Part shown: positions 1 through 64,000 of the stretch, in pieces | Layout of the letters: each line of letters opens with the position of its first letter | Numbering within the stretch: the first letter of the stretch is position 1 | Source: Brevibacterium casei CIP 102111 | GTDB lineage: Bacteria; Actinomycetota; Actinomycetes; Actinomycetales; Brevibacteriaceae | Reading direction: 5' to 3' | DNA: 64,000 nucleotides | NCBI RefSeq assembly: GCF_900169275.1 | Contig: NZ_FXZC01000004.1 | Coordinates: forward strand, 1 to 64,000 | Program-made: the position numbers and the translations under genes | The notes under the pieces: generated by a model | Database searches by the model: none | Seen by the model: only the letters and a program-made list of their open reading frames with translations | What the model was told of the DNA's origin: nothing

Positions 1-73
1 CCGGATCGGCCTGAGCATGAATGACGAGTTCGACGGCGCGAGCCTTGAGTTCGTCGGTGTATTTCACTGGCAA
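1..73 (-). CDS. IS3-family transposase OrfA, 5' end only
   Basis: Only the first 24 codons are present; the gene runs off the window at position 1. On the minus strand it reads LPVKYTDELKARAVEL, the usual opening of IS3-family OrfA, the helix-turn-helix subunit that binds the element's ends and is joined to OrfB by frameshifting. A GGAGA at 81-85 lies 7 nt before the TTG at 73, which is why I chose that start; a GTG at 67 is the alternative. The terminal repeat just upstream supports the assignment. Subgroup and integrity cannot be judged from this fragment. Confidence 0.75.
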   Translation of the reverse strand, partial: MPVKYTDELKARAVELVIHAQADP

Positions 74-127
74 GAGAGAATCTCCTTCTTCCAATCTCCC
101 TGCCTCTATTATCCCCGGGGCGATTCA
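1..127 (-). mobile_element. IS3-type insertion sequence, left end
   Basis: The element begins at 127 on the minus strand with TGAATCGCCCCGGGGATAAT, resembling the TGAACCGCCCCGG-type terminal repeats common in actinobacterial IS3 elements. OrfA starts about 54 bp inside, the normal distance. The other end is outside the window, so the target duplication cannot be confirmed. The insertion lies within the 3' end of the DUF222-HNH gene, whose last codons are read from the IS. Confidence 0.7.
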
Positions 128-2886
128 GGCGTTCGGTCGGCAGTCGACGTTGCCTGGCCACTCGACTCAGTCTGGACTGTGGGCGTCCTTTGACTCGTCG
201 ACACGTTCTGACTCGTCGACACGTTCGGAACTGCCGGTGTGCGGCGGGGTTTCGGTTTCCGCCCACCCGCTTTCCGCCGTCGGCCTGGTTGGCGTTTGGC
301 CTCGGCGGCTGCCCGCAGTCGTTTCGCACGCTGGGCGATTGCGTGCTTGCGCTGTTGGGCCAGGGACCGGTGTCCGGTGATCGGTTCGACCGGCCCCAAC
401 GGGTGATGCCCGACAGGGGGATCCGTCTCACACAGACTCCTCCCCGTACACCACACCAGCGACGACGACCGTTGTGAGGACCAGCCGCGCTCGGCGTCAG
501 CGGCAGCGAACGGGTCACTCGTTCCTGGTGGCAGGGCCTTCATCCTCACCGGGTCATGCCCGGGAGGCAGACAGGCTGGGAAGACGGCGTGTTCCCAATC
601 CAGGGCGTGTTCGAGACGCAGACGTGCCCGTGCCGCATTCGATGCCTCGGTAGCCTCCCGCAGCGCTTGGTCACGGGCAGCGACTTCCGCGATCCGTCGC
701 TGTTGTGCTCTGTGCTCCTTGACGTGTTCTCTCGTGGGTGGAACTTCAATGATTGCGGGTTCGTCCGGGACGTCATGGTCTGGGGTCACCCTCCGGCATG
801 GTCGCATCCGGGCCAGGTCGGCGAATCTGAGGGCGTGGTCGATGTCGATGGGTTGGTCGGGGGCCTCGATCGTGGTCATCAGCCCGTGGGGGAACTCGTA
901 GGCGATCCGACTCGTTCCACTGCCCCGGTCGTTCATGTCCACGGCGTATCGGCGTGCGGTCTTCACCGCGTGGTGTTTCTTGCATAAGGGGTGGAGGTTG
1001 CCGAACTGGGTGAGCCCACCCTGGATGGGGTCGGTGTGGTTGAACGGGTCGACATGATCGATCTCGGTCTTCTCCGCGGTTCTGGTGCAGCCGGGGAAGG
1101 TGCAGGTGGCCCATTGGTTGATCAGGGTCCGCCGCACGGGTTTCGGGATCGCGTAGGTCAGTGCTTGGGCGTTGAGTGGGGTGCCGGTGGCCGGGTCGGT
1201 GAGGATCCGGGTCAGTGTCGGGGCACCGGCGGCGATGCGACGGGCGGTCTCTGCCGGGATGGGGGATCCGTCGGCGAGGACACCGGGGAGGTTGGCGTCG
1301 CCGGTGAGGGTGAGGAAGGGGACGGTGACGATGACACCGGCTTGGTTGCGCATCGCCTCAGGCCCGGACTCCATGTCCACGAGGATGGCGTACTCGAGTA
1401 CTACCGGTTGGGGGCGGCCGTGGGGGAAGAACGATGCCCCAGGCGCATGACGCGACGTGGAATCTGTGGGTTCTGTCTTCCCAGTTTCCGAGGATCTTGT
1501 GCCTGCCGGGGGTGTTCCAGCTGGGGCTGTTCCGGTCCGGGCTGATCCGGTTCCTGTTGGTGGTGCTTGTGACCGGCCGGTTCCCGACGGACTGTTCCCG
1601 ATCGTGCAGGTGCCGGCCGATTCGAGTCCGGCCGGGTTCGGGCGGTGACTCGTCCCATCGGGTGCGGCCCCGGGGGTGAGGAGGTCGGTGAGTCCGGTGA
1701 TGGTGGTGTCGTCATAGTGAAACCGGGGTTCCCCGTTCTCATCGAGCAGGGGTGTCTGCCGGTGGGTTTGGATGCCGGTGATGGGGTCGAGTTCGCGGAC
1801 TCGGATGGCCAGTTTCGGGTGGGGGCGGAGGAACATGTCGCACATGAGGGCGCTGATGGTGCGCTCGTCGATGATCTCGACCCCGGCGGGGAGGTTGAGG
1901 GTGGTGGTTTGGCCGTTGTGGATGGCTCTGGCCATGGCGTTCACGCGGGCGTAGGCGGCATGGATTTCATCGGCGGGGGCGGTGATGGACAGGCAGGCGG
2001 TGCCGTTGCCGAAGGTGTCGACGTCGACGCGGCGGCGCTGGGCGGCGATGTGGGACCGGTCGTCGGGGGTTTGGAGGAGGTGGATGAGTTTGCGCAGCCC
2101 GGTGCGCAGGGTGTCACTGGTGACATCGGCACGTCTGGTGGCTAGGTGCTGGTCGAGGCGGGGGAGGTGTTGAAAGGCCACGGTTTGGCAGAGGTCGGCG
2201 GCGGTGATCATGTGGGCGAGGGTGAACTCGCCGGAGCGGGCACGGGCGGTGAAGCGGGGGAGTCCGTGGATGAGGGTCACAGCTTGGGTGAGGTGGCGGT
2301 AGGTGCGGGCGGTGGTGGTGCCGAGGATCGTGGAGATCGCCCCGAGGTGTTCGGTGGCCACGTGGTCATGGACCCACGCTGAGAAGGTCGTGTCGGGGGT
2401 AAATCCGGGGAAGTCGGGCAGGTCCTGGATTGTGGGGTGTTCGATCGTCGAGTCTGCCGGTGCTGAAAGCCGGGGTGATCCTGATTCGTCAGCGGGGACG
2501 GGGACGTGACCGGAATCTGCGGGTGCGGAAGGGGCAGTGTTCGATGTGGCGTCGGCTGATTCAGGTCGGGTAGGGGCATCGTTTGCGACGTGGCTGGAGT
2601 CCGGTTGTCCGTTGTGTCGGTTGAGGGTTTCGGCGATGGTGGCGAACCGGTAGGGGGTTCCGTCGGTGGGGGTGGGGTGGTCGTGGTCGTGGATGATCTC
2701 GGCGAGGATGTGGCCGGCGGTGAGTTCGAAGACGTGGAGTTGGGCGAGGTCGACGGTGGTGGAGGCGGTGGCGAGGTCGGTGAGGTTCGATCCCAGGTAC
2801 AGGGTGTAGCGCGACGAGGCGACCGGGCCGGGGGTGCCCGTGCCGGGGTCGTCGGGTCCGCTGAGATCAGCGGTGGTGTCGCGCAT
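109..2886 (-). CDS. DUF222 / HNH endonuclease domain protein, 3' end replaced by IS
   Basis: A 925-residue member of the DUF222-HNH (13E12 repeat) family, multicopy in Actinobacteria and of unproven function. DUF222 spans roughly residues 165-350. A Pro/Gly/Thr/Ser-rich linker follows at about 395-490. The HNH nuclease fold is at about 590-645, with CTFPGC, the IDHVDPF core and NLHPLCKKHH carrying the expected metal and catalytic residues. The C-terminal part is Arg/Ala-rich. The ATG at 2886 has an AGGTG 7 nt upstream. The last codons (…ESPRG, stop) come from the IS terminal repeat, so the native C-terminus is lost. The HNH core is intact. A paralogue lies at 49170-51662 on the other strand. 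Confidence 0.85.
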   Translation of the reverse strand: MRDTTADLSGPDDPGTGTPGPVASSRYTLYLGSNLTDLATASTTVDLAQLHVFELTAGHILAEIIHDHDHPTPTDGTPYRFATIAETLNRHNGQPDSSHVANDAPTRPESADATSNTAPSAPADSGHVPVPADESGSPRLSAPADSTIEHPTIQDLPDFPGFTPDTTFSAWVHDHVATEHLGAISTILGTTTARTYRHLTQAVTLIHGLPRFTARARSGEFTLAHMITAADLCQTVAFQHLPRLDQHLATRRADVTSDTLRTGLRKLIHLLQTPDDRSHIAAQRRRVDVDTFGNGTACLSITAPADEIHAAYARVNAMARAIHNGQTTTLNLPAGVEIIDERTISALMCDMFLRPHPKLAIRVRELDPITGIQTHRQTPLLDENGEPRFHYDDTTITGLTDLLTPGAAPDGTSHRPNPAGLESAGTCTIGNSPSGTGRSQAPPTGTGSARTGTAPAGTPPAGTRSSETGKTEPTDSTSRHAPGASFFPHGRPQPVVLEYAILVDMESGPEAMRNQAGVIVTVPFLTLTGDANLPGVLADGSPIPAETARRIAAGAPTLTRILTDPATGTPLNAQALTYAIPKPVRRTLINQWATCTFPGCTRTAEKTEIDHVDPFNHTDPIQGGLTQFGNLHPLCKKHHAVKTARRYAVDMNDRGSGTSRIAYEFPHGLMTTIEAPDQPIDIDHALRFADLARMRPCRRVTPDHDVPDEPAIIEVPPTREHVKEHRAQQRRIAEVAARDQALREATEASNAARARLRLEHALDWEHAVFPACLPPGHDPVRMKALPPGTSDPFAAADAERGWSSQRSSSLVWCTGRSLCETDPPVGHHPLGPVEPITGHRSLAQQRKHAIAQRAKRLRAAAEAKRQPGRRRKAGGRKPKPRRTPAVPNVSTSQNVSTSQRTPTVQTESSGQATSTADRTPESPRG

Positions 2887-3140
2887 GGTGTGTCACCTGT
2901 CTCTGACGTCGTTGTCGGGGAAGAGCGGTGCAGGGGGATCGGGTCGTACGGAATGGGAATGGCGGTTGTGGTTGTGGGTGTGAGGGGGTGTGTGGGTGGT
3001 CTCCTGGTCGGTGGTGGTGGTCTGTGTGTTGTTGTGTTTCTATGGTGGCAGACGGCACTGACACGACATTCGGACATGGGCCGATATCCGCTGTCGTCCG
3101 CCTCGATCGGCGTCGGTCGGCGGTATCGACCGTCAGTACA

Positions 3141-3208
3141 GGTTCGCGGGCAGCACAGATGCGCGGGCAGCACAGATGCGAGGGCAGCACAGGTTCGGGG
3201 GCAGTGCT
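3141..3208. repeat. 17-bp tandem repeat, four units
   Basis: Four consecutive units with an exact 17-bp period; the shared core is GGGCAGCACAG, starting at 3148, 3165 and 3182, with a diverged copy at 3199. There are no spacers, so it is not a CRISPR. It lies upstream of the DUF222-HNH start on the minus strand. Confidence 0.85.
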
Positions 3209-3337
3209 GGCTCGGGGACACTCCTGACTTCGGGCAGTCCTGACTTCGGAGCGCATTGCGCGCACCTCCCACCGCCTCAGCGACGAGGTCGCCCTCGTGC
3301 AACCAGGAGCACGTACTCGGCAAGGCGCTGCCGTTCA

Positions 3338-3373
3338 ACCGAGCATGTTCAACTTCTACCGAGCATGTTCAAC
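3338..3373. repeat. 16-bp direct repeat, 20-bp period
   Basis: ACCGAGCATGTTCAAC occurs perfectly at 3338-3353 and 3358-3373; the GTTCAAC end is also present at 3333-3339. The copies are two helical turns apart, which would suit two protein-binding sites, but they may equally be the short tandem duplication seen in other spacers here. Confidence 0.7.
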
Positions 3374-3463
3374 CCGGTCTTGCCCTTCTGCCTACTGGGA
3401 AAGAGGCCGATCCTGTACACACATTCTGAGCATTAACCGGCACGTGCACCGCCCGGACCGTGG

Positions 3464-4816
3464 TCACTCGGCCTTGCCGGCCGCCCCGCAGGAGGAGGTG
3501 TTTCGGTCGGGGTCACCGTCCGTCGGGTTCGGCGCGGTCTCGGCCCCCACTTCGGCGATCTGACGCTGTCGCCACGCCCGCTCCCCGCGGATGGCCACGG
3601 CGGCGACGCCGAGGGCGGCGACGGCGAGGACGATTGCGACGACGACCGGGGCGCGGAAGCCCCACCCGAGCGCGATGACCGCGGCCCCGGCGGCAGGACC
3701 GAGGGCGTTGCCGACATTGAACGCGGAGGTATTCACGCTCGCCGCCAAGGTCGGCGCCTCGGTCGCGATCTGGAACACTCGGGCATTGAGGGCACCGGCG
3801 ATCGAGAAGCCGCTCGCTCCGATGAGGACGATGACGACGATCGCCGCCCATCCGATACCGGCGACGAGCCACAGGGCGAAGAGACTGAGCGCGAGCGCCG
3901 TGAGGCTGCCGACTATGTTGCCGAAGACGGTGCGGTCGGCCAGCCGTCCCCCGACGACGACCCCGATGAAGGCTCCGATGCCGAAGGCGGCGAGCACGCC
4001 TGGGACGAAGTCGTGTGGGATTCCGGCGATCTGCGTGAGCAGCGGGGAGAAGTAGGAGAACGCCGCGAACACGGACGCCTGGAAGAGCGCCGTCGTGGAC
4101 AGCGCGAGCCAGATCCGCGGTCCCCGGAACGCCGCGAGTTCGGCCCGCACCAGGGTCGGGAGGTGGACTGCGGAACGGTCGGCCGCCTCGGCGGCGGAGT
4201 CCCGATCCGCACTCGGCCGGGTCATCACGGCGATGAGGACGGCGGCAGCCGCGGTGACGATCGCGATCGCCCAGAAGGTGGCCCGCCAGCCGAACTGCGC
4301 ACCGATCCACGCCCCCATGGGCACGCCGACGAGGTTGGCGACGGTGAGGCCACCGACGAGGCTCGCGAGGGCTCGGCCGCGGACCTGAACTGGGGCGATG
4401 CGGGTCGTGTGGACGGCGGCGACCGCCCAGAATCCGCCGCACGCGACGGCGGAGAGGACGCGGCTGAGCATGAGGATCGGATAGTTCGGGGCCAGCGCGC
4501 CGAGGATGTGGAGGGCGGAGAACGCGACGATCGTGATGATCATCGTCGCCCGCCTGGGCAGTCGCAGGGTCAGCAGAGCCATCGCCGGTGCCCCGACGAT
4601 CATGCCGACGGCGAATCCCGTGATGAGGAGGCCTGCTTGGGGGATCGAGATGCCGAGGTCGGCGCTGATCGGCTCGAGGAGGCCGGCGATCATGAACTCC
4701 GAGGTGCCGAGGCAGAAGATCGCGGCAGCGAGCAGGTAGACCTGGGCCGGGACTCGGGGTCGGGTGGATGAATCGTCGGTCGCCGAGGTGGTCGTGCCGG
4801 TGGTCGATGACGTCAT
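3464..4816 (-). CDS. MFS efflux transporter, Cmx/CmrA-like
   Basis: A 450-residue, 12-helix major facilitator of the drug:H+ antiporter type. After a Ser/Thr-rich cytoplasmic start the first helix contains CLGTSEFMIAGL and the second region GLLITGFAVGMIVGAP, typical of the Cmx/CmrA/AraJ group that exports chloramphenicol, sugars or nucleosides. Central residues 200-225 form the hydrophilic loop. It lies 141 bp downstream of a TetR gene on the same strand, in a spacer of GTGTG-rich low-complexity sequence, so the pair probably forms a drug-inducible unit controlled by the operator at 5578-5599. Substrate unknown. Confidence 0.85.
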   Translation of the reverse strand: MTSSTTGTTTSATDDSSTRPRVPAQVYLLAAAIFCLGTSEFMIAGLLEPISADLGISIPQAGLLITGFAVGMIVGAPAMALLTLRLPRRATMIITIVAFSALHILGALAPNYPILMLSRVLSAVACGGFWAVAAVHTTRIAPVQVRGRALASLVGGLTVANLVGVPMGAWIGAQFGWRATFWAIAIVTAAAAVLIAVMTRPSADRDSAAEAADRSAVHLPTLVRAELAAFRGPRIWLALSTTALFQASVFAAFSYFSPLLTQIAGIPHDFVPGVLAAFGIGAFIGVVVGGRLADRTVFGNIVGSLTALALSLFALWLVAGIGWAAIVVIVLIGASGFSIAGALNARVFQIATEAPTLAASVNTSAFNVGNALGPAAGAAVIALGWGFRAPVVVAIVLAVAALGVAAVAIRGERAWRQRQIAEVGAETAPNPTDGDPDRNTSSCGAAGKAE

Positions 4817-4957
4817 GAGCTCAGGTCCCCTCGTCTGGGTGGTGTCGCGTGTGGGTTGTCTCGTGTGGGTGGTTGTCGTGCGGACGGTGGCGAAAGCGTG
4901 CGCGGTGGCTGCGGAAGCGTGTGTGCTGTTGGTGCCGTGCGTGGTGGGTTCGGGACC

Positions 4958-5560
4958 TCAGAACGTTTCGGCGCCGGCCGGGGTGCACAGAGCGGCGACG
5001 AAGGTGCGGGCTTGGGCGTCGACATCTTCGGCGGGCATGACGCGGGCGGAGACCCGGAGTCCCGCGAGGACGCTCTGGACGAGTTCGCCCGTCGACTTCG
5101 GGTCGAGCTCCGAGCGCAGGTGACCTTCCGCCTGACCGCGGACGACGAGGGTCCGGTAGGTCTCGAGCCACGCGGCCCGGTCGGGATCAAGGATCGTGCA
5201 GACGGCGTCGACCTCGCGTCCGAGCTCGGCGGCCGTGTTCGCCGACAGGCAGCCGATCCGCTTCTCGTCCGCGCACTGTTGCGCCAGCTCCCCGCCGAGG
5301 CGCTCGAAGAGGAGCGCGGGAGCGGGCCGGTCGCTGGTGAGCAGGTGCTCGCGCGCCGGGATGCCGGTCGCCGTGTAGTCCCGCAGGGCCCGGAGGAAGA
5401 CCGCGTCGAGGCTGTCAAAGGTGTTGTAGAAGCTCGAGCGGCCGATGTTCGCCCGCTCGCACACGAGACCGACATCGGTGCCCGTGTACCCGTGTTCGCT
5501 GAACACGGCGATCGCGGCGTCGATCACCGCCTGTTCGTCGAACGTCTTCTTCCTGCCCAT
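4958..5560 (-). CDS. TetR/AcrR-family repressor
   Basis: A 200-residue TetR-family regulator. The helix-turn-helix is at about residues 10-55 (AAIAVFSEHGYTGTDVG, then ANIGRSSFYNTF); the rest is the ligand-binding domain with a C-terminal TetR_C-like segment. It probably represses itself and the downstream MFS gene. The ATG at 5560 follows a TAGGGT hexamer (5567-5572) by exactly 6 bp and has no Shine-Dalgarno sequence, which suggests a leaderless mRNA. A perfect inverted repeat immediately upstream is the likely operator. Confidence 0.9.
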   Translation of the reverse strand: MGRKKTFDEQAVIDAAIAVFSEHGYTGTDVGLVCERANIGRSSFYNTFDSLDAVFLRALRDYTATGIPAREHLLTSDRPAPALLFERLGGELAQQCADEKRIGCLSANTAAELGREVDAVCTILDPDRAAWLETYRTLVVRGQAEGHLRSELDPKSTGELVQSVLAGLRVSARVMPAEDVDAQARTFVAALCTPAGAETF

Positions 5561-5566
5561 ACTTCG

Positions 5567-5572
5567 ACCCTA
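5567..5572 (-). promoter_or_regulatory. tetR -10 hexamer (leaderless)
   Basis: TAGGGT on the minus strand, followed by CGAAGT and the ATG of the TetR gene. The transcript would start at or next to the start codon. Confidence 0.5.
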
Positions 5573-5577
5573 AGGCA

Positions 5578-5599
5578 TATTGGACAGATGTGTCCAATA
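5578..5599. promoter_or_regulatory. TetR operator, perfect inverted repeat
   Basis: Half-sites TATTGGACA and TGTCCAATA (9 bp, perfect) are separated by GATG. The site lies 18 bp upstream of the TetR start and covers the place where the -35 element of its promoter would sit, the standard position for autorepression. Confidence 0.8.
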
Positions 5600-5711
5600 A
5601 AATTTCAGTGAGTTTTCGTCACAGGGGTATGGGGCGTAGCCTGACAGCAGGCGTCGTCGACGGCGAAGAGGGCCTGACAACGGGTCCGGGACGGCTGGGT
5701 CCACACGACCG

Positions 5712-5750
5712 GGCCGGTCCGGGACAGAGCAGGCCGGTCCGGGACAGAGC
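5712..5750. repeat. 19-bp direct repeat, 20-bp period
   Basis: GGCCGGTCCGGGACAGAGC occurs perfectly at 5712-5730 and 5732-5750, separated by one base, in the spacer before the DUF5808 gene. Confidence 0.85.
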
Positions 5751-5866
5751 GGGCCCAGGTCGGGGCGACACCGAGATGGAACGGTCGAGGACAGAGGTCC
5801 GGGACCGTGGCCAGACCAGAGATGGCTCTTACGAAGCAGGCCGAGACACGAGGAGGAGATTCGACG

Positions 5867-6076
5867 ATGAGTTCGCTCAGCGAGGCGGAGAAGCAGCAGC
5901 TGCGAGACGATGATGCGAACTGGAAGTTCGGACTCCTCTATTTCTGTCCGCGCGATCCCGGATTCCTCGTCCCCAAGCGCGTCGGCATCGGGTGGACGGT
6001 CAACTTCGGCAGCGTGTGGACGCTCGTCGTCCTCGTCGTCCTCATCGCCGTGATCGTCTGGGGCGTCGTGTTCTGA
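5867..6076 (+). CDS. DUF5808 domain small membrane protein
   Basis: A 69-residue protein. Residues 19-45 carry the DUF5808 signature (YFCPRDPGFLVPKRVGIGWT), and residues 47-68 form one hydrophobic helix ending at the C-terminus. In related proteins this motif lies on the cytoplasmic side of single- or multi-helix membrane proteins; no function is established. I chose the ATG at 5867 because AGGAGGAG (5851-5858) is one of the best Shine-Dalgarno sequences in the window; an in-frame ATG at 5807 lacks one. The gene stands alone between tetR and genes on the other strand. Confidence 0.8.
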   Translation: MSSLSEAEKQQLRDDDANWKFGLLYFCPRDPGFLVPKRVGIGWTVNFGSVWTLVVLVVLIAVIVWGVVF

Positions 6077-6082
6077 GTCGTC

Positions 6083-6114
6083 GTGTTCTGCGGCACCCGT
6101 GTTCTGCGGCACCC
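6083..6114. repeat. 16-bp perfect tandem duplication
   Basis: GTGTTCTGCGGCACCC occurs twice back to back (6083-6098, 6099-6114), just past the stop codon of the DUF5808 gene. Confidence 0.9.
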
Positions 6115-6137
6115 GTGTGCGCATCGAGCGCGCCCTG

Positions 6138-6491
6138 TCAGCGCCGCGAGGAGAGGAGGCAGAACTCGTTGCCCTCGGGATCGGCAAGGACGACCCACGG
6201 TTCGTCCCCGGACTGCCCGACTTCGACCCGGCGCGCTCCGAGGTCGAGGAGGCGGGCCACCTCGGCGGCCTGATCGACGGGACGGAAGTCCGGATGGAGG
6301 CGGTTCTTCACGGACTTCGCGTTCGGGTTGCGCCCGAACAGCAGGCCGGGCAGGCTATCGGGGCTCTCCCTGATCTCGATCTCGTCCTTGCTCTCATCGA
6401 CGACGACCCAGCCGAGCGCCTCGGCCCACCACCGGCCGAGAGCGTGCGGATCAGCGGCATCGACGACGATCTGCTCCCACGTCAGGTCCAT
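6138..6491 (-). CDS. VOC-superfamily (glyoxalase-like) protein
   Basis: A 117-residue glyoxalase/bleomycin-resistance fold protein of the Glyoxalase_6 type. It opens with LTWEQIVVDAADPHALGRWW and ends with WVVLADPEGNEFCLL, the paired beta-alpha-beta-beta-beta signatures of the fold. The role is unknown; relatives are metal-dependent enzymes or small-molecule binding proteins. I chose the ATG at 6491 because TACGCT (6498-6503, minus) ends 6 bp before it, the leaderless spacing seen elsewhere here; a GTG at 6497 would add two residues. The DUF488 gene lies 27 bp upstream on the same strand. Confidence 0.8.
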   Translation of the reverse strand: MDLTWEQIVVDAADPHALGRWWAEALGWVVVDESKDEIEIRESPDSLPGLLFGRNPNAKSVKNRLHPDFRPVDQAAEVARLLDLGARRVEVGQSGDEPWVVLADPEGNEFCLLSSRR

Positions 6492-6497
6492 GGTCAC

Positions 6498-6503
6498 AGC
6501 GTA
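6498..6503 (-). promoter_or_regulatory. -10 hexamer of the VOC gene (leaderless)
   Basis: TACGCT on the minus strand followed by GTGACC and the ATG at 6491. No matching -35 seen. Confidence 0.35.
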
Positions 6504-6518
6504 GGCGACGAACCGGGA

Positions 6519-6884
6519 CTAGCCGCCGGTGAGGACGTGCTCGAGGACGGCGGCCTCGCTGATCCCGACGTCCTTCGAGGCGGTGAGCAGGGTGAGCGTG
6601 CCCTTCCGTGCGAAGTCGCGGAGGGTCGCGAACGCCTCGGCGTGTTCGTCGTCGTCGAGTTCATCACGGTAGCGGCGGGAGAACTCGTCGAACTTCGCGG
6701 GATCGTGGCCGTACCACTTCCGCAGGTCCGTCGAGGGGGCGACGCCCTTGAGCCACTCGGTGAGGTCGGCGCGCTCCTTGCTCACCCCGCGCGGCCACAG
6801 ACGATCGACGAGGACGCGTGCGCCGTCGTCGGGACTCGGATCCTCGTAGATCCGCTTGACGCGGATCGCGCTCGTCTCGGTCAT
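6519..6884 (-). CDS. DUF488 (YeaO-like) protein
   Basis: A 121-residue DUF488 protein. Diagnostic motifs are VKRIYEDPSPDDGARVLVDRLWPRG near the N-terminus (here quoted in part: RVLVDRLWPRGVSKE), EWLKGVAPSTDLRKWYGHD in the middle and LTLLTASKD near the end. The family is widespread and uncharacterised. Length and ends match the family. The six-unit 18-bp repeat array (6904-7011) begins 20 bp upstream of the start, so its promoter must lie inside or beyond that array. Probably co-oriented but separately started from the VOC gene downstream. Confidence 0.85.
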   Translation of the reverse strand: MTETSAIRVKRIYEDPSPDDGARVLVDRLWPRGVSKERADLTEWLKGVAPSTDLRKWYGHDPAKFDEFSRRYRDELDDDEHAEAFATLRDFARKGTLTLLTASKDVGISEAAVLEHVLTGG

Positions 6885-6903
6885 GGCGCTCCTCGCTCTC
6901 GTC

Positions 6904-7011
6904 GGTTTCTGGGTCTGCCGGGGCTTCTGGGTCTGCCGGGGCTTCTGTGTCTGGCAGGACTGCTGCGTCTGCCGGGGTTTCTGAGTCTGCCAGGATTTCT
7001 TGGACTGGCAG
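6904..7011. repeat. 18-bp tandem array, six units
   Basis: Six contiguous units, each exactly 18 bp, starting at 6904, 6922, 6940, 6958, 6976 and 6994. The consensus is close to GGTTTCTGGGTCTGCCGG and the units diverge gradually to the right. It is the longest short-period array in the window. Confidence 0.9.
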
Positions 7012-7260
7012 ATTCGTCGTCGGTGCCGGTTCGTCGTCGGTACAGGTCGGCCGTCATCGATGCAGGTTCGTCAACGCTGGTGCTGGTCAGTCTAGCCACC
7101 GGCAATGGGATCCATCCACCACTGGGCCGGAGACGAGAGCGCCCCAACCCGGGACCGGCGTCCACCTGCGACGATGCCGTCGTCGGCGATCGTCGGTGCG
7201 CAGATCAACTGCGCGCGGATGACTTCAGCCGGTGGCAACGTCGAAGCCGTGTTCTCCGCG

Positions 7261-7266
7261 TATACT
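7261..7266 (+). promoter_or_regulatory. -10 element for the DyP gene
   Basis: TATACT, 68 bp before the GTG start. No good -35 at 16-18 bp, so it may need an activator or an alternative sigma factor. Confidence 0.4.
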
Positions 7267-7333
7267 GACCGACCAAGGACGATTGTCGTTCGGCTCACAC
7301 TCCTCCGTGGGCCGCGGAACAGGAGACGGATCA

Positions 7334-8371
7334 GTGACTTTCCAGTACGCATCACCCCCGAGCGCAGTCAGCCCCCAGCACGTCCTCGAACCGCCGGCAC
7401 CGTCGGCCGTCTTCGTCGTCGTCACCGTCAAACCGGGTGCCGAGGACGCCATCCGCGAGTTCCTCGGCGGGATCGGCGGGGTCATCCGCGCCGTCGGCTT
7501 CCGCGCGAAGGCCGCGAACCTCTCGTGTGTCACCGGCATCGGCGCCGATCTCTGGGATCGTCTCTACCCCGAGAAGCGACCGGCCAAGCTCCACCCATTC
7601 AAAGAGCTGCGCGGCGGCACCCACGTCGCACCCTCGACGCCCGGTGACCTTCTCTTCCACATCCGCTCCCAGCGCACCGACATGAGCTTCGAGCTCGCCC
7701 GGCAGCTCATCAACCAGATCTCCGAGTCCGTCGACGTCGTCGACGAGGTCCACGCCTTCCGCTACTTCGACCAGCGCGACATCCTCGGCTTCGTCGACGG
7801 CACCGCGAACCCCGAGGACCAGCTCGCCGTCGACTCGGTCTTCGTCGGCGACGAGGACCCCGACTTCGCCGGCAGCAGCTACGTCATCGTCCAGAAGTAC
7901 ATCCACGACCTCCCGAAGTGGAACTCGATCACCGTCGAGGATCAGCAGGCGGCGTTCGGTCGCCACAAGCTCTCCGACATGGAGTTCCCCGACAAGGACA
8001 AGGCCCCCGACTCGCATATCGTCCTCAACACGATCACCGGGCCCGATGGCAGGGAACGCAAGATCGTGCGCGACAACATGGTCTTCGGCTCCGTCGAATC
8101 CGGGGACTTCGGCACGTACTTCATCGGCTACGCCGCCGACCCCGAGGTCACGGAGACGATGCTCGAACACATGTTCTTGGGCCACGGCGACGCCACCCAC
8201 GACCGGATCCTCGACTTCTCGACAGCCCTGACCGGCGGCCTGTTCTTCGTCCCGACGCAGGACTTCCTCGACGATCCGACCTCGGTGCTCGGTTCGAACT
8301 CGCGGGGCGCGACCACGCAGAGCTCGAGCGCACAGGGTTCGAGCCCGGAGAACACGAACGCGCAGGGCTGA
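7334..8371 (+). CDS. Dye-decolorizing (DyP) heme peroxidase
   Basis: A 345-residue DyP-type peroxidase, a heme enzyme oxidising dyes and phenolics with hydrogen peroxide. The family signature GFVDGTANPED (catalytic Asp) is near residue 152, followed by the SHIVLN segment with the proximal heme His and IVRDNMVFGS with the distal Arg. No Tat or Sec signal is visible, so it should be cytoplasmic. The C-terminal 28 residues are Ser/Gln/Gly/Asn-rich. Encapsulin-loaded DyPs carry a short C-terminal targeting peptide; nothing clearly like it is present and no encapsulin gene is next door. The GTG at 7334 follows AGGAG by 8 nt; longer in-frame starts lack a Shine-Dalgarno. Confidence 0.92.
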   Translation: MTFQYASPPSAVSPQHVLEPPAPSAVFVVVTVKPGAEDAIREFLGGIGGVIRAVGFRAKAANLSCVTGIGADLWDRLYPEKRPAKLHPFKELRGGTHVAPSTPGDLLFHIRSQRTDMSFELARQLINQISESVDVVDEVHAFRYFDQRDILGFVDGTANPEDQLAVDSVFVGDEDPDFAGSSYVIVQKYIHDLPKWNSITVEDQQAAFGRHKLSDMEFPDKDKAPDSHIVLNTITGPDGRERKIVRDNMVFGSVESGDFGTYFIGYAADPEVTETMLEHMFLGHGDATHDRILDFSTALTGGLFFVPTQDFLDDPTSVLGSNSRGATTQSSSAQGSSPENTNAQG

Positions 8372-8413
8372 GGCTCGGATCCTCGGATCCAGCGGCAAGG
8401 AGCGTGATCGGCG

Positions 8414-9199
8414 ATGACCGAGATCCCCACCGTCCGCCGGCTCCTCCCCGGAGCGACTGACGGCGGAACCCCGGACCTCAGCCTGCCCGAGGCCTTCGCG
8501 TTCCCCGCCGACGCCCGGTCACCCGCCGACGCGCAGTCGTGGGTCCGCGCCGTCTTCGTCGCCTCGGTCGACGGTGCCGCGACCGTCTCCGGGCGCGCCG
8601 GCGGGCTCGGCAACGCCGTCGACCGCGCGGTCTTCGCGCTCAACCGTGCGCTTGCCGACGTCATCCTCGTCGGAGCCGGCACCGCCCGCACCGAGGAGTA
8701 CGGTCCGGCCGAGGACGACTCCCGCTGGCGCGGGCTCAGGGAGGGCCGCAGCCCGACCGCGCCCATCGCCGTCGTCACCGACAGCCTCGCCCTCGACTTC
8801 TCCTCCCCGCTCTTCGTCGACGCCCCCGCATGGGCGCGCACGATCGTCCTCACGAGCGAATCCTCCCCCGCCGAGGCGAGGGCGAAGGCCGCTGAAGTCG
8901 CCGAGGTGATCGTCGCCGGAGCCGACACCGTCGACCTCACGCTCGCGCTCGCCGCACTGCGGGAACGGGGCTTCGAACGCATCGTCTGCGAGGGCGGACC
9001 GAGCGTCTTCGCCGAACTCGTCCGCGCCGGCTGCGCCGACGAGCTCTGCCTCACCCGTTCGCCCGAGATCGTCGGCGGTCAGGGCACCCGCATCGTCCAC
9101 GGCCCGGCCCTCGATCCCCCGGTCCCCCTCGACCTCGCCGAGGTGCTCGCCACCGACGACGGGTACCTCTACCTCCTCTACCGCTTCGAACGGAGCTGA
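8414..9199 (+). CDS. RibD C-terminal-like (pyrimidine) reductase
   Basis: A 261-residue protein with the dihydrofolate-reductase-like fold of the RibD C-terminal domain. Seen: VRAVFVASVDGAATVSGRAG (substrate and NADPH region), ALADVILVGAGTARTEEYG and FERIVCEGGPSVFAELV, the last being the family's glycine-rich nucleotide motif. In riboflavin synthesis this fold reduces the ribosyl side chain, but stand-alone actinobacterial versions have unassigned substrates. No other rib gene is nearby. It lies 42 bp after the DyP gene and 2 bp before the next membrane gene, so it is probably in one transcript with both. Confidence 0.85.
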   Translation: MTEIPTVRRLLPGATDGGTPDLSLPEAFAFPADARSPADAQSWVRAVFVASVDGAATVSGRAGGLGNAVDRAVFALNRALADVILVGAGTARTEEYGPAEDDSRWRGLREGRSPTAPIAVVTDSLALDFSSPLFVDAPAWARTIVLTSESSPAEARAKAAEVAEVIVAGADTVDLTLALAALRERGFERIVCEGGPSVFAELVRAGCADELCLTRSPEIVGGQGTRIVHGPALDPPVPLDLAEVLATDDGYLYLLYRFERS

Positions 9200-9201
9200 C
9201 G

Positions 9202-9819
9202 ATGACGCAGATCCCCGACGTCCCGCCGACCGACCCTCCAGCCTCGCCCCCGCCGGACGACGTCGCGGACACCGTCCGTCCCCAACCGGCGCGCGGCGCG
9301 GAGATCGGTGCGCTCATCGGCGGGGCGTTCGGCCTCGTCTTCCTCGTCGTCAACAGCTCAGGCTTCTCGACGGTCGGTCGGATCATGGTCCTCGTCGTCG
9401 GGATCCTCGCCTTCGCAGCGATCCTCTTCCTCGCCTTCCGCAGCTATGGTCGCAGGCGGGGATCCCCGCAGGCCGGAACCGCGAAGGCGTTCGGCACGAG
9501 CTTCTGGATCATCGTCGCCGTCGAAGCCCTCGCGCTCTTCGGCGGGACGAAGCTGCTCGCAGGGCTCGGGTACCCGGAGCTCGGCGTCGCGTGGGTCTCG
9601 GTCGTCGTCGGGTCCCACTTCTTCGCCCTCGGCCACGTGTTCGGACTCCGCCGCTTCCATCTCCTCGCCGGGGTCGTCACGCTCTGCGGGATCGCCGGGT
9701 TCATCGCGTTCTTCATCCCGGCACCCGCCTTCATCCCGGTGCTCGCCGGGGTCATCCCCGGATTCGTCCTCCTCGCCTTCGGCCTCTGGGCGCTCGCCCC
9801 GGTCGACGCGCAAGGCTGA
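9202..9819 (+). CDS. Six-helix membrane protein of unknown function
   Basis: A 205-residue protein. The first 30 residues are Pro/Asp-rich and cytoplasmic; about six hydrophobic helices follow from residue 33 to the end. I do not recognise a family. The start lies 2 bp after the stop of the RibD-like gene, with GGAG inside that gene's last codons, so translation is probably coupled. It is followed by a hairpin (9820-9844) that should end the operon. Confidence 0.7.
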   Translation: MTQIPDVPPTDPPASPPPDDVADTVRPQPARGAEIGALIGGAFGLVFLVVNSSGFSTVGRIMVLVVGILAFAAILFLAFRSYGRRRGSPQAGTAKAFGTSFWIIVAVEALALFGGTKLLAGLGYPELGVAWVSVVVGSHFFALGHVFGLRRFHLLAGVVTLCGIAGFIAFFIPAPAFIPVLAGVIPGFVLLAFGLWALAPVDAQG

Positions 9820-9844
9820 GGCCGGGGAAACCCGCTCCCCGGCC
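9820..9844. terminator. Bidirectional terminator hairpin
   Basis: GGCCGGGG and CCCCGGCC pair perfectly around a 9-nt loop, directly after the stop codon of the membrane protein gene and 17 bp from the stop of the convergent tricorn gene. No T-run. Confidence 0.65.
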
Positions 9845-9860
9845 CCACCTGAGCCAGCCG

Positions 9861-12800
9861 CTACTCCCCAGCACCACCTCGGCGGCGGATGCGGACACGG
9901 GGTTCGGGCATCTCGGGTGCGGTGACCGCGGGGGTCTCCTCGAGGCGGGCGAGCACCTCGGCGATCGCCCGGTCGAGCTGCGGATCGGCCTCGGCGAAGA
10001 GCTGCGAGGGATCGTGCTCGACCTCGATGTCCGGGTCGACGCCGTGGTTCTCCACCTCCCACTCCTTGCCCTCGAGCCAGAACGCATACCGCGGCTGGGT
10101 GACCTTCGTCCCGTCGACGAGCTCATAGCGGCCGTCGATGCCGACGACCCCGCCCCACGTGCGCACCCCGATGACCGGTCCGATGCCCTTCGCCTGGACC
10201 CGGGCGTTGATGATGTCCCCGTCGGAGCCGGAGAACTCGTTGGCGAGGAAGACGACCGGCCCGCGGCGCGTGTTCTCCGGATCCGGGACCATCTCGTCGT
10301 ACGACCGGGTGGCGCTCCACGCGATGACGCGGTCGGCGAGGCGCTCGGCGACGAGGGCGCTCGTGTGCCCGCCCCGGTTGAACCGGACGTCGGCGATGAC
10401 GCCGTCGGCGGCCATCGCCTGCCGGATGTCGCGGTGCAGCTGTGCCCAGCCGCCGGCCATCATGTCGGGGATGTGGACGTAGCCGAGCCTGCCGCCCGTC
10501 GCCTCCCTGACGTACTCGCGCCGCGAGCGCACCCAGTCCTGATAGCGCAGCTTCTCCTCGGACTTCACCGGCACGACCGCGACCGTGCGCTCCCTGCGCC
10601 CGGTGCGCAGCGTGAGTTCGACGATCTGGTCGGCTGCCCCGACGAGCAGCGGCGCGGGACCGAGGTCCTCATCGACGCTCTGCCCGCCCACGGCGACGAT
10701 GACGTCCCCGGGCTGCGCCCCGACACCGGCCTGACGCAGCGGCGACCTCGCCGCCGGCTCACTCGTCTCACCGGGGAGGATGCGGACGATCTCCCAGCCC
10801 TTGTCGGTGCGGGCGAGATCAGCGCCGAGGAAGCCGAGCCGTTTCGACTCATCGCCGAGCGGCTCGGGCGGGGTGACGTAGGCGTGGGAGGTGTTGAGCT
10901 CGCCCACGGTCTCCCAGAGGATGTCGACGAGGTCGTCGTGGGTGAGCGCCTTCGCCGCGACCTGGCGCCACCGCAGGGTCACCCCCTGCCAGTCGACGCC
11001 GTTCATGTCGGCCCGCCAGTAGTGGTCGCGCATGATCCGGGCGTTCTCCTCGAACATCTGCAGCCACTCGGCCCGCTGGTCGAGCTCGAAGCGCAGCCGA
11101 GAGAGGTCGACGGTCACGGACTCGTCGTCATCGGCCTCGACCTTCCGGTTCGCGGGGCGCACGGTGACGTCGTCGCCGTCGGTGACGACGATGAGCTTTC
11201 CGTCGCCGCTCACCCGATAGTCGTCGGCCTTGTCGACGACGGTGACGAGCTTGCGCTTGGCGAAGTCGAAGTACTGGACCTGCTCGCGCGGCTTGTCCCC
11301 CGTGACACCCGCGTACCGGTCGCCGAGCTCGCCGTCCTCGGCATCGCCCTTGCGCATCCACAGCACTCCGCCGTCGGCGGACTCGAGGTCCCGGAAGACT
11401 CCGGAGGAGACGGGGAACGGGACGATCCGCTCCTCGGCACCGTCGAGGTCGGGCTCGACCGTGCTCACGGTGTCCTTTCCGGACTTCTTCTGGCCCTTCT
11501 CGCGCTCCTCGGTGAGCTCGCTGATCGCCCATCCGGCGGTGCTCGGCCCGAAGGGTGCGGGGTCGGTGGCCGAGAGCGGCAGCAGCCACGGCCGGGTCAC
11601 CCCGTTGAAGGAGAGGTCGAAGGAATGCTGGTTGTACGCGGGATCGAAGGTCCGGTCGGAGAGGAACGCGACGTACTTCCCGTCGCGGGTGAACGCGGGG
11701 GAGAAGTCGTTGAACCGTCCCGTCGTCAGCGGCCTGCCCTCCTCATCAGAGCGCACCTCGGTGATCATCAGCCGGTTGAGATCCCCCTCGCCCTGCGTCG
11801 GCTGCGCCCAGACGAGGTACTTCCCGTCGGGGGAGAAGCGCGGACTCGTCGCCTCTCCGAAGCCGGAATGGCCGACGACACGGCTGCCGCCGCCGGCGAC
11901 CTCGACGAGGCGGACCGTCCCGTCGTGGGAGATCGTCGCGAGGATCCGTCCCGCGGGATCGGCGGACATGTGGAGGACGCGTCCGAGAGCCCCGGCCCCG
12001 ATCCGCCGAGGCGGTTTCGACCCGGAGGTCTCCCGGACCTCGATCGCATCCTCGCCGTCGACGTCGGTGACGTAGGCGACCGCGCCGGTCTGCCCGAGGA
12101 CGACGGGTTCACGCACCCGCACGGCCGACTCGGCCGCCAGCGCCCTGGCCGGACCCTCGCGGTGGGCGAGCCAGAACGCCTTCCCCCGCCATTCGATCGC
12201 CGAGGCATTGCCGCCGTGGTCAGGGGCGATGGCACCGACCCCGGAATCGGCTGTGAGCGAGCGCGGCTGCACCTGCGTGCCCGGAAGGGTGACGTCGAGG
12301 GTGCGGACCGGCCCGTCGAGGGAGTCGAGGACCTTGATCTCGCCGCGGGAGTGCCACACGATCCTTCTGCCGTCGGTCGTCGCGTCGCGTACGTAGCCGT
12401 CGGCCTCCGTCTGATGGGTGAGCTGCCGGGGTTCGCCGAGGCGGTCGCCGGCAGCCGTGGCCAGTCCGTCCCAGATCCACAGGTTCGCCTGCTCGTCGGC
12501 ATCGTCGGGGAACGTCGCGGCCCGGTCGGAGGTGAAGACGAGTGAGTCGCCGACCCAGAGGGGATCGGTGAGCGAGGCGGCCTCGTCGCGCAGCAGCCGC
12601 TGCCACTGCGTCCCCGCCCCGTCGGCGTCGCCGGCCCGATCGAGCCACAGCCTCGGCGCGGTGCCTCCGCGGTAGCGCTTCCAATGGGCCGGGGGACGAC
12701 TGTACGGCGTCGAGAGCGCCGTGGCACCGGAAGGGTGCCGGGCGAACCCGGATGCGCGACCCCACGTGAGGCGCTCGACCTCACCACCCAGGCCCACGCG

Positions 12801-13145
12801 CTTGACGACATGGTCGCGGACCTCGGCTTCGCCCGCGTTCGAACCGATGAGGATGTGGGAATCGTCCTCCCAACCGAGCATCGTCGTCGCGGTCCCGCCG
12901 AGCCAGGTGAGCCGGCGCAGGGCACCGGTCGCCACCTCGGCGAGCATGAGCTCGGGATGACCGTCGCGGTGGGAGACGTACGCGACGTGGGAGCCGTCCG
13001 GGGAGAATCGCGGACTGCGGGCCGGAGCACGATCGGCGGTGAGCCGCCATGCCCGGCCGCCTGCAGTCGGCACGAGCCAGACGTCGTCGTCGGCGATGAA
13101 GGCGATGAGATCGCCGCTGATGTGGGGGTACCTGAGATAAGTCAC
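9861..13145 (-). CDS. Tricorn-type S41 serine protease with PDZ domain
   Basis: A 1094-residue tricorn protease homologue: N-terminal beta-propellers (about residues 1-640; repeated SPRFSPDG and DGKYLVW blades), a C1 helical domain, a PDZ domain near 770-850 (GAQPGDVIVAVGGQSV) and the S41 core. The archaeal catalytic set is recognisable: Ser-His in NTSHAYV near 755, the nucleophile in FSGSDGD near 975 and a Glu in VENHGVDPDIEVE near 1033. Tricorn degrades proteasome-derived peptides in the cytoplasm. I chose GTG 13145 (VTYLRYPHI…), the usual family opening; GTG 13154 is 3 codons longer. No Shine-Dalgarno; TAATGT ends 7 bp upstream, so it may be leaderless. The gene converges on its neighbour. 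Confidence 0.9.
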   Translation of the reverse strand: MTYLRYPHISGDLIAFIADDDVWLVPTAGGRAWRLTADRAPARSPRFSPDGSHVAYVSHRDGHPELMLAEVATGALRRLTWLGGTATTMLGWEDDSHILIGSNAGEAEVRDHVVKRVGLGGEVERLTWGRASGFARHPSGATALSTPYSRPPAHWKRYRGGTAPRLWLDRAGDADGAGTQWQRLLRDEAASLTDPLWVGDSLVFTSDRAATFPDDADEQANLWIWDGLATAAGDRLGEPRQLTHQTEADGYVRDATTDGRRIVWHSRGEIKVLDSLDGPVRTLDVTLPGTQVQPRSLTADSGVGAIAPDHGGNASAIEWRGKAFWLAHREGPARALAAESAVRVREPVVLGQTGAVAYVTDVDGEDAIEVRETSGSKPPRRIGAGALGRVLHMSADPAGRILATISHDGTVRLVEVAGGGSRVVGHSGFGEATSPRFSPDGKYLVWAQPTQGEGDLNRLMITEVRSDEEGRPLTTGRFNDFSPAFTRDGKYVAFLSDRTFDPAYNQHSFDLSFNGVTRPWLLPLSATDPAPFGPSTAGWAISELTEEREKGQKKSGKDTVSTVEPDLDGAEERIVPFPVSSGVFRDLESADGGVLWMRKGDAEDGELGDRYAGVTGDKPREQVQYFDFAKRKLVTVVDKADDYRVSGDGKLIVVTDGDDVTVRPANRKVEADDDESVTVDLSRLRFELDQRAEWLQMFEENARIMRDHYWRADMNGVDWQGVTLRWRQVAAKALTHDDLVDILWETVGELNTSHAYVTPPEPLGDESKRLGFLGADLARTDKGWEIVRILPGETSEPAARSPLRQAGVGAQPGDVIVAVGGQSVDEDLGPAPLLVGAADQIVELTLRTGRRERTVAVVPVKSEEKLRYQDWVRSRREYVREATGGRLGYVHIPDMMAGGWAQLHRDIRQAMAADGVIADVRFNRGGHTSALVAERLADRVIAWSATRSYDEMVPDPENTRRGPVVFLANEFSGSDGDIINARVQAKGIGPVIGVRTWGGVVGIDGRYELVDGTKVTQPRYAFWLEGKEWEVENHGVDPDIEVEHDPSQLFAEADPQLDRAIAEVLARLEETPAVTAPEMPEPRVRIRRRGGAGE

Positions 13146-13210
13146 GTGATCCACATTACAGCCGATGAGCGGCGTGCACGGACCGGTGCCGCGGGTCGGG
13201 TCGGCGCGAA

Positions 13211-13216
13211 TAGAAT
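13211..13216 (+). promoter_or_regulatory. argS -10 hexamer (leaderless)
   Basis: TAGAAT followed by 6 bp and the argS ATG. The first transcribed base would be the A of the start codon. A GAGG in the gap is too close to work as a normal Shine-Dalgarno. Confidence 0.55.
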
Positions 13217-13222
13217 GAGGAC

Positions 13223-14953
13223 ATGCCGACGCTCACCTCTCTGCTCACCGACCGGTTCGCCGCTGCCCTCTCTGCCGCCTTCGGGGAGGACTTCGCCGAC
13301 CGCGATCCCGTCATCAGGAGCTCGCAGTTCGCCGACTTCCAGGCCAACGTCGCCCTCCCGCTGGCGAAGGAGCTCGGGGCCAAGCCGCGGGAGGTCGCCG
13401 GGCAGATCGTCGAGCACCTCGATCTCGACGGCGTCTGCCGGCCCCCGGAGATCTCCGGTCCCGGGTTCATCAACCTCACGTTCCTCCCCGAGTTCCTCGC
13501 AGGCGTCCTCGAGGCCGAGGACGCGACCGCCGTCGACGCACCTTCGGACCCGCAGCGGATCGTCATCGACTACTCGGCGCCGAACGTCGCGAAGGAGATG
13601 CACGTCGGGCACCTGCGCACCACCGTCGTCGGCGATGCGCTCGCCCGCACCCACGAATACCTCGGCAACACCGTCATCCGGCAGAACCACATCGGCGACT
13701 GGGGCACCCCCTTCGGCATGCTCATCGAGCACCTCCTCGACGTCGGCATCGACTCGGAGACCGCGCAGACGATCGCCGAGGACCCCAACGCCTTCTACCA
13801 GGCCGCCCGGGCGAAGTTCGACGCGGATGAGGACTTCGCGACCCGCGCCCGCACCCGGGTCGTCGCCCTCCAGGGTGGGGACGCACAGACCCTCGAACTC
13901 TGGGAGCGACTCGTCGGCTACTCCCGGGAGTACTTCAACCACATCTACTCCCTCCTCGACGTCACCCTCCGAGATGCCGACCTCGCCGGCGAGAGCATCT
14001 ACAACGACGACCTCGAAGCGGTCTGCGACGACCTCGAGGCCCAGGGCTTGGCCCGGATGAGCGACGGGGCGCTGTGCGTGTTCCCCGAGGGCTACACCGG
14101 CCGGGACGGGCAGCCACTGCCGCTCATCGTCCGCAAGTCCGACGGCGGCTACGGCTATGCGACGACCGACCTCGCCGCCGTCCGCCGCCGCGCCCGGGTG
14201 CTCCACGCCGACCGCGTCCTCTACGTCATCGGCGCCCCGCAGTCGCTCCACCTCGAGATGGTCTTCGCGACCGCCCGGGCCGCCGGCTGGGTGCCGGAGA
14301 CCATGGTCCTCGAACACGTGAAGATCGGCAACGTCCTCGGCTCCGACGGCAAGATCCTCCGGACCCGCTCGGGCAAGCCGCTGCGCCTGGCCGAACTCCT
14401 CGACGAGGCGATCGCCCGCGCCAAGGCCACCCTCGAGGAGTCGAACGTCGAGTTCAGCCCCGAGGAGGCCGACGAGGTCGCCCGCATCGTCGGCATCGGC
14501 GCGGTCAAGTACGCCGACCTCTCCGTCGCCCACGACACCTCGTACACCTTCGACCTCGACCGGATGCTCGCGCCCATCGGCAACACCGCGCCCTACCTCC
14601 AGTACGCCGGCGCCCGGATCCGCTCGATCCTGCGCAAGGCTGCCGCTGAGGACATCACGTTCGCCGACTCCCCGATCCACCTCGGCGAGCAGTCCGAACG
14701 TGAACTGGCGCTCGCGATCCTCGGGTTCCCCGATGTCCTCGCCGAGGTGGCCGCCGGCTCCCAGCCGCACCGGATGGCGACGTACCTCTTCGACCTCGCG
14801 CAGGCGTTCACGACGTTCTACGAGCAGTGCCCCGTGCTCACGGCGGCGACGCCTGAGCTGCGGGCCTCCCGCTTGCGGCTGAGCGCGACCGTGCTCTCCG
14901 TCCTCGAGGCGGGCCTGAGCGTCCTCGGCATCCGCGTGCCCGAGAGGATGTGA
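13223..14953 (+). CDS. argS: Arginyl-tRNA synthetase
   Basis: A 576-residue class I synthetase that charges tRNA-Arg. The N-terminal ArgRS domain reads FADFQANVALPLAKEL; the catalytic domain opens with YSAPNVAKEMHVGHLRTT, where HVGH (about residues 127-130) is the HIGH motif. The second signature is degenerate (GSDGKILRTRSGKP in place of KMSKS), as is normal for many ArgRS. The C-terminal anticodon-binding (DALR) domain includes NTAPYLQYAGARIRSIL and ends in GLSVLGIRVPERM. Cytoplasmic and essential. The stop overlaps the next gene's GTG by 4 bp. The usual actinobacterial neighbour lysA is not here. Confidence 0.95.
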   Translation: MPTLTSLLTDRFAAALSAAFGEDFADRDPVIRSSQFADFQANVALPLAKELGAKPREVAGQIVEHLDLDGVCRPPEISGPGFINLTFLPEFLAGVLEAEDATAVDAPSDPQRIVIDYSAPNVAKEMHVGHLRTTVVGDALARTHEYLGNTVIRQNHIGDWGTPFGMLIEHLLDVGIDSETAQTIAEDPNAFYQAARAKFDADEDFATRARTRVVALQGGDAQTLELWERLVGYSREYFNHIYSLLDVTLRDADLAGESIYNDDLEAVCDDLEAQGLARMSDGALCVFPEGYTGRDGQPLPLIVRKSDGGYGYATTDLAAVRRRARVLHADRVLYVIGAPQSLHLEMVFATARAAGWVPETMVLEHVKIGNVLGSDGKILRTRSGKPLRLAELLDEAIARAKATLEESNVEFSPEEADEVARIVGIGAVKYADLSVAHDTSYTFDLDRMLAPIGNTAPYLQYAGARIRSILRKAAAEDITFADSPIHLGEQSERELALAILGFPDVLAEVAAGSQPHRMATYLFDLAQAFTTFYEQCPVLTAATPELRASRLRLSATVLSVLEAGLSVLGIRVPERM

Positions 14954-16209
14954 CGGGCACGCTGCGACCCGCGATGCTCCCGTGGATCGTCGCGGGCATC
15001 GTCGTCCTCGCGCTCAACCTGCGCACCCCGATCATCGCCCCGACCGCGGTGCTCGGCGACATCCGTGCGGACACGGGGCTGAGTGCGGCCGGGGCGGGCC
15101 TCCTCACGGGTCTGCCCGTCCTCCTCTTCGCCCTCGCCACGCCGCTGGCGAGTAAGACGATCCGCCGCCTCGGCGCGGAGACGACGGTGCTCATGTGCCT
15201 GTCCGGGGTCCTCGTCGGCACGGTGCTGCGTTCGGTCGGGCCGACCTGGCTCATCCTGCTCGGCACCGGCGTCATCGGACTCGCGATCACCCTCGGCAAC
15301 ATCGTCGTGCCCGTGATCATCCGCCGCGAGGTCCCGTGGAACCAGGTCGGCATGGTCACCGGGCTCTACTCGGCGATGATGAACGTCGGCTCGATGGTCA
15401 CCCTCATCGGCACCGGGCCGCTCGCGGCCCTCGTCGGCTGGCGGTGGGCGATCGGTCTGTGGGCGGTCCTCGCGCTCCTCGGCCTCGGTTACTGGATGAT
15501 CCTCATCCGCACCCGGATCCGCCGCACCCCGATCGACGGCGCTGCCGGGGACACTGCCGGCGCCGAGGCGGGTGCCCCGGCCGTCTCACGGACAGCGGAG
15601 GCGAAACGGCCGTGGCGGGAGGTCTCCCCGGAGTTCCGGCGCATCGTCGTCCTCCTCGTCATCACCTTCTCCGGGCAGTCGATCGCGTACTACACGACGA
15701 CGACGTGGCTGCCCTCGATCCTCGCCGACACCGCACGCCTCGACCCGGCGCTCGCCGGCGGCACCGCCTCCCTCTTCCAGGTCTCGGCCATCGTCGGCGC
15801 CTTCGGCGTGCCCCTGCTCGCCGCGCGGTCGCGGCCGTGGGTGCCCGTGGCGATCGTCGCCGCCCTCTGGCTCTCCCTGCCTCTCGGCATGCTCACAGCC
15901 CCCGATGCGTACGTCGTCTGGGCGGTCACCGGCGGCATCGCCCAGGGCGGCGGGTTCACCGCGATCCTCTCGATCATCGCCCGCACCGCCGGCAGCGACA
16001 GGGAGACGGCATCCGGCTCGGCGCGGGTGCAGGGCGGCGGCTACCTCGCCGCGACCCTGGCCCCGCCGTTCGCGGGCTGGCTCGCCACGGTCACCCACGG
16101 CTGGGTCGTCCCGCAGCTCCTCGTGCTGGCAGCGACGCTGTCCTTCACCGTCGCCGGTCTCCTCGCGGCCCGGATCGCCGGGCGGATGGGTCCGCGCCGG
16201 CTCGCCTGA
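14950..16209 (+). CDS. CynX/NimT-family MFS transporter
   Basis: A 419-residue, 12-helix MFS protein of the cyanate/nitroimidazole transporter group. The family motif NLRTPIIAPTAVLGDI follows helix 1; a charged central loop spans about residues 180-220. The substrate is unknown; the group includes exporters and anion importers. It starts at GTG 14950 inside the argS stop (GTGA overlap), so translation depends on argS, an unusual pairing of a housekeeping and an accessory gene. No clear terminator follows before the FAD-oxidase gene 104 bp on. Confidence 0.85.
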   Translation: MTGTLRPAMLPWIVAGIVVLALNLRTPIIAPTAVLGDIRADTGLSAAGAGLLTGLPVLLFALATPLASKTIRRLGAETTVLMCLSGVLVGTVLRSVGPTWLILLGTGVIGLAITLGNIVVPVIIRREVPWNQVGMVTGLYSAMMNVGSMVTLIGTGPLAALVGWRWAIGLWAVLALLGLGYWMILIRTRIRRTPIDGAAGDTAGAEAGAPAVSRTAEAKRPWREVSPEFRRIVVLLVITFSGQSIAYYTTTTWLPSILADTARLDPALAGGTASLFQVSAIVGAFGVPLLAARSRPWVPVAIVAALWLSLPLGMLTAPDAYVVWAVTGGIAQGGGFTAILSIIARTAGSDRETASGSARVQGGGYLAATLAPPFAGWLATVTHGWVVPQLLVLAATLSFTVAGLLAARIAGRMGPRRLA

Positions 16210-16275
16210 GCGCTGTCCGCGCTGAGCATCGAGGTCGCTGCGCACCCCGCCCTCGTCACTGTGACACGGCTCACG

Positions 16276-16281
16276 TAGAGT
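16276..16281 (+). promoter_or_regulatory. -10 element for the FAD-oxidase gene
   Basis: TAGAGT, about 30 bp before the start; it would give a leader of about 25 nt with a GAGGAG. No clear -35. Confidence 0.35.
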
Positions 16282-16313
16282 GAGACCCACGTCGCCCTGA
16301 TCCGAGGAGAATG

Positions 16314-17681
16314 ATGTCAGCCGAGGTCCTATCCGCCCTGTCCGCAGCCCTGCCCGCCGAGGCGATCGTCACCGACCCCGATTCGATGGACGCCTATCGG
16401 TGGGATCGCGCGAACGACCCTGATGCGGGCATGCCGCTGGCCATCGTCCGCGCGACCTCGACCGAGGACGTCCAGACCGTCGTCCGCATCGCCGCGGCCG
16501 CAAAGATCCCCGTCGTCCCCCGCGGCGCCGGCTCCGGCCTCTCGGGCGGCAGCTCCGCGGTCGAGGGCGGCATCATCGTCTGCCTCGACCGGATGCGGGA
16601 GATCGCCGTCGACCCTGCGACCCGCATCGCCGTCGTCCAACCGGGGGCCTTCAACGCCGAGGTCAAGGCCGCGGCCGCCGAGCACGGCCTGTGGTACCCG
16701 CCGGACCCCTCGTCGTACGAGTTCTGCTCGATCGGCGGCAACGTCGCGACGAACGCGGGCGGGCTCTGCTGCGTCAAGTACGGGGTGACGACGGACTACG
16801 TGCTCGGGATGACGGTCGTGCTCGCCGACGGCCGCGCCGTCGAGCTCGGCGGGCCCCGCGTCAAGGACGTCGCGGGGCTGTCCCTGACGAAGCTCTTCGT
16901 CGGCAGCGAGGGCACTCTCGGCATCATCACCGAGGTGACCCTGCGCCTCATCCCCGCCCAGCTGCCGCCGACGACCCTCGTCGCCACGTTCCCCACCCTC
17001 GAGGGAGCGACCCAGACCGTCCTCGACATCTGTGCGCAGATGCGCCTGTCGATGCTCGAGTTCATGGATCGCGCCTCGATCAATGCCGTCGAGGACGAGC
17101 TGCGGATGGGCCTCGACCGGGAGGCCGCAGGCATGCTCGTCATCCAGTCCGACGAACCCGGCGAGTATGCGTCCGGACAGATCGCGACCGTCGAGGAGCT
17201 CTGTGCGAAGAACGGGGCGAGCGAGGTCTATGCGACCGACGACGCCGACGAGGGGGAGGCCTTCGTCACCGCCCGGCGGATGGCGATCCCCGCGGTCGAG
17301 AAGAAGGGCACCCTCCTGCTCGAGGACGTCGGCGTGCCGCTGCCCCGCCTCGGCGATCTCGTCGTCGGGATCGAGCGGATCGCCGAGGACCGCGACGTCC
17401 TCATCTCCGTCATCGCCCACGCCGGGGACGGCAACACCCATCCGCTGCTCATCGTCGACCCCACGGACGCCGAACAGCGAGCGCGGGCCGACATCGCCTA
17501 CGGCGAGGTGATGGACTTGGCGACCTCACTCGGCGGGACGATCACCGGCGAGCACGGGGTGGGACGGCTGAAGAAGCCGTGGCTGGCCGACTACCTCGGC
17601 GCCGATGTCATGGAGCTCAACCACCGGATCAAGGCCGCGCTCGACCCGGACAACATCCTCAATCCGGGCGCCGTGTACTGA
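16314..17681 (+). CDS. FAD-linked oxidase, GlcD / D-lactate dehydrogenase-like
   Basis: A 455-residue flavoprotein of the VAO/PCMH family: an N-terminal FAD-binding domain with PVVPRGAGSGLSGGSSAVEGG (pyrophosphate loop) and SIGGNVATNAGG, and a C-terminal FAD-oxidase C domain with AHAGDGNTHPL and GTITGEHGVGRLKKPWL. These are hallmarks of glycolate oxidase subunit GlcD and D-2-hydroxyacid dehydrogenases, which pass electrons to the respiratory chain. GlcE and GlcF are absent, so a stand-alone D-lactate or D-2-hydroxyglutarate-type enzyme is more likely. Two ATGs lie in tandem (16311, 16314); I chose the second because GAGGAG ends 4 nt before it and only 1 nt before the first. Confidence 0.88.
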   Translation: MSAEVLSALSAALPAEAIVTDPDSMDAYRWDRANDPDAGMPLAIVRATSTEDVQTVVRIAAAAKIPVVPRGAGSGLSGGSSAVEGGIIVCLDRMREIAVDPATRIAVVQPGAFNAEVKAAAAEHGLWYPPDPSSYEFCSIGGNVATNAGGLCCVKYGVTTDYVLGMTVVLADGRAVELGGPRVKDVAGLSLTKLFVGSEGTLGIITEVTLRLIPAQLPPTTLVATFPTLEGATQTVLDICAQMRLSMLEFMDRASINAVEDELRMGLDREAAGMLVIQSDEPGEYASGQIATVEELCAKNGASEVYATDDADEGEAFVTARRMAIPAVEKKGTLLLEDVGVPLPRLGDLVVGIERIAEDRDVLISVIAHAGDGNTHPLLIVDPTDAEQRARADIAYGEVMDLATSLGGTITGEHGVGRLKKPWLADYLGADVMELNHRIKAALDPDNILNPGAVY

Positions 17682-17733
17682 GGCGTGCCCCGGCTGGGGC
17701 CGGGGCGTTCCCCGGCTGCTGCCGGACAGCACA

Positions 17734-17763
17734 GAGGCGGCCACCCGAACGGGTGGCCGCCTC
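17734..17763. terminator. Bidirectional terminator, 13-bp perfect stem
   Basis: GAGGCGGCCACCC and its exact complement flank a GAAC loop, between the convergent FAD-oxidase and coiled-coil protein genes. Strong stem, no T-run. Confidence 0.85.
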
Positions 17764-17791
17764 GGTCGTCACCGGCGACGGTCGGTGCGTC

Positions 17792-18541
17792 TCAGTGCTT
17801 GGCGTTGGTGTCCTTCGGGTCGCCGGCCGCGGGGTTCGGAGTCGCGGGCTTCGGCGCGGTCGTCGGCTTCGGAGCCGGGGTGGCATCCGTCTTCGACTCG
17901 GGCACCGGAGCCTGCGAGACCGTGGGCGTCGTGCCCTGGCGCGAGGCCGGGGTCGAGCCGACGGGGCGGGCGTCAGCGGGACGGTTGTTCGGCAGCGGGG
18001 TCGACCAGGGATCCTCGACCGGCTGGGCCTTCTTCCACACGTAGTAGCCGATGCCGGCGGCCGAGCCGATGACGAGCGTCCACACGAGGGCCTTCTTGCT
18101 CGTGTTCGACTTCTGTGCGGTCTCCTTCTGGATCCGCTTGCCGGCATTGGCGAGGGCCTTGCGGGCCTTCTTCATCGCCTTCTTGTCACCGGTGAGGCGC
18201 ACAGCGAGGTTGTCGATGAGCTGCGGGGTCTCCATCGCCGCGAGCGAGGCGGCAGCCGTTCCGGCGACCTTCCCGGCCCTCTCCGTGGCTTCGGGGCGGT
18301 ACGCCTCGATCCGGTCGGCGATGTCGTGGACCTGACGGTTGGCCTTCTCGGCCAGAGCCTCGACCTGCGGACGGGCCTTCTCCGTGAAGACACCGACCTG
18401 CTCATTCGCCCTGTCGGCTGCCTCGCGGAGCTTGGGCGCCGCCGCATCCGACGCGTCGGCCAGGAACCGGAGCGACGTCTTCTTCGCGGAATCGAGCTTC
18501 GACGCGAGCGGCTTCCGAGCTGGTTTCTTCGACATGAACAT
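17792..18541 (-). CDS. Membrane-anchored coiled-coil protein, unknown
   Basis: A 249-residue protein. Residues 1-150 are Ala/Glu/Lys-rich helix with coiled-coil character and heptad-like spacing (ADRANEQVGVFTEKA). One hydrophobic helix lies near 152-170 (ALVWTLVIGSAAGIGYYVW), followed by a Pro/Ala/Thr-rich tail that would be outside the cell. The layout resembles apolipoprotein-like or DUF-type envelope proteins, but I do not recognise a family. It is divergent from ppiA at the edge of the cell-division block. The ATG at 18541 has GGAGG 7 nt upstream; an in-frame TTG (18547) and ATG (18535) are alternatives. Confidence 0.7.
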   Translation of the reverse strand: MFMSKKPARKPLASKLDSAKKTSLRFLADASDAAAPKLREAADRANEQVGVFTEKARPQVEALAEKANRQVHDIADRIEAYRPEATERAGKVAGTAAASLAAMETPQLIDNLAVRLTGDKKAMKKARKALANAGKRIQKETAQKSNTSKKALVWTLVIGSAAGIGYYVWKKAQPVEDPWSTPLPNNRPADARPVGSTPASRQGTTPTVSQAPVPESKTDATPAPKPTTAPKPATPNPAAGDPKDTNAKH

Positions 18542-18579
18542 TCCCAATCCTCCGGGTCAGGGGCAACTGATCACTCCCC

Positions 18580-18585
18580 AGTCTA
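18580..18585 (-). promoter_or_regulatory. -10 element of the coiled-coil protein gene
   Basis: TAGACTGGG on the minus strand, identical to the putative crgA -10 at 20986-20991 including the GGG that follows. No clear -35. Confidence 0.4.
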
Positions 18586-18709
18586 CGGCCTGGCCCGGGG
18601 GCGCACGCCACCTCAGGGCCAGGAATTTGCCTGCGGATACGCTGGCAGAGTCGTACAAACCCACCTTGATGGAACCGCAGACCTGTGTGCGGCATGGAAG
18701 AATGAGGGC

Positions 18710-19252
18710 ATGTCTACAGTTGCAACGAACACAGCGGTCCTGCACACCAACCACGGCGACATCACGATCAACCTCTTCGGCAACCATGCTCCGAAGACGG
18801 TCGCCAACTTCGTCGAGCTGGCCACGGGTGAGCGCGAGTTCACCGATCCCCAGACCGGTGAGCCGACGAAGCGCCCCTTCTACGACGGCGTCGGCTTCCA
18901 CCGCATCATCTCGAACTTCATGATCCAGGGCGGTGACCCGCTCGGCACCGGCACCGGCGGTCCCGGATACGTCTTCGACGACGAGATCCACCCCGAACTC
19001 CAGTTCGACAAGAAGTACCTGCTCGCGATGGCCAATGCCGGCAAGCAGATGGGCCGCGGCACCAACGGCTCGCAGTTCTTCATCACCACCGCTGAGACCC
19101 CGTGGCTCAACGGCAAGCACACGATCTTCGGCGAGGTCGCCGACGAGGCCTCGCAGAAGGTCGTCGACGAGATCGAAGGCGTGCGCACGGGTGCGATGGA
19201 CAAGCCCGTCGAGCCGGTCGTCATCGAATCCGTCGAGATCAAGGACGCCTGA
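18710..19252 (+). CDS. ppiA: Cyclophilin-type peptidyl-prolyl isomerase
   Basis: A 180-residue cyclophilin that speeds cis/trans isomerisation of X-Pro bonds, probably cytoplasmic (no signal peptide). The active site is visible: FHRIISNFMIQGGDP (catalytic Arg), GTNGSQFFIT and the substrate-pocket WLNGKHTIFGEV. It holds the same place at the head of the crgA-pknB block as Mycobacterium ppiA. The ATG is at 18710; AAGAAT ends 6 bp upstream, so it may be leaderless. The strong hairpin at 19286-19320 is the likely end of its transcript. Confidence 0.93.
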   Translation: MSTVATNTAVLHTNHGDITINLFGNHAPKTVANFVELATGEREFTDPQTGEPTKRPFYDGVGFHRIISNFMIQGGDPLGTGTGGPGYVFDDEIHPELQFDKKYLLAMANAGKQMGRGTNGSQFFITTAETPWLNGKHTIFGEVADEASQKVVDEIEGVRTGAMDKPVEPVVIESVEIKDA

Positions 19253-19271
19253 GCACCAGTACGATGGTGCC

Positions 19272-19979
19272 ATGAGCACACCAGAACAGGGCCCGGCCAG
19301 GGAATCAGGCCGGGCCCTGTCCGTGTCCATCCCCCTGGTGACACGGACGATCATGATCGTCACGGGACTGTCGTTCCTCCTCCAGCTGCTGCCGGGACTC
19401 GACCTCATCCACCGGCTGAGCTTCGTCCCCGCTCTCACCCTCGACCAGCCGTGGCGCCTGCTCACCGTCGCCCTTGTCCACGAGCAGCCCTCTCCCATCC
19501 ATCTGCTCGCGAACATGATCGGGCTCTTCTTCTTCGGCTCGTTCGTCGAGCGGGCGCTCGGGCGGTGGCGCTTCCTCGCGGTCTACCTCCTCGGCGCGAT
19601 CGGCGGCTCCGTCATGGTCCTCCTCCTCGCCGAACCGTGGAGCCGGGACTGGGTGACGAACAACATCGGCGCCTCGGGTGCCGTGTTCGCGATCATCGGC
19701 GTCCTCCTCGTCCCGACGAAGCGCCTCGACCGCAACATCACCGGTGTCGTCCTCTTCGTCGTCCTCAACTTCGGCTACGGGTTCCTCGTCGAGGGTGTCT
19801 CGTGGGAGGCCCACCTCGGCGGGCTGCTCACCGGCTTCGTCCTCGGTTGCGCGGCGCTGCTCGTCAAGCCTCAGCGCTCAACCCTCGTGTTCTGGCTCGT
19901 TGCCGCCGGCCTCGTCGTCCTCATGGCCGTCGCCGCCGTCGTCAAGACGCTCGCCGCCGGCCCGGCACCGGGGCTCTGA
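19272..19979 (+). CDS. Rhomboid-family intramembrane serine protease
   Basis: A 235-residue, six- to seven-helix rhomboid that cleaves transmembrane segments. The catalytic Ser is in NIGASGAVFAI near residue 136 and the catalytic His in WEAHLGGLLTG near 181; the HxxxN-type motif HLLANMIGLFFFG lies in helix 2. It is conserved in this position in actinobacterial genomes. The start is uncertain: the ATG at 19272 has no Shine-Dalgarno and a 13-bp perfect hairpin falls within codons 5-16. In-frame GTGs at 19323 and 19338, after the hairpin, would still give complete helix 1. Confidence 0.9.
   Translation: MSTPEQGPARESGRALSVSIPLVTRTIMIVTGLSFLLQLLPGLDLIHRLSFVPALTLDQPWRLLTVALVHEQPSPIHLLANMIGLFFFGSFVERALGRWRFLAVYLLGAIGGSVMVLLLAEPWSRDWVTNNIGASGAVFAIIGVLLVPTKRLDRNITGVVLFVVLNFGYGFLVEGVSWEAHLGGLLTGFVLGCAALLVKPQRSTLVFWLVAAGLVVLMAVAAVVKTLAAGPAPGL
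19286..19320. terminator. Strong hairpin at the ppiA/rhomboid junction
   Basis: ACAGGGCCCGGCC and its perfect complement flank a 9-nt loop (AGGGAATCA). It has the strength and position of a ppiA terminator, but lies inside the first codons of the rhomboid gene if that starts at 19272. Confidence 0.6.
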
Positions 19980-20067
19980 GAGGCGGGCACCTGAGAGCTG
20001 GGTCGGGGACGTTCTCCGGGGCTCCGAGAACCGCAGGCGATGTGCCTCCCGGCACTGCATCTGTGCT

Positions 20068-20150
20068 TTGTCCACAGGGGTTATCCACACGGTGGAAAAC
20101 TTACACGCGTGTGTTTCCCCAGGTCACAGGGGTGAAAAAAGTTATGCACA
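20068..20150. other. Cluster of DnaA-box-like sites
   Basis: On the plus strand TTGTCCACA (20068-20076), TTATCCACA (20081-20089) and TTATGCACA (20142-20150) all fit the DnaA-box consensus; the first is the common actinobacterial form and the second the strong E. coli form. A weaker minus-strand site TTTTCCACC lies at 20091-20099. The first two are 13 bp apart. dnaA and dnaN are not in the window, so this is unlikely to be oriC itself. Confidence 0.65.
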
Positions 20151-20190
20151 GGACAGAGTCGTTGCTTGGGTATAACTCAGAAGTCGACGA

Positions 20191-20231
20191 AACCCTCCAC
20201 CTGCCCGTGTGATCGGGGCGAGTGGAGGGTT
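20191..20231. terminator. Bidirectional terminator before crgA and after rhomboid
   Basis: AACCCTCCAC and GTGGAGGGTT pair perfectly; the 21-nt interval can fold further (CCCG with CGGG). It separates two convergent genes. Confidence 0.65.
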
Positions 20232-20273
20232 GCGTGGTGAGCGACAGCGTGGCGGCTGCGCAGCGGCGCGGCG

Positions 20274-20921
20274 CTATCGCCAGCGGGTGGACATGATGAG
20301 GCCCGCGACGAAGAACGCGAAGCCGATGAGGATGTTCCAGTTGCCCCAGGCCTCGACGGGGAACGCGCCCTGGGTGATGTAGAACGTCACGAGCCAGATG
20401 AGGCCGACGAGGAGGAGGCCGATGAGGACGGGGAGGAACCAGCGCGGGTTCGGCTTGATCGTCTGCTGACCGGCCTCGGAGGTGTAGCTCGCCGTCTTCC
20501 GGCCCTGCGAGCGCTTGGCGGGATTCCCCGAGCGCGAGGTCCGCTTCGTCGCGGCCTTCTTCCCGCCCTTTGAATCCTTGGTCTTCGCGGAGTCAGCCTT
20601 CGCGTCCTTGGAGTCCTTGTCCTTGGAGACCCTGTCCTTCGAGTCCTTCGCCGTGCTCTCGGACTTCTTCTCGTCCTTCGCCGAGGCGGCTGCATCGTCG
20701 TCAGCGTCCGTCTCTTCAGCGTCGGTGTCCTCGTCCGCGTCGGTCTCGGTGACCTCGATCTCCGTGACCTCGACCGTCTCGGTGCCTCCCGTGGCGTCGG
20801 TCTCGGTGACCTCGACGTCGGTCTCCTCGACGACGGCCGCGTCGTCGGTCGTCGACTCGGGCTTCGCCGTGGTGCGCGAGGTGCGCTGAGGGCGCGAGGT
20901 CCGTCCTTTGGACTTGGCCAC
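20274..20921 (-). CDS. crgA: Cell-division protein CrgA with long N-terminal extension
   Basis: A 215-residue protein. The last ~75 residues are a standard CrgA: PNPRWFLPVLIGLLLVGLIW (helix 1), then GAFPVEAWGNWNILIGFAFF (helix 2) ending STRWR. CrgA is a two-helix protein that binds FtsZ, FtsQ, FtsI and other divisome parts in Actinobacteria, and is usually about 85-95 residues. Here some 120 extra residues precede it: an acidic Thr/Glu/Asp stretch (residues ~20-75) and then a Lys/Ser/Asp stretch (~76-135). This segment would be cytoplasmic and is rich in Thr and Ser, near pknA/pknB. The GTG at 20921 has GGAG 5 nt upstream and no better start follows. Confidence 0.88.
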   Translation of the reverse strand: MAKSKGRTSRPQRTSRTTAKPESTTDDAAVVEETDVEVTETDATGGTETVEVTEIEVTETDADEDTDAEETDADDDAAASAKDEKKSESTAKDSKDRVSKDKDSKDAKADSAKTKDSKGGKKAATKRTSRSGNPAKRSQGRKTASYTSEAGQQTIKPNPRWFLPVLIGLLLVGLIWLVTFYITQGAFPVEAWGNWNILIGFAFFVAGLIMSTRWR

Positions 20922-20985
20922 GTGAACTCCTTCGACAGCGAACCCGGGCGGGTCGCCGATGCTCTGGTCGGGGATGATCGCACCC

Positions 20986-20991
20986 AGTCTA
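20986..20991 (-). promoter_or_regulatory. crgA -10 element
   Basis: TAGACT on the minus strand, 65 bp before the GTG start, with TTCGCG 17 bp upstream as a weak -35. Confidence 0.4.
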
Positions 20992-21126
20992 CTCGGGAGG
21001 CGAGCATGCGCGAAAAACCTCGCCCGCGCCTCGGCGACGCCACGACGGCGCCCGGAGTCAGCGGCTTCGGCACTGCGCGCGGGAGGCTCAGAGTCAGCTG
21101 TGTGCGAAGCCGAGACGAGCTGTGAA

Positions 21127-21174
21127 GGGGACACCGCGTCACGTTCATGCGATAAAGTTCTGTAGGGTGTCCCC
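21127..21174. promoter_or_regulatory. 9-bp inverted repeat around the sortase promoter
   Basis: GGGGACACC (21127-21135) and GGTGTCCCC (21166-21174) are exact complements 30 bp apart. The right arm overlaps a TAGGGT hexamer (21163-21168). It may be a looped operator or a 5'-leader hairpin. Confidence 0.4.
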
Positions 21175-21227
21175 GCTCGATCACTGGTCGAGCCCCGGAT
21201 TGCAAAGGTCATAGGCACGGTGCAGAA

Positions 21228-22481
21228 GTGGTGAACAGTCTCTCCTCGGATAGCGAATCGTCTTCGAGACCCACCATTCGCGCGGCGCAGCGACGCCAGC
21301 CCGCCCCGCAGCCCATCGACCCGGGCCCGGCGACGGAGCCGATGCGCACCGATGCGATCGCCTCCTCCGGCCAGGGTGAGAGCGCCTCCCGCGGACCGGG
21401 AGACACCGCCGCAGCGGGTGGCTACGACGCGCCCCTGCCGAGCCGCCGCGAACTGCGCCGTCGGGAAGCCGAAGCCGCCGGTGCCGCCCCCGCGTCCTAC
21501 TCCGATGCCCCGCCCCTCGGCGACGGCCCTGCGACCCAGGCGATGCCGGCGCAGTACACGGCCGCCCAGTACACCGCTCCCCAGTACAGCCAGCCCCAGC
21601 ACCCCCGGCCCCAGACCGGCTATGCGGAGGGCGTCCCGGCCACAGCGGCACAGGGCGCGGTCGCGGCAGGCGAGCCCCACCTCGGCGGGGGAGGCGGCTC
21701 CGGACGGGGCGGAGGGGGCCGGAGGAAGCAGCCGCCGCAGCGTCAGCCGCTCGGCCCGATCCGCGGAACGATCCGCACCTTCGGCGAACTCTGCATCACC
21801 GCCGGTCTCGTCCTCATCCTCTTCGTCGCGTGGCAGCTGTGGTGGACGGACATCGAAGCCGACCGCGACAACGAGGTCCTCGCGGACCAGCTGACGAAGG
21901 ACTGGGCGAACCAGGACCCGAACAAGCTGCCCGCGGACCCCGACGAACCCGTCGTCGCGGAACCGGTGGAGAAGAACACGGCGTTCGGGATCTTCTACAT
22001 CCCGCGCTTCGGCGACGACTACTACCGCACTCTCGCCGAGGGCGTCGACCTCGAACCCGTCCTCAACCGGATGGGCGTGGGCCGCTACCCGAACTCGGCG
22101 ATGCCCGGGGAGGTCGGCAACTTCTCCGTCGCCGGCCACCGCGTCACGTACGGCAAGCCGTTCAACCAGATCGCGAAGCTGCGGCCCGGCGATGAGATCG
22201 TCGTCCAGACGAAGGACGGGTTCTACACGTACACGTTCCGCAACTTCGACATCATCCTCCCCGACGCCGTCGAGGTCCTCGCCCCCGTGCCCGACCAGCC
22301 CGAGTACAAGGGCAAGGACAGGATCCTCACGCTCACCGCGTGCAACCCGATGTTCTCCGCCCGCGAGCGCTACATCGCCTACGCCGAACTCACGGAGTGG
22401 ACCCCGGCCTCCGAGGGTGCGCCCGACTCGATCAAGGACTCGAAGGCCTACGAAAAGGTCAGCAAGAACGGTGGTGCCTGA
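21228..22481 (+). CDS. Class E sortase
   Basis: A 417-residue sortase, an envelope transpeptidase that anchors or pilin-links surface proteins (class E prefers LAXTG in Actinobacteria). Residues 1-180 are a Pro/Gln/Ala/Gly-rich, disordered cytoplasmic region with short PQYTAAQYTAPQY-like repeats. One membrane helix lies near 183-206. The extracellular sortase domain has the catalytic His in FSVAGHRVTYG (near 303), the Cys in LTLTACNPMFSARERYI (near 370) and the Arg in the same segment. The start is at GTG 21228 (a second GTG follows at once) with a poor Shine-Dalgarno. First gene of a compact three-gene operon. Confidence 0.92.
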   Translation: MVNSLSSDSESSSRPTIRAAQRRQPAPQPIDPGPATEPMRTDAIASSGQGESASRGPGDTAAAGGYDAPLPSRRELRRREAEAAGAAPASYSDAPPLGDGPATQAMPAQYTAAQYTAPQYSQPQHPRPQTGYAEGVPATAAQGAVAAGEPHLGGGGGSGRGGGGRRKQPPQRQPLGPIRGTIRTFGELCITAGLVLILFVAWQLWWTDIEADRDNEVLADQLTKDWANQDPNKLPADPDEPVVAEPVEKNTAFGIFYIPRFGDDYYRTLAEGVDLEPVLNRMGVGRYPNSAMPGEVGNFSVAGHRVTYGKPFNQIAKLRPGDEIVVQTKDGFYTYTFRNFDIILPDAVEVLAPVPDQPEYKGKDRILTLTACNPMFSARERYIAYAELTEWTPASEGAPDSIKDSKAYEKVSKNGGA

Positions 22482-22482
22482 C

Positions 22483-22650
22483 ATGTACGCATTCATCTGG
22501 CGGCTCCTGCCCGGACCGTGGTTCGTCAAGCTCGTCTTCGCGCTCATCCTCATCGCCGCGGTCGTCCTCCTCCTCATGCAGTACGTCTTCCCGGCCGTCG
22601 CGCCCTACATGCCGTTCAACAACGCGACCGTCACCGACGAAGGCGCGTGA
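22483..22650 (+). CDS. 55-residue single-helix membrane protein
   Basis: A small protein with a hydrophobic helix (LVFALILIAAVVLLLMQYVF) followed by APYMPFNN and an acidic end. A small membrane protein between the sortase gene and the component II gene is common in related actinobacteria, so it is probably real; function unknown. The ATG lies 1 bp after the sortase stop and the stop overlaps the next ATG (TGATG), so translation is coupled on both sides. Confidence 0.75.
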   Translation: MYAFIWRLLPGPWFVKLVFALILIAAVVLLLMQYVFPAVAPYMPFNNATVTDEGA

Positions 22651-23336
22651 TGACCTCGATCCTCGTCGTCGACAACTACGACAGCTTCGTCTACACCCTC
22701 GTCTCCTACGTCCGTGAGCTCGGTGCGAGCGCGGACGTCATCCGCAACGACGATCTGGGCGCCGAGGCGGCCGTGGAGCTGGCGCGCGGATACGACGGGA
22801 TCCTGCTGTCTCCGGGTCCCGGTGTGCCCGCCGAATCCGGCGTGTGCCCCGACCTCATCCGCTGGGCCGCCGAGGCGGGCAAGCCCCTGTTCGGCGTGTG
22901 CCTCGGCCATCAGGCCCTCGGCGAGGTGTTCGGGGCGACCGTGACGCATTCGCCGGTCCTCATGCACGGCAAGACCTCGGTCATCACCCATGAGGGTCAG
23001 GGCGTCTTCGCCGGATGCCCGTCTCCGCTCACGGTCACCCGCTACCATTCGCTGGCGATCGTCGATGAGACGATCGACCTCGAGACCTTCGCCGTGACCG
23101 CGCGCACCGCCGACGGCGTCGTCATGGCCATCGAGCACCGCACCGTCCCGCTCCACGGCGTCCAGTTCCACCCCGAATCGGTGCTCACCGAATCCGGGTA
23201 CCTCATGCTCGGCAACTGGCTCGAAGTCTGTGGGCTCGCCGGCGCCGCCGAGCGTGCTGCGTCGATGTCGCCGCTGGCCAGCGCGATGACGTCTCCGTCA
23301 CCGGGAGAGCTTTCCCGTCACCGGCCGAGCGCTTAG
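22650..23336 (+). CDS. Anthranilate / aminodeoxychorismate synthase component II
   Basis: A 228-residue class I glutamine amidotransferase that supplies ammonia to component I for tryptophan or folate (p-aminobenzoate) synthesis. The nucleophile Cys is in FGVCLGHQALGE near residue 83; the His/Glu pair is in GVQFHPESVLTE near 172. The oxyanion-side ILLSPGPGVPAESG is intact. Component I is not in the window, so trpG and pabA cannot be separated, and one protein may serve both. Position upstream of pknB is conserved in Actinobacteria. About 25 residues after the catalytic core look unstructured. Confidence 0.93.
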   Translation: MTSILVVDNYDSFVYTLVSYVRELGASADVIRNDDLGAEAAVELARGYDGILLSPGPGVPAESGVCPDLIRWAAEAGKPLFGVCLGHQALGEVFGATVTHSPVLMHGKTSVITHEGQGVFAGCPSPLTVTRYHSLAIVDETIDLETFAVTARTADGVVMAIEHRTVPLHGVQFHPESVLTESGYLMLGNWLEVCGLAGAAERAASMSPLASAMTSPSPGELSRHRPSA

Positions 23337-23394
23337 GATCGGTTCCACACTCATCCAGACCGTCCACCGGCGGTCGCCAGCGAGAGGAATCCCC

Positions 23395-23907
23395 ATGCCC
23401 GAACCCAGCTACATCCCGACCGAGCCGTATCGCGAACTCACCGTGTTCGAGGCTCAGCCGGTGCCCACGGTCGTCGTCGAGGCGCAGGGCCATCCGATGG
23501 ACGAGCTCCCCGCCCTCTTCGACGCCGTCTTCTCGCGCCTCTTCCCCGCCCTCGCCGAGGCGGGCGTGGAGCCTGCCGGGCCGGCGTTCTCGCTCTACAC
23601 GCGCCCGCCCACGGACACCGTCGACATCCAGGTCGGGGTTCCCGTGGCCACGGGGCTGAGCCAGGCGCTCGATCTCGGGGACGACCTCACCGCGATTCCC
23701 GCCGAACTGCCCGGCGGGTCGATCGGGGCGATCTCCCACCTCGGCGGGTTCGACGGTCTCGCCGAGGCGTGGAACGCGCACATGCAGGCCCTGGTGGCCG
23801 CCGGACACCATCCGGACATGCCGTTCTTCGAGGTCTACGTGACCGAGCCGAATCCGGAGATGGACCCGGCGGATCTGCGCACCGACCTCTTCGTCACTCT
23901 CGGCTGA
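23395..23907 (+). CDS. GyrI-like / effector-binding domain protein
   Basis: A 170-residue protein resembling the SOUL/GyrI-like small-molecule-binding domain found at the C-terminus of MerR- and AraC-type regulators, but with no DNA-binding part. It contains the two-fold repeated beta-alpha-beta-beta pattern, with FSLYTRPPTDTVDIQVGVPV in the middle and FFEVYVTEPN at the end. It may bind or act on a small ligand. The ATG has AGGA 6 nt upstream. It converges on pknB with 3 bp between stops. Confidence 0.75.
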   Translation: MPEPSYIPTEPYRELTVFEAQPVPTVVVEAQGHPMDELPALFDAVFSRLFPALAEAGVEPAGPAFSLYTRPPTDTVDIQVGVPVATGLSQALDLGDDLTAIPAELPGGSIGAISHLGGFDGLAEAWNAHMQALVAAGHHPDMPFFEVYVTEPNPEMDPADLRTDLFVTLG

Positions 23908-23910
23908 GAC

Positions 23911-25854
23911 TCAGTCGCGGCCGTTGCCGTTGCCGTTGTTGCCGCGACGGCCGTCGGACCAGCCGTCGAACCACGACTCCCCGCCGCCGACGGCGCCGTC
24001 GGTCTCGGTGCCGCCGCTGCCGTTGTCGTTGCCGTCGCCGCCGGCGTCATCGGACGGTGAGGTCGGGATGCCGCCGGGGACCGACGGGATCGTCGGGGTG
24101 GGCTCCGGGGGCTTCTTCGCCACGGTCACGGTGATCTCCGACCCCTGCGCCACGTCGGTGCCGCCGGGCGTCGACTGCTCGTAGACCTTGCCCTCCTCCT
24201 GGTCAGCTGTCTCGACCTCCTCGACCTTGCAACCGAGTTTGTAGTCGTCGCCCTTGAGCGTGTTGCACGCTTCGTCGGCGGTCTGACCGGTGACGTCGGG
24301 GACCTTGACCATGCCGGAGGAGACGACGAGGTCGACGTTCGAGTCGACATCGACCTTCTCGCCCTCGCCGGGCTTCGTCTCGATGACGACGCCCTTCTTG
24401 ACGTCCGGGGAGTTCTGGGTGATGTGCGTGCCGGCCTGGAGTTTGGCGTCCTTGAGGATCTGGCGGGCCTCCTCCTCGGTCTTGCCGGCGACCTCGGGGA
24501 TCGAGACGCTCTCCGGACCGAGGGAGACGAGGAGTTTGACCTGGCTGTTCTCCGGGATGGACTGTCCGGCGGCGGGATCGGTCGAGATCGCCTTGCCCTC
24601 GTCGACCTCGGTGCTGTACTGCTCCTCCGGGGTGACTTGGAATCCCTGATTGCGCAGCTGCGCCTCGGCGGCGTCGGCGTCGAGCCCGGCGACATCGGCC
24701 ACCTGGACCTGGACGATCTCCGGTGGCTTGTTGATCTCGTACACCCACAGGGCGAGTGCGGCGAGAGCGAGGAGGACGAAGATGCTGCCGATCCAGATCC
24801 ATGCCTTCGACCGCTTCTGCGGGGGGCGCTCCTCCTGCCGGTTCATGATCGTCGAGACCGGACCCGTCTCGGGGGCCGACTCGTAGTCCGCGGGGTAGAC
24901 CTGAGTGCCCGTGGGAGGCCCCATCATCCCGGCTCCGGCACCTGCTCCGGCGGCGGCGAAGGCCTGGGTGCGGTCCTCGTCACCGCCGTCGATGCTCAGC
25001 GGTCGGCCGTCGCGGGCGGCCAGCACGTCCTCACGGAAGGTGTAGGCGTCCTGGTAGCGCTCGTCGCGGTCCTTCTGCAGGGCATGGAGGACGAGGCGGT
25101 CGACCTCGGGCGGGATGGTGGGGTTGTAGAAGCTCGGGGGCTGCGGGGTCTCCCCGACGTGCTGGTAGGCCACGGCGAGCTGGGAGTCGCCGACGAACGG
25201 GGGTCGACCGGCGAGGAGCTCGTAGAGGAGGCACGCGGTCGAGTAGAGGTCGGAGCGGGCGTCGACGACCTCGCCGCGCGCCTGCTCGGGGGAGAGGTAC
25301 TGTGCGGTGCCGACGACGGACTGCGTCTGCGTCAGCCCGCTGTTGTCCTTGAGCGCCCTGGCGATCCCGAAGTCCATGACCTTGATGTCGCCTTCGGGGG
25401 TGAGCATGACGTTCGCCGGTTTGATGTCGCGGTGGACGATGCCGTTGCGGTGCGAGTACTCGAGCGGGGCGAGGACTCCGGCGACGACGTTGAGCGCCTC
25501 GTCGACGGTGAGGGTGCCGTGCTCGTTGAGGACCTCTCGCAGGGTCTGGCCCTCGACGTACTCCATGACGATGAAGGGAACGGAGACGCTCGAGCCGCCG
25601 GATTCGACGAACTCCTCCTCCCCGGAGTCGTAGACGGCGACGATGCCGGGATGGTTGAGACCGGCAGCGGACTGCGCCTCGCGCTTGAGGCGGGTGTGGA
25701 ACGACGGATCGCGCGCAAGATCGGACCGCAGAAGCTTGATCGCGATGCGCCGCCCCAGACGGGTGTCGACGCCCTCGTGCACCTCTGCCATGCCCCCACG
25801 GCCGAGGAGGGTACGGACTTCGTACCTCTCCGACAGCACTTTGGGCTCAGTCAT
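23911..25854 (-). CDS. pknB: Ser/Thr protein kinase PknB with three PASTA repeats
   Basis: A 647-residue membrane kinase that phosphorylates cell-wall and division proteins in response to muropeptides. Kinase domain residues 11-275: GRGGMAEVHEG loop, catalytic HRDIKPANVM, DFG in VMDFGIARAL, and a Thr-rich activation loop (SGLTQTQSVVGTAQYLSPEQ). A single helix lies near 351-372. Three PASTA repeats follow (VQVADVAGLD, VSIPEVAGKT, VKVPDVTGQT), one fewer than in Mycobacterium. The third carries two Cys 13 residues apart, perhaps a disulfide. The end is a Gly/Asn/Asp-rich tail. GGAGG precedes the ATG. Last gene of the fhaA-to-pknB run, 83 bp after pknA. Confidence 0.95.
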   Translation of the reverse strand: MTEPKVLSERYEVRTLLGRGGMAEVHEGVDTRLGRRIAIKLLRSDLARDPSFHTRLKREAQSAAGLNHPGIVAVYDSGEEEFVESGGSSVSVPFIVMEYVEGQTLREVLNEHGTLTVDEALNVVAGVLAPLEYSHRNGIVHRDIKPANVMLTPEGDIKVMDFGIARALKDNSGLTQTQSVVGTAQYLSPEQARGEVVDARSDLYSTACLLYELLAGRPPFVGDSQLAVAYQHVGETPQPPSFYNPTIPPEVDRLVLHALQKDRDERYQDAYTFREDVLAARDGRPLSIDGGDEDRTQAFAAAGAGAGAGMMGPPTGTQVYPADYESAPETGPVSTIMNRQEERPPQKRSKAWIWIGSIFVLLALAALALWVYEINKPPEIVQVQVADVAGLDADAAEAQLRNQGFQVTPEEQYSTEVDEGKAISTDPAAGQSIPENSQVKLLVSLGPESVSIPEVAGKTEEEARQILKDAKLQAGTHITQNSPDVKKGVVIETKPGEGEKVDVDSNVDLVVSSGMVKVPDVTGQTADEACNTLKGDDYKLGCKVEEVETADQEEGKVYEQSTPGGTDVAQGSEITVTVAKKPPEPTPTIPSVPGGIPTSPSDDAGGDGNDNGSGGTETDGAVGGGESWFDGWSDGRRGNNGNGNGRD

Positions 25855-25937
25855 TTACTTCCTCCGCGTGATTCACCCCGTTCGAGGTGGTTGCTCAGCA
25901 ATTCCTCAAGTCTACTGTTGGTCCGTCCGAACGGTTC

Positions 25938-27728
25938 TCAACCCTCGTTCCCGTTCGCCTCGGTGGTACCGCCCTGTCCGCCGCCCCGGCCCGAGTTGCC
26001 GTTGGCGTTCGCACCGCTGCCGGTGGTGGCGTTCGCGTTCGAGCCCGTCGACGACTCCGAGTCCGAGGACGAGCCGCTGTCCGTGTTCGCGCCCGACTCT
26101 GAGCCCGAATCCGACCCCGACTCGGAGCCCGAGTTCGAATCGGAACCGGAGTTCGAGTCGCTGCTCGACCCGGAGTTCGAGCCCGAGTTCGACCCGCTCC
26201 CGGAGCCCGAGTTCGAGCCCGTATCGGAACCGGAGGACGAGCCGGAGTCCGACCCCGAGTCGGACCCGGACGTCCGCGTCGGGCGGGGTGCCGGCTCCTC
26301 GGCGGGACCGCTCGAGATGTAGAGGGTGACGGTGTCGCCCTCGGTGAAGGTGTACCCGCCGCCGTCGGCCTCGCCGACATCGGCGACGGTGCCCGCAGCG
26401 CGATTCGAATCGATCGTCTCCGTGTCGACCTGGAGGCCGAGGCGTTCGAGGTTCGCTGTCGCCGACGACTCGGACTGGCCGATGTAGTCGCTGCGGTCGA
26501 TCTCGATCTCCTGCGGGGCCTGCGAGGTCGTCGGAGCGCTCGTGCTCGGAGTCGGCGTCGGCTCCCCGCGGCCCCCGAGGAAGAACCAGAGGAGGGCGCC
26601 GACGGCGATGAGGGCTGCGATCGCGAGGACCCAGATGAGGATCTTCCCGCGCTTCGACTTCCGATCGTCGACCTCGTCGTCCCGACCGCCTGGATCGTTG
26701 GGGTCGACCGCGGCACCGTAGCCCGTGCCGGGTCCGCTTGGCCCGGACGGACCGTCGGCACTGTAGACGCGGGTGGCGTCGTTGCTCGAGGTCGCAGGCA
26801 GCACCTGCGTCGAGGGCACGGGCTCGGGGTCGTTGAAGACCTGGGTGAGCGCTTCGGAGGCGGCATTGCCGTGACGCATCTGCGGCAGGACGGCTTCGGC
26901 CCCGGCGATGTCGCCTGCGGCGATGAGTCCGGCCGCCTTGGACACGGCCATCGCGTCATCGGGACGACGCTCCGGCTTCTTCTCGAGCAGAGAGTCGACG
27001 AAGCGGCGGACCGGTTCGGACACGGTCGTCGGCAGCGGCGGATGCTGCTGGTTGACCTGGGCGATCGCGATCGAGACCTGCGAGTCGCCGGTGAAGGGAC
27101 GCTGGCCCGCGAGTGCCTCGTAGGCGATGATGCCGAGCGCGTAGAGGTCGGAGCCGGGACCCGAGCCCTTGCCGGTGGCCTGTTCGGGAGCGAGGTACTG
27201 GGCGGTGCCCATGACCTGGCCGGTCTTCGTCAGCGGCGCCTGGTCGGTGACGCGGGCGATGCCGAAGTCGGTGATCTTCACCCGGAAGTCCGGGGTCATG
27301 AGGATGTTGCCCGGTTTGATGTCGCGGTGGACGACGCCGGCCTTGTGGGCGGCGCCGAGCGCCTGTGCTGCCTGCGCGACGATGCTCAGCGTATCCTCTT
27401 CGGAGAGAGGGGCGCTGCGTTCGATGATCGTCGACAGGGGCTCCCCGGGCACGTACTCCATGACGAGGTAGGGCGAACCGTCCTCGTCGCCGTAGTCGTA
27501 GACACCGGCGATGCCGGGATCGGAGACCCGGCCCATGTTCTGCGCTTCGGCGCGGAAGCGGGCGAGGAACGTCGAGTCCGAGAGGTACTCCTCCTTGAGG
27601 ATCTTCGCCGCGACCTCGCGGCCGAGCACCGAGTCGACGCCCTTCCAGACCTCGCCCATGCCGCCCACGGCGATGCGTGAGGTCAGGGTGTACCGGTTGC
27701 CCAGCTGGGTGCCTTCGCTCGGCCTCAT
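25938..27728 (-). CDS. pknA: Ser/Thr protein kinase PknA with Ser-Asp/Gly-rich outer tail
   Basis: A 596-residue membrane kinase. Kinase domain residues 12-270: GGMGEVWKG, VAAKIL, HRDIKPGNIL, DFGIARV and TGQVMGTAQYLAPEQ. One helix lies near 363-386. A single PASTA-like domain follows (residues ~412-477; YIGQSESSATANLERLGLQV), unlike Mycobacterium PknA, which has none. The last ~115 residues are a repetitive Ser/Gly/Asp/Asn/Glu tail (repeats such as GSDSGSDSGSS), similar in composition to wall-spanning SD-repeats. The start overlaps the pbpA stop by 4 bp. Confidence 0.95.
   Translation of the reverse strand: MRPSEGTQLGNRYTLTSRIAVGGMGEVWKGVDSVLGREVAAKILKEEYLSDSTFLARFRAEAQNMGRVSDPGIAGVYDYGDEDGSPYLVMEYVPGEPLSTIIERSAPLSEEDTLSIVAQAAQALGAAHKAGVVHRDIKPGNILMTPDFRVKITDFGIARVTDQAPLTKTGQVMGTAQYLAPEQATGKGSGPGSDLYALGIIAYEALAGQRPFTGDSQVSIAIAQVNQQHPPLPTTVSEPVRRFVDSLLEKKPERRPDDAMAVSKAAGLIAAGDIAGAEAVLPQMRHGNAASEALTQVFNDPEPVPSTQVLPATSSNDATRVYSADGPSGPSGPGTGYGAAVDPNDPGGRDDEVDDRKSKRGKILIWVLAIAALIAVGALLWFFLGGRGEPTPTPSTSAPTTSQAPQEIEIDRSDYIGQSESSATANLERLGLQVDTETIDSNRAAGTVADVGEADGGGYTFTEGDTVTLYISSGPAEEPAPRPTRTSGSDSGSDSGSSSGSDTGSNSGSGSGSNSGSNSGSSSDSNSGSDSNSGSESGSDSGSESGANTDSGSSSDSESSTGSNANATTGSGANANGNSGRGGGQGGTTEANGNEG
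26080..26275. repeat. Coding hexamer-like repeats of the PknA tail
   Basis: Imperfect 6-bp-based repeats (GAGTCC, GAGCCC, GAGTTC and relatives on the plus strand) encode alternating Ser-Asp, Ser-Gly and Ser-Glu. Tracts like this change length by slippage, so strain-to-strain variation is expected. Confidence 0.7.
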
Positions 27729-29194
27729 TTGTCGACCACCGCTTCCATCATGTCCTTGGCGATCGGTCCCGCGACCGTCGCTCCGTATGCTTCACTGCCC
27801 GCGTTTCCGCCGTTCTCGACGACGACCGCGACGGCGATCTTCGGATCGTCGGCGGGGGCGAAGGAGATGAACCAGGCGTGGGGCGCCGCGCCCTGCTGAT
27901 GCTGGGCGGTGCCCGTCTTCGCTGCGACCTTGGTGCCGGGGATCTTCGCCACCGAGGCGGTGCCGTCGGTGACGACGCCCTCCATCATCGTCGTCAGCTC
28001 GTCCGCCGTCTGTCCGGAGACCGGCCGTGAGAGCTCGGTGGGGCGGGTCTCCGTGATCGGTTCGAGGGTGTCGGCGTTGAGCACGCGGTTGACGAGCTGG
28101 GGCTTCATCATCGATCCGCCGTTCGCGATCCCTGCGGTCATCATCGCCATCTGCAGCGGCGTCGACCGGACCTCGTACTGTCCGAGCGAGGACTGCGCGA
28201 GCTGGGGCGGGTTGAGGTCGGAGGGGAACGTCGAGGGGGTCACGCTGAGCGGGATCTCGAGGTCCTTGCCGAAGCCGAACTTGCTCGCCTGCTCGGCGAT
28301 CGTGTCCTCACCGAGGTCCATGCCGAGCGAGGCGAACGAGGTGTTGCACGATTCGGCGAGCGACTGCGCGAGCGTGGGTCGCCCACCGCCGCGGCATGCA
28401 CCGGCGTGCGAGTTGCTGATCGTCGCCGTCGTCTGCGGCAGATCGAGGGTCGCGGGGCCGTTGAGCTTCGAATCGGGGGTGTAGTCCCCGGACTCGAGGG
28501 CGGCAGCGGCGACGAGGACCTTGAAGGTCGATCCGGGCGGGTAGAGGTTGCCGCCGATCGCGCGGTTGTAGGCGGGGTTGTCGGGGGCGTTGTCGAGCTT
28601 CTCGAACGCGGCCCTGGCCTTCTTGGGGTCGTGGCTGGCTATCGGGTTGGGATTCCACCCCGGGGTCGAGGCCATCGCGAGGATCTTGCCGGTCTTCGGG
28701 TCGAGGGCCACGGCGGCGCCGGTCTGGTTCCCGAGGCCGTTCCACGCGGCTTCCTGGACCTTGGGGTCGATGGTGAGCTCGACGGCCGCACCGCGGGGCT
28801 GCTCGCCGGTGAAGATGCTGCCGACCTTGTCGTAGAAGAGGGCATCGGACTCGCCGGAGAGGTACTCTCCGGCCGCGCGCTCCATGCCGGAGGCCCCGGA
28901 GACGATCGAGTAGTAGCCGGTGACCGCCGCGTAGGCGCGCGGGTCGAGCCCGTCGGAGCCGTACTTGCGCTGGAACTTGTACTTGTCGTCGACGGGTTCC
29001 GAGTACGCGATGGGGGTGCCGTCGACGAGGATCGGTCCCCGGTCGCGGGAGAGCTGGTCGAGGATCTGCCGCGTGTTGAGCGGGTTGGTGTTGAGCGACT
29101 CCGCCGTGATGAACTGCACCCAGCTCGTCGACGCGAAGAGCAGGGCGAACATGACGAATCCGACGACGCCGATGTGTGTGAGTGACTTCTTCAT
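27725..29194 (-). CDS. pbpA: Penicillin-binding protein PbpA (class B transpeptidase)
   Basis: A 489-residue monofunctional transpeptidase that crosslinks peptidoglycan as partner of RodA. An N-terminal signal anchor (IGVVGFVMFALLFASTSWVQF) is followed by the PBP dimerisation region and the transpeptidase domain: SxxK in GSTFKVL, SxN in AESCNTSF and KTG in AAKTGTAQHQ. Acts outside the membrane. The start overlaps the rodA stop and its stop overlaps the pknA start, each by 4 bp (ATGA), so the three are co-translated. Confidence 0.95.
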   Translation of the reverse strand: MKKSLTHIGVVGFVMFALLFASTSWVQFITAESLNTNPLNTRQILDQLSRDRGPILVDGTPIAYSEPVDDKYKFQRKYGSDGLDPRAYAAVTGYYSIVSGASGMERAAGEYLSGESDALFYDKVGSIFTGEQPRGAAVELTIDPKVQEAAWNGLGNQTGAAVALDPKTGKILAMASTPGWNPNPIASHDPKKARAAFEKLDNAPDNPAYNRAIGGNLYPPGSTFKVLVAAAALESGDYTPDSKLNGPATLDLPQTTATISNSHAGACRGGGRPTLAQSLAESCNTSFASLGMDLGEDTIAEQASKFGFGKDLEIPLSVTPSTFPSDLNPPQLAQSSLGQYEVRSTPLQMAMMTAGIANGGSMMKPQLVNRVLNADTLEPITETRPTELSRPVSGQTADELTTMMEGVVTDGTASVAKIPGTKVAAKTGTAQHQQGAAPHAWFISFAPADDPKIAVAVVVENGGNAGSEAYGATVAGPIAKDMMEAVVDK

Positions 29195-30741
29195 CGTTCA
29201 CCTCCCTGGGTGCGCTCGCGGGTGCTGAGGTTCGTCGTCACGGCTTCGTCGGCGGGGCCGTTGTCAGTGGGGCTGTTGTCGGCAGGGCCGTTGCCGACAG
29301 GGCTGTTGTCGGCGGGGTCCTCCGGTCCCTCGTCCGCCTTCTTCCTCCGCCGAGGCGGGGCGTCGGGGTCCTCGGTGATCCGGAGGACGCCGGTGTGAAA
29401 CTCCTCGACCGGGCGGCGGGCGTTGTCGGACATCCGGAGCAGGAGGGCGATGATCACCCAGTTCGCCACCAGTGAGGATCCGCCCTGGGCGAGGAACGGC
29501 GTGGTCAGGCCCGTGAGCGGGATGAGGCGGGTGACACCGCCGACGACGACGAAGACCTGGAGGGCGATCGTGAAGGCCAGTCCCGTGGCGAGCAGGGTGC
29601 CGAAGCCGTCCCGCAGCTTCTGCGCGGTCCGGATGCCGCGTTCGAAGATGAGGAGGTAGCAGAGCAGGATGACGAAGAGACCGGCCATGCCGAGCTCCTC
29701 GCCGAAGCTCGCGTAGATGAAGTCGGATTCCGCGTAGGGGACCATGTTCGGTCGTCCTTCGCCGAGCCCGGTGCCGACGAGGCCGCCGTTGGCCATCCCG
29801 AAGAGCCCTTGGACGAGCTGGTAGGAGCCGCCGGGGGTCTTGTTGAACTCCTCCGGGGTGAGTGCGCCCAGCCAGCCGTCGATGCGCTGCTGGACGTGGG
29901 AGAAGAGGAGGGTGGCGATGACGGCGCCGGCGGCGAAGAAGCCGAGGCCGAGGATGATCCACGAGACCTTCGACGTCGCGACGTAGAGCATGGCGACGAA
30001 GAGGCCGAAGAAGAGCAGCGAGGTGCCGAGGTCGCGCTCGAAGACGAGGATGCCGACGCTGGCGACCCAGGCGATGATGATCGGGCCGAAGTCGCGCAGG
30101 CGCGGGAAGCGGATGCCGAGGATCTTCGGTCCCGCGAGGACGAGCTGGTCGCGGAAGCTCACGAGGTAGCCGGCGAAGAAGATCGCCAGGAGGATCTTCG
30201 CGATCTCTCCGGGCTGGAACGACAGCGGCCCGATGCCGATCCAGATCCGTGCGCCGTTGATCGTCCGTCCGAGTCCCGGGACCAGGGGGAGGAGGAGGAA
30301 GAAGAGTGCGAGGAAGCCGGAGACGTACGTGTATCGGCGCAGCCAGCGGTGGTCGCGGAGGAGGACGAGGACGGCCACGGCCAGGCCCACTCCGAGGGTC
30401 ATCCAGATGAGCTGCTGGGTGGCGCTGTCGAGGAACTCGCTGCGGCCGAGGTCGACCCGATGGATCATCGCGAGTCCGAGTCCGTTGAGGAGGACGGCGA
30501 TGGGGACGAGGACGGGGTCGGCGTACTTCGCCTTCCACCACACGACGACGTGGAGGATGACGGCCAGGGCCGCCAGCCACGCCATGTACTGGTAGATGTC
30601 GGTGGGGACCTCGTCGTCGACGCCGAGGCCGACGAGCGCGTAGGCGCTCGACGAGGCGGCGATCGCGAGGATGAGCAGACCGAGCTCGGCCAGGCGGTAG
30701 GGCCTGGGCCGGGCTGCCTGGGAGACGGAGTCCGAGGTCAC
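29191..30741 (-). CDS. rodA: SEDS glycosyltransferase RodA
   Basis: A 516-residue, ten-helix SEDS-family peptidoglycan polymerase that pairs with PbpA. Family motifs are clear: GARIWIGIGPLSFQPGEIAK, FERDLGTSLLFFG and SGLTTPFLAQGGSS-type end (here LTGLTTPFLAQGGSSL). The C-terminal ~80 residues are cytoplasmic with short PADNSP/TDNGPAD repeats. The true start is GTG 30741: AGGAG lies 6 nt upstream and the codon overlaps the pstP stop (GTGA). Longer open frame upstream is inside pstP. Confidence 0.95.
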   Translation of the reverse strand: MTSDSVSQAARPRPYRLAELGLLILAIAASSSAYALVGLGVDDEVPTDIYQYMAWLAALAVILHVVVWWKAKYADPVLVPIAVLLNGLGLAMIHRVDLGRSEFLDSATQQLIWMTLGVGLAVAVLVLLRDHRWLRRYTYVSGFLALFFLLLPLVPGLGRTINGARIWIGIGPLSFQPGEIAKILLAIFFAGYLVSFRDQLVLAGPKILGIRFPRLRDFGPIIIAWVASVGILVFERDLGTSLLFFGLFVAMLYVATSKVSWIILGLGFFAAGAVIATLLFSHVQQRIDGWLGALTPEEFNKTPGGSYQLVQGLFGMANGGLVGTGLGEGRPNMVPYAESDFIYASFGEELGMAGLFVILLCYLLIFERGIRTAQKLRDGFGTLLATGLAFTIALQVFVVVGGVTRLIPLTGLTTPFLAQGGSSLVANWVIIALLLRMSDNARRPVEEFHTGVLRITEDPDAPPRRRKKADEGPEDPADNSPVGNGPADNSPTDNGPADEAVTTNLSTRERTQGGER

Positions 30742-32192
30742 TGCGACTCCTGGGTGATCGCGTCGCTGGGCTCCGCGCTCTGTCCGTCCGGCGGAGAGGG
30801 CGCAGGGTCGCTCGGGTTCGTCGCATCCTCGGCGTTGCCGGAGACGGTGCCGGAGTTCGCGGCCTCCTGGCGGAGGTTGTCGATGATCCGGTCGGCCTCC
30901 TCCCGCGAATCGGCCTGGATCGATCCGCGCAGGCGGTCCTGGGAGAACGTGTTGAGCGCTTCGACCTGGATGTCGGTCGTGTCCTCGAGGCGGCTGAGTG
31001 CGATGGGACCGAGCGTCGTGTCGAGGCCCCGGTAGAGGGTGACGCGGCCGCCGTCGTTCGTCAGGTAGTAGTGGTTGCTGATGTAGTTGTACGCGAAGAA
31101 GCCGCCGACGGCGAGGGCGATGATGACGATGCCGGCGATGATCCATCCGAGGTACGAGCGTTTCTCACCCTCGTCGTCGCCGTCGAGGTCATCTCCTTCG
31201 CTCGTCTCGGTCTCGGTGTCGACGGCGGTGCGCACGGACCCGGCGGGCACCTCGGCGGTGGGCTCCTGACCGGTCTCACCGGGGCCGGAGGCGTCGGTGA
31301 CGGTCTGCAGGGGAACGGTGTCGGTGGGGACGTCGCCGCCGCCGAAGTCGTGCTGGGCGGTGGTGGCCTCGCCCTCGGGGCGGGTGCCGATCGTCGCATA
31401 CTGGGGGTTGACGTGGACGGAGCCGACCGCGATGCCCTGCGGGACGTCGACGCTGCCCTCGATGACATCGCCGATGACGACGGTGACGTTGTCGGCGCCC
31501 CCGCCGGCGAGGGCGAGGTCGATGAGCTGACGGCACGCCTCGTCGGGGTCGGCCACCTCGGCGAGGACACGGGTGATGTCGCCGAGGTCGGCGAACCCGG
31601 TGAGCCCGTCGGAGCAGAGCAGCCAGCGGTCGCCGACGTAGGCCTCGCGCAGGGAGAGGTCGAGGTCGGGGGAGGTGCCGACGTCGCCGAGGACCTTCAT
31701 GACCACGGAGCGCTGCGGGTGGGTGTCGGCTTCGTCGGCGGTGATGCGGCCTTCGTCGACGAGCATCTGGACGAACGTGTGGTCGTGGGTGACGGGGTGG
31801 AGTTCGCCGTCGCGGTAGACGTAGCCGCGCGAATCGCCGATGTGGGCCAGCGCGAACCGGTTGCCGGGCGCCCGCAGGAGCGCGGTGACGGTCGTGCCCA
31901 TCCCCGCGAGCTCCGGCTGTTCGGCGACGCCGCGGCAGATGCGGTCGTTGGCGTCGAGGATCGAGGCGCGCAGGAGTTCGAGGGCGTCGTCGCCGGCGAC
32001 GCCGTCGTCGAGTTCGGCGAGCCGGGCCACGGTGATCGCCGAGGCGACGTCGCCGCCGGCGTGACCGCCCATTCCGTCCGCAATGAGGAGGAAGTTCGGA
32101 CCCGCGTAGCCGGAGTCCTGGTTGTTCTTGCGCACGAGCCCGGTGTGCGACCGAGCGGCGGAGCGGAGGGTGATCGTTCCGTCGGTCGTCAC
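30738..32192 (-). CDS. pstP: PP2C-family phosphatase PstP
   Basis: A 484-residue membrane Ser/Thr phosphatase that reverses PknA/PknB phosphorylation. The PP2C domain (residues ~8-235) has the metal-binding motifs RKNNQDSG, LLIADGMGGHAGG, IGDSRGYVY and CSDGLTGF, and GGGADNVTVV. An acidic linker is followed by one helix near 344-368 and an extracellular part of ~115 residues. GTG 32192 has GGAG 8 nt upstream and overlaps the fhaB stop by 4 bp. Confidence 0.95.
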   Translation of the reverse strand: MTTDGTITLRSAARSHTGLVRKNNQDSGYAGPNFLLIADGMGGHAGGDVASAITVARLAELDDGVAGDDALELLRASILDANDRICRGVAEQPELAGMGTTVTALLRAPGNRFALAHIGDSRGYVYRDGELHPVTHDHTFVQMLVDEGRITADEADTHPQRSVVMKVLGDVGTSPDLDLSLREAYVGDRWLLCSDGLTGFADLGDITRVLAEVADPDEACRQLIDLALAGGGADNVTVVIGDVIEGSVDVPQGIAVGSVHVNPQYATIGTRPEGEATTAQHDFGGGDVPTDTVPLQTVTDASGPGETGQEPTAEVPAGSVRTAVDTETETSEGDDLDGDDEGEKRSYLGWIIAGIVIIALAVGGFFAYNYISNHYYLTNDGGRVTLYRGLDTTLGPIALSRLEDTTDIQVEALNTFSQDRLRGSIQADSREEADRIIDNLRQEAANSGTVSGNAEDATNPSDPAPSPPDGQSAEPSDAITQESQ

Positions 32193-32704
32193 GATTGGGT
32201 CTCCAACGTCGTATGGCCGATGGTGATCTGGTTGCCGATGCCGAGATCGAAGGGCGCGGTGATCTTCGAGCCGTCGACGAAGGTGCCGTTCGTCGAGCTG
32301 AGGTCCTCGAGCACCCATGCGCCGCCCCGGGCGATGATGCGGGCGTGATGGCTCGAAGCGAAGTCGTCGCCTATGACGATCGTGTTGTCAGGGGCGCGGC
32401 CGAAGGTCACCGGTGCGCCGGAGAGGATGAGCGAGGTGCCGGCGAGCGGTCCCGCGGTGACCCGGATCGAGCCGGGGTTGGCCCGCGGCGGAGCGGGGGT
32501 CGGTCGCGGCTGCGGGGCGGGCCGGCTCGGGGCAGGGGCCGACTGCCGCGCGGAGTCCTGCGAGTTCTTGGCCTTTCGGGGCTTGTGTGTGCCGCGCTTG
32601 GCTCCGAAGATGTCCCGTCGCAGCACGCCCGCCACCCCGAAGACGAAGAGCCAGAGGATGACGAAGAAGGCGAACCGGAAGACGGTGACGGTGAATTCGC
32701 TCAC
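32189..32704 (-). CDS. fhaB: FHA-domain protein FhaB (FipA)
   Basis: A 171-residue protein: an N-terminal membrane helix (FRFAFFVILWLFVFGVAGV), a Pro/Ala/Arg-rich linker and a C-terminal FHA domain (residues ~80-168) with FGRAPDNTIVIGDDFASSHHARI and EDLSSTNGTFVDG, the phosphothreonine-binding residues. In Mycobacterium FipA links FtsZ and FtsQ under oxidative stress and is a PknA target. Overlaps both neighbours by 4 bp. Confidence 0.94.
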   Translation of the reverse strand: MSEFTVTVFRFAFFVILWLFVFGVAGVLRRDIFGAKRGTHKPRKAKNSQDSARQSAPAPSRPAPQPRPTPAPPRANPGSIRVTAGPLAGTSLILSGAPVTFGRAPDNTIVIGDDFASSHHARIIARGGAWVLEDLSSTNGTFVDGSKITAPFDLGIGNQITIGHTTLETQS

Positions 32705-33543
32705 AGAGAGTCCTGTTCGGTGTAGCGCACCTCGGCGTCTCCCGCCGTGAGCACGTCACCGTTGGTGAGGTTGGCCGAGGTGAGTTTGCGTCCGTGGAGC
32801 AGCGTGCCGTTGGTCGAGCCGAGGTCGTTGGCCACGGCGTGGTCGCCCTCGACGACGATCTCGAAGTGGCGCCGGGAGACGCCGGGATCGTCGATGACGA
32901 AGTCCGAGCTGTTCGACGAGCGGCCGAAGACGTTCGCCCCCTGGCGCAGCGGGTACGTCCGCCCGTCGATCGTCACACTCGCCTCGATGGTCCGCGACCG
33001 GGCCGGAGCGGCCGGGCGGATCGGCGTCGAGGAGCGTGCCGGCTCGGGAGTGCGGTGCCGCTGGGCGACGGGGCGCGGGCCGGAGCTCGGCGCGGGTTCG
33101 ACGATGCTGTGGGACCGGGAGGCCGGGTCGTAGCCGCCGCGGTTGGCCGGCTGCGCGGCCGGGGAGCCGTCGGGGCGCTGCGTCGAGGAGACGACGCGGT
33201 ACATTCCGGTGTCGAGGTCGTCGGCCTCGACGAAGTCGACGGAGACGGGTCCGACGAAGCTGTAGGCCTGCTCGATCGCGTGATCGCCGATGACCTGGCG
33301 CAGGTCGGCGCGCAGCTCGGTCTCGATGCCGGAGAGGCGCTCGAAGTCGGCGGGCGAGAGTTCGATCGTGTAGTGGTTGGCCGTGAGTGTGCGGCCGCGG
33401 GAGACGACGGCGGCCTTGTTGTCGGCCTCGCGGCGCAGTGCTCCGCCGAGTTCGACGGGTTCGACCTGCGAGCGGAAGGCCTTCGCGAAGGCGCCGTTGA
33501 CGACGTTCTCCAGTCCCCTCTCGAAGCGATCGAGAATCCCCAT
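32701..33543 (-). CDS. fhaA: FHA-domain protein FhaA (DUF3662)
   Basis: A 280-residue cytoplasmic protein. The N-terminal DUF3662 domain (MGILDRFERGLENVVNGAFA…, residues 1-120) is joined by a disordered Pro/Ser/Arg-rich linker to a C-terminal FHA domain (FGRSSNSSDFVIDDPGVSRRHF; DLGSTNGTLLHG). In Mycobacterium FhaA binds phosphorylated MviN/MurJ and restrains wall synthesis. First gene of the operon; it has a candidate promoter at 33681-33709. Confidence 0.95.
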   Translation of the reverse strand: MGILDRFERGLENVVNGAFAKAFRSQVEPVELGGALRREADNKAAVVSRGRTLTANHYTIELSPADFERLSGIETELRADLRQVIGDHAIEQAYSFVGPVSVDFVEADDLDTGMYRVVSSTQRPDGSPAAQPANRGGYDPASRSHSIVEPAPSSGPRPVAQRHRTPEPARSSTPIRPAAPARSRTIEASVTIDGRTYPLRQGANVFGRSSNSSDFVIDDPGVSRRHFEIVVEGDHAVANDLGSTNGTLLHGRKLTSANLTNGDVLTAGDAEVRYTEQDSL

Positions 33544-34016
33544 GGCACCTCCTCAAGTCCAAGTCCGTCGTTGTCGTGGTCGGGTTCGCGGTCGAACCCG
33601 GGCACATGGTCTGTCCTGCGCTTCTGTACGGGCGTGCCCTGCTCCGACGGCGGGCGCCGTTTCGGGTACACCAACACCCAATCCTAACGCGGAGGCGGCC
33701 TCAACTCACGTTCGAAGCGCGAGAGGGACCCACCTCGGCGAGGATTCACCGTGTGCGTTCAGCCTGGCAGGACGGGCGGGACGGCACCTGAGAGCACCGA
33801 GGTGACTGATCGGTCGATGAGGAAGGATGCGACGCCCGCCGAGGAGGTCACAGGGACCCGCGCTCACCCGCCGGTGCGCGGAATGCAGGGGTCGGGCCGG
33901 GCTCCTGTGGGGTCTCACGGAGGGAGTGAAATGTGAAGGTCGCCACGTTCGGCCCGTTCCGAGCCTCTGCGGGTTTCCGGATCGGTCGCCCGCGATGATA
34001 GAGTCTTCTCTTGTTC
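33544..34016. other. 473-bp spacer between fhaA and tRNA-Leu
   Basis: Holds the fhaA promoter candidate (33681-33709) and, just before the tRNA, a GATAGA hexamer 17 bp after TTTCCG that could drive it. Short open frames here have no start signals or recognisable product. Confidence 0.5.
33681..33709 (-). promoter_or_regulatory. Candidate promoter of the fhaA-pknB operon
   Basis: On the minus strand GTGAGT, 17 bp, TAGGAT; the leader would be about 130 nt. The -35 is poor. Confidence 0.35.
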
Positions 34017-34103
<87 letters not shown>

Positions 34104-34110
34104 GCGGACG

Positions 34111-34144
34111 AGAGCCCCTCATCGGGATTCCGGTGAGGGGCTCT
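34111..34144 (+). terminator. tRNA-Leu terminator
   Basis: AGAGCCCCTCA pairs with TGAGGGGCTCT, and TCGG/CCGG extends the stem to a GATT loop. It starts 8 nt after the tRNA and is followed by TCGCG, not a T-run. Confidence 0.8.
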
Positions 34145-34210
34145 TCGCGTGTCCGGATCACCCGGGCCAGGGGCACACGGTCCGGGCCGCCGGGATCAGT
34201 GCCGGCCGAA

Positions 34211-35029
34211 TCAGGGCCAGAACCACCCGCGGGTGAGAACGAGGTTGACGGCGACGAGGACCGCGAGGAGGACGAACCCGCCGAGGTGGGGCCACCGGAA
34301 CTGCGGGGCGGTCTCCGCACCGGCCCCGGGACGGAACATCATCGACACCGGCGCGAACACGCCGATCGCCGCGGCCCCGGCGAGGACCGCGGTGACGGCG
34401 CCGGAGTCGTCGATGGGGCTGAGGACGACGTAGAGCGCCATGAGGGCGAGCAGCACGCCGGTGCCGAGCAGCCACGCCCACACGGCCATCGCCGTGCGAT
34501 CACGGTCGCTGGCGGCGAGCTCGCGGATCGGGGCGGCGAACGCCCACGCCGTGAGCGGCAGGCCCAGCCAGCCGATGACCGTGGCGGCGATGAAGGCGCC
34601 GGGAGGCAGACCGAGCAGGGTGAAGGCCTGCGCGGTGTCGCCGGCGGGCATGAGGGCGGTGACCTGGAGGTAGCCGAGACCCTCCTGGATGCTCGTGAAG
34701 ATCGTCCACAGCCACACGAGACGCCAGAACGGACGGTTCCGGAACGGTGTCAGTGCGCGATCGACGATGACCCCGATGACACCGGTGACGAAGCTGAAGA
34801 CGGGGCCGGCGAGGAGGGTGAGGACGTGGGGCTCCGGCGGCGGCGCCGGGGTGTAGTCGACTCCGAACGGCAGCTGCTGCGGGTGGTAGCCGAGCAGGGC
34901 ACCCATGACCGCGTGACCGGTCTCGTGGAGGAGGATCATGATCGTCGCGCCGATGACGAAGGCGAGGCTCGCGCCGAGGATCAGTCGGCTGCGGTGACTC
35001 GCAGTGGGTCGTTGCTGCGAAGTGTCCAT
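34211..35029 (-). CDS. M50-like membrane metalloprotease (HETGH)
   Basis: A 272-residue protein with about seven hydrophobic helices. The first carries the zinc motif in ILLHETGHAVMGALLGY, fitting HExxH of the M50 site-2 protease group, where the Thr variant is tolerated. The later LLAGPVFSFVTGV resembles the second conserved region. The substrate is unknown. I chose the ATG at 35029 (MDTSQQRP); a TTG at 35062 would add 11 residues. It stands alone between the tRNA and an AraC gene. Confidence 0.75.
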   Translation of the reverse strand: MDTSQQRPTASHRSRLILGASLAFVIGATIMILLHETGHAVMGALLGYHPQQLPFGVDYTPAPPPEPHVLTLLAGPVFSFVTGVIGVIVDRALTPFRNRPFWRLVWLWTIFTSIQEGLGYLQVTALMPAGDTAQAFTLLGLPPGAFIAATVIGWLGLPLTAWAFAAPIRELAASDRDRTAMAVWAWLLGTGVLLALMALYVVLSPIDDSGAVTAVLAGAAAIGVFAPVSMMFRPGAGAETAPQFRWPHLGGFVLLAVLVAVNLVLTRGWFWP

Positions 35030-35115
35030 GCCTGCATCTTCGCACCGCTCCGGCCTGCGCAAATGCTACGATTCGGTGAATTCGCAGCGGTTCGGGTCAT
35101 TCGGCTGCGGTTCTG

Positions 35116-35153
35116 CGGCTCAGGTCACCGGGCGCTCGGCTCAGGTCACCGGG
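35116..35153. repeat. 17-bp direct repeat, 21-bp period
   Basis: CGGCTCAGGTCACCGGG occurs perfectly at 35116-35132 and 35137-35153, in the spacer next to the AraC gene's 3' end. Confidence 0.85.
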
Positions 35154-36198
35154 GCCTCGCGTTCTGCTCAGCGCTCCGCCTGTGCGCAGCGCTCTCCCTC
35201 CGCACGGAACCGGGGGTGCGGCCGTTCGCGCGGGTGAAGGCGCGGCTGAACGCGGCCTCCGAACGGTAGCCGAGCTCTCCGGCGAGGCGGGCCGCGGTGA
35301 CGTCGGTCTCGCGCAGGCGGGACTCGGCGATGCTCATCCGCCAGCGGGTGAGGTAGGCGATCGGGGCCTCGCCGACGAGCTCGGCGAACCGCGCTGACAG
35401 CGACGACCGGGACATCCCGGCGACCCTGGCGAGCCGCTCGAGCGTCCACTCGTGGCCCGGGCATGCATGGATGGCCTCGATGACCCGGCCGATGCGCTCG
35501 TCCTGGAGGGAGCGCAGCCACCCGGCGCTCGCCTCGGCGTCGGAGTTCATCCACGAGCGGATCGCCTGGACGACGAGGACGTCGGCGAGCCGGGTCGCCA
35601 CGGTCTCCGCGCCCGGCTGCGGGTGGGCGAGTTCGGCAGCGATGAGTCGCAGGGTCTCGCGCACCGAGGAGGCGACGGCGGCCGAGTCCCCGCCGACGTG
35701 GAGGACGGGCGGAAGGGCCCGCATGAGTTCGCGTGCGGCCGGATCGTCGAAGGCGACGACCCCGCAGATGAGCGTCGTGGTCCTCCCCGGTCCGCCGTAG
35801 CGCAGGCGGGAGTAGCTCTCACTGAGGTAGTCCTGGGGGAGCAGGTCGACGCGGGGTCCGCGCGGGGAATCGGGGTCGCTGAGGAGGTCATGGCCGGCCC
35901 CGTGCGGGACAAGGGCGAGATCACCGGCGGCGAGTTCGACGAGGGTGGATCCGTTGGAGCCTGCCCCCGGCAGACGGAGCCAGCATGTGCCGGCGATGAG
36001 GACGTGGAAGCTCAGCGAATCGGGGATCGCGGGCATCTCGAGCGACCACGGGTCCCCGAACTCGGCATGGCAGTAGAACGTCGACCGCATCCGCAGGTTC
36101 GCGAGCACGCGCGCGAGCCGGTCGTCCGCACCTCCCGGCGTGGGCACGGTGCCGGTGCTCCGGGGGACTGTGTCCATTCTGCTGGGGCCTGTCGCCAT
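35146..36198 (-). CDS. AraC-family regulator with cupin domain
   Basis: A 350-residue regulator: an N-terminal cupin-type sensing domain (residues ~40-190; VELAAGDLALVPHGAGHDL) and a C-terminal double helix-turn-helix (residues ~240-345; LERLARVAGMSRSSLSARFAEL, then AGELGYRSEAAFSRAFTRANG). This layout is the AraC_binding_2/cupin_6 subgroup, which often activates a divergent oxidoreductase gene. The start at ATG 36198 lacks a Shine-Dalgarno; ATG 36177 is an alternative. It is divergent from the NmrA-DUF1772 pair, which it probably controls. Confidence 0.88.
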   Translation of the reverse strand: MATGPSRMDTVPRSTGTVPTPGGADDRLARVLANLRMRSTFYCHAEFGDPWSLEMPAIPDSLSFHVLIAGTCWLRLPGAGSNGSTLVELAAGDLALVPHGAGHDLLSDPDSPRGPRVDLLPQDYLSESYSRLRYGGPGRTTTLICGVVAFDDPAARELMRALPPVLHVGGDSAAVASSVRETLRLIAAELAHPQPGAETVATRLADVLVVQAIRSWMNSDAEASAGWLRSLQDERIGRVIEAIHACPGHEWTLERLARVAGMSRSSLSARFAELVGEAPIAYLTRWRMSIAESRLRETDVTAARLAGELGYRSEAAFSRAFTRANGRTPGSVRRESAAHRRSAEQNARPR

Positions 36199-36380
36199 GA
36201 CCGCATCGTCGCACACGATCCCACCGATCGTCTGCGGTTCTCGGACGATCGAGCAAGAAGTGCGGTCGTTCGGGCATGGATCGACCGAGAGGTGCTCAGT
36301 AGCGTCAGAGGTGCAGGCTGAACGGTTCGCAGAGCGGACGAGCAGCCACGGAGCAGCCACAGAGCAGAAGGGGAGAGACC

Positions 36381-37274
36381 ATGTACGTCATCGCAGGAGC
36401 AACGGGACGCGTCGGATCGGCCACCGCGAGGGCCCTGCTCGCGGCAGGGGCCGAGGTCCGCGTCATCGTCCGCCAGGACACCGACGCGGCCGTGTGGGAG
36501 GAGGCCGGCGCCGAGGCGGTCGTCACCGCCCTCGACGACGAGGAGGGTCTGGCTGCTGCGCTGAACGGAGCCGCGGGGTTCTTCGCCCTGCTCCCGTTCG
36601 ACCTCGGTGCCGACGACCTCGACGCCCACGCCGACCGGCTCATCGCCTCCATCGCCGCAGCCGTGGCCCGGGCAGCCGTGCCCCATGTCGTCATGCTCTC
36701 CTCAGGAGGCGCTGACCTGACGACGGGCACGGGCCCGATCACGGGACTCCACCGCCTCGAGGAGGCGCTGCGGGCGACCGGAACGAGGCTCACCGCACTG
36801 CGCTCGGGGCACTTCCAGGAGAAGGTCGCCGACGTCATCGACCTCGCCCGGGCCACCGGGCTCTACCCCGTCTTCGCCTCCTCCGCCGAGGTGCCCGTGC
36901 CCATGGTCGCGACCCGCGACCTCGGTGCGGCCGCCGCCCGGGCGCTGCTCGAGCCGCCGGAGACGAGCGAGACCGTCGACGTCATCGGGCCCACCCGGTC
37001 CGAACAGGAGGTCGCCGAGGTGCTCGGGCGCGGTCTCGGCCGTGAGCTCACCGTCGACCTCGTTCCCGCCCCCGCGTGGGCGGGTGCCCTGACCGAGGCA
37101 GGCTTCCGTCCGCACGTCGCCGAGAGCCTCGCTGAGCTCTACCGCGCCGACGAGGCGGGACTCCTCGCCCCGCGCGGGGACCGGTCGGTCACGGTGACCA
37201 CGACGATCGAGGAGACGATCGCGGGACTCCTCGGCGCGGGCGGGACGGATCCCGGGGCAGGGGAACGGTCATGA
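36381..37274 (+). CDS. NmrA-like NAD(P)-binding protein
   Basis: A 297-residue atypical short-chain dehydrogenase of the NmrA/azoreductase-like type. The nucleotide motif is YVIAGATGRVGSATARALL at the very start; there is no clear Tyr-xxx-Lys, so it may be a redox sensor or an NAD(P)H:quinone-type reductase. The substrate domain covers residues ~190-290. GGGGAGAGACC precedes the ATG. The stop overlaps the start of the DUF1772 gene by 4 bp, so the two are co-translated. Confidence 0.85.
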   Translation: MYVIAGATGRVGSATARALLAAGAEVRVIVRQDTDAAVWEEAGAEAVVTALDDEEGLAAALNGAAGFFALLPFDLGADDLDAHADRLIASIAAAVARAAVPHVVMLSSGGADLTTGTGPITGLHRLEEALRATGTRLTALRSGHFQEKVADVIDLARATGLYPVFASSAEVPVPMVATRDLGAAAARALLEPPETSETVDVIGPTRSEQEVAEVLGRGLGRELTVDLVPAPAWAGALTEAGFRPHVAESLAELYRADEAGLLAPRGDRSVTVTTTIEETIAGLLGAGGTDPGAGERS

Positions 37275-37741
37275 CCACGGCACTGCTCGCCGCCTCGGCG
37301 GTCGTCCTCAACGGACTCCTCGCGGGACTCCTCTTCGCGTTCGTCTGCGCGGTCTCCCCGGCCTACCGCCGGCTGAGCGACGAGGAGTTCGTCCGCGGAT
37401 TCCGCGCCGTCAACGAGGCGATCCTCGGGCCCTCGTTCCTCGTCGTCTTCTTCGGGGCCCCGCTCACGGCGCTCGCCGCCGCGGTGGTCGGCTCGGTCGA
37501 AACGGGCACCGTGCCGCTCCTCTGGGTCGGGGCTGCCGGGTCGCTGGGCTCCCTCATCATCACGATGACGGTCAACGTCCCGCTCAACACCCGACTCGTC
37601 CGAGCGAGGATCGAGACCGCCGCTGACTGCGCGGCTGCGCGCACGGGCTTCGAGGCGAGGTGGAACCGCTGGAACCTCATCCGGTGCTGGGCCAGCGTCG
37701 TCGCCGCACTCGGGTTCGCGCTCGCCCTCGCACTCGGGTGA
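37271..37741 (+). CDS. DUF1772 (anthrone-oxygenase-like) membrane protein
   Basis: A 156-residue four-helix protein. Seen are the NGLLAGLLFAFVCAVSPAYRRL N-terminal helix and NVPLNTRL, the Asn-Pro-Leu-Asn motif typical of DUF1772. Some members are cofactor-independent anthrone oxygenases; the bacterial role is unclear. Coupled to the NmrA gene by a 4-bp overlap. A second DUF1772 protein lies at 42182-42634 under a different regulator. Confidence 0.82.
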   Translation: MTTALLAASAVVLNGLLAGLLFAFVCAVSPAYRRLSDEEFVRGFRAVNEAILGPSFLVVFFGAPLTALAAAVVGSVETGTVPLLWVGAAGSLGSLIITMTVNVPLNTRLVRARIETAADCAAARTGFEARWNRWNLIRCWASVVAALGFALALALG

Positions 37742-37777
37742 GGCTGCGCCGGAAGCAGCGCTGTTCCGGACCCGGAC

Positions 37778-37805
37778 CTGTGCCGGAACCCGCTCTGTGC
37801 CGGAA
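37778..37805. repeat. 11-bp direct repeat, 17-bp period
   Basis: CTGTGCCGGAA at 37778-37788 and 37795-37805, in a spacer that also contains looser CCGGAA copies on both sides (37749-37830). Confidence 0.7.
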
Positions 37806-37844
37806 TCGGAACAGCGCCGGAAGCTCTGAGAGCGGATTCGGGGA

Positions 37845-37850
37845 TAGATT
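37845..37850 (+). promoter_or_regulatory. -10 hexamer of the lipoprotein gene (leaderless)
   Basis: TAGATT, 7 bp before the ATG at 37858; no Shine-Dalgarno is present. Confidence 0.4.
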
Positions 37851-37857
37851 CGCTTCC

Positions 37858-39087
37858 ATGTCCTCGAGTCGTCCCACTGTCTGCACGATCACCGCGCTTG
37901 CCGTCGCACTCCTCGTGCTCTCCGCCTGCACTCCCGATCCGAATGATCCGGACCTGCCGCCCGAGGCGGATCTGCAGCTGACCCCGCACGGCGATGCGGG
38001 CACGTGGCTCGACGATGCGTACGCGGCCGGGTTCGTTGACCAGTACGCGACGCCGAACGAGGTCTGCGCCGTGACCGACGATGTGGTCGTCGAAGTCGAA
38101 CGAGGCATCGGCGGTCGCGCGACGGTGATGGGCAGACAGCTGCGCGGCGGGGGGATCCTCTGGGAGATCGACGATGCGACCTGCGGGCGGGGAGCTCTGC
38201 TGCCGGAGAATCCGGAGTCGACGGTCCCGGCCGCCGCCTCGGCGAGTGTCGTCGTCGGGACGCAGTGGCTGAGCGCGAAGCGAGCCTGGAGCCTCTACGA
38301 CCCGGCGACGGGAACCGAACGGCAGGCACTCGGATTGGGGGCCGCGGTCTCGAGCGTCCGCCCGCTGGCTTGGGCGGGTGCCGGCGTCGTCGTCCAGACG
38401 GATAGCAACGACGTCGTCGGCCTCGAAATGGGCACCGGCGGGGAGCGCGGCGACGAGGTCTGGCGTCAGCCCATCGCCTCGGGCGCCGAGGTGACCGTGC
38501 TCGGCGACGATCACCTCGGCGTCACCCAGGTGTCGGTGAACCGGGTGTCGGTCATCGACATGGCGGCCGGGGAGAACGTCCTCTCGAAGCCGGTGCCCGA
38601 CGCCTCAGAGATCACGTGGGCAAGCGACGGATATGTGGAGAACGTCCAGGAGACCGACCCCGAGTACGCGTACTTCGACCTGCGCGGCAACGAGATCGAC
38701 CGGACGAAGGGCGTCTCGCAGTACCCGTTCGTCCCGTCTCCCCGCGACGGGGTGACCTTCCCCATCGCCGACCATCGGAAGGCGGGCACCGTCGTCGGCG
38801 TGAGCGCCGCCGGGACGCCCGCCCTCTTCCAGGACGAACGGCAGCGCGACTTCACGCAGGCCGGTGAGATCGAGGACCTTCCGGGCAGCATCATCGGACT
38901 TCTGGGAGTGAGCGCCGACGGCTCGCTGCTCCTCTTCGACCGGGGACCCGACGGCCTCGTCCTCCTCGACGAGACGGGTGCCGAGGTCGGTGAATGGCCG
39001 CTGGGGTACTCGGAGCTGCGGATCGAGTCCGGCCTCATCATCGTCTCTGGCACCTCGGGGACCGCGGTGCTCCTGCCGTCAGCCTGA
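37858..39087 (+). CDS. Lipoprotein with beta-propeller-like repeats, unknown
   Basis: A 409-residue protein with a lipoprotein signal peptide (TALAVALLVLSAC, lipobox LSAC, Cys near residue 24), so it is anchored outside the membrane. The mature part has repeated WD/PQQ-like strands (GTQWLSAKRAWSLYDPATG; LLLFDRGPDGLVLLDETG), suggesting a beta-propeller. No enzyme motif is recognised. The ATG at 37858 follows TAGATT by 7 bp. Confidence 0.75.
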   Translation: MSSSRPTVCTITALAVALLVLSACTPDPNDPDLPPEADLQLTPHGDAGTWLDDAYAAGFVDQYATPNEVCAVTDDVVVEVERGIGGRATVMGRQLRGGGILWEIDDATCGRGALLPENPESTVPAAASASVVVGTQWLSAKRAWSLYDPATGTERQALGLGAAVSSVRPLAWAGAGVVVQTDSNDVVGLEMGTGGERGDEVWRQPIASGAEVTVLGDDHLGVTQVSVNRVSVIDMAAGENVLSKPVPDASEITWASDGYVENVQETDPEYAYFDLRGNEIDRTKGVSQYPFVPSPRDGVTFPIADHRKAGTVVGVSAAGTPALFQDERQRDFTQAGEIEDLPGSIIGLLGVSADGSLLLFDRGPDGLVLLDETGAEVGEWPLGYSELRIESGLIIVSGTSGTAVLLPSA

Positions 39088-39116
39088 GACGGTCTCGCCG
39101 CGTCAGGGCCGCGCAG

Positions 39117-39122
39117 TAGGGT
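39117..39122 (+). promoter_or_regulatory. -10 hexamer of the polymerase gene (leaderless)
   Basis: TAGGGT, then 6 bp and the ATG at 39129; same hexamer and spacing as tetR at 5567. Confidence 0.45.
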
Positions 39123-39128
39123 GGGTCC

Positions 39129-40952
39129 ATGCCCTCCGAGTCCGCGCCGACGCCTGCGTGGACGGTACTCGGGCGCGCGGAATCGGAGGCGGACGCGCCC
39201 ATGATGCGCGACCACCGGGTCACGGTCGTCGACCTCGGACCGGACGGTGAGGAGATCGGGAGGACGACCCTCGCCGAGGCGGCCCTGCCCGACCTCGTCC
39301 GCGACCGTGAGGGCGGTGCTGGGTCGGGAGCCCCCGAGGGGGCGGCCTCCTTGTCAGACGGACGGTCGACGCCACCGCCGAGGTGGGTCGTCAGCGACAC
39401 CCCGAAGTGGTATCCGGCGCTCCTCGCGGCAGGGGTGCGCATCGACCGCGCCCATGACCTCCGGCTCGCCCATGCGATCCTCGCCCGATCCTCCCTCGTC
39501 ACCGACCGCTCGGCACTCACCGCGGCAGACGAATGGGACGCGGGGCCCGTCACGGCACCCGCCGTCGGGCAGGCCGAGACCCTCTTCGACGTCGCGGGAG
39601 GACGCGGACGTCCGAAGGAGGTCCCGCACGGCATCGACGCCGCGCTCACCGAATTCGCCCGCCAGCAGGCGGCGCTCGAGACGGCGACCGACCCAGGGCG
39701 GCTGCGGCTCCTCCTCGCCGCGGAGTCCGCGGGCGGCCTCGTCGCCGCGGAGATGCACGCGGCCGGCGTGCCGTGGGACGTGACCGAGCACGAGCGGATC
39801 CTCGAGGACCTTCTCGGGCCGAGGCCCGCCGCCGGGGCGAAGCCTGCGAAGATGCTCGCCGCCGCCGAGGAGGTCCGCGCCGCCCTCGACGACCCGCGGG
39901 TGAGCCTCGACTCCCCGACCCGACTGCTCACCGCCCTGCGCAACGCAGGGATCAACGTGTCCTCGACGGCGAAGTGGGAGCTCGCTGAATCCGACCACCC
40001 GGCGATCGAACCGCTGCTCAGATACAAGCGGATGGCGCGGCTGCTCTCGGCCAACGGCTGGCACTGGCTCGCCGAGTGGGTGGCCGAGGGCCGCTACCGT
40101 CCCGTCTACGTCCCCGGCGGCGTCGTCACCGGCCGGTGGGCGGCGAGCGGCGGCGGGGCACTGCAGATCCCGCGCCAGCTGCGCCCTGCGCTGCGCGCCG
40201 ATCCCGGGTGGCGGCTCATCTCCGCCGACGTCGCCCAGCTCGAACCCCGGGCGCTCGCCGCGATGTCCGGCGACCGGGCGATGGCCGAGGCCGGGTCCGG
40301 CCGCGACCTCTACTCCGGTCTCGTCGACGGGGGCATCGTCGCCACGCGGCAGGAGGCGAAGATCGCCGTCCTCGGCGCGATGTACGGGTCGACGACCGGG
40401 GAAGCCGGGCGCCTCGTGCCCCGACTGCGCCAGTCCTTCCCCGCGGCGATGCATCTCGTCGACTCCGCCGCCGAGGCGGGACGGACCGGGGGAGTGGTGA
40501 CGACGTGGCTCGGGCGGACCTCCCCGGAGCCCGGTGAAGGCTGGCGCCGGGTCCAGTCCCGGGCTGACCAGGTCGATGCGACCACCGCCGATGAGAACCG
40601 CGCGCGCCGGGCCGCCGGCGACCAGGGGCGCTTCACCCGCAACTTCGTCGTCCAGGGCACCGCGGCTGAATGGGCGCTCGCGTGGCTGGCCGACCTCCGG
40701 CAGCGCCTGGCCCGGCTGCCTACGGTCGAGGACTCGCCCGCGACCGCCTCGGGTCCGGCCTTCTCGCGGCGCGCCCACCTCGTCTTCTTCCTCCACGACG
40801 AGGTCATCGTCCATGCCCCGGAGGCGCACGCGGACGCCGCAGCGGACGCGATCCGGGAGGCGGCCGCCTCGGCGGGCAGGCTCCTCTTCTCCGGTGCCCC
40901 CGTCGATTTCCCCCTCGACCTCACGATCGGGGAACGGGCGGCGGCGAAGTAG
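39129..40952 (+). CDS. Pol I-like DNA polymerase with degenerate exonuclease domain
   Basis: A 607-residue family A polymerase of the actinobacterial stand-alone type, annotated as bifunctional 3'-5' exonuclease/DNA polymerase. Residues ~1-190 correspond to the exonuclease-like domain, without clear DEDD acidic residues. The polymerase part has motif A SADVAQLEPRALAAMSGD (near 365), motif B TRQEAKIAVLGAMYG (near 407) and motif C FFLHDEVIV (near 556). The 5' nuclease domain of true PolA is missing. Catalytic Asp, Arg, Lys, Tyr and His-Asp-Glu are intact, so it should polymerise. A repair or damage-tolerance role is likely but unproven. Confidence 0.88.
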   Translation: MPSESAPTPAWTVLGRAESEADAPMMRDHRVTVVDLGPDGEEIGRTTLAEAALPDLVRDREGGAGSGAPEGAASLSDGRSTPPPRWVVSDTPKWYPALLAAGVRIDRAHDLRLAHAILARSSLVTDRSALTAADEWDAGPVTAPAVGQAETLFDVAGGRGRPKEVPHGIDAALTEFARQQAALETATDPGRLRLLLAAESAGGLVAAEMHAAGVPWDVTEHERILEDLLGPRPAAGAKPAKMLAAAEEVRAALDDPRVSLDSPTRLLTALRNAGINVSSTAKWELAESDHPAIEPLLRYKRMARLLSANGWHWLAEWVAEGRYRPVYVPGGVVTGRWAASGGGALQIPRQLRPALRADPGWRLISADVAQLEPRALAAMSGDRAMAEAGSGRDLYSGLVDGGIVATRQEAKIAVLGAMYGSTTGEAGRLVPRLRQSFPAAMHLVDSAAEAGRTGGVVTTWLGRTSPEPGEGWRRVQSRADQVDATTADENRARRAAGDQGRFTRNFVVQGTAAEWALAWLADLRQRLARLPTVEDSPATASGPAFSRRAHLVFFLHDEVIVHAPEAHADAAADAIREAAASAGRLLFSGAPVDFPLDLTIGERAAAK

Positions 40953-41001
40953 GGACACGGGCCTTGACGCAGGGGGACATGTCAGCGGCAGGATGTAGTG
41001 T

Positions 41002-41016
41002 GTGCGGAGTCCGCAC
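41002..41016. promoter_or_regulatory. Inverted repeat upstream of the alcohol dehydrogenase
   Basis: GTGCGGA-G-TCCGCAC, perfect 7-bp arms, directly after a TAGTGT hexamer (40996-41001) and 31 bp before the start codon. Placed as a repressor site. Confidence 0.45.
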
Positions 41017-41046
41017 TCATCCCTGTCTCGAGCACTGGAGGAACCC

Positions 41047-42132
41047 ATGTCGATCACCGTCAAGGCACTGCAGAAGACCGGACCTGATCAGCCGTTCCGC
41101 GTCGCCGAGATCGACCGCCGCGACCCGCGCCCCGACGATGTCGTCATCGACATCAAGGCCGCGGGCATCTGCCACAGCGACATCCACACGATCCGCAACG
41201 AGTGGGGCGAGGCGAGCTTCCCGCTCACCGTCGGCCACGAGATCGCCGGCGTCGTCTCCGCTGTCGGATCCGAGGTCACCGAGTGGAAGGTCGGCGACCG
41301 CGTCGGCGTGGGTTGCCTCGTCAACTCGTGCGGCGAATGCGCCGAATGCCTCGCCGATCAGGAACAGAACTGCCTGCGCGGCAATGTCGGCACGTACAAC
41401 TCGACCGACGTCGACGGCACGATCACGCAGGGCGGCTACGCGGAGAAGGTCGTCGTCAACGAGCGCTTCGTCCTCCGCATCCCCGACGGCCTCGACTTCG
41501 ACGTCGCCGCCCCGCTGCTGTGCGCGGGCATCACGACCTACTCGCCGCTCCACCGCTGGGGTGCCGGCGAGCTCAAGGACGGGGCGCCGAAGAAGGTCGC
41601 GGTCCTCGGGCTCGGCGGGCTCGGGCACATGGGTGTGCAGATCGCCGCGGCAATGGGCGCCGAGGTCACCGTGCTCTCCCGGAGTCTGAAGAAGGAGCAG
41701 CTCGCGATCGACCTCGGGGCCACGCGGATGCTCTCGACAGCGGAGGAGGACTTCTTTTCCGACCACCGCGGCGAGTTCGACCTCATCCTCAACACGATCA
41801 GCGCGGACATCCCCGTCGATAAGTACCTGCGGCTCCTCGCTCCGCGCGGGGTCATGGCCGTCGTCGGCCTCCCGCCGGAGAAGCAGGAGCTCTCCTTCGG
41901 TTCGCTCATCGGCGGCGGCAAGGTGCTCGCCGGGTCGAACATCGGCGGCATCGCCGAGACCCAGGAGATGCTCGACTTCTGTGCCGAGCACGGCATCGCC
42001 GCCCAGATCGAGACGATCGGGATCACCGAGGCGGATTCGACCTACGACCGGGTCGTCGCCGGTGAGGTCTACTTCCGCGCCGTCATCGACATCGCGACCC
42101 TGAACGACGCCGAGGTGGAACCCGCACTCTGA
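41047..42132 (+). CDS. Zinc-dependent NAD(P) alcohol dehydrogenase, YahK/CAD-like
   Basis: A 361-residue medium-chain dehydrogenase. The catalytic zinc ligands are in AAGICHSDIHTI and TVGHEIAGVV; the structural zinc site is the four-Cys segment CGECAECLADQEQNC. Cofactor motif VAVLGLGGLGHMGVQ; the residues after strand 2 (SRSLKKEQ) favour NADPH. Related enzymes reduce aromatic and aliphatic aldehydes. The ATG follows GGAGGAA by 6 nt. It is monocistronic, with a possible operator at 41002-41016. Confidence 0.92.
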   Translation: MSITVKALQKTGPDQPFRVAEIDRRDPRPDDVVIDIKAAGICHSDIHTIRNEWGEASFPLTVGHEIAGVVSAVGSEVTEWKVGDRVGVGCLVNSCGECAECLADQEQNCLRGNVGTYNSTDVDGTITQGGYAEKVVVNERFVLRIPDGLDFDVAAPLLCAGITTYSPLHRWGAGELKDGAPKKVAVLGLGGLGHMGVQIAAAMGAEVTVLSRSLKKEQLAIDLGATRMLSTAEEDFFSDHRGEFDLILNTISADIPVDKYLRLLAPRGVMAVVGLPPEKQELSFGSLIGGGKVLAGSNIGGIAETQEMLDFCAEHGIAAQIETIGITEADSTYDRVVAGEVYFRAVIDIATLNDAEVEPAL

Positions 42133-42181
42133 GGCTGGGGCGCTTCGGCGCCGGAGTGCCGGTCAGAGCCTTCAGCGCCGA

Positions 42182-42634
42182 TTAGAGCAGCGTCGCCGCC
42201 GACGCGAGGAGGGCGAAGGCGGCGACGATGACGGCGACGCGGACGATGTGGAGCCGGTCCCACCGCCCGATCTGCTCTCGCCAGTCCGCGGGATGGGACT
42301 CGGCGCTCCACGTCCGGGTGCGGTTGTTGATCGGGACGAGCAGGGCCACAGACATGATGACGCTGCCGGCGAGCAGCACGGCGGCAATACCGGCCGTCCC
42401 CGCCGATGCCGAGCCCCAGGTCAGCGCCGCGAACGCGCCCGTGAGCACGAGCGAGGCGATGTACCACACGGGCATCACCGCCCCGAGCATGCGGGCACCG
42501 TCGGCTCGGGCCGTCAGCGACGGGCCGGCGGGCAGGCGCAGGGTGATCGGATTGACGACGACGGCGACGGCGAGCTCGACGCCGACCATGATGCCGACGA
42601 TCGTCGTCGCGAGGATTCCGAGAATGACGTCCAC
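42182..42634 (-). CDS. DUF1772-type membrane protein
   Basis: A 150-residue four-helix protein with VVVNPITLRLPAG in loop 1 and LVPINNRTRTW, matching the Pro-Ile-Asn-Asn form of the DUF1772 motif. Function unknown. GTG 42634 has GGAAGGA 6-7 nt upstream; the frame extends further upstream but the added residues (Arg/Thr-rich) are not membrane-protein-like. It is divergent from a TetR gene whose operators lie between them. Confidence 0.78.
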   Translation of the reverse strand: MDVILGILATTIVGIMVGVELAVAVVVNPITLRLPAGPSLTARADGARMLGAVMPVWYIASLVLTGAFAALTWGSASAGTAGIAAVLLAGSVIMSVALLVPINNRTRTWSAESHPADWREQIGRWDRLHIVRVAVIVAAFALLASAATLL

Positions 42635-42755
42635 GGTGCGGTCCTTCCAGTGACATGTGCTGGTGCTGGTGTGATCGCGTGTGCTGGTTCGGGTTCGCGC
42701 TCGTGTGCTGCCTCGAGTGTTCTTCGGCGCCTTCGACCGAGCCATGCTCACAATC

Positions 42756-42786
42756 TAGCAATGCTAGGAATTCTATCATTGCTAGA
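42756..42786. promoter_or_regulatory. Tandem TetR operators, DUF1772/TetR divergent region
   Basis: Two 13-bp palindromes 18 bp apart: CTAGCAATGCTAG (42756-42768, perfect) and CTATCATTGCTAG (42774-42786, one mismatch). Together they form a larger perfect repeat of CTAGCAATG and CATTGCTAG. They overlap -10-like hexamers on both strands (TATCAT plus, TAGAAT minus), so one bound repressor could silence both genes. Confidence 0.75.
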
Positions 42787-42833
42787 GTAGGGCGGGACGG
42801 ACAGCGGCGCAAGGGAATCGAGGGAGGCTGGCG

Positions 42834-43391
42834 GTGACGGACAGACAGACACGACTCGACGAGCGGCGTGCCGCGATCCTCGCGGCCGCCCGCACAAGCG
42901 CGGACTCCTCAGGCTGGTCGGCGGTGACGACTCGGCGCCTCGCCGAGGCGATCGGCTATTCGCAGCCCGTCCTCTACGGCCACTTCCCCGGAGGCAAGGC
43001 CGAGATCATGCGCACCGTCGCCCTCGACGGGTTCACCGACCTGCGGCAGCGGTGCCAGGCGGCGATCGAGACGGCGGGCGCTGAAGCTAGACCCGATTCG
43101 CGTGGGGTCGTCGAGGCGCTCGCCCACGCCTACCTCGATTTCGCCGACGCGCACCCCGCCGTCTACGAGGCGATGTTCGCCGAGCCGATCGGCGCGCGCT
43201 TCGCCGAAGCGGACAACGAACCCGAGCTCAGGGACACCTTCACGGTGCTTGCCGACGTCATCGGCGAGGACACCGCGACCGAGGTCTTCTGGGGTGCCCT
43301 GCATGGGATGAGCCTGCTCGAGCGCGCCGGACGGATGAAGACCGCGGACCGGGCTCGGCGGGTCGCCGACCTCAGCGCGCGCTTCGCGTGA
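42834..43391 (+). CDS. TetR-family regulator
   Basis: A 185-residue TetR regulator. The helix-turn-helix is at about residues 12-58 (ILAAARTSADSSGWSAVTTRRLAEAIGYSQPVLYGHF, quoted in part: RRLAEAIGYSQPVLYGHF). The C-terminal domain resembles TetR_C_33/WHG types. GTG 42834 has GGAGG 6 nt upstream. It probably represses itself and the divergent DUF1772 gene through the paired operators at 42756-42786. Confidence 0.9.
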   Translation: MTDRQTRLDERRAAILAAARTSADSSGWSAVTTRRLAEAIGYSQPVLYGHFPGGKAEIMRTVALDGFTDLRQRCQAAIETAGAEARPDSRGVVEALAHAYLDFADAHPAVYEAMFAEPIGARFAEADNEPELRDTFTVLADVIGEDTATEVFWGALHGMSLLERAGRMKTADRARRVADLSARFA

Positions 43392-43469
43392 GGCCTCGTG
43401 CCGTTATGCGCCGGGGCGGACCGGACCCAGAGGCCCGCCCGGTCACCGGTCCGTCTCAGGATCGGCCCG

Positions 43470-43475
43470 TACTCT
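43470..43475 (+). promoter_or_regulatory. -10 hexamer of the VanZ gene (leaderless)
   Basis: TACTCT, 7 bp before the ATG at 43483; no Shine-Dalgarno. Confidence 0.4.
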
Positions 43476-43482
43476 GACGGGG

Positions 43483-43950
43483 ATGAGAGGCTATAGGCAG
43501 CGCGTGCGCACGGTTCCTATGGGCCTGCTCATCCTCTACACCGCGTTTATCGCCCTCATCACCCTCACCCCGCAGCAGCTCGACACGTCGCCGGGGTCAC
43601 CGATCGCCCGCCTGCTCGCCTTCTTCGCCTCCCATGAGGCGACGGAGTGGCTGAGCTACGAGCGGGTGGAGATGCTTGCGAATGTCGGACTCTTCGTGCC
43701 CTTCGGGTTTCTGCTCGCATTCCAGCTCGGCGTGCGGCGCTGGTGGATCGGCTGGGTGGCCGGTGCCGCGTTCACCTGCCTCATCGAGGCCACGCAGCTC
43801 ACCCTGCTCTCCCCGACGCGCTTCGGAACGATCAGCGACCTCGTGACGAACACGCTCGGCGCCGGGCTCGGAGCCGCGCTCGCGCTCCTCGTCATGCTCC
43901 TCCTGCCCAAGCGCGTCGAAAGGGAGCCCGCCGAATTCGCGGTGCGGTGA
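43483..43950 (+). CDS. VanZ-like family membrane protein
   Basis: A 155-residue protein with four helices. The VanZ signature is visible: ANVGLFVPFGFLLAF, TCLIEATQLTLLSPTRFGTISDLVTNTLGAGLG. VanZ gives low-level teicoplanin resistance in enterococci; most family members are of unknown function. It is monocistronic and converges on a MarR gene with 25 bp between. Confidence 0.9.
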   Translation: MRGYRQRVRTVPMGLLILYTAFIALITLTPQQLDTSPGSPIARLLAFFASHEATEWLSYERVEMLANVGLFVPFGFLLAFQLGVRRWWIGWVAGAAFTCLIEATQLTLLSPTRFGTISDLVTNTLGAGLGAALALLVMLLLPKRVEREPAEFAVR

Positions 43951-43975
43951 GCCGAGCTGACTCATGTCGCAGAGG

Positions 43976-44422
43976 TCAGCCCTTGGCGCCCTCGAACGAA
44001 TCGATGCACCGATCGAGAGCCTCGCCGAGGCGTCGCCTGGCCTGCGGATCGAGTCCGCTGACCATGAGCGCTTCGACCTCCTCGACGCGCACGACCGCCT
44101 GAGCGAGGAGGTCCTCGCCCGCGGGGGTCAGCGTCGTCGGACGCGACCGTCCCGTGTCGACCGTCTCCGGACGGGTGACGAGCCCGCGGTCCTGGAGCCC
44201 GCGCAGGAGCGTATTCATCGCCTGCCGGGTGACGAACGCGCCGCGGGCGAGATCCGAGTTCGACGCCCCCGGAGTCCGCTGGAGCAGTTCGAGACACGCG
44301 TACTGGGGAATGGAGAGCTCAAGCGGACGCAGGACGTCGTCCATGTGCGCGCGCAGCAGAGACTGCAGGTGCTTGAGCTGATACCCGATCTTCGATTCGA
44401 GGCGCGGAGACTCTTGACTCAT
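43976..44422 (-). CDS. MarR-family regulator
   Basis: A 148-residue winged-helix regulator. The DNA-binding part is QYACLELLQRTPGASNSDLARGAFVTRQAMNTLL (quoted in part: SNSDLARGAFVTRQAMN), followed by the wing (LVTRPETVDTGRSRPTTLT). The true start is ATG 44422 (MSQESPRLESK): CAGAAT (44429-44434, minus) ends 6 bp upstream, and a longer open frame would cross the operators. It is divergent from a VOC gene, the likely target, which may detoxify the ligand. Confidence 0.9.
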   Translation of the reverse strand: MSQESPRLESKIGYQLKHLQSLLRAHMDDVLRPLELSIPQYACLELLQRTPGASNSDLARGAFVTRQAMNTLLRGLQDRGLVTRPETVDTGRSRPTTLTPAGEDLLAQAVVRVEEVEALMVSGLDPQARRRLGEALDRCIDSFEGAKG

Positions 44423-44438
44423 GTCAATATTCTGACAT
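44421..44438. promoter_or_regulatory. MarR operator 1, covers -10 and start codon
   Basis: ATGTCA-N6-TGACAT, perfect. It contains the marR start codon and the CAGAAT hexamer, so a bound dimer would block both transcription and the leaderless 5' end. Confidence 0.65.
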
Positions 44439-44448
44439 ACATTCGCAG

Positions 44449-44464
44449 TGTCAGAAACCTGACA
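44449..44464. promoter_or_regulatory. MarR operator 2
   Basis: TGTCAG-AAAC-CTGACA, perfect 6-bp arms, centred 27 bp from operator 1, between it and the VOC gene. Confidence 0.65.
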
Positions 44465-44522
44465 TAGGAATCGAGTCGGTGCGAGAACGGAGCCGTTCGA
44501 GACACGAGAGAGGACAGAGACC

Positions 44523-44897
44523 ATGGATGTCACAGGAGTTGATTTCGTCGCCCTGCAGGTCCGCGACGTCGAGGCGTCGGCAGAGTTCTACACCGGCCGG
44601 CTCGGCCTCGAGCGCGCCGACGCCAGCCCGCCCGGGGCCGTCGTCTTCCAGACGACGCCGATCCCCTTCGCCGTGCGCGAGCCCCTGCCGGGGGTCGATC
44701 TCGACGCGGTCGAGCGGCCAGGAGTCGGGGTGGCGCTGTGGCTGGCCTGCGAGGACGCTGCAGGGTTGCATGACTCCCTCGCCGAGGCGGGGGTGCCGAT
44801 CCTCCGGGAACCGGCCCCGAGCCCGTTCGGGCTCACCTTCACCTTCGCCGACCCTGACGGCTACGCGGTCACCGTCCACGAGGCGTCACCTCGGTGA
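44523..44897 (+). CDS. VOC-family (glyoxalase-like) protein
   Basis: A 124-residue single-domain VOC protein: DFVALQVRDVEASAEFYTGRLGL at the start and FTFADPDGYAVTVHE at the end, with the His and Glu metal ligand positions partly kept. Probably a thiol- or metal-dependent detoxification enzyme. Divergent from marR with two operators between. Confidence 0.85.
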   Translation: MDVTGVDFVALQVRDVEASAEFYTGRLGLERADASPPGAVVFQTTPIPFAVREPLPGVDLDAVERPGVGVALWLACEDAAGLHDSLAEAGVPILREPAPSPFGLTFTFADPDGYAVTVHEASPR

Positions 44898-44910
44898 GGG
44901 GAGGTAGGAC

Positions 44911-45861
44911 TCAGTCGGACTCGCTGCGCGCGGTCGATCGGGGCTTCGGGACCCAGCAGGCCACCTCGGCGGAGTAGTCGTCGAAGTCGGCACCGAAGCG
45001 GTCGCGGAGGTCGGCCTCCTCGAGGGGGCGGACCATCCAGTTCCACAGCAGGGACCCGGCCAGGGCGTAGGCGATGACGAGCCATGAGTCGATGAACATG
45101 CCGATCGCCACGCCCTGGGCGACCCCGGCGACGGCCATCGGGTTGCGGAGGAAGCGGTAGGGGCCGTCGTCGACGAGACGGTTGGGCATCTCCGCGGGCA
45201 GGGGCGTGCCGCCGCCGTAGCGCGCCATCGTCACCGCCGCCCAGATGCCGAGTGCGCTCGCGAGGACGAGGAGGGCGAAGCCGGCGAGGACGACGAGGAC
45301 GGGGAACTTCACCTCGAGGCCCCAGCGCTCCCCGAGCGCGGAGATGATCCACGGGAGGATGACGAGGAAGACGCCCCAGAAGCACACGAGCTGGATGCCG
45401 GTGCGCATGAGCAGGGAGCGCTCGTCCTCGGTCCGGGAGCTCGAGAACGCGAACGGACCGAAGAGGAGCCGCTCGGTCGGGACGCGGCCGGCGAGCATGA
45501 GGGCACCGGCGATCGTGCTCGCGACAGAGGCGGCGATCATGGCCACGGCACCGAGGCCCGCCTCGGTGGTCACCGTCGCGTAGACGGTCATGCCGAGCGC
45601 GACGAGGATCGTCCAGGGGACGACGACCCACACGGCCAGGCGGACGCCGAGGGCCACGGCCGCGGAGGCGAGAACGAAGAGTGGGATGTCGAAGACGGCG
45701 ACGACGACCGGCTCGAGGGACCCGAGCGTCGCGGTGCGGATGCCGGGGACGGTGAAGACGCCGAACCACCATGCGGCCCCGGCGAGGGCCTGGAGGGCGA
45801 ACCAGATCCGGGCATGGGTACGGGTGAGCGGCAGGTCCGTGGAGGGGCGGGTGTGCGGCAT
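44911..45861 (-). CDS. Isoprenylcysteine methyltransferase-like membrane protein
   Basis: A 316-residue protein with about seven helices. The C-terminal part has the ICMT/phospholipid methyltransferase pattern GPYRFLRNPMAVAGVAQG … ANEEADLRDRFG-type end (here RPLEEADLRDRFGADFDDY), which binds S-adenosylmethionine. The N-terminal four helices are extra. Substrate unknown. AGGAG lies 6 nt before the ATG at 45861. It is 10 bp after the PhzF gene and probably in one operon with it. Confidence 0.78.
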   Translation of the reverse strand: MPHTRPSTDLPLTRTHARIWFALQALAGAAWWFGVFTVPGIRTATLGSLEPVVVAVFDIPLFVLASAAVALGVRLAVWVVVPWTILVALGMTVYATVTTEAGLGAVAMIAASVASTIAGALMLAGRVPTERLLFGPFAFSSSRTEDERSLLMRTGIQLVCFWGVFLVILPWIISALGERWGLEVKFPVLVVLAGFALLVLASALGIWAAVTMARYGGGTPLPAEMPNRLVDDGPYRFLRNPMAVAGVAQGVAIGMFIDSWLVIAYALAGSLLWNWMVRPLEEADLRDRFGADFDDYSAEVACWVPKPRSTARSESD

Positions 45862-45871
45862 CGTCAGCTCC

Positions 45872-46804
45872 TCACGCCTCGATCGTGCCGGTGATGCGCA
45901 CCGTCGTCGGGCCGCCGACCCAGATCGACGGGGCGGGGGTGGGGGCTGTTTCGGTGGGGGCTGCCTCGTCGGGGTTCGGGTCTGAGTCGCCCGGGGTCGG
46001 GCGCTCGGACCTGATGCTGATGACCCCGGCGCGGCCGATCGCGGTGCCCTGGGTGGCGGTGTAGGAATCGGGGACGAGGCCCTGCCCGATGAGCCACTGC
46101 GCGACCGAGGCATTGAGGCTGCCCGTGACGGGATCCTCGGCAACGCCGACGCCGGGGACGAAGGCGCGGACCTCGTAGGCGTGTTCGGAGCCTGCCGGGT
46201 GGGCGCCGACGACGCCGAGCTTCGTGTCCGGGATCGCCGAGAAGTCGGGGGTGAGGGAAAGGACCCTCTCCGCGGAGTCGAGGCGCACCGCCGCCCAGCC
46301 GGGACCGTTGTCGACCCACGCGTGGTCGAGGATCTCGGTCCGGTCGATGCCGAGCGCCGAGGCGATGGCTGCGACGTCGTCGTCGGCGAGCGGTCCGGAG
46401 CGGAGGAGCTCGGGAGCGGCGAAGGAGAGGTCGGCGGTGGTGGTCGTGCTGCTGTCGGGGCCGCTGCGGCGGAGGTCGACGAGGCCGACGCCGCACTCCT
46501 GGACGACCGTCGTCTCGCTGTGCGGGGTGCCGCCGGCGGCCAGCCATGCCGCGGCCGAGCCGAGCGTGGGGTGTCCGGCGAAGGGCAGTTCGCGGGAGGG
46601 GGTGAAGATCCGCAGGCGGTAGTCGGCCCGCTCATCGGTGGGCGGGAGGACGAACGTCGTCTCCGAGAGGTTCGTCCAGTTCGCGATCTGTGCCATCTCG
46701 TCGTCGGTGAGTCCCTCGGCGTCGAGGATCACGGCGACAGGATTGCCTCGGAAGGGCTCGCGGGAGAAGACATCGACCTGGGCGAACGCGCGACTGCGGG
46801 GCAT
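45872..46804 (-). CDS. PhzF-family isomerase/epimerase
   Basis: A 310-residue protein with the diaminopimelate-epimerase-like fold: the catalytic Glu region in NLSETTFVLPP (near residue 46), the FAGHPTLGSAAAW motif and the C-terminal EDPVTGSLNASVAQWL. PhzF isomerises a phenazine precursor; most homologues are of unknown substrate. No phenazine genes are nearby. I chose the ATG at 46804, 6 nt after GAGGAG; the frame extends upstream without a better start. Residues ~275-300 are a Pro/Glu/Thr insertion. Confidence 0.9.
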   Translation of the reverse strand: MPRSRAFAQVDVFSREPFRGNPVAVILDAEGLTDDEMAQIANWTNLSETTFVLPPTDERADYRLRIFTPSRELPFAGHPTLGSAAAWLAAGGTPHSETTVVQECGVGLVDLRRSGPDSSTTTTADLSFAAPELLRSGPLADDDVAAIASALGIDRTEILDHAWVDNGPGWAAVRLDSAERVLSLTPDFSAIPDTKLGVVGAHPAGSEHAYEVRAFVPGVGVAEDPVTGSLNASVAQWLIGQGLVPDSYTATQGTAIGRAGVISIRSERPTPGDSDPNPDEAAPTETAPTPAPSIWVGGPTTVRITGTIEA

Positions 46805-47013
46805 GGGGGACTCCTCATCGTCATGGCTGACCTGTTCCCATCGTAGTGGGGCAAGCTCCGCGTTCTCACACAACCCCCGAGGCTCCGACGCAGAAAGGGG
46901 ACTTGTCGGTCAGATCTGCTCGTTTCGGCCTCGCCGACAGAGCTGCCCGCCCGACCTGTGGACAGCCTCCCACCGAGCTGAGCGCGCCACTCAGACTCCG
47001 TTCCTAGACTTGG

Positions 47014-47055
47014 GCGCTCAGGACTGGGCCCGGACTCGGCGCTCAGGACTGGGCC
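47014..47055. repeat. 17-bp direct repeat, 25-bp period
   Basis: GCGCTCAGGACTGGGCC occurs perfectly at 47014-47030 and 47039-47055, in the spacer before the M50 gene. Confidence 0.85.
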
Positions 47056-47088
47056 GGGACGGGGCGAGCGAGGATCGACGAGGTGACG

Positions 47089-47829
47089 ATGGATCTCAGG
47101 CAGGGCGTGGAGACGTGGTGGGAGGCCATCACGTCCGGATTCGGGCGCGGGGACGGACTCGAGCTCGGGCCGACGCAGCTGCTCATCATCCTCGGCGTGC
47201 CTCTGATCATCACGATGACGCCGGCGATCTGGCGGTTCTTCGGGCTCTTCGTCACCTTCGTCCACGAGCTCGGTCACGCCTTCGCGGCGCTGACGACCGG
47301 ACGGGTCGTGCGCGGGATCTCGCTCAACTTCGACCACTCGGGGCAGATGAACTCGTTCGGTCGGGTCGGCTTCTCCGCGACATGGGCGGGATTCTGGGGA
47401 TATCCGGCACCGGCGGTGCTCGGATTGGTCCTCATCATCTCGGCGATCTACGGCTGGGCACCGCTCGCGCTCTCACTCGGGGCACTCGTCCTCCTCATCG
47501 CGCTCATCTTCATCCGCAACGTCGCCGGCGTCGTCATCGCCGTGTGCACGGCCGTGGCCGCGCAGTTCCTCGTCGTCTTCCTGCCGCCCGAGTGGATCGC
47601 GGTCTTCGTCGCCGGGCTCGGCGTCGCGCTCGCCCTCGGCTCGCTCAAGGACCTCGTCAAGGTCATCCGCGTCCACACCCGCCGTCGGAACGTCCAGCAG
47701 TCCGACGCGTTCATCCTCAGCCGCGGCTCCGCGATCCCCGCGGGCGGCTGGCTCACCCTGTTCGCCCTCGTCATCGTCGGGTGCGCGATCGGGTCTGGAC
47801 TCCTCCTCTACTCGGCGTTCGTCGTCTGA
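47089..47829 (+). CDS. M50B-like membrane metalloprotease
   Basis: A 246-residue protein with about six helices and the zinc motif TFVHELGHAFAALTTGR in the second. It fits the Peptidase_M50B-like group of actinobacteria; substrate unknown. LSRGSAIPAGGW starts the last helix region. I chose ATG 47089 (GAGG 5 nt upstream); GTG 47083 adds two residues. Monocistronic. Confidence 0.85.
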   Translation: MDLRQGVETWWEAITSGFGRGDGLELGPTQLLIILGVPLIITMTPAIWRFFGLFVTFVHELGHAFAALTTGRVVRGISLNFDHSGQMNSFGRVGFSATWAGFWGYPAPAVLGLVLIISAIYGWAPLALSLGALVLLIALIFIRNVAGVVIAVCTAVAAQFLVVFLPPEWIAVFVAGLGVALALGSLKDLVKVIRVHTRRRNVQQSDAFILSRGSAIPAGGWLTLFALVIVGCAIGSGLLLYSAFVV

Positions 47830-47888
47830 TCCCCTCGCCGAGGCGGGGCTTGCCCCCGAATCCCGACCGTCGTCGGGATCCCTGGTCA

Positions 47889-47983
47889 ACCGGGGTTCCA
47901 CCGGACTGGATCTTCCCGGTGATCCGAGTTTCCTCAGGCGCCGGAGTTCCCAAGGAGCCCTCGTTCCCTAGGACCGGGGTTCC
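47889..47983. repeat. Degenerate CCGG(A/G)GTTCC repeats
   Basis: Two perfect ACCGGGGTTCC copies 84 bp apart with variants between them; no strict period. Confidence 0.5.
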
Positions 47984-48191
47984 GCGGGTGGCCGGAGGTC
48001 CCAGGGCCGCCGAAGATTACAGGGCGACCGGGCGACCGCAGTCACTGGGGACCGGGCCACCCCAACGGCGGTGCACGATTCGTGCGGGCGGGCACAGCCG
48101 CCTCGGCGAGGGGATGCTCCACCTCCCCGCCTGGACGGTCGGCAGGGACCGGTGCACGGAACCCCCGCGTACGGCGCCCACGGTGGGATGA

Positions 48192-48197
48192 CAGAAT
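48192..48197 (+). promoter_or_regulatory. -10 hexamer of the HAD gene (leaderless)
   Basis: CAGAAT, then 6 bp and the ATG at 48204; same hexamer and spacing as marR. Confidence 0.4.
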
Positions 48198-48203
48198 CGG
48201 ACT

Positions 48204-48887
48204 ATGGATCTGAGCCCGAAGTTCGCTGCCGTGCTGTTCGACTGTGACGGCGTCCTCGTCGATTCCGAGAGCATCACGAACGAGGTGCTGCGCGGGATGC
48301 TCGCGGACATGGGATGGGACCTGACCCAGGAGGAGGCCGTCGCCCGGTTCGTCGGCAAGATGCTCCGCGACGAGGCCGACGTCATCGAGGAGCACACGGG
48401 CGTGCGGATCGACGCCGACTGGCTCGCCGACTTCCGACAGCGACGCAACGTCGAGCTCGAGGCCCGCCTCGAGGCGATCCCCGGCGTCGTCGACGCCGTG
48501 CACATCATCGAGAAGGCCTACCCCGGCAGGCTCGCGTGCGCCTCGAGCGCCGACCGGCCCAAGATCGAACTGCAGCTGAAGAAGATCGGCCTCTACGACG
48601 TCTTCAAAGGACGGATCTTCTCCGGCATGGAGCTGCCGCGGTCGAAGCCCGCCCCCGACGTCTACCTCGCCGCCGCGCATGCGCTCGGAGTCGACCCCGC
48701 CGAGGCGGCCGTCATCGAAGACTCCCCGACCGGCGTCATCGCGGGGCGGGCCGCCGGATCCTACGTCTTCGGCTTCTGCCCGCCGTCGCCCGTGCACCAG
48801 ACGCCCGAGACCCTGCTCGCCGCCGGCGCCGACGCGACCTTCGACTCGATGGCGGAGCTGCCGGGGCTGGTCACGCGCGAGGGGTGA
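48204..48887 (+). CDS. HAD-superfamily phosphatase, subfamily IA
   Basis: A 227-residue HAD hydrolase: motif I VLFDCDGVLVDSE, motif II ACASSAD, motif III Lys in LPRSKPAPDVYL, and motif IV EDSPTGVIAG. The alpha-helical cap (residues ~20-85) marks subclass I, as in phosphoglycolate phosphatase or beta-phosphoglucomutase. The exact substrate is open. Monocistronic and probably leaderless. Confidence 0.93.
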   Translation: MDLSPKFAAVLFDCDGVLVDSESITNEVLRGMLADMGWDLTQEEAVARFVGKMLRDEADVIEEHTGVRIDADWLADFRQRRNVELEARLEAIPGVVDAVHIIEKAYPGRLACASSADRPKIELQLKKIGLYDVFKGRIFSGMELPRSKPAPDVYLAAAHALGVDPAEAAVIEDSPTGVIAGRAAGSYVFGFCPPSPVHQTPETLLAAGADATFDSMAELPGLVTREG

Positions 48888-48950
48888 GGGCGGGGACTGG
48901 GTTTCCCACCTGTCCGCCTCTGATTCCAGAACGGCGAATTGCACTCTGGG

Positions 48951-49029
48951 CTGCCGATTCAGCCTGCTCGGCCGTGCAGTCGGCCCGTCCTTTCAGCCTG
49001 CCGATAGGTTGCCCCAGCCTGCCGATTGG
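48951..49029. repeat. 21-bp-period repeat before the second DUF222-HNH gene
   Basis: CAGCCTGCCGATAGG (48994-49008) and CAGCCTGCCGATTGG (49015-49029) are 21 bp apart; a diverged unit covers 48951-48971. Confidence 0.75.
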
Positions 49030-49096
49030 CAGCCGAAAATCACTGAGCTTCCGAAATTCAATGAATTCGACGTTCGAAGAGATTTCGAAAAAAGGA

Positions 49097-49125
49097 TTGA
49101 CACGATTTGTGACGTGACCTACACT
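49097..49125 (+). promoter_or_regulatory. Promoter of the second DUF222-HNH gene
   Basis: TTGACA, 17 bp, TACACT: the best sigma-70-type promoter in the window, in an AT-rich patch unlike the surrounding sequence. The leader would be about 38 nt. Confidence 0.75.
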
Positions 49126-49169
49126 GGAATCAACGATCCACACTGAAGTGGAAAGGCAGGTGACCGGCA

Positions 49170-51662
49170 GTGGAGGACCCTTCGAACCCTGATGGGGCCG
49201 CTTGCGATGCCGCTGGTGGTGACCAGCCGAATCAGCCGCGCACTCCTCGTTTCGATGTCGACCCCGATTCCCCGTTCGCCGACGCCCTTTCTGTCTACAC
49301 CGCCTGTGACCGCGCGCATTTCGACGCGATGCGGACCACTGCCGGGCTGTTCCTCGACGAAGTCATCGAGCACCTCCGCCTCCTCAATCCCCGGCCCGAT
49401 GAGCCCTATGCACATGCGTCGTTCATCGACACCGCCCACAGGTATGAGGTTCCCGAGAGCGACGAGCTCGAAGGCCCTTCGAACAGTGGTGCGTCTGCGG
49501 AGGCTGTGACCGACGAGGGTGAGTCCGCGAACTCCGATGTCCGTACCGACGAAGCGGAGTCCTCGAACGCGGACAGACCCACCGATGCCTCCCCCGACGA
49601 AGCAGCTGTCGGCGCTGCCGGCGAAGCAGCAGTCTCTGCAGCAGGACTCGGTGGAGCAGGACTCGGCGCAGATTCCCCGGAACCCGAGCATCTGCCGGGG
49701 TTCCCGCGGTTTCGGCCGGACTCGACGTTCTACAACTGGGTGCACATGTACTCCCACACCGAGGACCTTGCCGAATTCGCCACCGTCCTCGGCGCGACGA
49801 CCTCGCGCACCTACAGCCACGTGACCGCGTCGATGATCCTTGTTCACGGGCTGCCGCAGTTCTATCAGCGCTGCCTCGACGGCGAGTTCACCATCGAACA
49901 CGTCAACGTCGCGACGCGGCTGTGCCAGGACGTGCGCTTCGCACTGCTGCCGAACATCGACGACTACCTTGCCGGGAGGCGTGCCGACATCACCCCGGAG
50001 ACGTTCGCGAAGTCCCTGGGCACACGGATCAATGCGATCCAGCCCGAACCCGATCGCACGAAGACGGCGCACGAGAAACGACGGGTGTCCATTACGACGT
50101 ATCCCGACGGGACTGCCAGCGTCTCCCTCGTCGGACCCTCGGCCGACCTGCAGGCCTACTATCTGCGGATCGAGGCATTCGCGAAGGCGATCCGCAACGG
50201 CAACACGGCCTGTTTCGCCGACCAGCTGCCCGAGGGTGCCGTCATCGAAGACGATCGTGCGATCGACGCGCTGATGTTCGACATCGCCACATGCACCCGT
50301 CCCCAGGTCCGCATCGAAGTCCTCGCGGAAGACACCGAAACTGGGGCGACGACGACTCGGCAGATCCCGCTCGACCTCGAGCACGTCCGCAGCGTCGACG
50401 ACATCGATGATTCCATCGCCGAGGCGGTCGACACCGCCACGAGCATCCCGGCCGGCAAGAGCACCGCTTCGGTCGGCGGCGGAACCGGGGACGGGGCCGA
50501 GGACGACGCCCGGGCCGGCGCTGACGGACTCCGCGCTGACGGACTTCCCCATGACGGTTCCGGCAGACTTGCCGAGTCCGATGGCATCGTCGCCGAGGAT
50601 TACGAGCTGGACTCCGGTTCGGTCGTCGATCGCGACGAACAGGGTCGCAGTCGCATCAAAGTGCTCGTGTCGATGCCGACGGGTCCGTACTGGTTCGGCC
50701 TGCAGGCGAAGATGATCACCACCGTGCCCTGTATGACTCTTCTCGGACAGTCCGACCTGCCCGGCGCCTTCTCCGATGGGTCGCCGATCCCGGCGGAGAC
50801 GGCGAGGGCGATCGCTGGCCAGTGCTCGACCTGGACCAGGATCCTCACCGATCCTGCCACCGGTACTCCCATCGACGCCAAGGCCAAGAGCTACTACATC
50901 CCGCAGTCGGTGCGACAGACGCTGGTGACGAAATGGCAGAGATGCACGATGCCCGGCTGTCGACGGCGAGCGGAGTCCTCCGAAGTCGATCACATCATCC
51001 CCTACAACCACGACGATCCGGCCACGGGCGGACTCACCGTGTTCGGCAACCTCCACCCGCTGTGCAAGAAGGACCACCAGGCGAAGACCGACGGGAAGTA
51101 CTCGGTGAGCATGGACGAGAACGGCGTGCTGGAGTACCGATTCCCGCACGGAATCAGGGCGACGGTGGCTGCAGGGGACAACCCTGTCAACATCGAGAAC
51201 GCTCGGCTGATGGGTGACGCGGCTCGGTTGATGGGCGACGGGGCTCAGAGCGTGAGCGGGAACGTGGGAGACGCTCCAGCGACAGACGATGGCGCGGGCA
51301 CTTTTTCGGAACGAGGCAGCAATACGGGCGGCGACGGTGGCTCGGAGCGCGACAGTGGCTCGCATAGCGATGCAGTCACTCCTGTGCCGGAACCGGGTGA
51401 CATCATGTTCGCTGAGGAGTGCCCTGGGCCCGAAGGAAGCGTCGGCTCTCCAGGCTGGGTGAGCGCGCCGGAAATCTCCCCGTGGCTGCTCCGGTGCCGT
51501 GAGGGTGAGGACTCAGACGATCCGACCATGGCGCACACGAACTCCCAGGAGCGAAACTCCCGGAATCCTGGCCCCAAGAATCCGGGCGCTCGAAAGTCGA
51601 ACCCACAGAACTCGAAGGTACGGCGCTGGGTCTGGGACAACGGCGAACCCCCGCCGTTCTGA
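49170..51662 (+). CDS. DUF222 / HNH endonuclease domain protein
   Basis: An 830-residue DUF222-HNH (13E12-type) protein, paralogue of the gene at 109-2886. DUF222 spans about residues 180-360; an acidic/Gly-rich linker follows near 420-470; the HNH domain is near 590-640 (CTMPGCRRRAESSEVDHI, NLHPLCKKDH). A Gly/Ser/Asn-rich tail of ~180 residues ends in WVWDNGEPPPF, showing what the truncated paralogue may have lost. GTG 49170 follows GGCAGG. Likely a selfish or repair-related nuclease; family function unproven. Confidence 0.85.
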   Translation: MEDPSNPDGAACDAAGGDQPNQPRTPRFDVDPDSPFADALSVYTACDRAHFDAMRTTAGLFLDEVIEHLRLLNPRPDEPYAHASFIDTAHRYEVPESDELEGPSNSGASAEAVTDEGESANSDVRTDEAESSNADRPTDASPDEAAVGAAGEAAVSAAGLGGAGLGADSPEPEHLPGFPRFRPDSTFYNWVHMYSHTEDLAEFATVLGATTSRTYSHVTASMILVHGLPQFYQRCLDGEFTIEHVNVATRLCQDVRFALLPNIDDYLAGRRADITPETFAKSLGTRINAIQPEPDRTKTAHEKRRVSITTYPDGTASVSLVGPSADLQAYYLRIEAFAKAIRNGNTACFADQLPEGAVIEDDRAIDALMFDIATCTRPQVRIEVLAEDTETGATTTRQIPLDLEHVRSVDDIDDSIAEAVDTATSIPAGKSTASVGGGTGDGAEDDARAGADGLRADGLPHDGSGRLAESDGIVAEDYELDSGSVVDRDEQGRSRIKVLVSMPTGPYWFGLQAKMITTVPCMTLLGQSDLPGAFSDGSPIPAETARAIAGQCSTWTRILTDPATGTPIDAKAKSYYIPQSVRQTLVTKWQRCTMPGCRRRAESSEVDHIIPYNHDDPATGGLTVFGNLHPLCKKDHQAKTDGKYSVSMDENGVLEYRFPHGIRATVAAGDNPVNIENARLMGDAARLMGDGAQSVSGNVGDAPATDDGAGTFSERGSNTGGDGGSERDSGSHSDAVTPVPEPGDIMFAEECPGPEGSVGSPGWVSAPEISPWLLRCREGEDSDDPTMAHTNSQERNSRNPGPKNPGARKSNPQNSKVRRWVWDNGEPPPF

Positions 51663-51777
51663 CCGGCCTGTTCCTCAGTCTTTCGACCAGGTCCGCTTGG
51701 CCACCCACTCCCACGACTACTCGATAACCGGGTCAGATAACCGCATGACCGCACGACCCCCAAGACCACTCAACAGA

Positions 51778-51808
51778 GGATGGCCCAGTCAGACTGACTG
51801 GGCCGTCC
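51778..51808. terminator. Bidirectional terminator
   Basis: GGCCCAGTC and GACTGGGCC pair around AGACT, extended to 13 bp by GGAT/GTCC. It lies between the convergent DUF222-HNH and permease genes and is followed by TTCTCT. Confidence 0.85.
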
Positions 51809-51855
51809 TTCTCTGCACCGCTCTCCACCTTCGACAGGCTCACCGACCCGGTCTG

Positions 51856-53466
51856 TCAGCGGTCGGGCGTCTCCGTTCCCGTCTCCTCGATCACCCGGCG
51901 GACATCGTCACGGGTCTTGACCTCGCCGTTGCGGACCGCCTCGGCGATCTTCTCGTGCTGGTCGTCGGTGACGACCGGGACCTCCTCACCGTTGCAGTCG
52001 ACGATGCGGCCGTCCTTGATGGTGTCGCCCTCGGCGAGGATGGCCTCGTGATCGAGCAGGCGCTGCAGGTCCTCCCTGCGGACCACGCGACCGGTGCCGG
52101 CGACGAACACCGAGCGATCGGAGCGGTCCTTCGACTTCGCGCCGATGTGGTTGAAGATGAGGTTGAGGAGGACGGCCATGATCGTCGCGGACGAGATGCC
52201 CGAGTGGAGGATGATGCCGACCCACGACGGGAAGGCGTTGTAGAACTCCGGCGCAACGACCGGGATGATGCCGAACGCGAGCGACACCGCGACGATGATC
52301 ATGTTGAGGTTGCCCTCGTACTCGACCTTCGACAGGGTGCGGATACCCGACGCAGCCACGGTTCCGAAGAGGACGATGCCGGCGCCGCCGAGGACAGGGG
52401 AGGGGATCGCCGCGACGACCCCGCCCATGACGGGCAGCAGACCGAGGACGACGAGGATGACGCCGCCGGCCGTGACGACGAACCGCGACTTCACGCCCGT
52501 GATCGCCACGAGACCGACGTTCTGTGCGAACGCCGACTGGGTGAACGAGTTGAAGACCGGGGACACGGCGGAGGAGAGCATGTCGGCGCGCAGGCCGTTG
52601 GCGATGCGCTTCGAGTCGACCTTCGTCTTCACGATCTCGCCGACGGCGATGATGTCGGCGGTGGTCTCAGCGAAGGTGACGATGATGACGATGAACATCG
52701 AGATGATCGCCGCCGCGGAGAATGTGGGCATGCCGAACGCGAAGGGCTCGGGGAAGGCGAAGACGCCGCGATCGAGCACGTTCGAGAAGTCCGCCCAGCC
52801 GAAGATCAGGCAGACGATCGTGCCGACGACGATCGCGAGGAGGATCGACAGCCGCGAGATCATGGCGACCGGGATCCTGCTGAGCAGGAGGACGACGGCG
52901 AGGGTGCCGACGGCGATGAGGATGTTGCGCATGCTCCCGTAGTCGGGGGCCTCGGCGTTGCCTCCCATCGCCCAACCCGCGGCCACCGGCATGAGCGAGA
53001 GACCGATCGTCGTGATCACCGTTCCCGTGACCACCGGTGGGAAGAACTTGACGATGAGCGCGAATCCCGGGGCGACGATGAGGCCGATCGCCGAGGCGAC
53101 GATGACCGCTCCGAAGACCTCCGGCAGACCGTCGCCTCCCGCGAGGATCGCCGTCATCGTCGCGACGCCGGCGAACGACACGCCCTGGACGAGCGGCAGC
53201 TGCGACCCGAAGAACGGCACGCCCCACGACTGGAGGATCGTCGCGAGGCCGCCCATGAACAGACACGAGGCGATGAGCACGCTGATGCCGCTGTCGTCGA
53301 GTCCGGCGGCCTTGCCGATGATGAGCGGCACGGCGATGATCCCGCCGTACATCGTGAGGACGTGTTGGAACCCGTAGGCGAACGACGTCCCGACGGGAAG
53401 TCGCTCGTCCTCGGGGCGACGCTGCTTCTGCTGTGACTGCTTGGACACCGACATCTGCTTCTCCAT
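51856..53466 (-). CDS. NCS2-family purine/xanthine permease
   Basis: A 536-residue nucleobase:cation symporter with about 14 helices. Family motifs: GFQHVLTMYGGIIAVPL at helix 1, and the signature QNVGLVAITGVKSRFV with the substrate-binding Gln-Asn region; ETTADIIAVGEI matches the conserved helix 8 Glu. These features favour xanthine or uric acid. The C-terminal ~80 residues are a soluble acidic tail. ATG 53466 has AGGA 5 nt upstream; ATG 53454 (GGAG 6 nt upstream) is nearly as good. It is divergent from 8-oxoguanine deaminase, suggesting joint purine salvage. Confidence 0.9.
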   Translation of the reverse strand: MEKQMSVSKQSQQKQRRPEDERLPVGTSFAYGFQHVLTMYGGIIAVPLIIGKAAGLDDSGISVLIASCLFMGGLATILQSWGVPFFGSQLPLVQGVSFAGVATMTAILAGGDGLPEVFGAVIVASAIGLIVAPGFALIVKFFPPVVTGTVITTIGLSLMPVAAGWAMGGNAEAPDYGSMRNILIAVGTLAVVLLLSRIPVAMISRLSILLAIVVGTIVCLIFGWADFSNVLDRGVFAFPEPFAFGMPTFSAAAIISMFIVIIVTFAETTADIIAVGEIVKTKVDSKRIANGLRADMLSSAVSPVFNSFTQSAFAQNVGLVAITGVKSRFVVTAGGVILVVLGLLPVMGGVVAAIPSPVLGGAGIVLFGTVAASGIRTLSKVEYEGNLNMIIVAVSLAFGIIPVVAPEFYNAFPSWVGIILHSGISSATIMAVLLNLIFNHIGAKSKDRSDRSVFVAGTGRVVRREDLQRLLDHEAILAEGDTIKDGRIVDCNGEEVPVVTDDQHEKIAEAVRNGEVKTRDDVRRVIEETGTETPDR

Positions 53467-53955
53467 TGAATTCCTGCCCGCTGATCCGGGCCCCCGGACG
53501 CGAGCCTGAGTATCCGGACTCGAACCGGAGCGGTCGGATGTCAGTCCGACCTCCATGAGCTCGCCAGCGGCTTCCACGGAGCCGAGACCTCACCTGCGAG
53601 GGGTCGGCACCTCTGCTCATCATCATTCGATTCTCGGGAACAACTTCCAAGATGTGAAAGAAAGTTTCCTTATCGCAGAACACTAGGCGAAGTGAACGGC
53701 GATGGCAACTCGAATTCGTGATCCGGAACACATGCTAGAGTGCAGTCTTGTCGGTGTGCCCCGCGGGCACAAATCGCACGCGGTTCGGACTCCCGTTCGG
53801 ACTCGGATCGAGGCCTGCGAAGAGGGACTGCGCACCGACCGGCGGAGCAGCAGACGCCGTGAAACCTGAGCTGGCGGCGATCGCCCCAGCGCAGTCGCCG
53901 CGACTGCGGGCGGGCCGTGGCCCACCTGAGAGCACACGCACGAGAGGCGACGCAG
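53467..53955. other. 489-bp divergent spacer, purine permease / deaminase
   Basis: Contains an AT-rich section (53620-53760) with a TGCTAGAGT extended -10 (53736 region) for the deaminase and less clear signals for the permease. No purine-riboswitch fold was recognised. No gene seen. Confidence 0.45.
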
Positions 53956-55377
53956 ATGTCCAGAATCTGGCTGCGCAATCCCAAAGCCGTCCACCTCGGC
54001 CGCAATACTGACGCGACCGCCGACGGTGGGATCGTCATCGACACTGAGACCGGGACGATCGTCGAGCTCGTGCCGGCCGGCCGCGAGCCTGTGGGCGGTA
54101 GGCCCGTGGACGATGGGGCATCGAGCAGCGGCCCCGCCGGAGCCTTCGACGAGATCATCGACGTCAGCGATCACGTCATCACCCCGGGGCTCATCAACAC
54201 CCATCACCACTTCTATCAGACGCTCACCCGCGCGTGGGCTCCCGTCGCCGACTTCCCGCTCTTCGGCTGGCTGACGAACCTCTACCCCGTGTGGGCGCGT
54301 CTGACTCCGCAGGCCCTCGAGCTCGCGACCACCGTCGCCCTGGCCGAACTCCTCGAATCCGGCTGCACGACTGCCGCCGACCACCACTACCTCTTCCCTA
54401 CGGGCATGGACGACGCGATCGACATCGAGGTCGAGGCCGTCCGCCGCCTCGGCATGCGCGCGATGCTCACCCGCGGATCGATGTCCCTCGGCGAGGAGGA
54501 CGGAGGCCTTCCGCCGCAGCGGACCGTCCAGGACCCCGAGGTCATCCTCGCCGACTCCCGCCGCCTCGTCGAAACCTACCACGAGCGCGGTGCCGGCGCG
54601 CAGGTGCAGATCGGCCTCGCCCCGTGTTCCCCGTTCTCGGTGACCACCGAGCTCATGCGCGAGTCCGCGGCGCTCGCCGCCGACCTCGACGTCCGCCTCC
54701 ACACCCACCTCGCCGAGACCCTCGACGAGGAGGACTTCTGCCGCGAGCGCTTCGGTCTGCGCACCGTCGACTACCTCGACTCGGTCGGCTGGCTCGGCGA
54801 TCGCACGTGGCTCGCCCACGGAATCCACTTCGACGACGAGGAGATCGCCCGCCTCGGCGCGGCCGGCGTCTCCGTCGCCCACTGTCCGACCTCGAACATG
54901 CGCCTGGCCTCGGGCATCGCCCGCGCCGTCGAACTCGAGGACGCGGGCGTCCACGTCGGCCTCGGCGTCGACGGCTCTGCCTCGAACGACGCCTCGAACC
55001 TCATCCGGGAGGTCCGGCAGGCCCTCTACCTCCAGCGTCTGCGCTACGGCGCCGAGGCGGTCACGTGCGAGCGCGTCCTCGACTGGGCGACCGCGGGTTC
55101 GGCGGCAGCGCTGGGCCGCGACGACATCGGCACCATCGCGGTCGGCAGGCAGGCCGACCTCGCGCTGTTCCGCCTCGACGGCCTCGCGTTCTCCGGCTCC
55201 CATGACCCGATCCCCGCCCTCGTCCTCTGCGGCGCGGAGAAGGCCGACCGCGTCATGGTCGGCGGGCAGTGGCGCGTGATCGACGGTCACGCGATCGGCG
55301 CGGACGGGCAGGCGCTCGACAAGGAGGCCCTCATCGCCGCCCACCGGGAGGAGGCACGCCGGCTCGTCAGCGGGTGA
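53956..55377 (+). CDS. 8-oxoguanine deaminase (amidohydrolase)
   Basis: A 473-residue metal-dependent amidohydrolase that converts 8-oxoguanine to uric acid. The metal site is intact: GLINTHHHFYQTL (near 80), RLHTHLAETLDEEDF (near 248), LAHGIHFDDEE and GLGVDGSASNDASN (near 337). The HHHFYQ and LFPTGMDD segments are typical of this group, as distinct from atrazine hydrolases. I chose ATG 53956 (AGAGG 8 nt upstream); an in-frame start upstream adds 13 residues. It converges on the GntR gene with 7 bp between. Confidence 0.9.
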   Translation: MSRIWLRNPKAVHLGRNTDATADGGIVIDTETGTIVELVPAGREPVGGRPVDDGASSSGPAGAFDEIIDVSDHVITPGLINTHHHFYQTLTRAWAPVADFPLFGWLTNLYPVWARLTPQALELATTVALAELLESGCTTAADHHYLFPTGMDDAIDIEVEAVRRLGMRAMLTRGSMSLGEEDGGLPPQRTVQDPEVILADSRRLVETYHERGAGAQVQIGLAPCSPFSVTTELMRESAALAADLDVRLHTHLAETLDEEDFCRERFGLRTVDYLDSVGWLGDRTWLAHGIHFDDEEIARLGAAGVSVAHCPTSNMRLASGIARAVELEDAGVHVGLGVDGSASNDASNLIREVRQALYLQRLRYGAEAVTCERVLDWATAGSAAALGRDDIGTIAVGRQADLALFRLDGLAFSGSHDPIPALVLCGAEKADRVMVGGQWRVIDGHAIGADGQALDKEALIAAHREEARRLVSG

Positions 55378-55384
55378 GTCCTGC

Positions 55385-56161
55385 TCACCGCTCCTTTGTC
55401 GAGCCGTTCCCCTCGAGGAATCCGCGCAGGAGCTGCTCGGTGCCCTCGGCGTGCTGGGCCGCCAGCGTCGCCGCCGCCTCGGCGTCATGGTCGAGGATCG
55501 CTGCGACGAGCTGCTGATGCTGCGTGCACGAATGCTCGACGTTCGTGTGGATGAACGGAATCCGATCGAGCAGCGCATTGATCCGGTCCCGCGTCGTCGC
55601 CGCGGCATGCGCGAGCGACGGGATGCCCGTGAGCTCGGCGATCGTCAGATGGAAGCGGGCATCGAGGGCGCGGAACTGCTCGATGTCCTCGGCCGAGGAC
55701 CCCAACGGCATCCAGCAGCTCCGCTCCGCGGAGATGAGCCTCTCCCGCTCCTCGGCGCCGAGTTCGCGCTCGGCCACGATCCGTGCCGCCGAGGTCTCGA
55801 GGATGTGCCGGAACCGCACCGCATCATCGAGCTCGCCGAGGTCGACCCCGGCTCCCGTGTCCGCGCTCGGCAGCCGGGTGACGAAGGCACCTCCGTACCG
55901 GCCCCGGCGGACGTCGACGACGCCGGCCGTCTGCAGTTCGCTCAGCGCCTGGCGCAGGGTGGCCCGTGAGACGTCGATCCGCGCGGCGAGCTCCCGCTCG
56001 GGCGGCAGCTTGTCCCCGACGAGGTATTGGCCGAGGCGGATCGCGCGCAGCAGCTCGGCGATCGTGTGTTCGAAGACGTTGCCCCCGCGCATCCGGGCAG
56101 GGCGAGTGGGGGAGTCAGCGGCGCTGGGCTCCTCGTCCCCGTCATCGGCAGTCCGTTCCAC
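55385..56161 (-). CDS. GntR/FadR-family (FCD) regulator
   Basis: A 258-residue regulator: winged helix near residues 35-95 (KLPPERELAARIDVSRATLRQALSEL, quoted in part: PPERELAARIDVSRATLRQ) and an FCD ligand domain with the metal-binding Asp/His pattern (FHLTIAELTG; HQQLVAAILDHD). GTG 56161 has GGAGG 7 nt upstream. It is divergent from the permease gene, and inverted repeats between them are likely binding sites. It probably responds to an intermediate of the amine pathway. Confidence 0.9.
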   Translation of the reverse strand: MERTADDGDEEPSAADSPTRPARMRGGNVFEHTIAELLRAIRLGQYLVGDKLPPERELAARIDVSRATLRQALSELQTAGVVDVRRGRYGGAFVTRLPSADTGAGVDLGELDDAVRFRHILETSAARIVAERELGAEERERLISAERSCWMPLGSSAEDIEQFRALDARFHLTIAELTGIPSLAHAAATTRDRINALLDRIPFIHTNVEHSCTQHQQLVAAILDHDAEAAATLAAQHAEGTEQLLRGFLEGNGSTKER

Positions 56162-56232
56162 GCTCAAACCTCCTCTCACCTCGACTTCCCTCTGCGGCCT
56201 CGACGGAGCTCGTCTCGACCTTCGGCAGATCC

Positions 56233-56262
56233 TTGACACCGTGATCTGGGTCATACTACATT
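56233..56262 (+). promoter_or_regulatory. Promoter of the amine-utilisation cluster
   Basis: TTGACA, 18 bp, TACATT, leading to the permease gene at 56314; leader of about 45 nt. Confidence 0.6.
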
Positions 56263-56271
56263 CGACCCCAG
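56246..56271. promoter_or_regulatory. Inverted repeat over the cluster -10
   Basis: CTGGGTC and GACCCCAG (complementary but for one extra base) flank the TACATT element; well placed for repression by the GntR protein. Confidence 0.4.
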
Positions 56272-56272
56272 C

Positions 56273-56296
56273 CAATGGTCTGATTGTGATCCATTG
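56273..56296. promoter_or_regulatory. Second inverted repeat in the cluster leader
   Basis: CAATGG-N12-CCATTG, perfect 6-bp arms, immediately after the first repeat. Confidence 0.4.
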
Positions 56297-56313
56297 AACG
56301 TGATGGGGCGGAT

Positions 56314-57750
56314 ATGAGCAAGAACATCGAGTACGGCAACGTCGACGAGAACTACCTCGAGAAGCGGCAGCTGAAGAAGGGCGCGGCCGGGTGGATCCTG
56401 CTCGCCGGCCTCGGCGTCGCCTACGTCATCTCCGGTGACTTCTCCGGCTGGAACCTCGGCCTCGCCGAAGGCGGCTGGGGCGGTCTCCTCATCGCCTTCC
56501 TCCTCATGGGGCTCATGTACGTGTGCATGGTCTTCGGCCTCGCCGAGCTCTCCTCGACCCTGCCGACCGCGGGCGCCGGCTACGGATTCGCCCGCCGCGC
56601 GCTCGGCCCGCTCGGCGGCTTCGCCACAGGCATGGCGATCCTCATCGAGTACACGATGGCTCCGGCGGCGATCTCGACGTTCATCGCCGGCTACGTCCAA
56701 GCCCTCGGCATCCTCCCCGAATCCGTCCCCACGTGGACGATCTACCTCGCCGCGTACGCGATCTTCGTCGGCGTCCACCTCTGGGGCGTCGGCGAGGCGC
56801 TGCGGCTGATGTTCGTCATCACCGCGATCGCCGTCATCGCCCTCATCGTCTTCGTCGTCGCCGCGGTCGGCCACTTCGATGCCGCGAACCTCTTCGACAT
56901 CGAACCGACGACCGCTCTCGGCTCGAGCGCGTTCCTGCCGATGGGCTTCAGCGGTCTGCTCGCCTCGCTCGTCTTCGGCATCTGGTTCTTCCTCGCGATC
57001 GAGGGCGTGCCCCTGGCCGCCGAGGAATCCGCCGACCCGAAGCGCGACATGCCCCGCGGCATCATCACCGCGATGGCGATCCTCGTCGTCTTCGGCGCCC
57101 TCATGCTCCTTCTCGTACCCGGCATCGGGGGCTCGGCGGCCATGGGCGAATCCGACAACCCGCTGCCCGAAGCGCTGCGCTTCGTCTACGGCGAGAACTC
57201 GTGGCTGGCGACCTTCGTCAACTGGGCAGGCCTCGCGGGTCTCATCGCGAGTTTCTTCTCGATCATCTTCGCCTACTCCCGCCAGCTCTTCGCCCTCTCC
57301 CGCGCCGGTTACCTGCCCAAATGGCTCTCCCTGACCGGCAAGCGCAAGACCCCGGTCCTCGCGCTCATCGTCCCCGGCACGATCGGCTTCCTCATCGCCG
57401 TCCTCTCCGGCGGCAACGGCGGAGTCCTCCTCAACGTCGCCGTCTTCGGCGCCACCGTCTCCTACGTCCTGCTCAACCTCTCCCACATCCGGCTGCGCTT
57501 CAAGGAGCCGGACCTGCCTCGCGGCTACCGCACCCCCGGCGGTGTGGTGACGACGGGCATCGCACTCGTGCTTGCCTCGGTGGCCGTCGTCGCGACCTTC
57601 TTCGTCGACATCCTCGCCGCCGCGATCGCCGCCGGCGTCTTCCTCATCGCGCTCGCCTACTTCTGGTTCTACTCCCGCCACCACCTCGTCGCGAGCGCAC
57701 CCGAAGAGGAGTTCGCCCAAATCGAGGCCGCCGAGAGCGAACTCAAATAG
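56314..57750 (+). CDS. APC-family permease, ethanolamine/amine type
   Basis: A 478-residue, 12-helix APC-superfamily transporter. The start GWILLAGLGVAYVISGDFSGWNLGL is typical of the ethanolamine permease (EAT) group, and APAAISTFIAGYV and FFLAIEGVPLAAEES follow. First gene of the cluster, so it probably imports the amine that the ligase then glutamylates. Divergent from the GntR gene with a good promoter. Confidence 0.88.
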   Translation: MSKNIEYGNVDENYLEKRQLKKGAAGWILLAGLGVAYVISGDFSGWNLGLAEGGWGGLLIAFLLMGLMYVCMVFGLAELSSTLPTAGAGYGFARRALGPLGGFATGMAILIEYTMAPAAISTFIAGYVQALGILPESVPTWTIYLAAYAIFVGVHLWGVGEALRLMFVITAIAVIALIVFVVAAVGHFDAANLFDIEPTTALGSSAFLPMGFSGLLASLVFGIWFFLAIEGVPLAAEESADPKRDMPRGIITAMAILVVFGALMLLLVPGIGGSAAMGESDNPLPEALRFVYGENSWLATFVNWAGLAGLIASFFSIIFAYSRQLFALSRAGYLPKWLSLTGKRKTPVLALIVPGTIGFLIAVLSGGNGGVLLNVAVFGATVSYVLLNLSHIRLRFKEPDLPRGYRTPGGVVTTGIALVLASVAVVATFFVDILAAAIAAGVFLIALAYFWFYSRHHLVASAPEEEFAQIEAAESELK

Positions 57751-57782
57751 ACAGCGGACTCGGACAGACAGCGGACTCAGAC
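57749..57782. repeat. 17-bp tandem repeat, two units
   Basis: AGACAGCGGACTC(G/A)GAC occurs twice back to back, covering the permease stop codon. Confidence 0.85.
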
Positions 57783-57842
57783 AGATCCTGACCACCTCAA
57801 CGACCGACGAGACAGCACGCACAGAGAACTGAGGTACCACCG

Positions 57843-59327
57843 ATGACACACCTGACCACGCCCTCCGAGGCCACCCCCGCCGAGGCGGCAGCCCCTGCCG
57901 ATGTCGCCCCGGCAGCCGCCTCGGCGCCCACGACGGCACACGCCCCGCAGCGGACCACCCGCGGATCCCTCCAGGCGAAGCCGCTCACCCTCGACGAACT
58001 GCGCCGACTCACCGAGGCCGGAGAGATCGACACCGTCGTCGTCGCCGTCACCGACGCCCAGGGACGCCTCCAGGGCAAACGGCTGGGCGCACAGTTCTTC
58101 CTCGACGACGTCGCCGGGCACGGCTCCGAGGCCTGCAACTACCTGCTCGCCGTCGACGTCGACATGAACACCGTCGACGGCTACGAGATGTCCTCGTGGG
58201 AGACCGGGTACGGCGACATGGTCATGCAGCCCGACCTCGCGACCCTGCGCCTCATCCCATGGCAGCCGGGCACGGCCATGGTCAACTGCGATCTCTTCTG
58301 GACCACCGGCGCCGAGGTGACCGCCTCCCCCCGGCAGATACTCAAGAAGCAGCTCGACCGCCTCGCCGAGGCGGGGATGAGCGCTCACGTCGGCACCGAA
58401 CTCGAGTTCATCACCTTCGATACGAGCTACGAGGACGCGTTCGCCTCGAAGTACCAGGGGATGACCCCGGCGAACCAGTACAACGTCGACTACTCCCTCC
58501 TCGGCACCGCTAGGATCGAACCGCTGCTGCGCGACATCCGCAACTCGATGGCCGGTGCCGGCCTCTACGTCGAGGGAGCGAAGGGCGAGTGCAACTTCGG
58601 TCAGCACGAGATCACCTTCCGCTATCAGCAGGCGCTCAAGGCCTGCGACGACCACGCGGTCTACAAGAACGGGGCGAAGGAGATCGCCGCCCAGCACGGC
58701 AAGTCGATCACCTTCATGGCGAAGTACGACCAGAAGGAGGGATCGTCGTGCCACATCCACTTAAGCTTCCGATCCGCTGACGGCGACATGGTCATGGCCG
58801 GCGACGGTGAGCACGGCTTCTCCCCACTCATGGAGCACTTCATCGCCGGCCAGCTCGCCTGCATCGAGGACTTCACGTACTTCTTCGCCCCGAACATCAA
58901 CTCCTACAAGCGCTTCGTCGAGGGCTCGTTCGCCCCCACCGCCGTGGCCTGGGGCTTCGACAACCGCACGTGCGCGTTCCGCGTCGTCGGCTCGGGGCCG
59001 TCCCTGCGCGTCGAATGCCGGGTCGGCGGCGCCGACCTCAACCCCTACCTCGCCGCGGCCGCCCTCATCGCCGCCGGCCTCCACGGGATCGAGAACGAAC
59101 TCGAACTCCCGCCGATCACTGAAGGCAACGCGTACACGACCGATGCGAAGCGCCTGCCGACGACGCTCACCGGGGCCCGCGACCTGCTCGAAACCTCCGA
59201 GATCGCCAAGGCGGCCTTCGGAGACGACGTCGTGCGCCACTACGTCCATGCCGCCGATGTCGAACTCGACGCCTACAATGCGACCGTGACCGACTGGGAG
59301 AGGATCCGTGGCTTCGAACGACTCTGA
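57843..59327 (+). CDS. Glutamine-synthetase-like gamma-glutamyl-amine ligase
   Basis: A 494-residue GS-fold ligase, related to PuuA, GlnA3/GlnA4 and IpuC, which join glutamate to amines. It has an extra Ala/Pro-rich N-terminus of ~40 residues. Active-site motifs are kept: VGTELEFITF, GAKGECNFGQHEI, SSCHIHLSF and FDNRTCAFRVVGSG. The Asp50-type residue for ammonium binding of true GS is not in its usual context (GYEMSSWETGYGDM). The amine may be ethanolamine, a polyamine or another short amine. Last codons overlap the next gene by 20 bp. Confidence 0.9.
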   Translation: MTHLTTPSEATPAEAAAPADVAPAAASAPTTAHAPQRTTRGSLQAKPLTLDELRRLTEAGEIDTVVVAVTDAQGRLQGKRLGAQFFLDDVAGHGSEACNYLLAVDVDMNTVDGYEMSSWETGYGDMVMQPDLATLRLIPWQPGTAMVNCDLFWTTGAEVTASPRQILKKQLDRLAEAGMSAHVGTELEFITFDTSYEDAFASKYQGMTPANQYNVDYSLLGTARIEPLLRDIRNSMAGAGLYVEGAKGECNFGQHEITFRYQQALKACDDHAVYKNGAKEIAAQHGKSITFMAKYDQKEGSSCHIHLSFRSADGDMVMAGDGEHGFSPLMEHFIAGQLACIEDFTYFFAPNINSYKRFVEGSFAPTAVAWGFDNRTCAFRVVGSGPSLRVECRVGGADLNPYLAAAALIAAGLHGIENELELPPITEGNAYTTDAKRLPTTLTGARDLLETSEIAKAAFGDDVVRHYVHAADVELDAYNATVTDWERIRGFERL

Positions 59328-60096
59328 GAGGGCAGGCGCCGCCCCGGTCATCGCGATCACCTCGTACATGCAGCAGGCCCAGTGGGGAGTCTGGGACGCC
59401 GAGGCGGCCCTCATCCCCGCCGACTACGTCCGGATGGTCGCGGGGTGCGGGGCGATCCCCGTCCTCCTGCCCCCGCACGGGCAGACGCCCGAGGTCCTCG
59501 ACCGCGTCGACGGCCTCCTCATCGCAGGCGGTGCCGATGTCGCCGCCGAGGCGTACGGGCAGACCCCGCACGAGCGCACCGGCTCCCAGCCCTTCCGCGA
59601 CGAGTCCGAGTTCCTCCTCTTCCGCGGGGCGCGGGAGCGCGGGCTGCCCGTCCTCGGCATCTGCCGGGGCCTCCAGGTCATCACCGTGGCCACCGGGGGC
59701 ACCCTCATCCAGCACCTGCCCGAGGTCGTCGGGCACTCCGACTACCAGCCGAGCCCCGGCGTCTACGGCGAGGTCGCAGTGACGACGGAGCCGGGCACCC
59801 TCGCCCGGGCCATCCTCGGGGAGTCGGCGACGGCACCCTGCTATCACCATCAGGCCGTCGACCGCCTCGGCGAGGGATTCGTCGTCACCGCCCGCAGTCC
59901 CGAGGGACTCATCGAGGCCATCGAACCCGACCCTGCCGACTCTGCGGAGACCGGCGAGGACGGGTGGCTGTTCGCGGTGCAGTGGCACCCCGAGCACAAC
60001 CCGGACGACGCCCGCGTCGTCTCAGCCCTCGTCGACGCGGCGAGGGAGCGGATGAGCGGGACCGGGGTCCGCCTCGGCGAGAGGATCACAACGTGA
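59308..60096 (+). CDS. Gamma-glutamyl amide hydrolase, PuuD-like (class I GATase)
   Basis: A 262-residue class I amidotransferase-fold hydrolase. Nucleophile Cys in VLGICRGLQVITV, and catalytic His/Glu in FAVQWHPEHNPDD. PuuD-type enzymes cleave gamma-glutamyl-GABA, so here it should release the oxidised amine product from glutamate. GTG 59308 has AGAGG 4 nt upstream and lies inside the ligase gene, a tight translational link. Confidence 0.9.
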   Translation: MASNDSERAGAAPVIAITSYMQQAQWGVWDAEAALIPADYVRMVAGCGAIPVLLPPHGQTPEVLDRVDGLLIAGGADVAAEAYGQTPHERTGSQPFRDESEFLLFRGARERGLPVLGICRGLQVITVATGGTLIQHLPEVVGHSDYQPSPGVYGEVAVTTEPGTLARAILGESATAPCYHHQAVDRLGEGFVVTARSPEGLIEAIEPDPADSAETGEDGWLFAVQWHPEHNPDDARVVSALVDAARERMSGTGVRLGERITT

Positions 60097-60110
60097 AGGA
60101 GAGCAGTGAC

Positions 60111-61478
60111 GTGAGTACGTTCACCGTCGTCAACCCGGCCAATGAGGAGGCGATCGCCGAGGTGGAGCTCGCCGATGTCGACGCCACCGACGCCGCAATC
60201 GCGAAGGCGCAGACGGCCTTCGACGAGTGGCGGAAGGTCGCCCCCGGTGACCGGGCGCGGCTGCTGCGGCGCTTCGCCGACGCTGTCGACGGGGCGATCG
60301 ACGAACTCGCCGCCCTCGAGGTCGCCAACGCCGGGCACACGATCTCGAACGCGACGTGGGAGGCGGGCAACGTCCGTGACGTCATCGAGTACTTCGCGGC
60401 GATGCCCGAACGCCTCTTCGGCCGGCAGATCCCCGTCGACGGGGGAGTGAACATCACCTTCGCCGAACCGCTCGGGGTCGTCGGGGTCATCGTGCCGTGG
60501 AACTTCCCGATGCCGATCGCCTCGTGGGGGTTCGCCCCCGCGCTCGCCGCCGGCAACACCGTCGTCCTCAAACCGGCCGAGATCACCCCGCTCACGGCGA
60601 TCCGCATCGGCGAACTCGCCCGCGAAGCCGGGATCCCCGAGGGTGTGCTCACCATCATCCCCGGCAAGGGATCTGTCGTCGGCGAACGCTTCGTCACCCA
60701 TCCGGCCGTGCGGAAGATCGTCTTCACCGGCTCCACCGAGGTGGGCAAGCGGATCATGGCCGGCTGTGCGGCGCAGGTGAAGAACCTCACCCTCGAACTC
60801 GGCGGCAAGAACTCGAACATCGTCTTCGACGACGCCGACATCGCCGCCGCTGCGGCCGCGGCCCCCGGGGGCGTCTTCGACAACTCGGGACAGGACTGCT
60901 GCTCTCGCTCGCGGCTGCTCGTCCAAAGGGGGATCTATGACGAGTTCATGGCCGCCCTCGAGGAGTCCGTCGGAGACTTCGCCGCCGCCGATCCGACGCT
61001 TCCGGACACGGCGATGGGACCGCTGGTCACCGCGGCGCACCGGGACAAGGTCGCCTCCTACGTCGCCGCCGGCGAGGTCGCGTTCCGGGGAACGGCACCG
61101 GAGGGACCGGGGTTCTGGTTCCCGCCGACCGTGCTCACCCCGGCTTCGACCTCCACCGCTGACTTCACGGAGGAGATCTTCGGTCCCGTCCTCTCGGTCG
61201 TGCCCTTCGACACCGAGGCCGACGCCCTGCGGATCGCCAACGACACCGAGTACGGGCTCTCGGGCTCGATCTGGACGAACAGCCTCGACCGGGCGATGCG
61301 GGTCTCCCGCGGGGTCGAGGCCGGGAACCTCTCGGTGAACTCGCACGCCTCGGTCCGGTACTGGACGCCGTTCGGCGGGTTCAAGCAGTCCGGGCTCGGC
61401 CGCGAGCTCGGCCCCGACGCGGTCGCGTCATTCACGGAAGTCAAGAACGTCTTCTTCGCGACCCGGCCGGGGGAGTGA
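60111..61478 (+). CDS. Aldehyde dehydrogenase
   Basis: A 455-residue NAD(P)-dependent aldehyde dehydrogenase. Cofactor region GVIVPWNFPMPIASW and FTGSTEVGKRI; catalytic Glu in LELGGKNSNIVF; catalytic Cys in FDNSGQDCCSRSRLLV, a doubled Cys. It should oxidise the gamma-glutamylated aldehyde to the acid. I chose GTG 60111 (VSTFTVVNPANEE, the usual family opening; GGAG 9 nt upstream); GTG 60093 overlaps the previous stop (GTGA) and adds six residues. Confidence 0.9.
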   Translation: MSTFTVVNPANEEAIAEVELADVDATDAAIAKAQTAFDEWRKVAPGDRARLLRRFADAVDGAIDELAALEVANAGHTISNATWEAGNVRDVIEYFAAMPERLFGRQIPVDGGVNITFAEPLGVVGVIVPWNFPMPIASWGFAPALAAGNTVVLKPAEITPLTAIRIGELAREAGIPEGVLTIIPGKGSVVGERFVTHPAVRKIVFTGSTEVGKRIMAGCAAQVKNLTLELGGKNSNIVFDDADIAAAAAAAPGGVFDNSGQDCCSRSRLLVQRGIYDEFMAALEESVGDFAAADPTLPDTAMGPLVTAAHRDKVASYVAAGEVAFRGTAPEGPGFWFPPTVLTPASTSTADFTEEIFGPVLSVVPFDTEADALRIANDTEYGLSGSIWTNSLDRAMRVSRGVEAGNLSVNSHASVRYWTPFGGFKQSGLGRELGPDAVASFTEVKNVFFATRPGE

Positions 61479-61481
61479 GCC

Positions 61482-61525
61482 GGGCTCGGCGAGTGAGGCT
61501 CGTGCGTCCGGCACACTCCGAGCCC
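61482..61525. terminator. Weak hairpin after the aldehyde dehydrogenase
   Basis: GGGCTCGG and CCGAGCCC (perfect) are separated by 28 nt; may attenuate reading into the SDR gene. Confidence 0.35.
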
Positions 61526-61581
61526 AACTGACCCACCGCATCATCTGATCCACCAACTCAGACACATCACCAAGGAGAACC

Positions 61582-62358
61582 ATGACCACAGCGGCAACCC
61601 GACTCAAGGACAAGGTCTGCGTCATCACCGGCGGTGCCTCGGGCATCGGGCTGGCGAGCGCGAAGCGGCTCGCCGAAGAGGGCGCGAAGGTCGTCATCGC
61701 CGACCTCGACGAGGCTCGCGGCCAGGAGGTCGCCGAGGAACTCGGCGGGCTCTTCGTCCGCGTCAACGTCGCCGACGAGGAGGATGTGAAGAACCTCTTC
61801 GACACCACCGTCGAGCACTACGGCCGGGTCGACGTCGCGTTCAACAACGCCGGCATCAACCCCACCGAGGACAATTCGATCCTCACGACCGACCTCGCCG
61901 CGTGGCAGAAGGTCCAGACGGTCAACCTCACCTCGGTCTTCCTCTGCTGCAAGTACGCGCTCACCCACATGGTCAGGCAGGGGTCGGGATCGGTCATCAA
62001 CACCGCATCGTTCGTCGCCCTCATGGGGGCCGCCACCTCGCAGATCTCCTACTCGGCCTCGAAGGGCGGGGTGCTCTCGATGAGCCGAGAACTCGGGGTC
62101 CAGTTCGCCAAGGACGGCATCCGCGTCAACGCCCTGTGTCCCGGACCGGTGAACACGCCGCTGCTCCAGGAGCTCTTCGCCGCCGACCCCGTGCAGGCTC
62201 AGCGCCGCCTCGTCCACGTGCCCAGCGGCCGCTTCGGTGAGCCCGAGGAGATCGCCGCGGCCGTGGCGTTTCTCGCCAGCGACGATTCGACGTTCGTCAA
62301 CGCCTCCACGTTCACCGTCGACGGCGGCATCACCTCGGCGTACGTCACTGCGGAGTGA
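61582..62358 (+). CDS. Short-chain dehydrogenase/reductase
   Basis: A 258-residue classical SDR: TGGASGIGLASAKRL cofactor motif, NNAGINP, the Ser of NTASFVALMG, and YSASKGGV with the catalytic Tyr and Lys; PGPVNTPLL follows. An Asp at the end of strand 2 (IADLDEARG) favours NAD. In the cluster it could oxidise the alcohol of a gamma-glutamylated amino alcohol such as ethanolamine, ahead of the aldehyde dehydrogenase. AAGGAG precedes the ATG. Confidence 0.9.
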   Translation: MTTAATRLKDKVCVITGGASGIGLASAKRLAEEGAKVVIADLDEARGQEVAEELGGLFVRVNVADEEDVKNLFDTTVEHYGRVDVAFNNAGINPTEDNSILTTDLAAWQKVQTVNLTSVFLCCKYALTHMVRQGSGSVINTASFVALMGAATSQISYSASKGGVLSMSRELGVQFAKDGIRVNALCPGPVNTPLLQELFAADPVQAQRRLVHVPSGRFGEPEEIAAAVAFLASDDSTFVNASTFTVDGGITSAYVTAE

Positions 62359-62389
62359 GGGCGGCGGCTGAGTTGGGGCGTGCGGGGCT

Positions 62390-62457
62390 CTCGGTCAAGC
62401 CGGAGCGCACTTTTCGGGCGTTCCTCGCATCGCAAAGTGCTCGCCGGCTTGACCGAG
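62390..62457. promoter_or_regulatory. 68-nt nested palindrome before the amidotransferase gene
   Basis: Outer arms CTCGGTCAAGCCGG (62390-62403) and CCGGCTTGACCGAG (62444-62457) are perfect, 14 bp. Inside, GCACTTT (62407-62413) and AAAGTGC (62434-62440) pair as well, around a 20-nt loop. The structure ends 12 nt before the ATG at 62470, so it would form in the mRNA leader next to the ribosome binding site. No T-run follows. Confidence 0.75.
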
Positions 62458-62469
62458 GAGAATGAGGCC

Positions 62470-63228
62470 ATGGCAGACGTGAGGATTCTCGTCATCGAAC
62501 ACGAGAAAGGCACCGGTCCTGAACGCTTCGGGCAGTGGCTCGAGGAGGCCGGCGCCGAGGTGGTCGTCGTCCGTCCGTACCTCGGCGAGGCGATCCCGGC
62601 CCCCGGCGACTACGCTGCGCTCCTCGTCCTCGGCGGCGCCGCAGGTCCCCTCGAGGACACGGCGAATCCGTGGTTTCCGCAGGTGAGGGAGCTGCTGCAG
62701 CGCTCTGCTGGCGGTGAGTTCCCGAGCTTCAACGTCTGCCTCGGCGGGGAGCTGCTCGCCGCGGCCACGGACGCGCGGATCTCCCGGCGGGAGCGCCCGC
62801 AGATCGGGATCTACGATCTCCGCACCACCTCGGCGGGGGAGTCGGACCCGGTCTTCGCCGCACTCGCCGGACGGACGCTGCCCTCGGTGCTCTTCCATCA
62901 GGAGGAGATGAGCCTGCCGGAGGGTGCGGAACTCCTCGTCACCGGCTCGGACGCGCCTGTGCAGGGGTTCCGGGTCGGCGAGTTCGCGTGGGGGACGCAG
63001 TTCCACCCGGAGACCGACGCCGTGCAGATCGCCCGCTGGCTGTCCTCGGACTCGGTCCCGCTGCCCGAGGGGAAGACGGCCGAGTCGATCGTCGAGGAGG
63101 TCCGCGCCGCCGACGCGGAGCTCATCGCGTGGGGCCGCGAGCTCGCGCAGAGATTCGTCGAGTATCTGCGCAGGCGAGAGGGCCGAAACGGCGCTGGGGC
63201 GGATGACGTCAACCTGACAACGAGCTGA
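62470..63228 (+). CDS. Class I glutamine amidotransferase-like protein
   Basis: A 252-residue class I GATase-fold protein. The putative nucleophile is the Cys of PSFNVCLGGELLAAA, with Asn where most members have Gly before the Val-Cys; the His/Glu pair is in WGTQFHPETDAV. Related proteins are annotated as GMP synthase-like or gamma-glutamyl hydrolase-like. It may be a second hydrolase of the pathway. ATG 62470 follows GAGG by 2-3 nt and GAGGAG by 9 nt. The large palindrome lies directly upstream. Confidence 0.85.
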   Translation: MADVRILVIEHEKGTGPERFGQWLEEAGAEVVVVRPYLGEAIPAPGDYAALLVLGGAAGPLEDTANPWFPQVRELLQRSAGGEFPSFNVCLGGELLAAATDARISRRERPQIGIYDLRTTSAGESDPVFAALAGRTLPSVLFHQEEMSLPEGAELLVTGSDAPVQGFRVGEFAWGTQFHPETDAVQIARWLSSDSVPLPEGKTAESIVEEVRAADAELIAWGRELAQRFVEYLRRREGRNGAGADDVNLTTS

Positions 63229-63242
63229 GCGCTTGTTAGGTT
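63211..63242 (+). promoter_or_regulatory. Promoter with inverted repeat before the alanine symporter gene
   Basis: CTGACA (63214-63219), 17 bp, TAGGTT (63237-63242). The same segment is an imperfect inverted repeat, AACCTGACAA-N12-TTGTTAGGTT (one mismatch), so both promoter boxes lie in the arms. It overlaps the stop codon of the amidotransferase gene. Confidence 0.5.
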
Positions 63243-63303
63243 GATGCTGGGTGCCGGTCCCGGACCGATCCTCCGGACGAATCCCTCACTCGCACCCGTG
63301 CGC

Positions 63304-64000
63304 ATGAATTCCATAACTGAACACCTGTCCCAGCTCTCGGCCGTCGAGGCCCCGACCGGCACACTCCAGGCCGCCGACACAGTGCAGGCCGCCGGAATCG
63401 ACCAGGCGATCGAGTCCTTCCTCGGGCCGATCGCGCAGACCTTCAGCAGCATCGTCTTCTTCGAGCTGCGCATCGGCGACCTCGGCATCCCGCTCATCGT
63501 CGTCTGGCTCATGGCCGCCGCGGTCTTCCTCACGATCTACCTCCGCTTCCAGCCGGTCACAGGTCTGAAGTACTCGCTCGGCATCATCCGCGGACGCTTC
63601 ACCCGCAAAACCGACCCCGGTCAGGTCTCGAGCTTCCAGGCGCTCGCCACCGAGCTCTCGGGCACCGTGGGCCTGGGCAACATCGCGGGTGTGGCCGTGG
63701 CGATCACGGTCGGCGGACCGGGCGCTGCGCTGTGGATCATCATCTTCGGCTTCTTCGCGATGACGGTGAAGATGGCCGAGGCGACGCTGGGTGTGAAGTA
63801 CCGGCGCATCAACGACGACGGCACGGTCGCCGGCGGGCCGATGTACTACCTCCGCGACGGACTCGCCGAGATCGGAGGCCCGAAGCTCGGGAAGTTCTTA
63901 GCCGCGTTCTACGCCCTCACCGCGGTCATCGGCGTCATCGGTGCCGGCAACCTGTTCCAGGCGAACCAGGCGGCGTCGATCCTCGTCGGCGCCACCGGGG
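63304..64000 (+). CDS. Alanine/glycine:cation symporter (AGCS), 3' end outside window
   Basis: The first 232 codons of an AGCS-family sodium/alanine symporter; the gene runs past 64000. Seen: VTGLKYSLGIIRGRF, SSFQALATELSGTVGLGNIAGVA (the AGCS signature, cited in part: ELSGTVGLGNIAGV), and GGPMYYLRDGL. The N-terminal ~45 residues are a Gln/Ala/Glu-rich extension. ATG 63304 has no Shine-Dalgarno; GTG 63298 is in frame too. It has its own promoter at 63214-63242. Confidence 0.9.
   Translation, partial: MNSITEHLSQLSAVEAPTGTLQAADTVQAAGIDQAIESFLGPIAQTFSSIVFFELRIGDLGIPLIVVWLMAAAVFLTIYLRFQPVTGLKYSLGIIRGRFTRKTDPGQVSSFQALATELSGTVGLGNIAGVAVAITVGGPGAALWIIIFGFFAMTVKMAEATLGVKYRRINDDGTVAGGPMYYLRDGLAEIGGPKLGKFLAAFYALTAVIGVIGAGNLFQANQAASILVGATG

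What the first reader, a model, noticed from the sequence alone, without database searches (positions are those of the whole stretch)
20068..20150. DnaA-box cluster between convergent genes, away from dnaA
Seen: TTGTCCACA, TTATCCACA (13 bp apart) and TTATGCACA on the plus strand, plus a weaker TTTTCCACC on the minus strand, within 83 bp of locally AT-richer DNA. Known: TTWTNCACA-type 9-mers bind DnaA, and in Mycobacterium the ppiA-crgA-pknB block lies near oriC. Both flanking genes end here, so promoter control is unlikely. Inferred: a DnaA-titrating or reactivating locus, an accessory origin element, or a relic of an origin. dnaA/dnaN are absent, so oriC proper is not claimed.
Basis: partly seen in the sequence, partly recalled or inferred. 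Interest (0 to 1): 0.62.

Follow-up and report, generated by a model that had tools for sequence, protein, structure and literature searches.

The report
Ancient DnaA docking site beside crgA
The short stretch between two genes holds a cluster of likely binding sites for the replication starter protein DnaA that recurs at the same place, near the chromosome's origin, in most of the Actinobacteria examined, so it is very probably a control point for chromosome copying and not a leftover.

Summary
The boxes belong to a conserved element of about 112 bp (window 20066-20177): two direct boxes, an inverted box, a palindrome (TYACACNNGTGTRA) 33 bp after the start of box 1, and another inverted pair. 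It is full length in 38 of 57 Brevibacterium genomes, 7-292 bp behind the rhomboid gene in the 37 with a rhomboid hit. A 51-bp model hits 210 of 246 genomes of the class; among genomes with coordinates printed by both capped searches and not used in the model, 54 of 62 have their best hit within 500 bp 3' of crgA. Fifteen of 20 chosen out-of-class hits lie in the same gene block. The apparent mycobacterial counterpart, Rv0010c-Rv0011c, is one of five regions bound by DnaA, function unresolved (PMC7738170). Best reading: an extra-origin DnaA-control site, like datA/DARS in role, with an unknown second protein on the palindrome. Origin and relic readings fit poorly. Known in mycobacteria; the wide conservation and architecture appear new, as far as the held papers show.

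The parts
20066..20177 (+). whole conserved element of Brevibacterium (model R1 match)
   Evidence: 95.8 bits in the window; gap-free in 34 of 36 aligned Brevibacterium rows
20068..20116 (+). class-wide core (model R2 match, positions 2-50 of 51)
   Evidence: E 9.2e-10 in the whole genome, best of its 3 hits at E up to 0.1; this sequence was one of the 29 in the model
20068..20076 (+). DnaA box 1, TTGTCCACA
20081..20089 (+). DnaA box 2, TTATCCACA
20091..20099 (-). DnaA box 3, inverted, TTTTCCACC (GTGGATAA in the other aligned relatives)
20101..20114 (.). palindrome TTACACGCGTGTGT (class consensus TYACACNNGTGTRA), starts 33 bp after the start of box 1; binding protein unknown
20142..20150 (+). 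DnaA box 4, TTATGCACA (often TTATCCACA, TTTTCCACA or TTATACACA in relatives)
20167..20175 (-). weak inverted box 5, TTATACCCA (the conserved GGGTATAACT of the genus), arm of an inverted repeat with box 4
20187..20235 (.). inverted repeat between the element and the crgA stop, perhaps the crgA terminator; the terminator scan found no T run
19272..19979 (+). rhomboid protease gene, upstream neighbour
   Evidence: PF01694, E 1.3e-29
20274..20921 (-). crgA, cell-division protein, convergent neighbour
   Evidence: PF06781, E 4.6e-23

Best explanation
The spacer is a conserved DnaA-binding regulatory site outside oriC. DnaA binds the paired boxes as a fixed-geometry complex, and a second, unidentified protein probably binds the palindrome set 32-33 bp behind the start of box 1. 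Because the site lies tens of kilobases from dnaA, it is duplicated soon after each initiation and so can change how much active DnaA is free for oriC: by titration, by stimulated ATP hydrolysis (datA-like) or by nucleotide exchange (DARS-like). Shown here: the boxes, the architecture, the conservation and the position. Shown by others: DnaA binding to the apparent mycobacterial counterpart. Inferred: binding in Brevibacterium, the second protein, and the effect on DnaA activity.
For: Densest box cluster of its genome. Genus: full-length element in 38 of 57 genomes; over 29 sequences the pairwise identity of the element is 0.845 against 0.607 at third codon positions of the adjacent rhomboid gene and 0.559 in the 5' flank, and higher than codon 3 in 405 of 406 pairs. 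Class: 70 crgA loci of 30 families, chosen before their boxes were looked at: 69 TTRTCCACA in the 400 bp 3' of crgA, 1 in the next 400 bp, 0 in 400 bp on the 5' side (30 loci), shuffles mean 0.17, max 2. Class model: 210 of 246 genomes hit; best hit within 500 bp 3' of crgA in 81 of the 89 genomes with both coordinates printed, 54 of 62 held out. Outside the class 15 of 20 chosen hits lie beside relatives of the same gene block. PMC7738170 (outline, passages and section 9 read): Rv0010c-Rv0011c bound by DnaA in vitro, the homologous region in M. smegmatis by ChIP-seq; variants there resemble dnaA variants in phenotype, including longer cells; expression of the flanking genes unchanged in dnaA mutants. 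A related arrangement of palindrome and boxes stands in the rpmH-dnaA region in 25 of 25 Brevibacterium loci that could be read.
Against: No binding or replication data were produced for Brevibacterium. Genomes of the codes f34 (Streptomycetaceae by size) and f32 have at best weak R2 hits, and G397 of f46 none, although the 4 f34 spacers read hold 3-5 boxes. Fifteen of 70 class loci have no TTNTSCACA; 6 of 57 Brevibacterium genomes have no R1 hit and 13 only a partial one. In 8 of the 89 genomes the best hit is not beside crgA. 'Held out' means other genomes than those in the model, among them close relatives, and the printed R2 list stops near E 4e-6, so the co-location rate is for strong hits. 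No evidence decides in which direction the control acts.
Confidence: 0.68

Rival explanations
1. Transcription control: DnaA at this site regulates crgA, the rhomboid gene or a nearby transcript, linking replication to division, since crgA and the pknB-pbpA block act in division and cell-wall growth.
For: Constant neighbourhood with crgA and the sortase-trpG-pknB block. In mycobacteria the neighbour on the other side starts beside the site (PMC7738170).
Against: In Brevibacterium both genes end here; no sigma-70-like promoter was found in 19900-20350 and no Rfam match in 17000-24000. PMC7738170 reports that neither flanking gene changes expression in dnaA mutants. A rhomboid gene was recognised, by a crude motif, in only part of the 70 class loci, so the far neighbour seems to vary while the boxes stay.
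Confidence: 0.17
2. An origin: the main or an accessory start of replication, displaced from dnaA.
For: Denser in strong boxes than the dnaA-dnaN spacer of the same genomes in G000, G056 and G136; AT-richer than its surroundings.
Against: TTATCCACA lies 17 bp behind the dnaA stop in 30 of 30 Brevibacterium loci read, so the dnaA region keeps its own boxes. Fourfold-site skew between the element and dnaA leans to an origin at dnaA, weakly (one-sided permutation p 0.035, 97 genes pooled; of the two G000 pieces one leans each way). Only about 112 bp. In mycobacteria oriC is a separate DnaA-bound region (PMC7738170).
Confidence: 0.05
3. A chromosome-organisation or segregation site near the origin in which DnaA is only one of the proteins, the palindrome being the main part.
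For: Palindrome at fixed spacing across families; position near dnaA.
Against: No known segregation or nucleoid protein could be matched to the palindrome; box 1 is at least as well kept as the palindrome.
Confidence: 0.07
4. Relic or chance cluster without function.
For: It is missing or partial in some genomes.
Against: Conservation and density statistics.
Confidence: 0.01

Closest known systems
Rv0010c-Rv0011c DnaA-binding region of Mycobacterium tuberculosis and its M. smegmatis homologue (Hicks et al. 2020, PMC7738170)
   Same: Beside crgA (Rv0011c, identity recalled), about 13.6 kb into the chromosome by positions in the paper; cluster of DnaA boxes with a small palindrome made of two box-like sequences. 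In the f22/g96 genomes here, taken to be mycobacteria, the hit lies 12-15 kb from the dnaA match in 9 of 10 genomes and 35 kb in one.
   Different: There the far neighbour starts in the spacer; here the genes converge. The paper saw no obvious correspondence to other bacterial species and, in the passages read, does not describe the second palindrome.
DnaA-box clusters near oriC of Streptomyces coelicolor (Smulczyk-Krawczyszyn et al. 2006; primary paper not held, known from passages of PMC4585315 and PMC5742627)
   Same: Extra-origin DnaA boxes near oriC that repress untimely initiation; the 4 genomes of code f34 read here have 3-5 boxes 3' of crgA.
   Different: Whether any of the published clusters is the crgA spacer could not be checked. 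I recall cluster names H24, H69 and D78 and that crgA lies on cosmid H69, both unverified.
datA of Escherichia coli (passages of PMC5742627)
   Same: Extra-origin cluster of DnaA boxes plus a site for a second protein (IHF).
   Different: Letters, spacing and second site were not compared; hydrolysis activity untested.
DARS1/DARS2 of Escherichia coli (passages of PMC5742627)
   Same: Compact core (DARS1 is 101 bp) with boxes in opposite orientations; DARS2 needs extra proteins.
   Different: Here boxes 1 and 2 are direct and box 3 inverted; spacing was not compared with E. coli; ADP release untested.

Membership tests
extra-origin DnaA-binding site | cluster of consensus DnaA boxes away from dnaA, above chance | tested here: met
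extra-origin DnaA-binding site | conserved at the same place in relatives | tested here: met
extra-origin DnaA-binding site | bound by DnaA | not testable with these tools
   binding shown only for the apparent mycobacterial counterpart (PMC7738170)
counterpart of the mycobacterial Rv0010c-Rv0011c site | lies directly 3' of crgA and near dnaA | tested here: met
   of 38 Brevibacterium genomes with the full element 28 have dnaA on the same contig: 25-84 kb in 26, and across the start of a single-contig record in 2
counterpart of the mycobacterial Rv0010c-Rv0011c site | paired inverted box-like sequences | tested here: met
   the mycobacterial letters themselves were not compared
datA | promotes DnaA-ATP hydrolysis with IHF | not testable with these tools
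   biochemical feature; no search for an IHF site was made
DARS | core boxes I-III with box I opposite to II and III at fixed spacing | tested here: inconclusive
   boxes 1 and 2 direct, box 3 inverted; spacing was not compared with E. coli letters
DARS | promotes ADP release from DnaA | not testable with these tools
   biochemical feature
oriC | lies beside dnaA/dnaN | tested here: not met
oriC | strand-composition switch at the site | tested here: inconclusive
   skew weak, leaning to dnaA

The most novel reading that the evidence does not exclude
Actinobacteria share one ancient DnaA-control site, fixed beside crgA or its gene block since before their classes separated, in which DnaA acts together with an undiscovered palindrome-binding protein that also sits at the dnaA promoter region. 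It would be the phylum's own counterpart of datA/DARS and would explain the unexplained mycobacterial DnaA site.
Probability: 0.5. Interest if true: 0.85.

Novelty: new variant of a known kind. Interest (0 to 1): 0.72.

Why it matters
PMC7738170 left the role of its mycobacterial DnaA site open and saw no obvious counterpart in other species. This work gives that site a likely family across the phylum, a defined core and a predicted second protein, so the question of how Actinobacteria tune DnaA outside the origin can be tested in harmless organisms such as Brevibacterium or Corynebacterium glutamicum.

Tried and rejected
Origin reading: the GC skew of the window shows no switch at 20.1 kb. 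In two 400-kb regions of Brevibacterium genomes G027 and G020 the fourfold-site skew is too weak to place the origin; the scan peaked at neither site, with dnaA slightly ahead of the element in both. The pooled test gave a one-sided p of 0.035.

RNA or transcript element: no Rfam match at the gathering threshold in 17000-24000, no promoter- or terminator-like site in 19900-20350.

Identity of the palindrome protein: MtrA was considered (GTCACAGCG is listed for M. tuberculosis oriC in PMC4285127, and GTCACAG stands at 20123-20129), but the MtrA motifs quoted in PMC6265350 are, by eye, not this palindrome. HigA2 (PMC11205783, passages) recognises ATCAC(N)4-7GTGAT and bound the Rv0010c site in vitro at 8 uM; a toxin-antitoxin regulator seems unable to explain a phylum-wide motif. 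No candidate is left.

Palindrome elsewhere: a relaxed motif is rare in the two 400-kb regions; in both genomes two of the sites outside the element flank dnaA, but these overlap DnaA boxes and are missing in the window's genome and its two nearest relatives (L143-L145), so this alone is weak. The rpmH-dnaA copy with the palindrome next to a box is present in 25 of 25 loci, but a stricter pattern that also asked for the 4-base spacing to the next box matched 0 of 25 (the spacing there is 3), and in the window's genome R2 scores it low (18.9 bits without the palindrome, 14.6 with it).

Order-wide search with the Brevibacterium model: 107 of 297 genomes at E up to 0.01, including Brevibacterium itself; most matches outside the genus cover only about model positions 4-60. 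Of the 14 loci outside the genus read, 10 had a rhomboid-like ORF by a crude motif and 4 had none.

Literature: no held paper combines 'DnaA boxes', 'crgA' and 'oriC', but the key paper does not use the name crgA, so such a search can miss. Ten searches in all. That the phylum-wide conservation is not in print rests on these searches of an open-licence library only.

Rows dropped: three of the 70 class loci (L234, L243, L249) were left out; 45 of the other 67 fitted the composite and 22 did not, some of which fit by eye with another spacing; one of the 45 (L252) looks accidental. In one search only genomes whose coordinates were printed by both capped lists count (89 of 246). In one search, 20 of the 22 best-ranking out-of-class genomes were read (G591 and G781 were not taken). 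In one search the dnaA loci cut at a contig end were left out (25 of 30 given). The dnaA distances were incomplete and are replaced.

Full report
What is there. The four reported 9-mers are present at the stated places. The window is the start of contig C9 of a 3.84-Mb draft genome. Genus-mates of this genome match named Brevibacterium records, so the genus is Brevibacterium. The spacer lies between a rhomboid gene and crgA, which converge; before the rhomboid lies a cyclophilin (ppiA-like) gene, and beyond crgA follow a sortase, a glutamine amidotransferase (trpG/pabA-like), two Pkinase genes (pknB- and pknA-like) and a penicillin-binding protein. dnaA is on another contig, C14, on the minus strand.

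Chance. The genome has 19 TTRTSCACA and 47 TTNTSCACA sites. Three lie here within 83 bp; the next densest place is C7:97824-98040 with three in 217 bp. In 20000 random placements of 47 sites no triplet this tight occurred. This test ignores that boxes may cluster for other reasons, but the conservation tests below do not depend on it.

Genus. The rhomboid gene is found in 55 of 57 Brevibacterium genomes. Of 50 loci parsed for the spacer, 42 gave one; 36 of these contain the core motif and align nearly without gaps, the other 6 lack it. A model of 15 sequences (R1) hits 51 of 57 genomes at E up to 0.1: 38 over nearly the full length, 13 partially. Of the 38, one has no rhomboid hit; in the other 37 the element starts 7-292 bp behind the rhomboid, always on its strand. 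Of the 13 partial hits, 9 lie within 1.5 kb of the rhomboid, 1 is far away and 3 are on other contigs. Twenty-three named Brevibacterium loci, among them B. linens ATCC 9172, B. epidermidis NBRC 14811 and B. aurantiacum ATCC 9175, all carry it; many of these are probably the same assemblies as the unnamed ones. Over 29 sequences the element is on average 0.845 identical between pairs, third codon positions of the neighbouring gene 0.607, the 5' flank 0.559, which points to purifying selection on non-coding DNA. Of the 38 genomes, 28 have dnaA on the same contig: 25-84 kb away in 26, across the record's start in 2.

Class and phylum. crgA is found in 245 of 246 class genomes. Seventy crgA loci from 30 families were read, the first 30 being the best CrgA matches and the other 40 chosen for family spread before their boxes were looked at. 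TTRTCCACA occurs 69 times in the 400 bp 3' of crgA, in 48 of 70 loci; once in the next 400 bp; never in 400 bp on the 5' side in the 30 loci where this could be read; shuffled spacers give 0.17 on average and at most 2. With TTNTSCACA, 55 of 70 loci have a box against 0.82 in shuffles. Aligned on the palindrome, many loci show one architecture: box 1, then either a second direct box and an inverted box, or two inverted boxes, then TYACACNNGTGTRA. Of the 48 fitting loci (45 class loci of 67 tested and 3 of 4 Brevibacterium), box 1 starts 33 bp before the palindrome in 37 and 32 bp in 11; the fit score favoured these two spacings. A 51-bp model (R2) hits 210 of 246 class genomes at E up to 0.1. 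For 89 genomes the coordinates of both crgA and the best hit were printed: in 81 the hit is within 500 bp 3' of crgA (median 63 bp, range 2-261), 77 of them on the strand opposite crgA; leaving out genomes used for the model, 54 of 62. Both printed lists are capped, so this concerns strong hits. The eight exceptions are seven small genomes of family f38 and G364 (1.6 kb). In four of the seven the hit is 9-10 kb from crgA; in three it lies about 10.7 kb from the start of a single-contig record whose crgA is near the other end. dnaA and crgA share a contig in 57 of 70 genomes compared, median distance 18 kb; the three longest of these distances run across the start of a record by the contig lengths. 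In the phylum-wide sample 177 of 296 genomes hit, many of the out-of-class hits weak and partial. Of 20 out-of-class hits that I read, taken from the 22 best-ranking genomes, 15 lie beside relatives of ppiA, crgA, sortase, trpG, pknB or pbpA, in some cases only one of these, and 5 beside none.

The dnaA region. In the genus TTATCCACA lies 17 bp behind the dnaA stop in 30 of 30 loci, so the element has not replaced the boxes there. All 25 rpmH-dnaA regions that could be read show a palindrome-like T(C/A)ACANNN(G/A)TGTAG directly followed by TTTTCCACA or TTATCCACA; the next box is 3 bases further on, against 4 between boxes 1 and 2 of the crgA element. R2 scores this place low in the window's genome. 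So a related, not identical, arrangement of palindrome and boxes seems to be shared by the dnaA promoter region and the crgA element.

Known work. PMC7738170 (outline, passages and section 9 read) mapped DnaA binding in M. tuberculosis in vitro and in M. smegmatis by ChIP-seq. [quoted passage not shown] Rv0011c is crgA (recalled, not from a call). [quoted passage not shown] they name titration and nucleotide exchange as options. Variants there lengthen cells and act like dnaA variants. PMC4585315 and PMC5742627 (passages) cite DnaA-box clusters of S. coelicolor and B. subtilis that repress untimely initiation; the primary Streptomyces paper is not held. PMC4285127 (passages) lists TTGTCCACA as a high-affinity box of M. 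tuberculosis and S. coelicolor.

Mechanism. The fixed spacing argues for one nucleoprotein complex. Convergent genes, absence of promoter signals and unchanged flanking expression in mycobacterial dnaA mutants (PMC7738170) argue against local transcription control. A position close to dnaA means early duplication after initiation, suited to titration or inactivation as with datA. Whether the site lowers or raises active DnaA cannot be told from sequence.

Limits. Families other than that of Brevibacterium are codes (f22, f34 and so on); I take f22/g96 to be mycobacteria from genome size, the 12-15 kb distance to dnaA (9 of 10 genomes) and architecture, which is inference. No binding, replication or expression data were produced here. 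Genomes of the code f34 have boxes in the spacer (4 of 4 read) but not the R2 order.

Noticed in passing
L010 10379-10475 (G000:C14:24379-24475) and dnaA loci L143-L172: In the rpmH-dnaA region a palindrome-like T(C/A)ACANNN(G/A)TGTAG directly abuts a DnaA box in 25 of 25 Brevibacterium loci read, suggesting a second protein shared with the crgA element.
   Followed up: partly
G000:C13:38821-38852 (L011 8821-8852): A second tight group of boxes (two TTATCCACA 23 bp apart with partial boxes between and after them), near ORFs without a Pfam match.
   Followed up: partly
G000:C7:97824-98040 (L006): Second densest box cluster of the genome, three sites in 217 bp, within about 1 kb of a NUDIX gene.
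   Followed up: partly
G000:C6:65369 (L004): TTATCCACC next to TTGTCCACA, upstream of a MoxR-type AAA ATPase gene.
   Followed up: partly
window 20123-20129: GTCACAG inside the element resembles the MtrA motif listed for M. tuberculosis oriC (PMC4285127, GTCACAGCG); GGTCA is well kept in the genus.
   Followed up: no
small genomes of family f38 (G347, G361, G373, G426, G434, G450, G466): The best hit is not beside crgA: 9-10 kb from it in four, and near the other end of the single-contig record in three; a natural separation of the element from crgA that could be used in tests.
   Followed up: no
L213, L218 (G201, G136; family f6): The stretch behind the rhomboid holds many boxes; in G136 seven TTRTCCACA lie within 650 bp, against two at its dnaA end.
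   Followed up: partly
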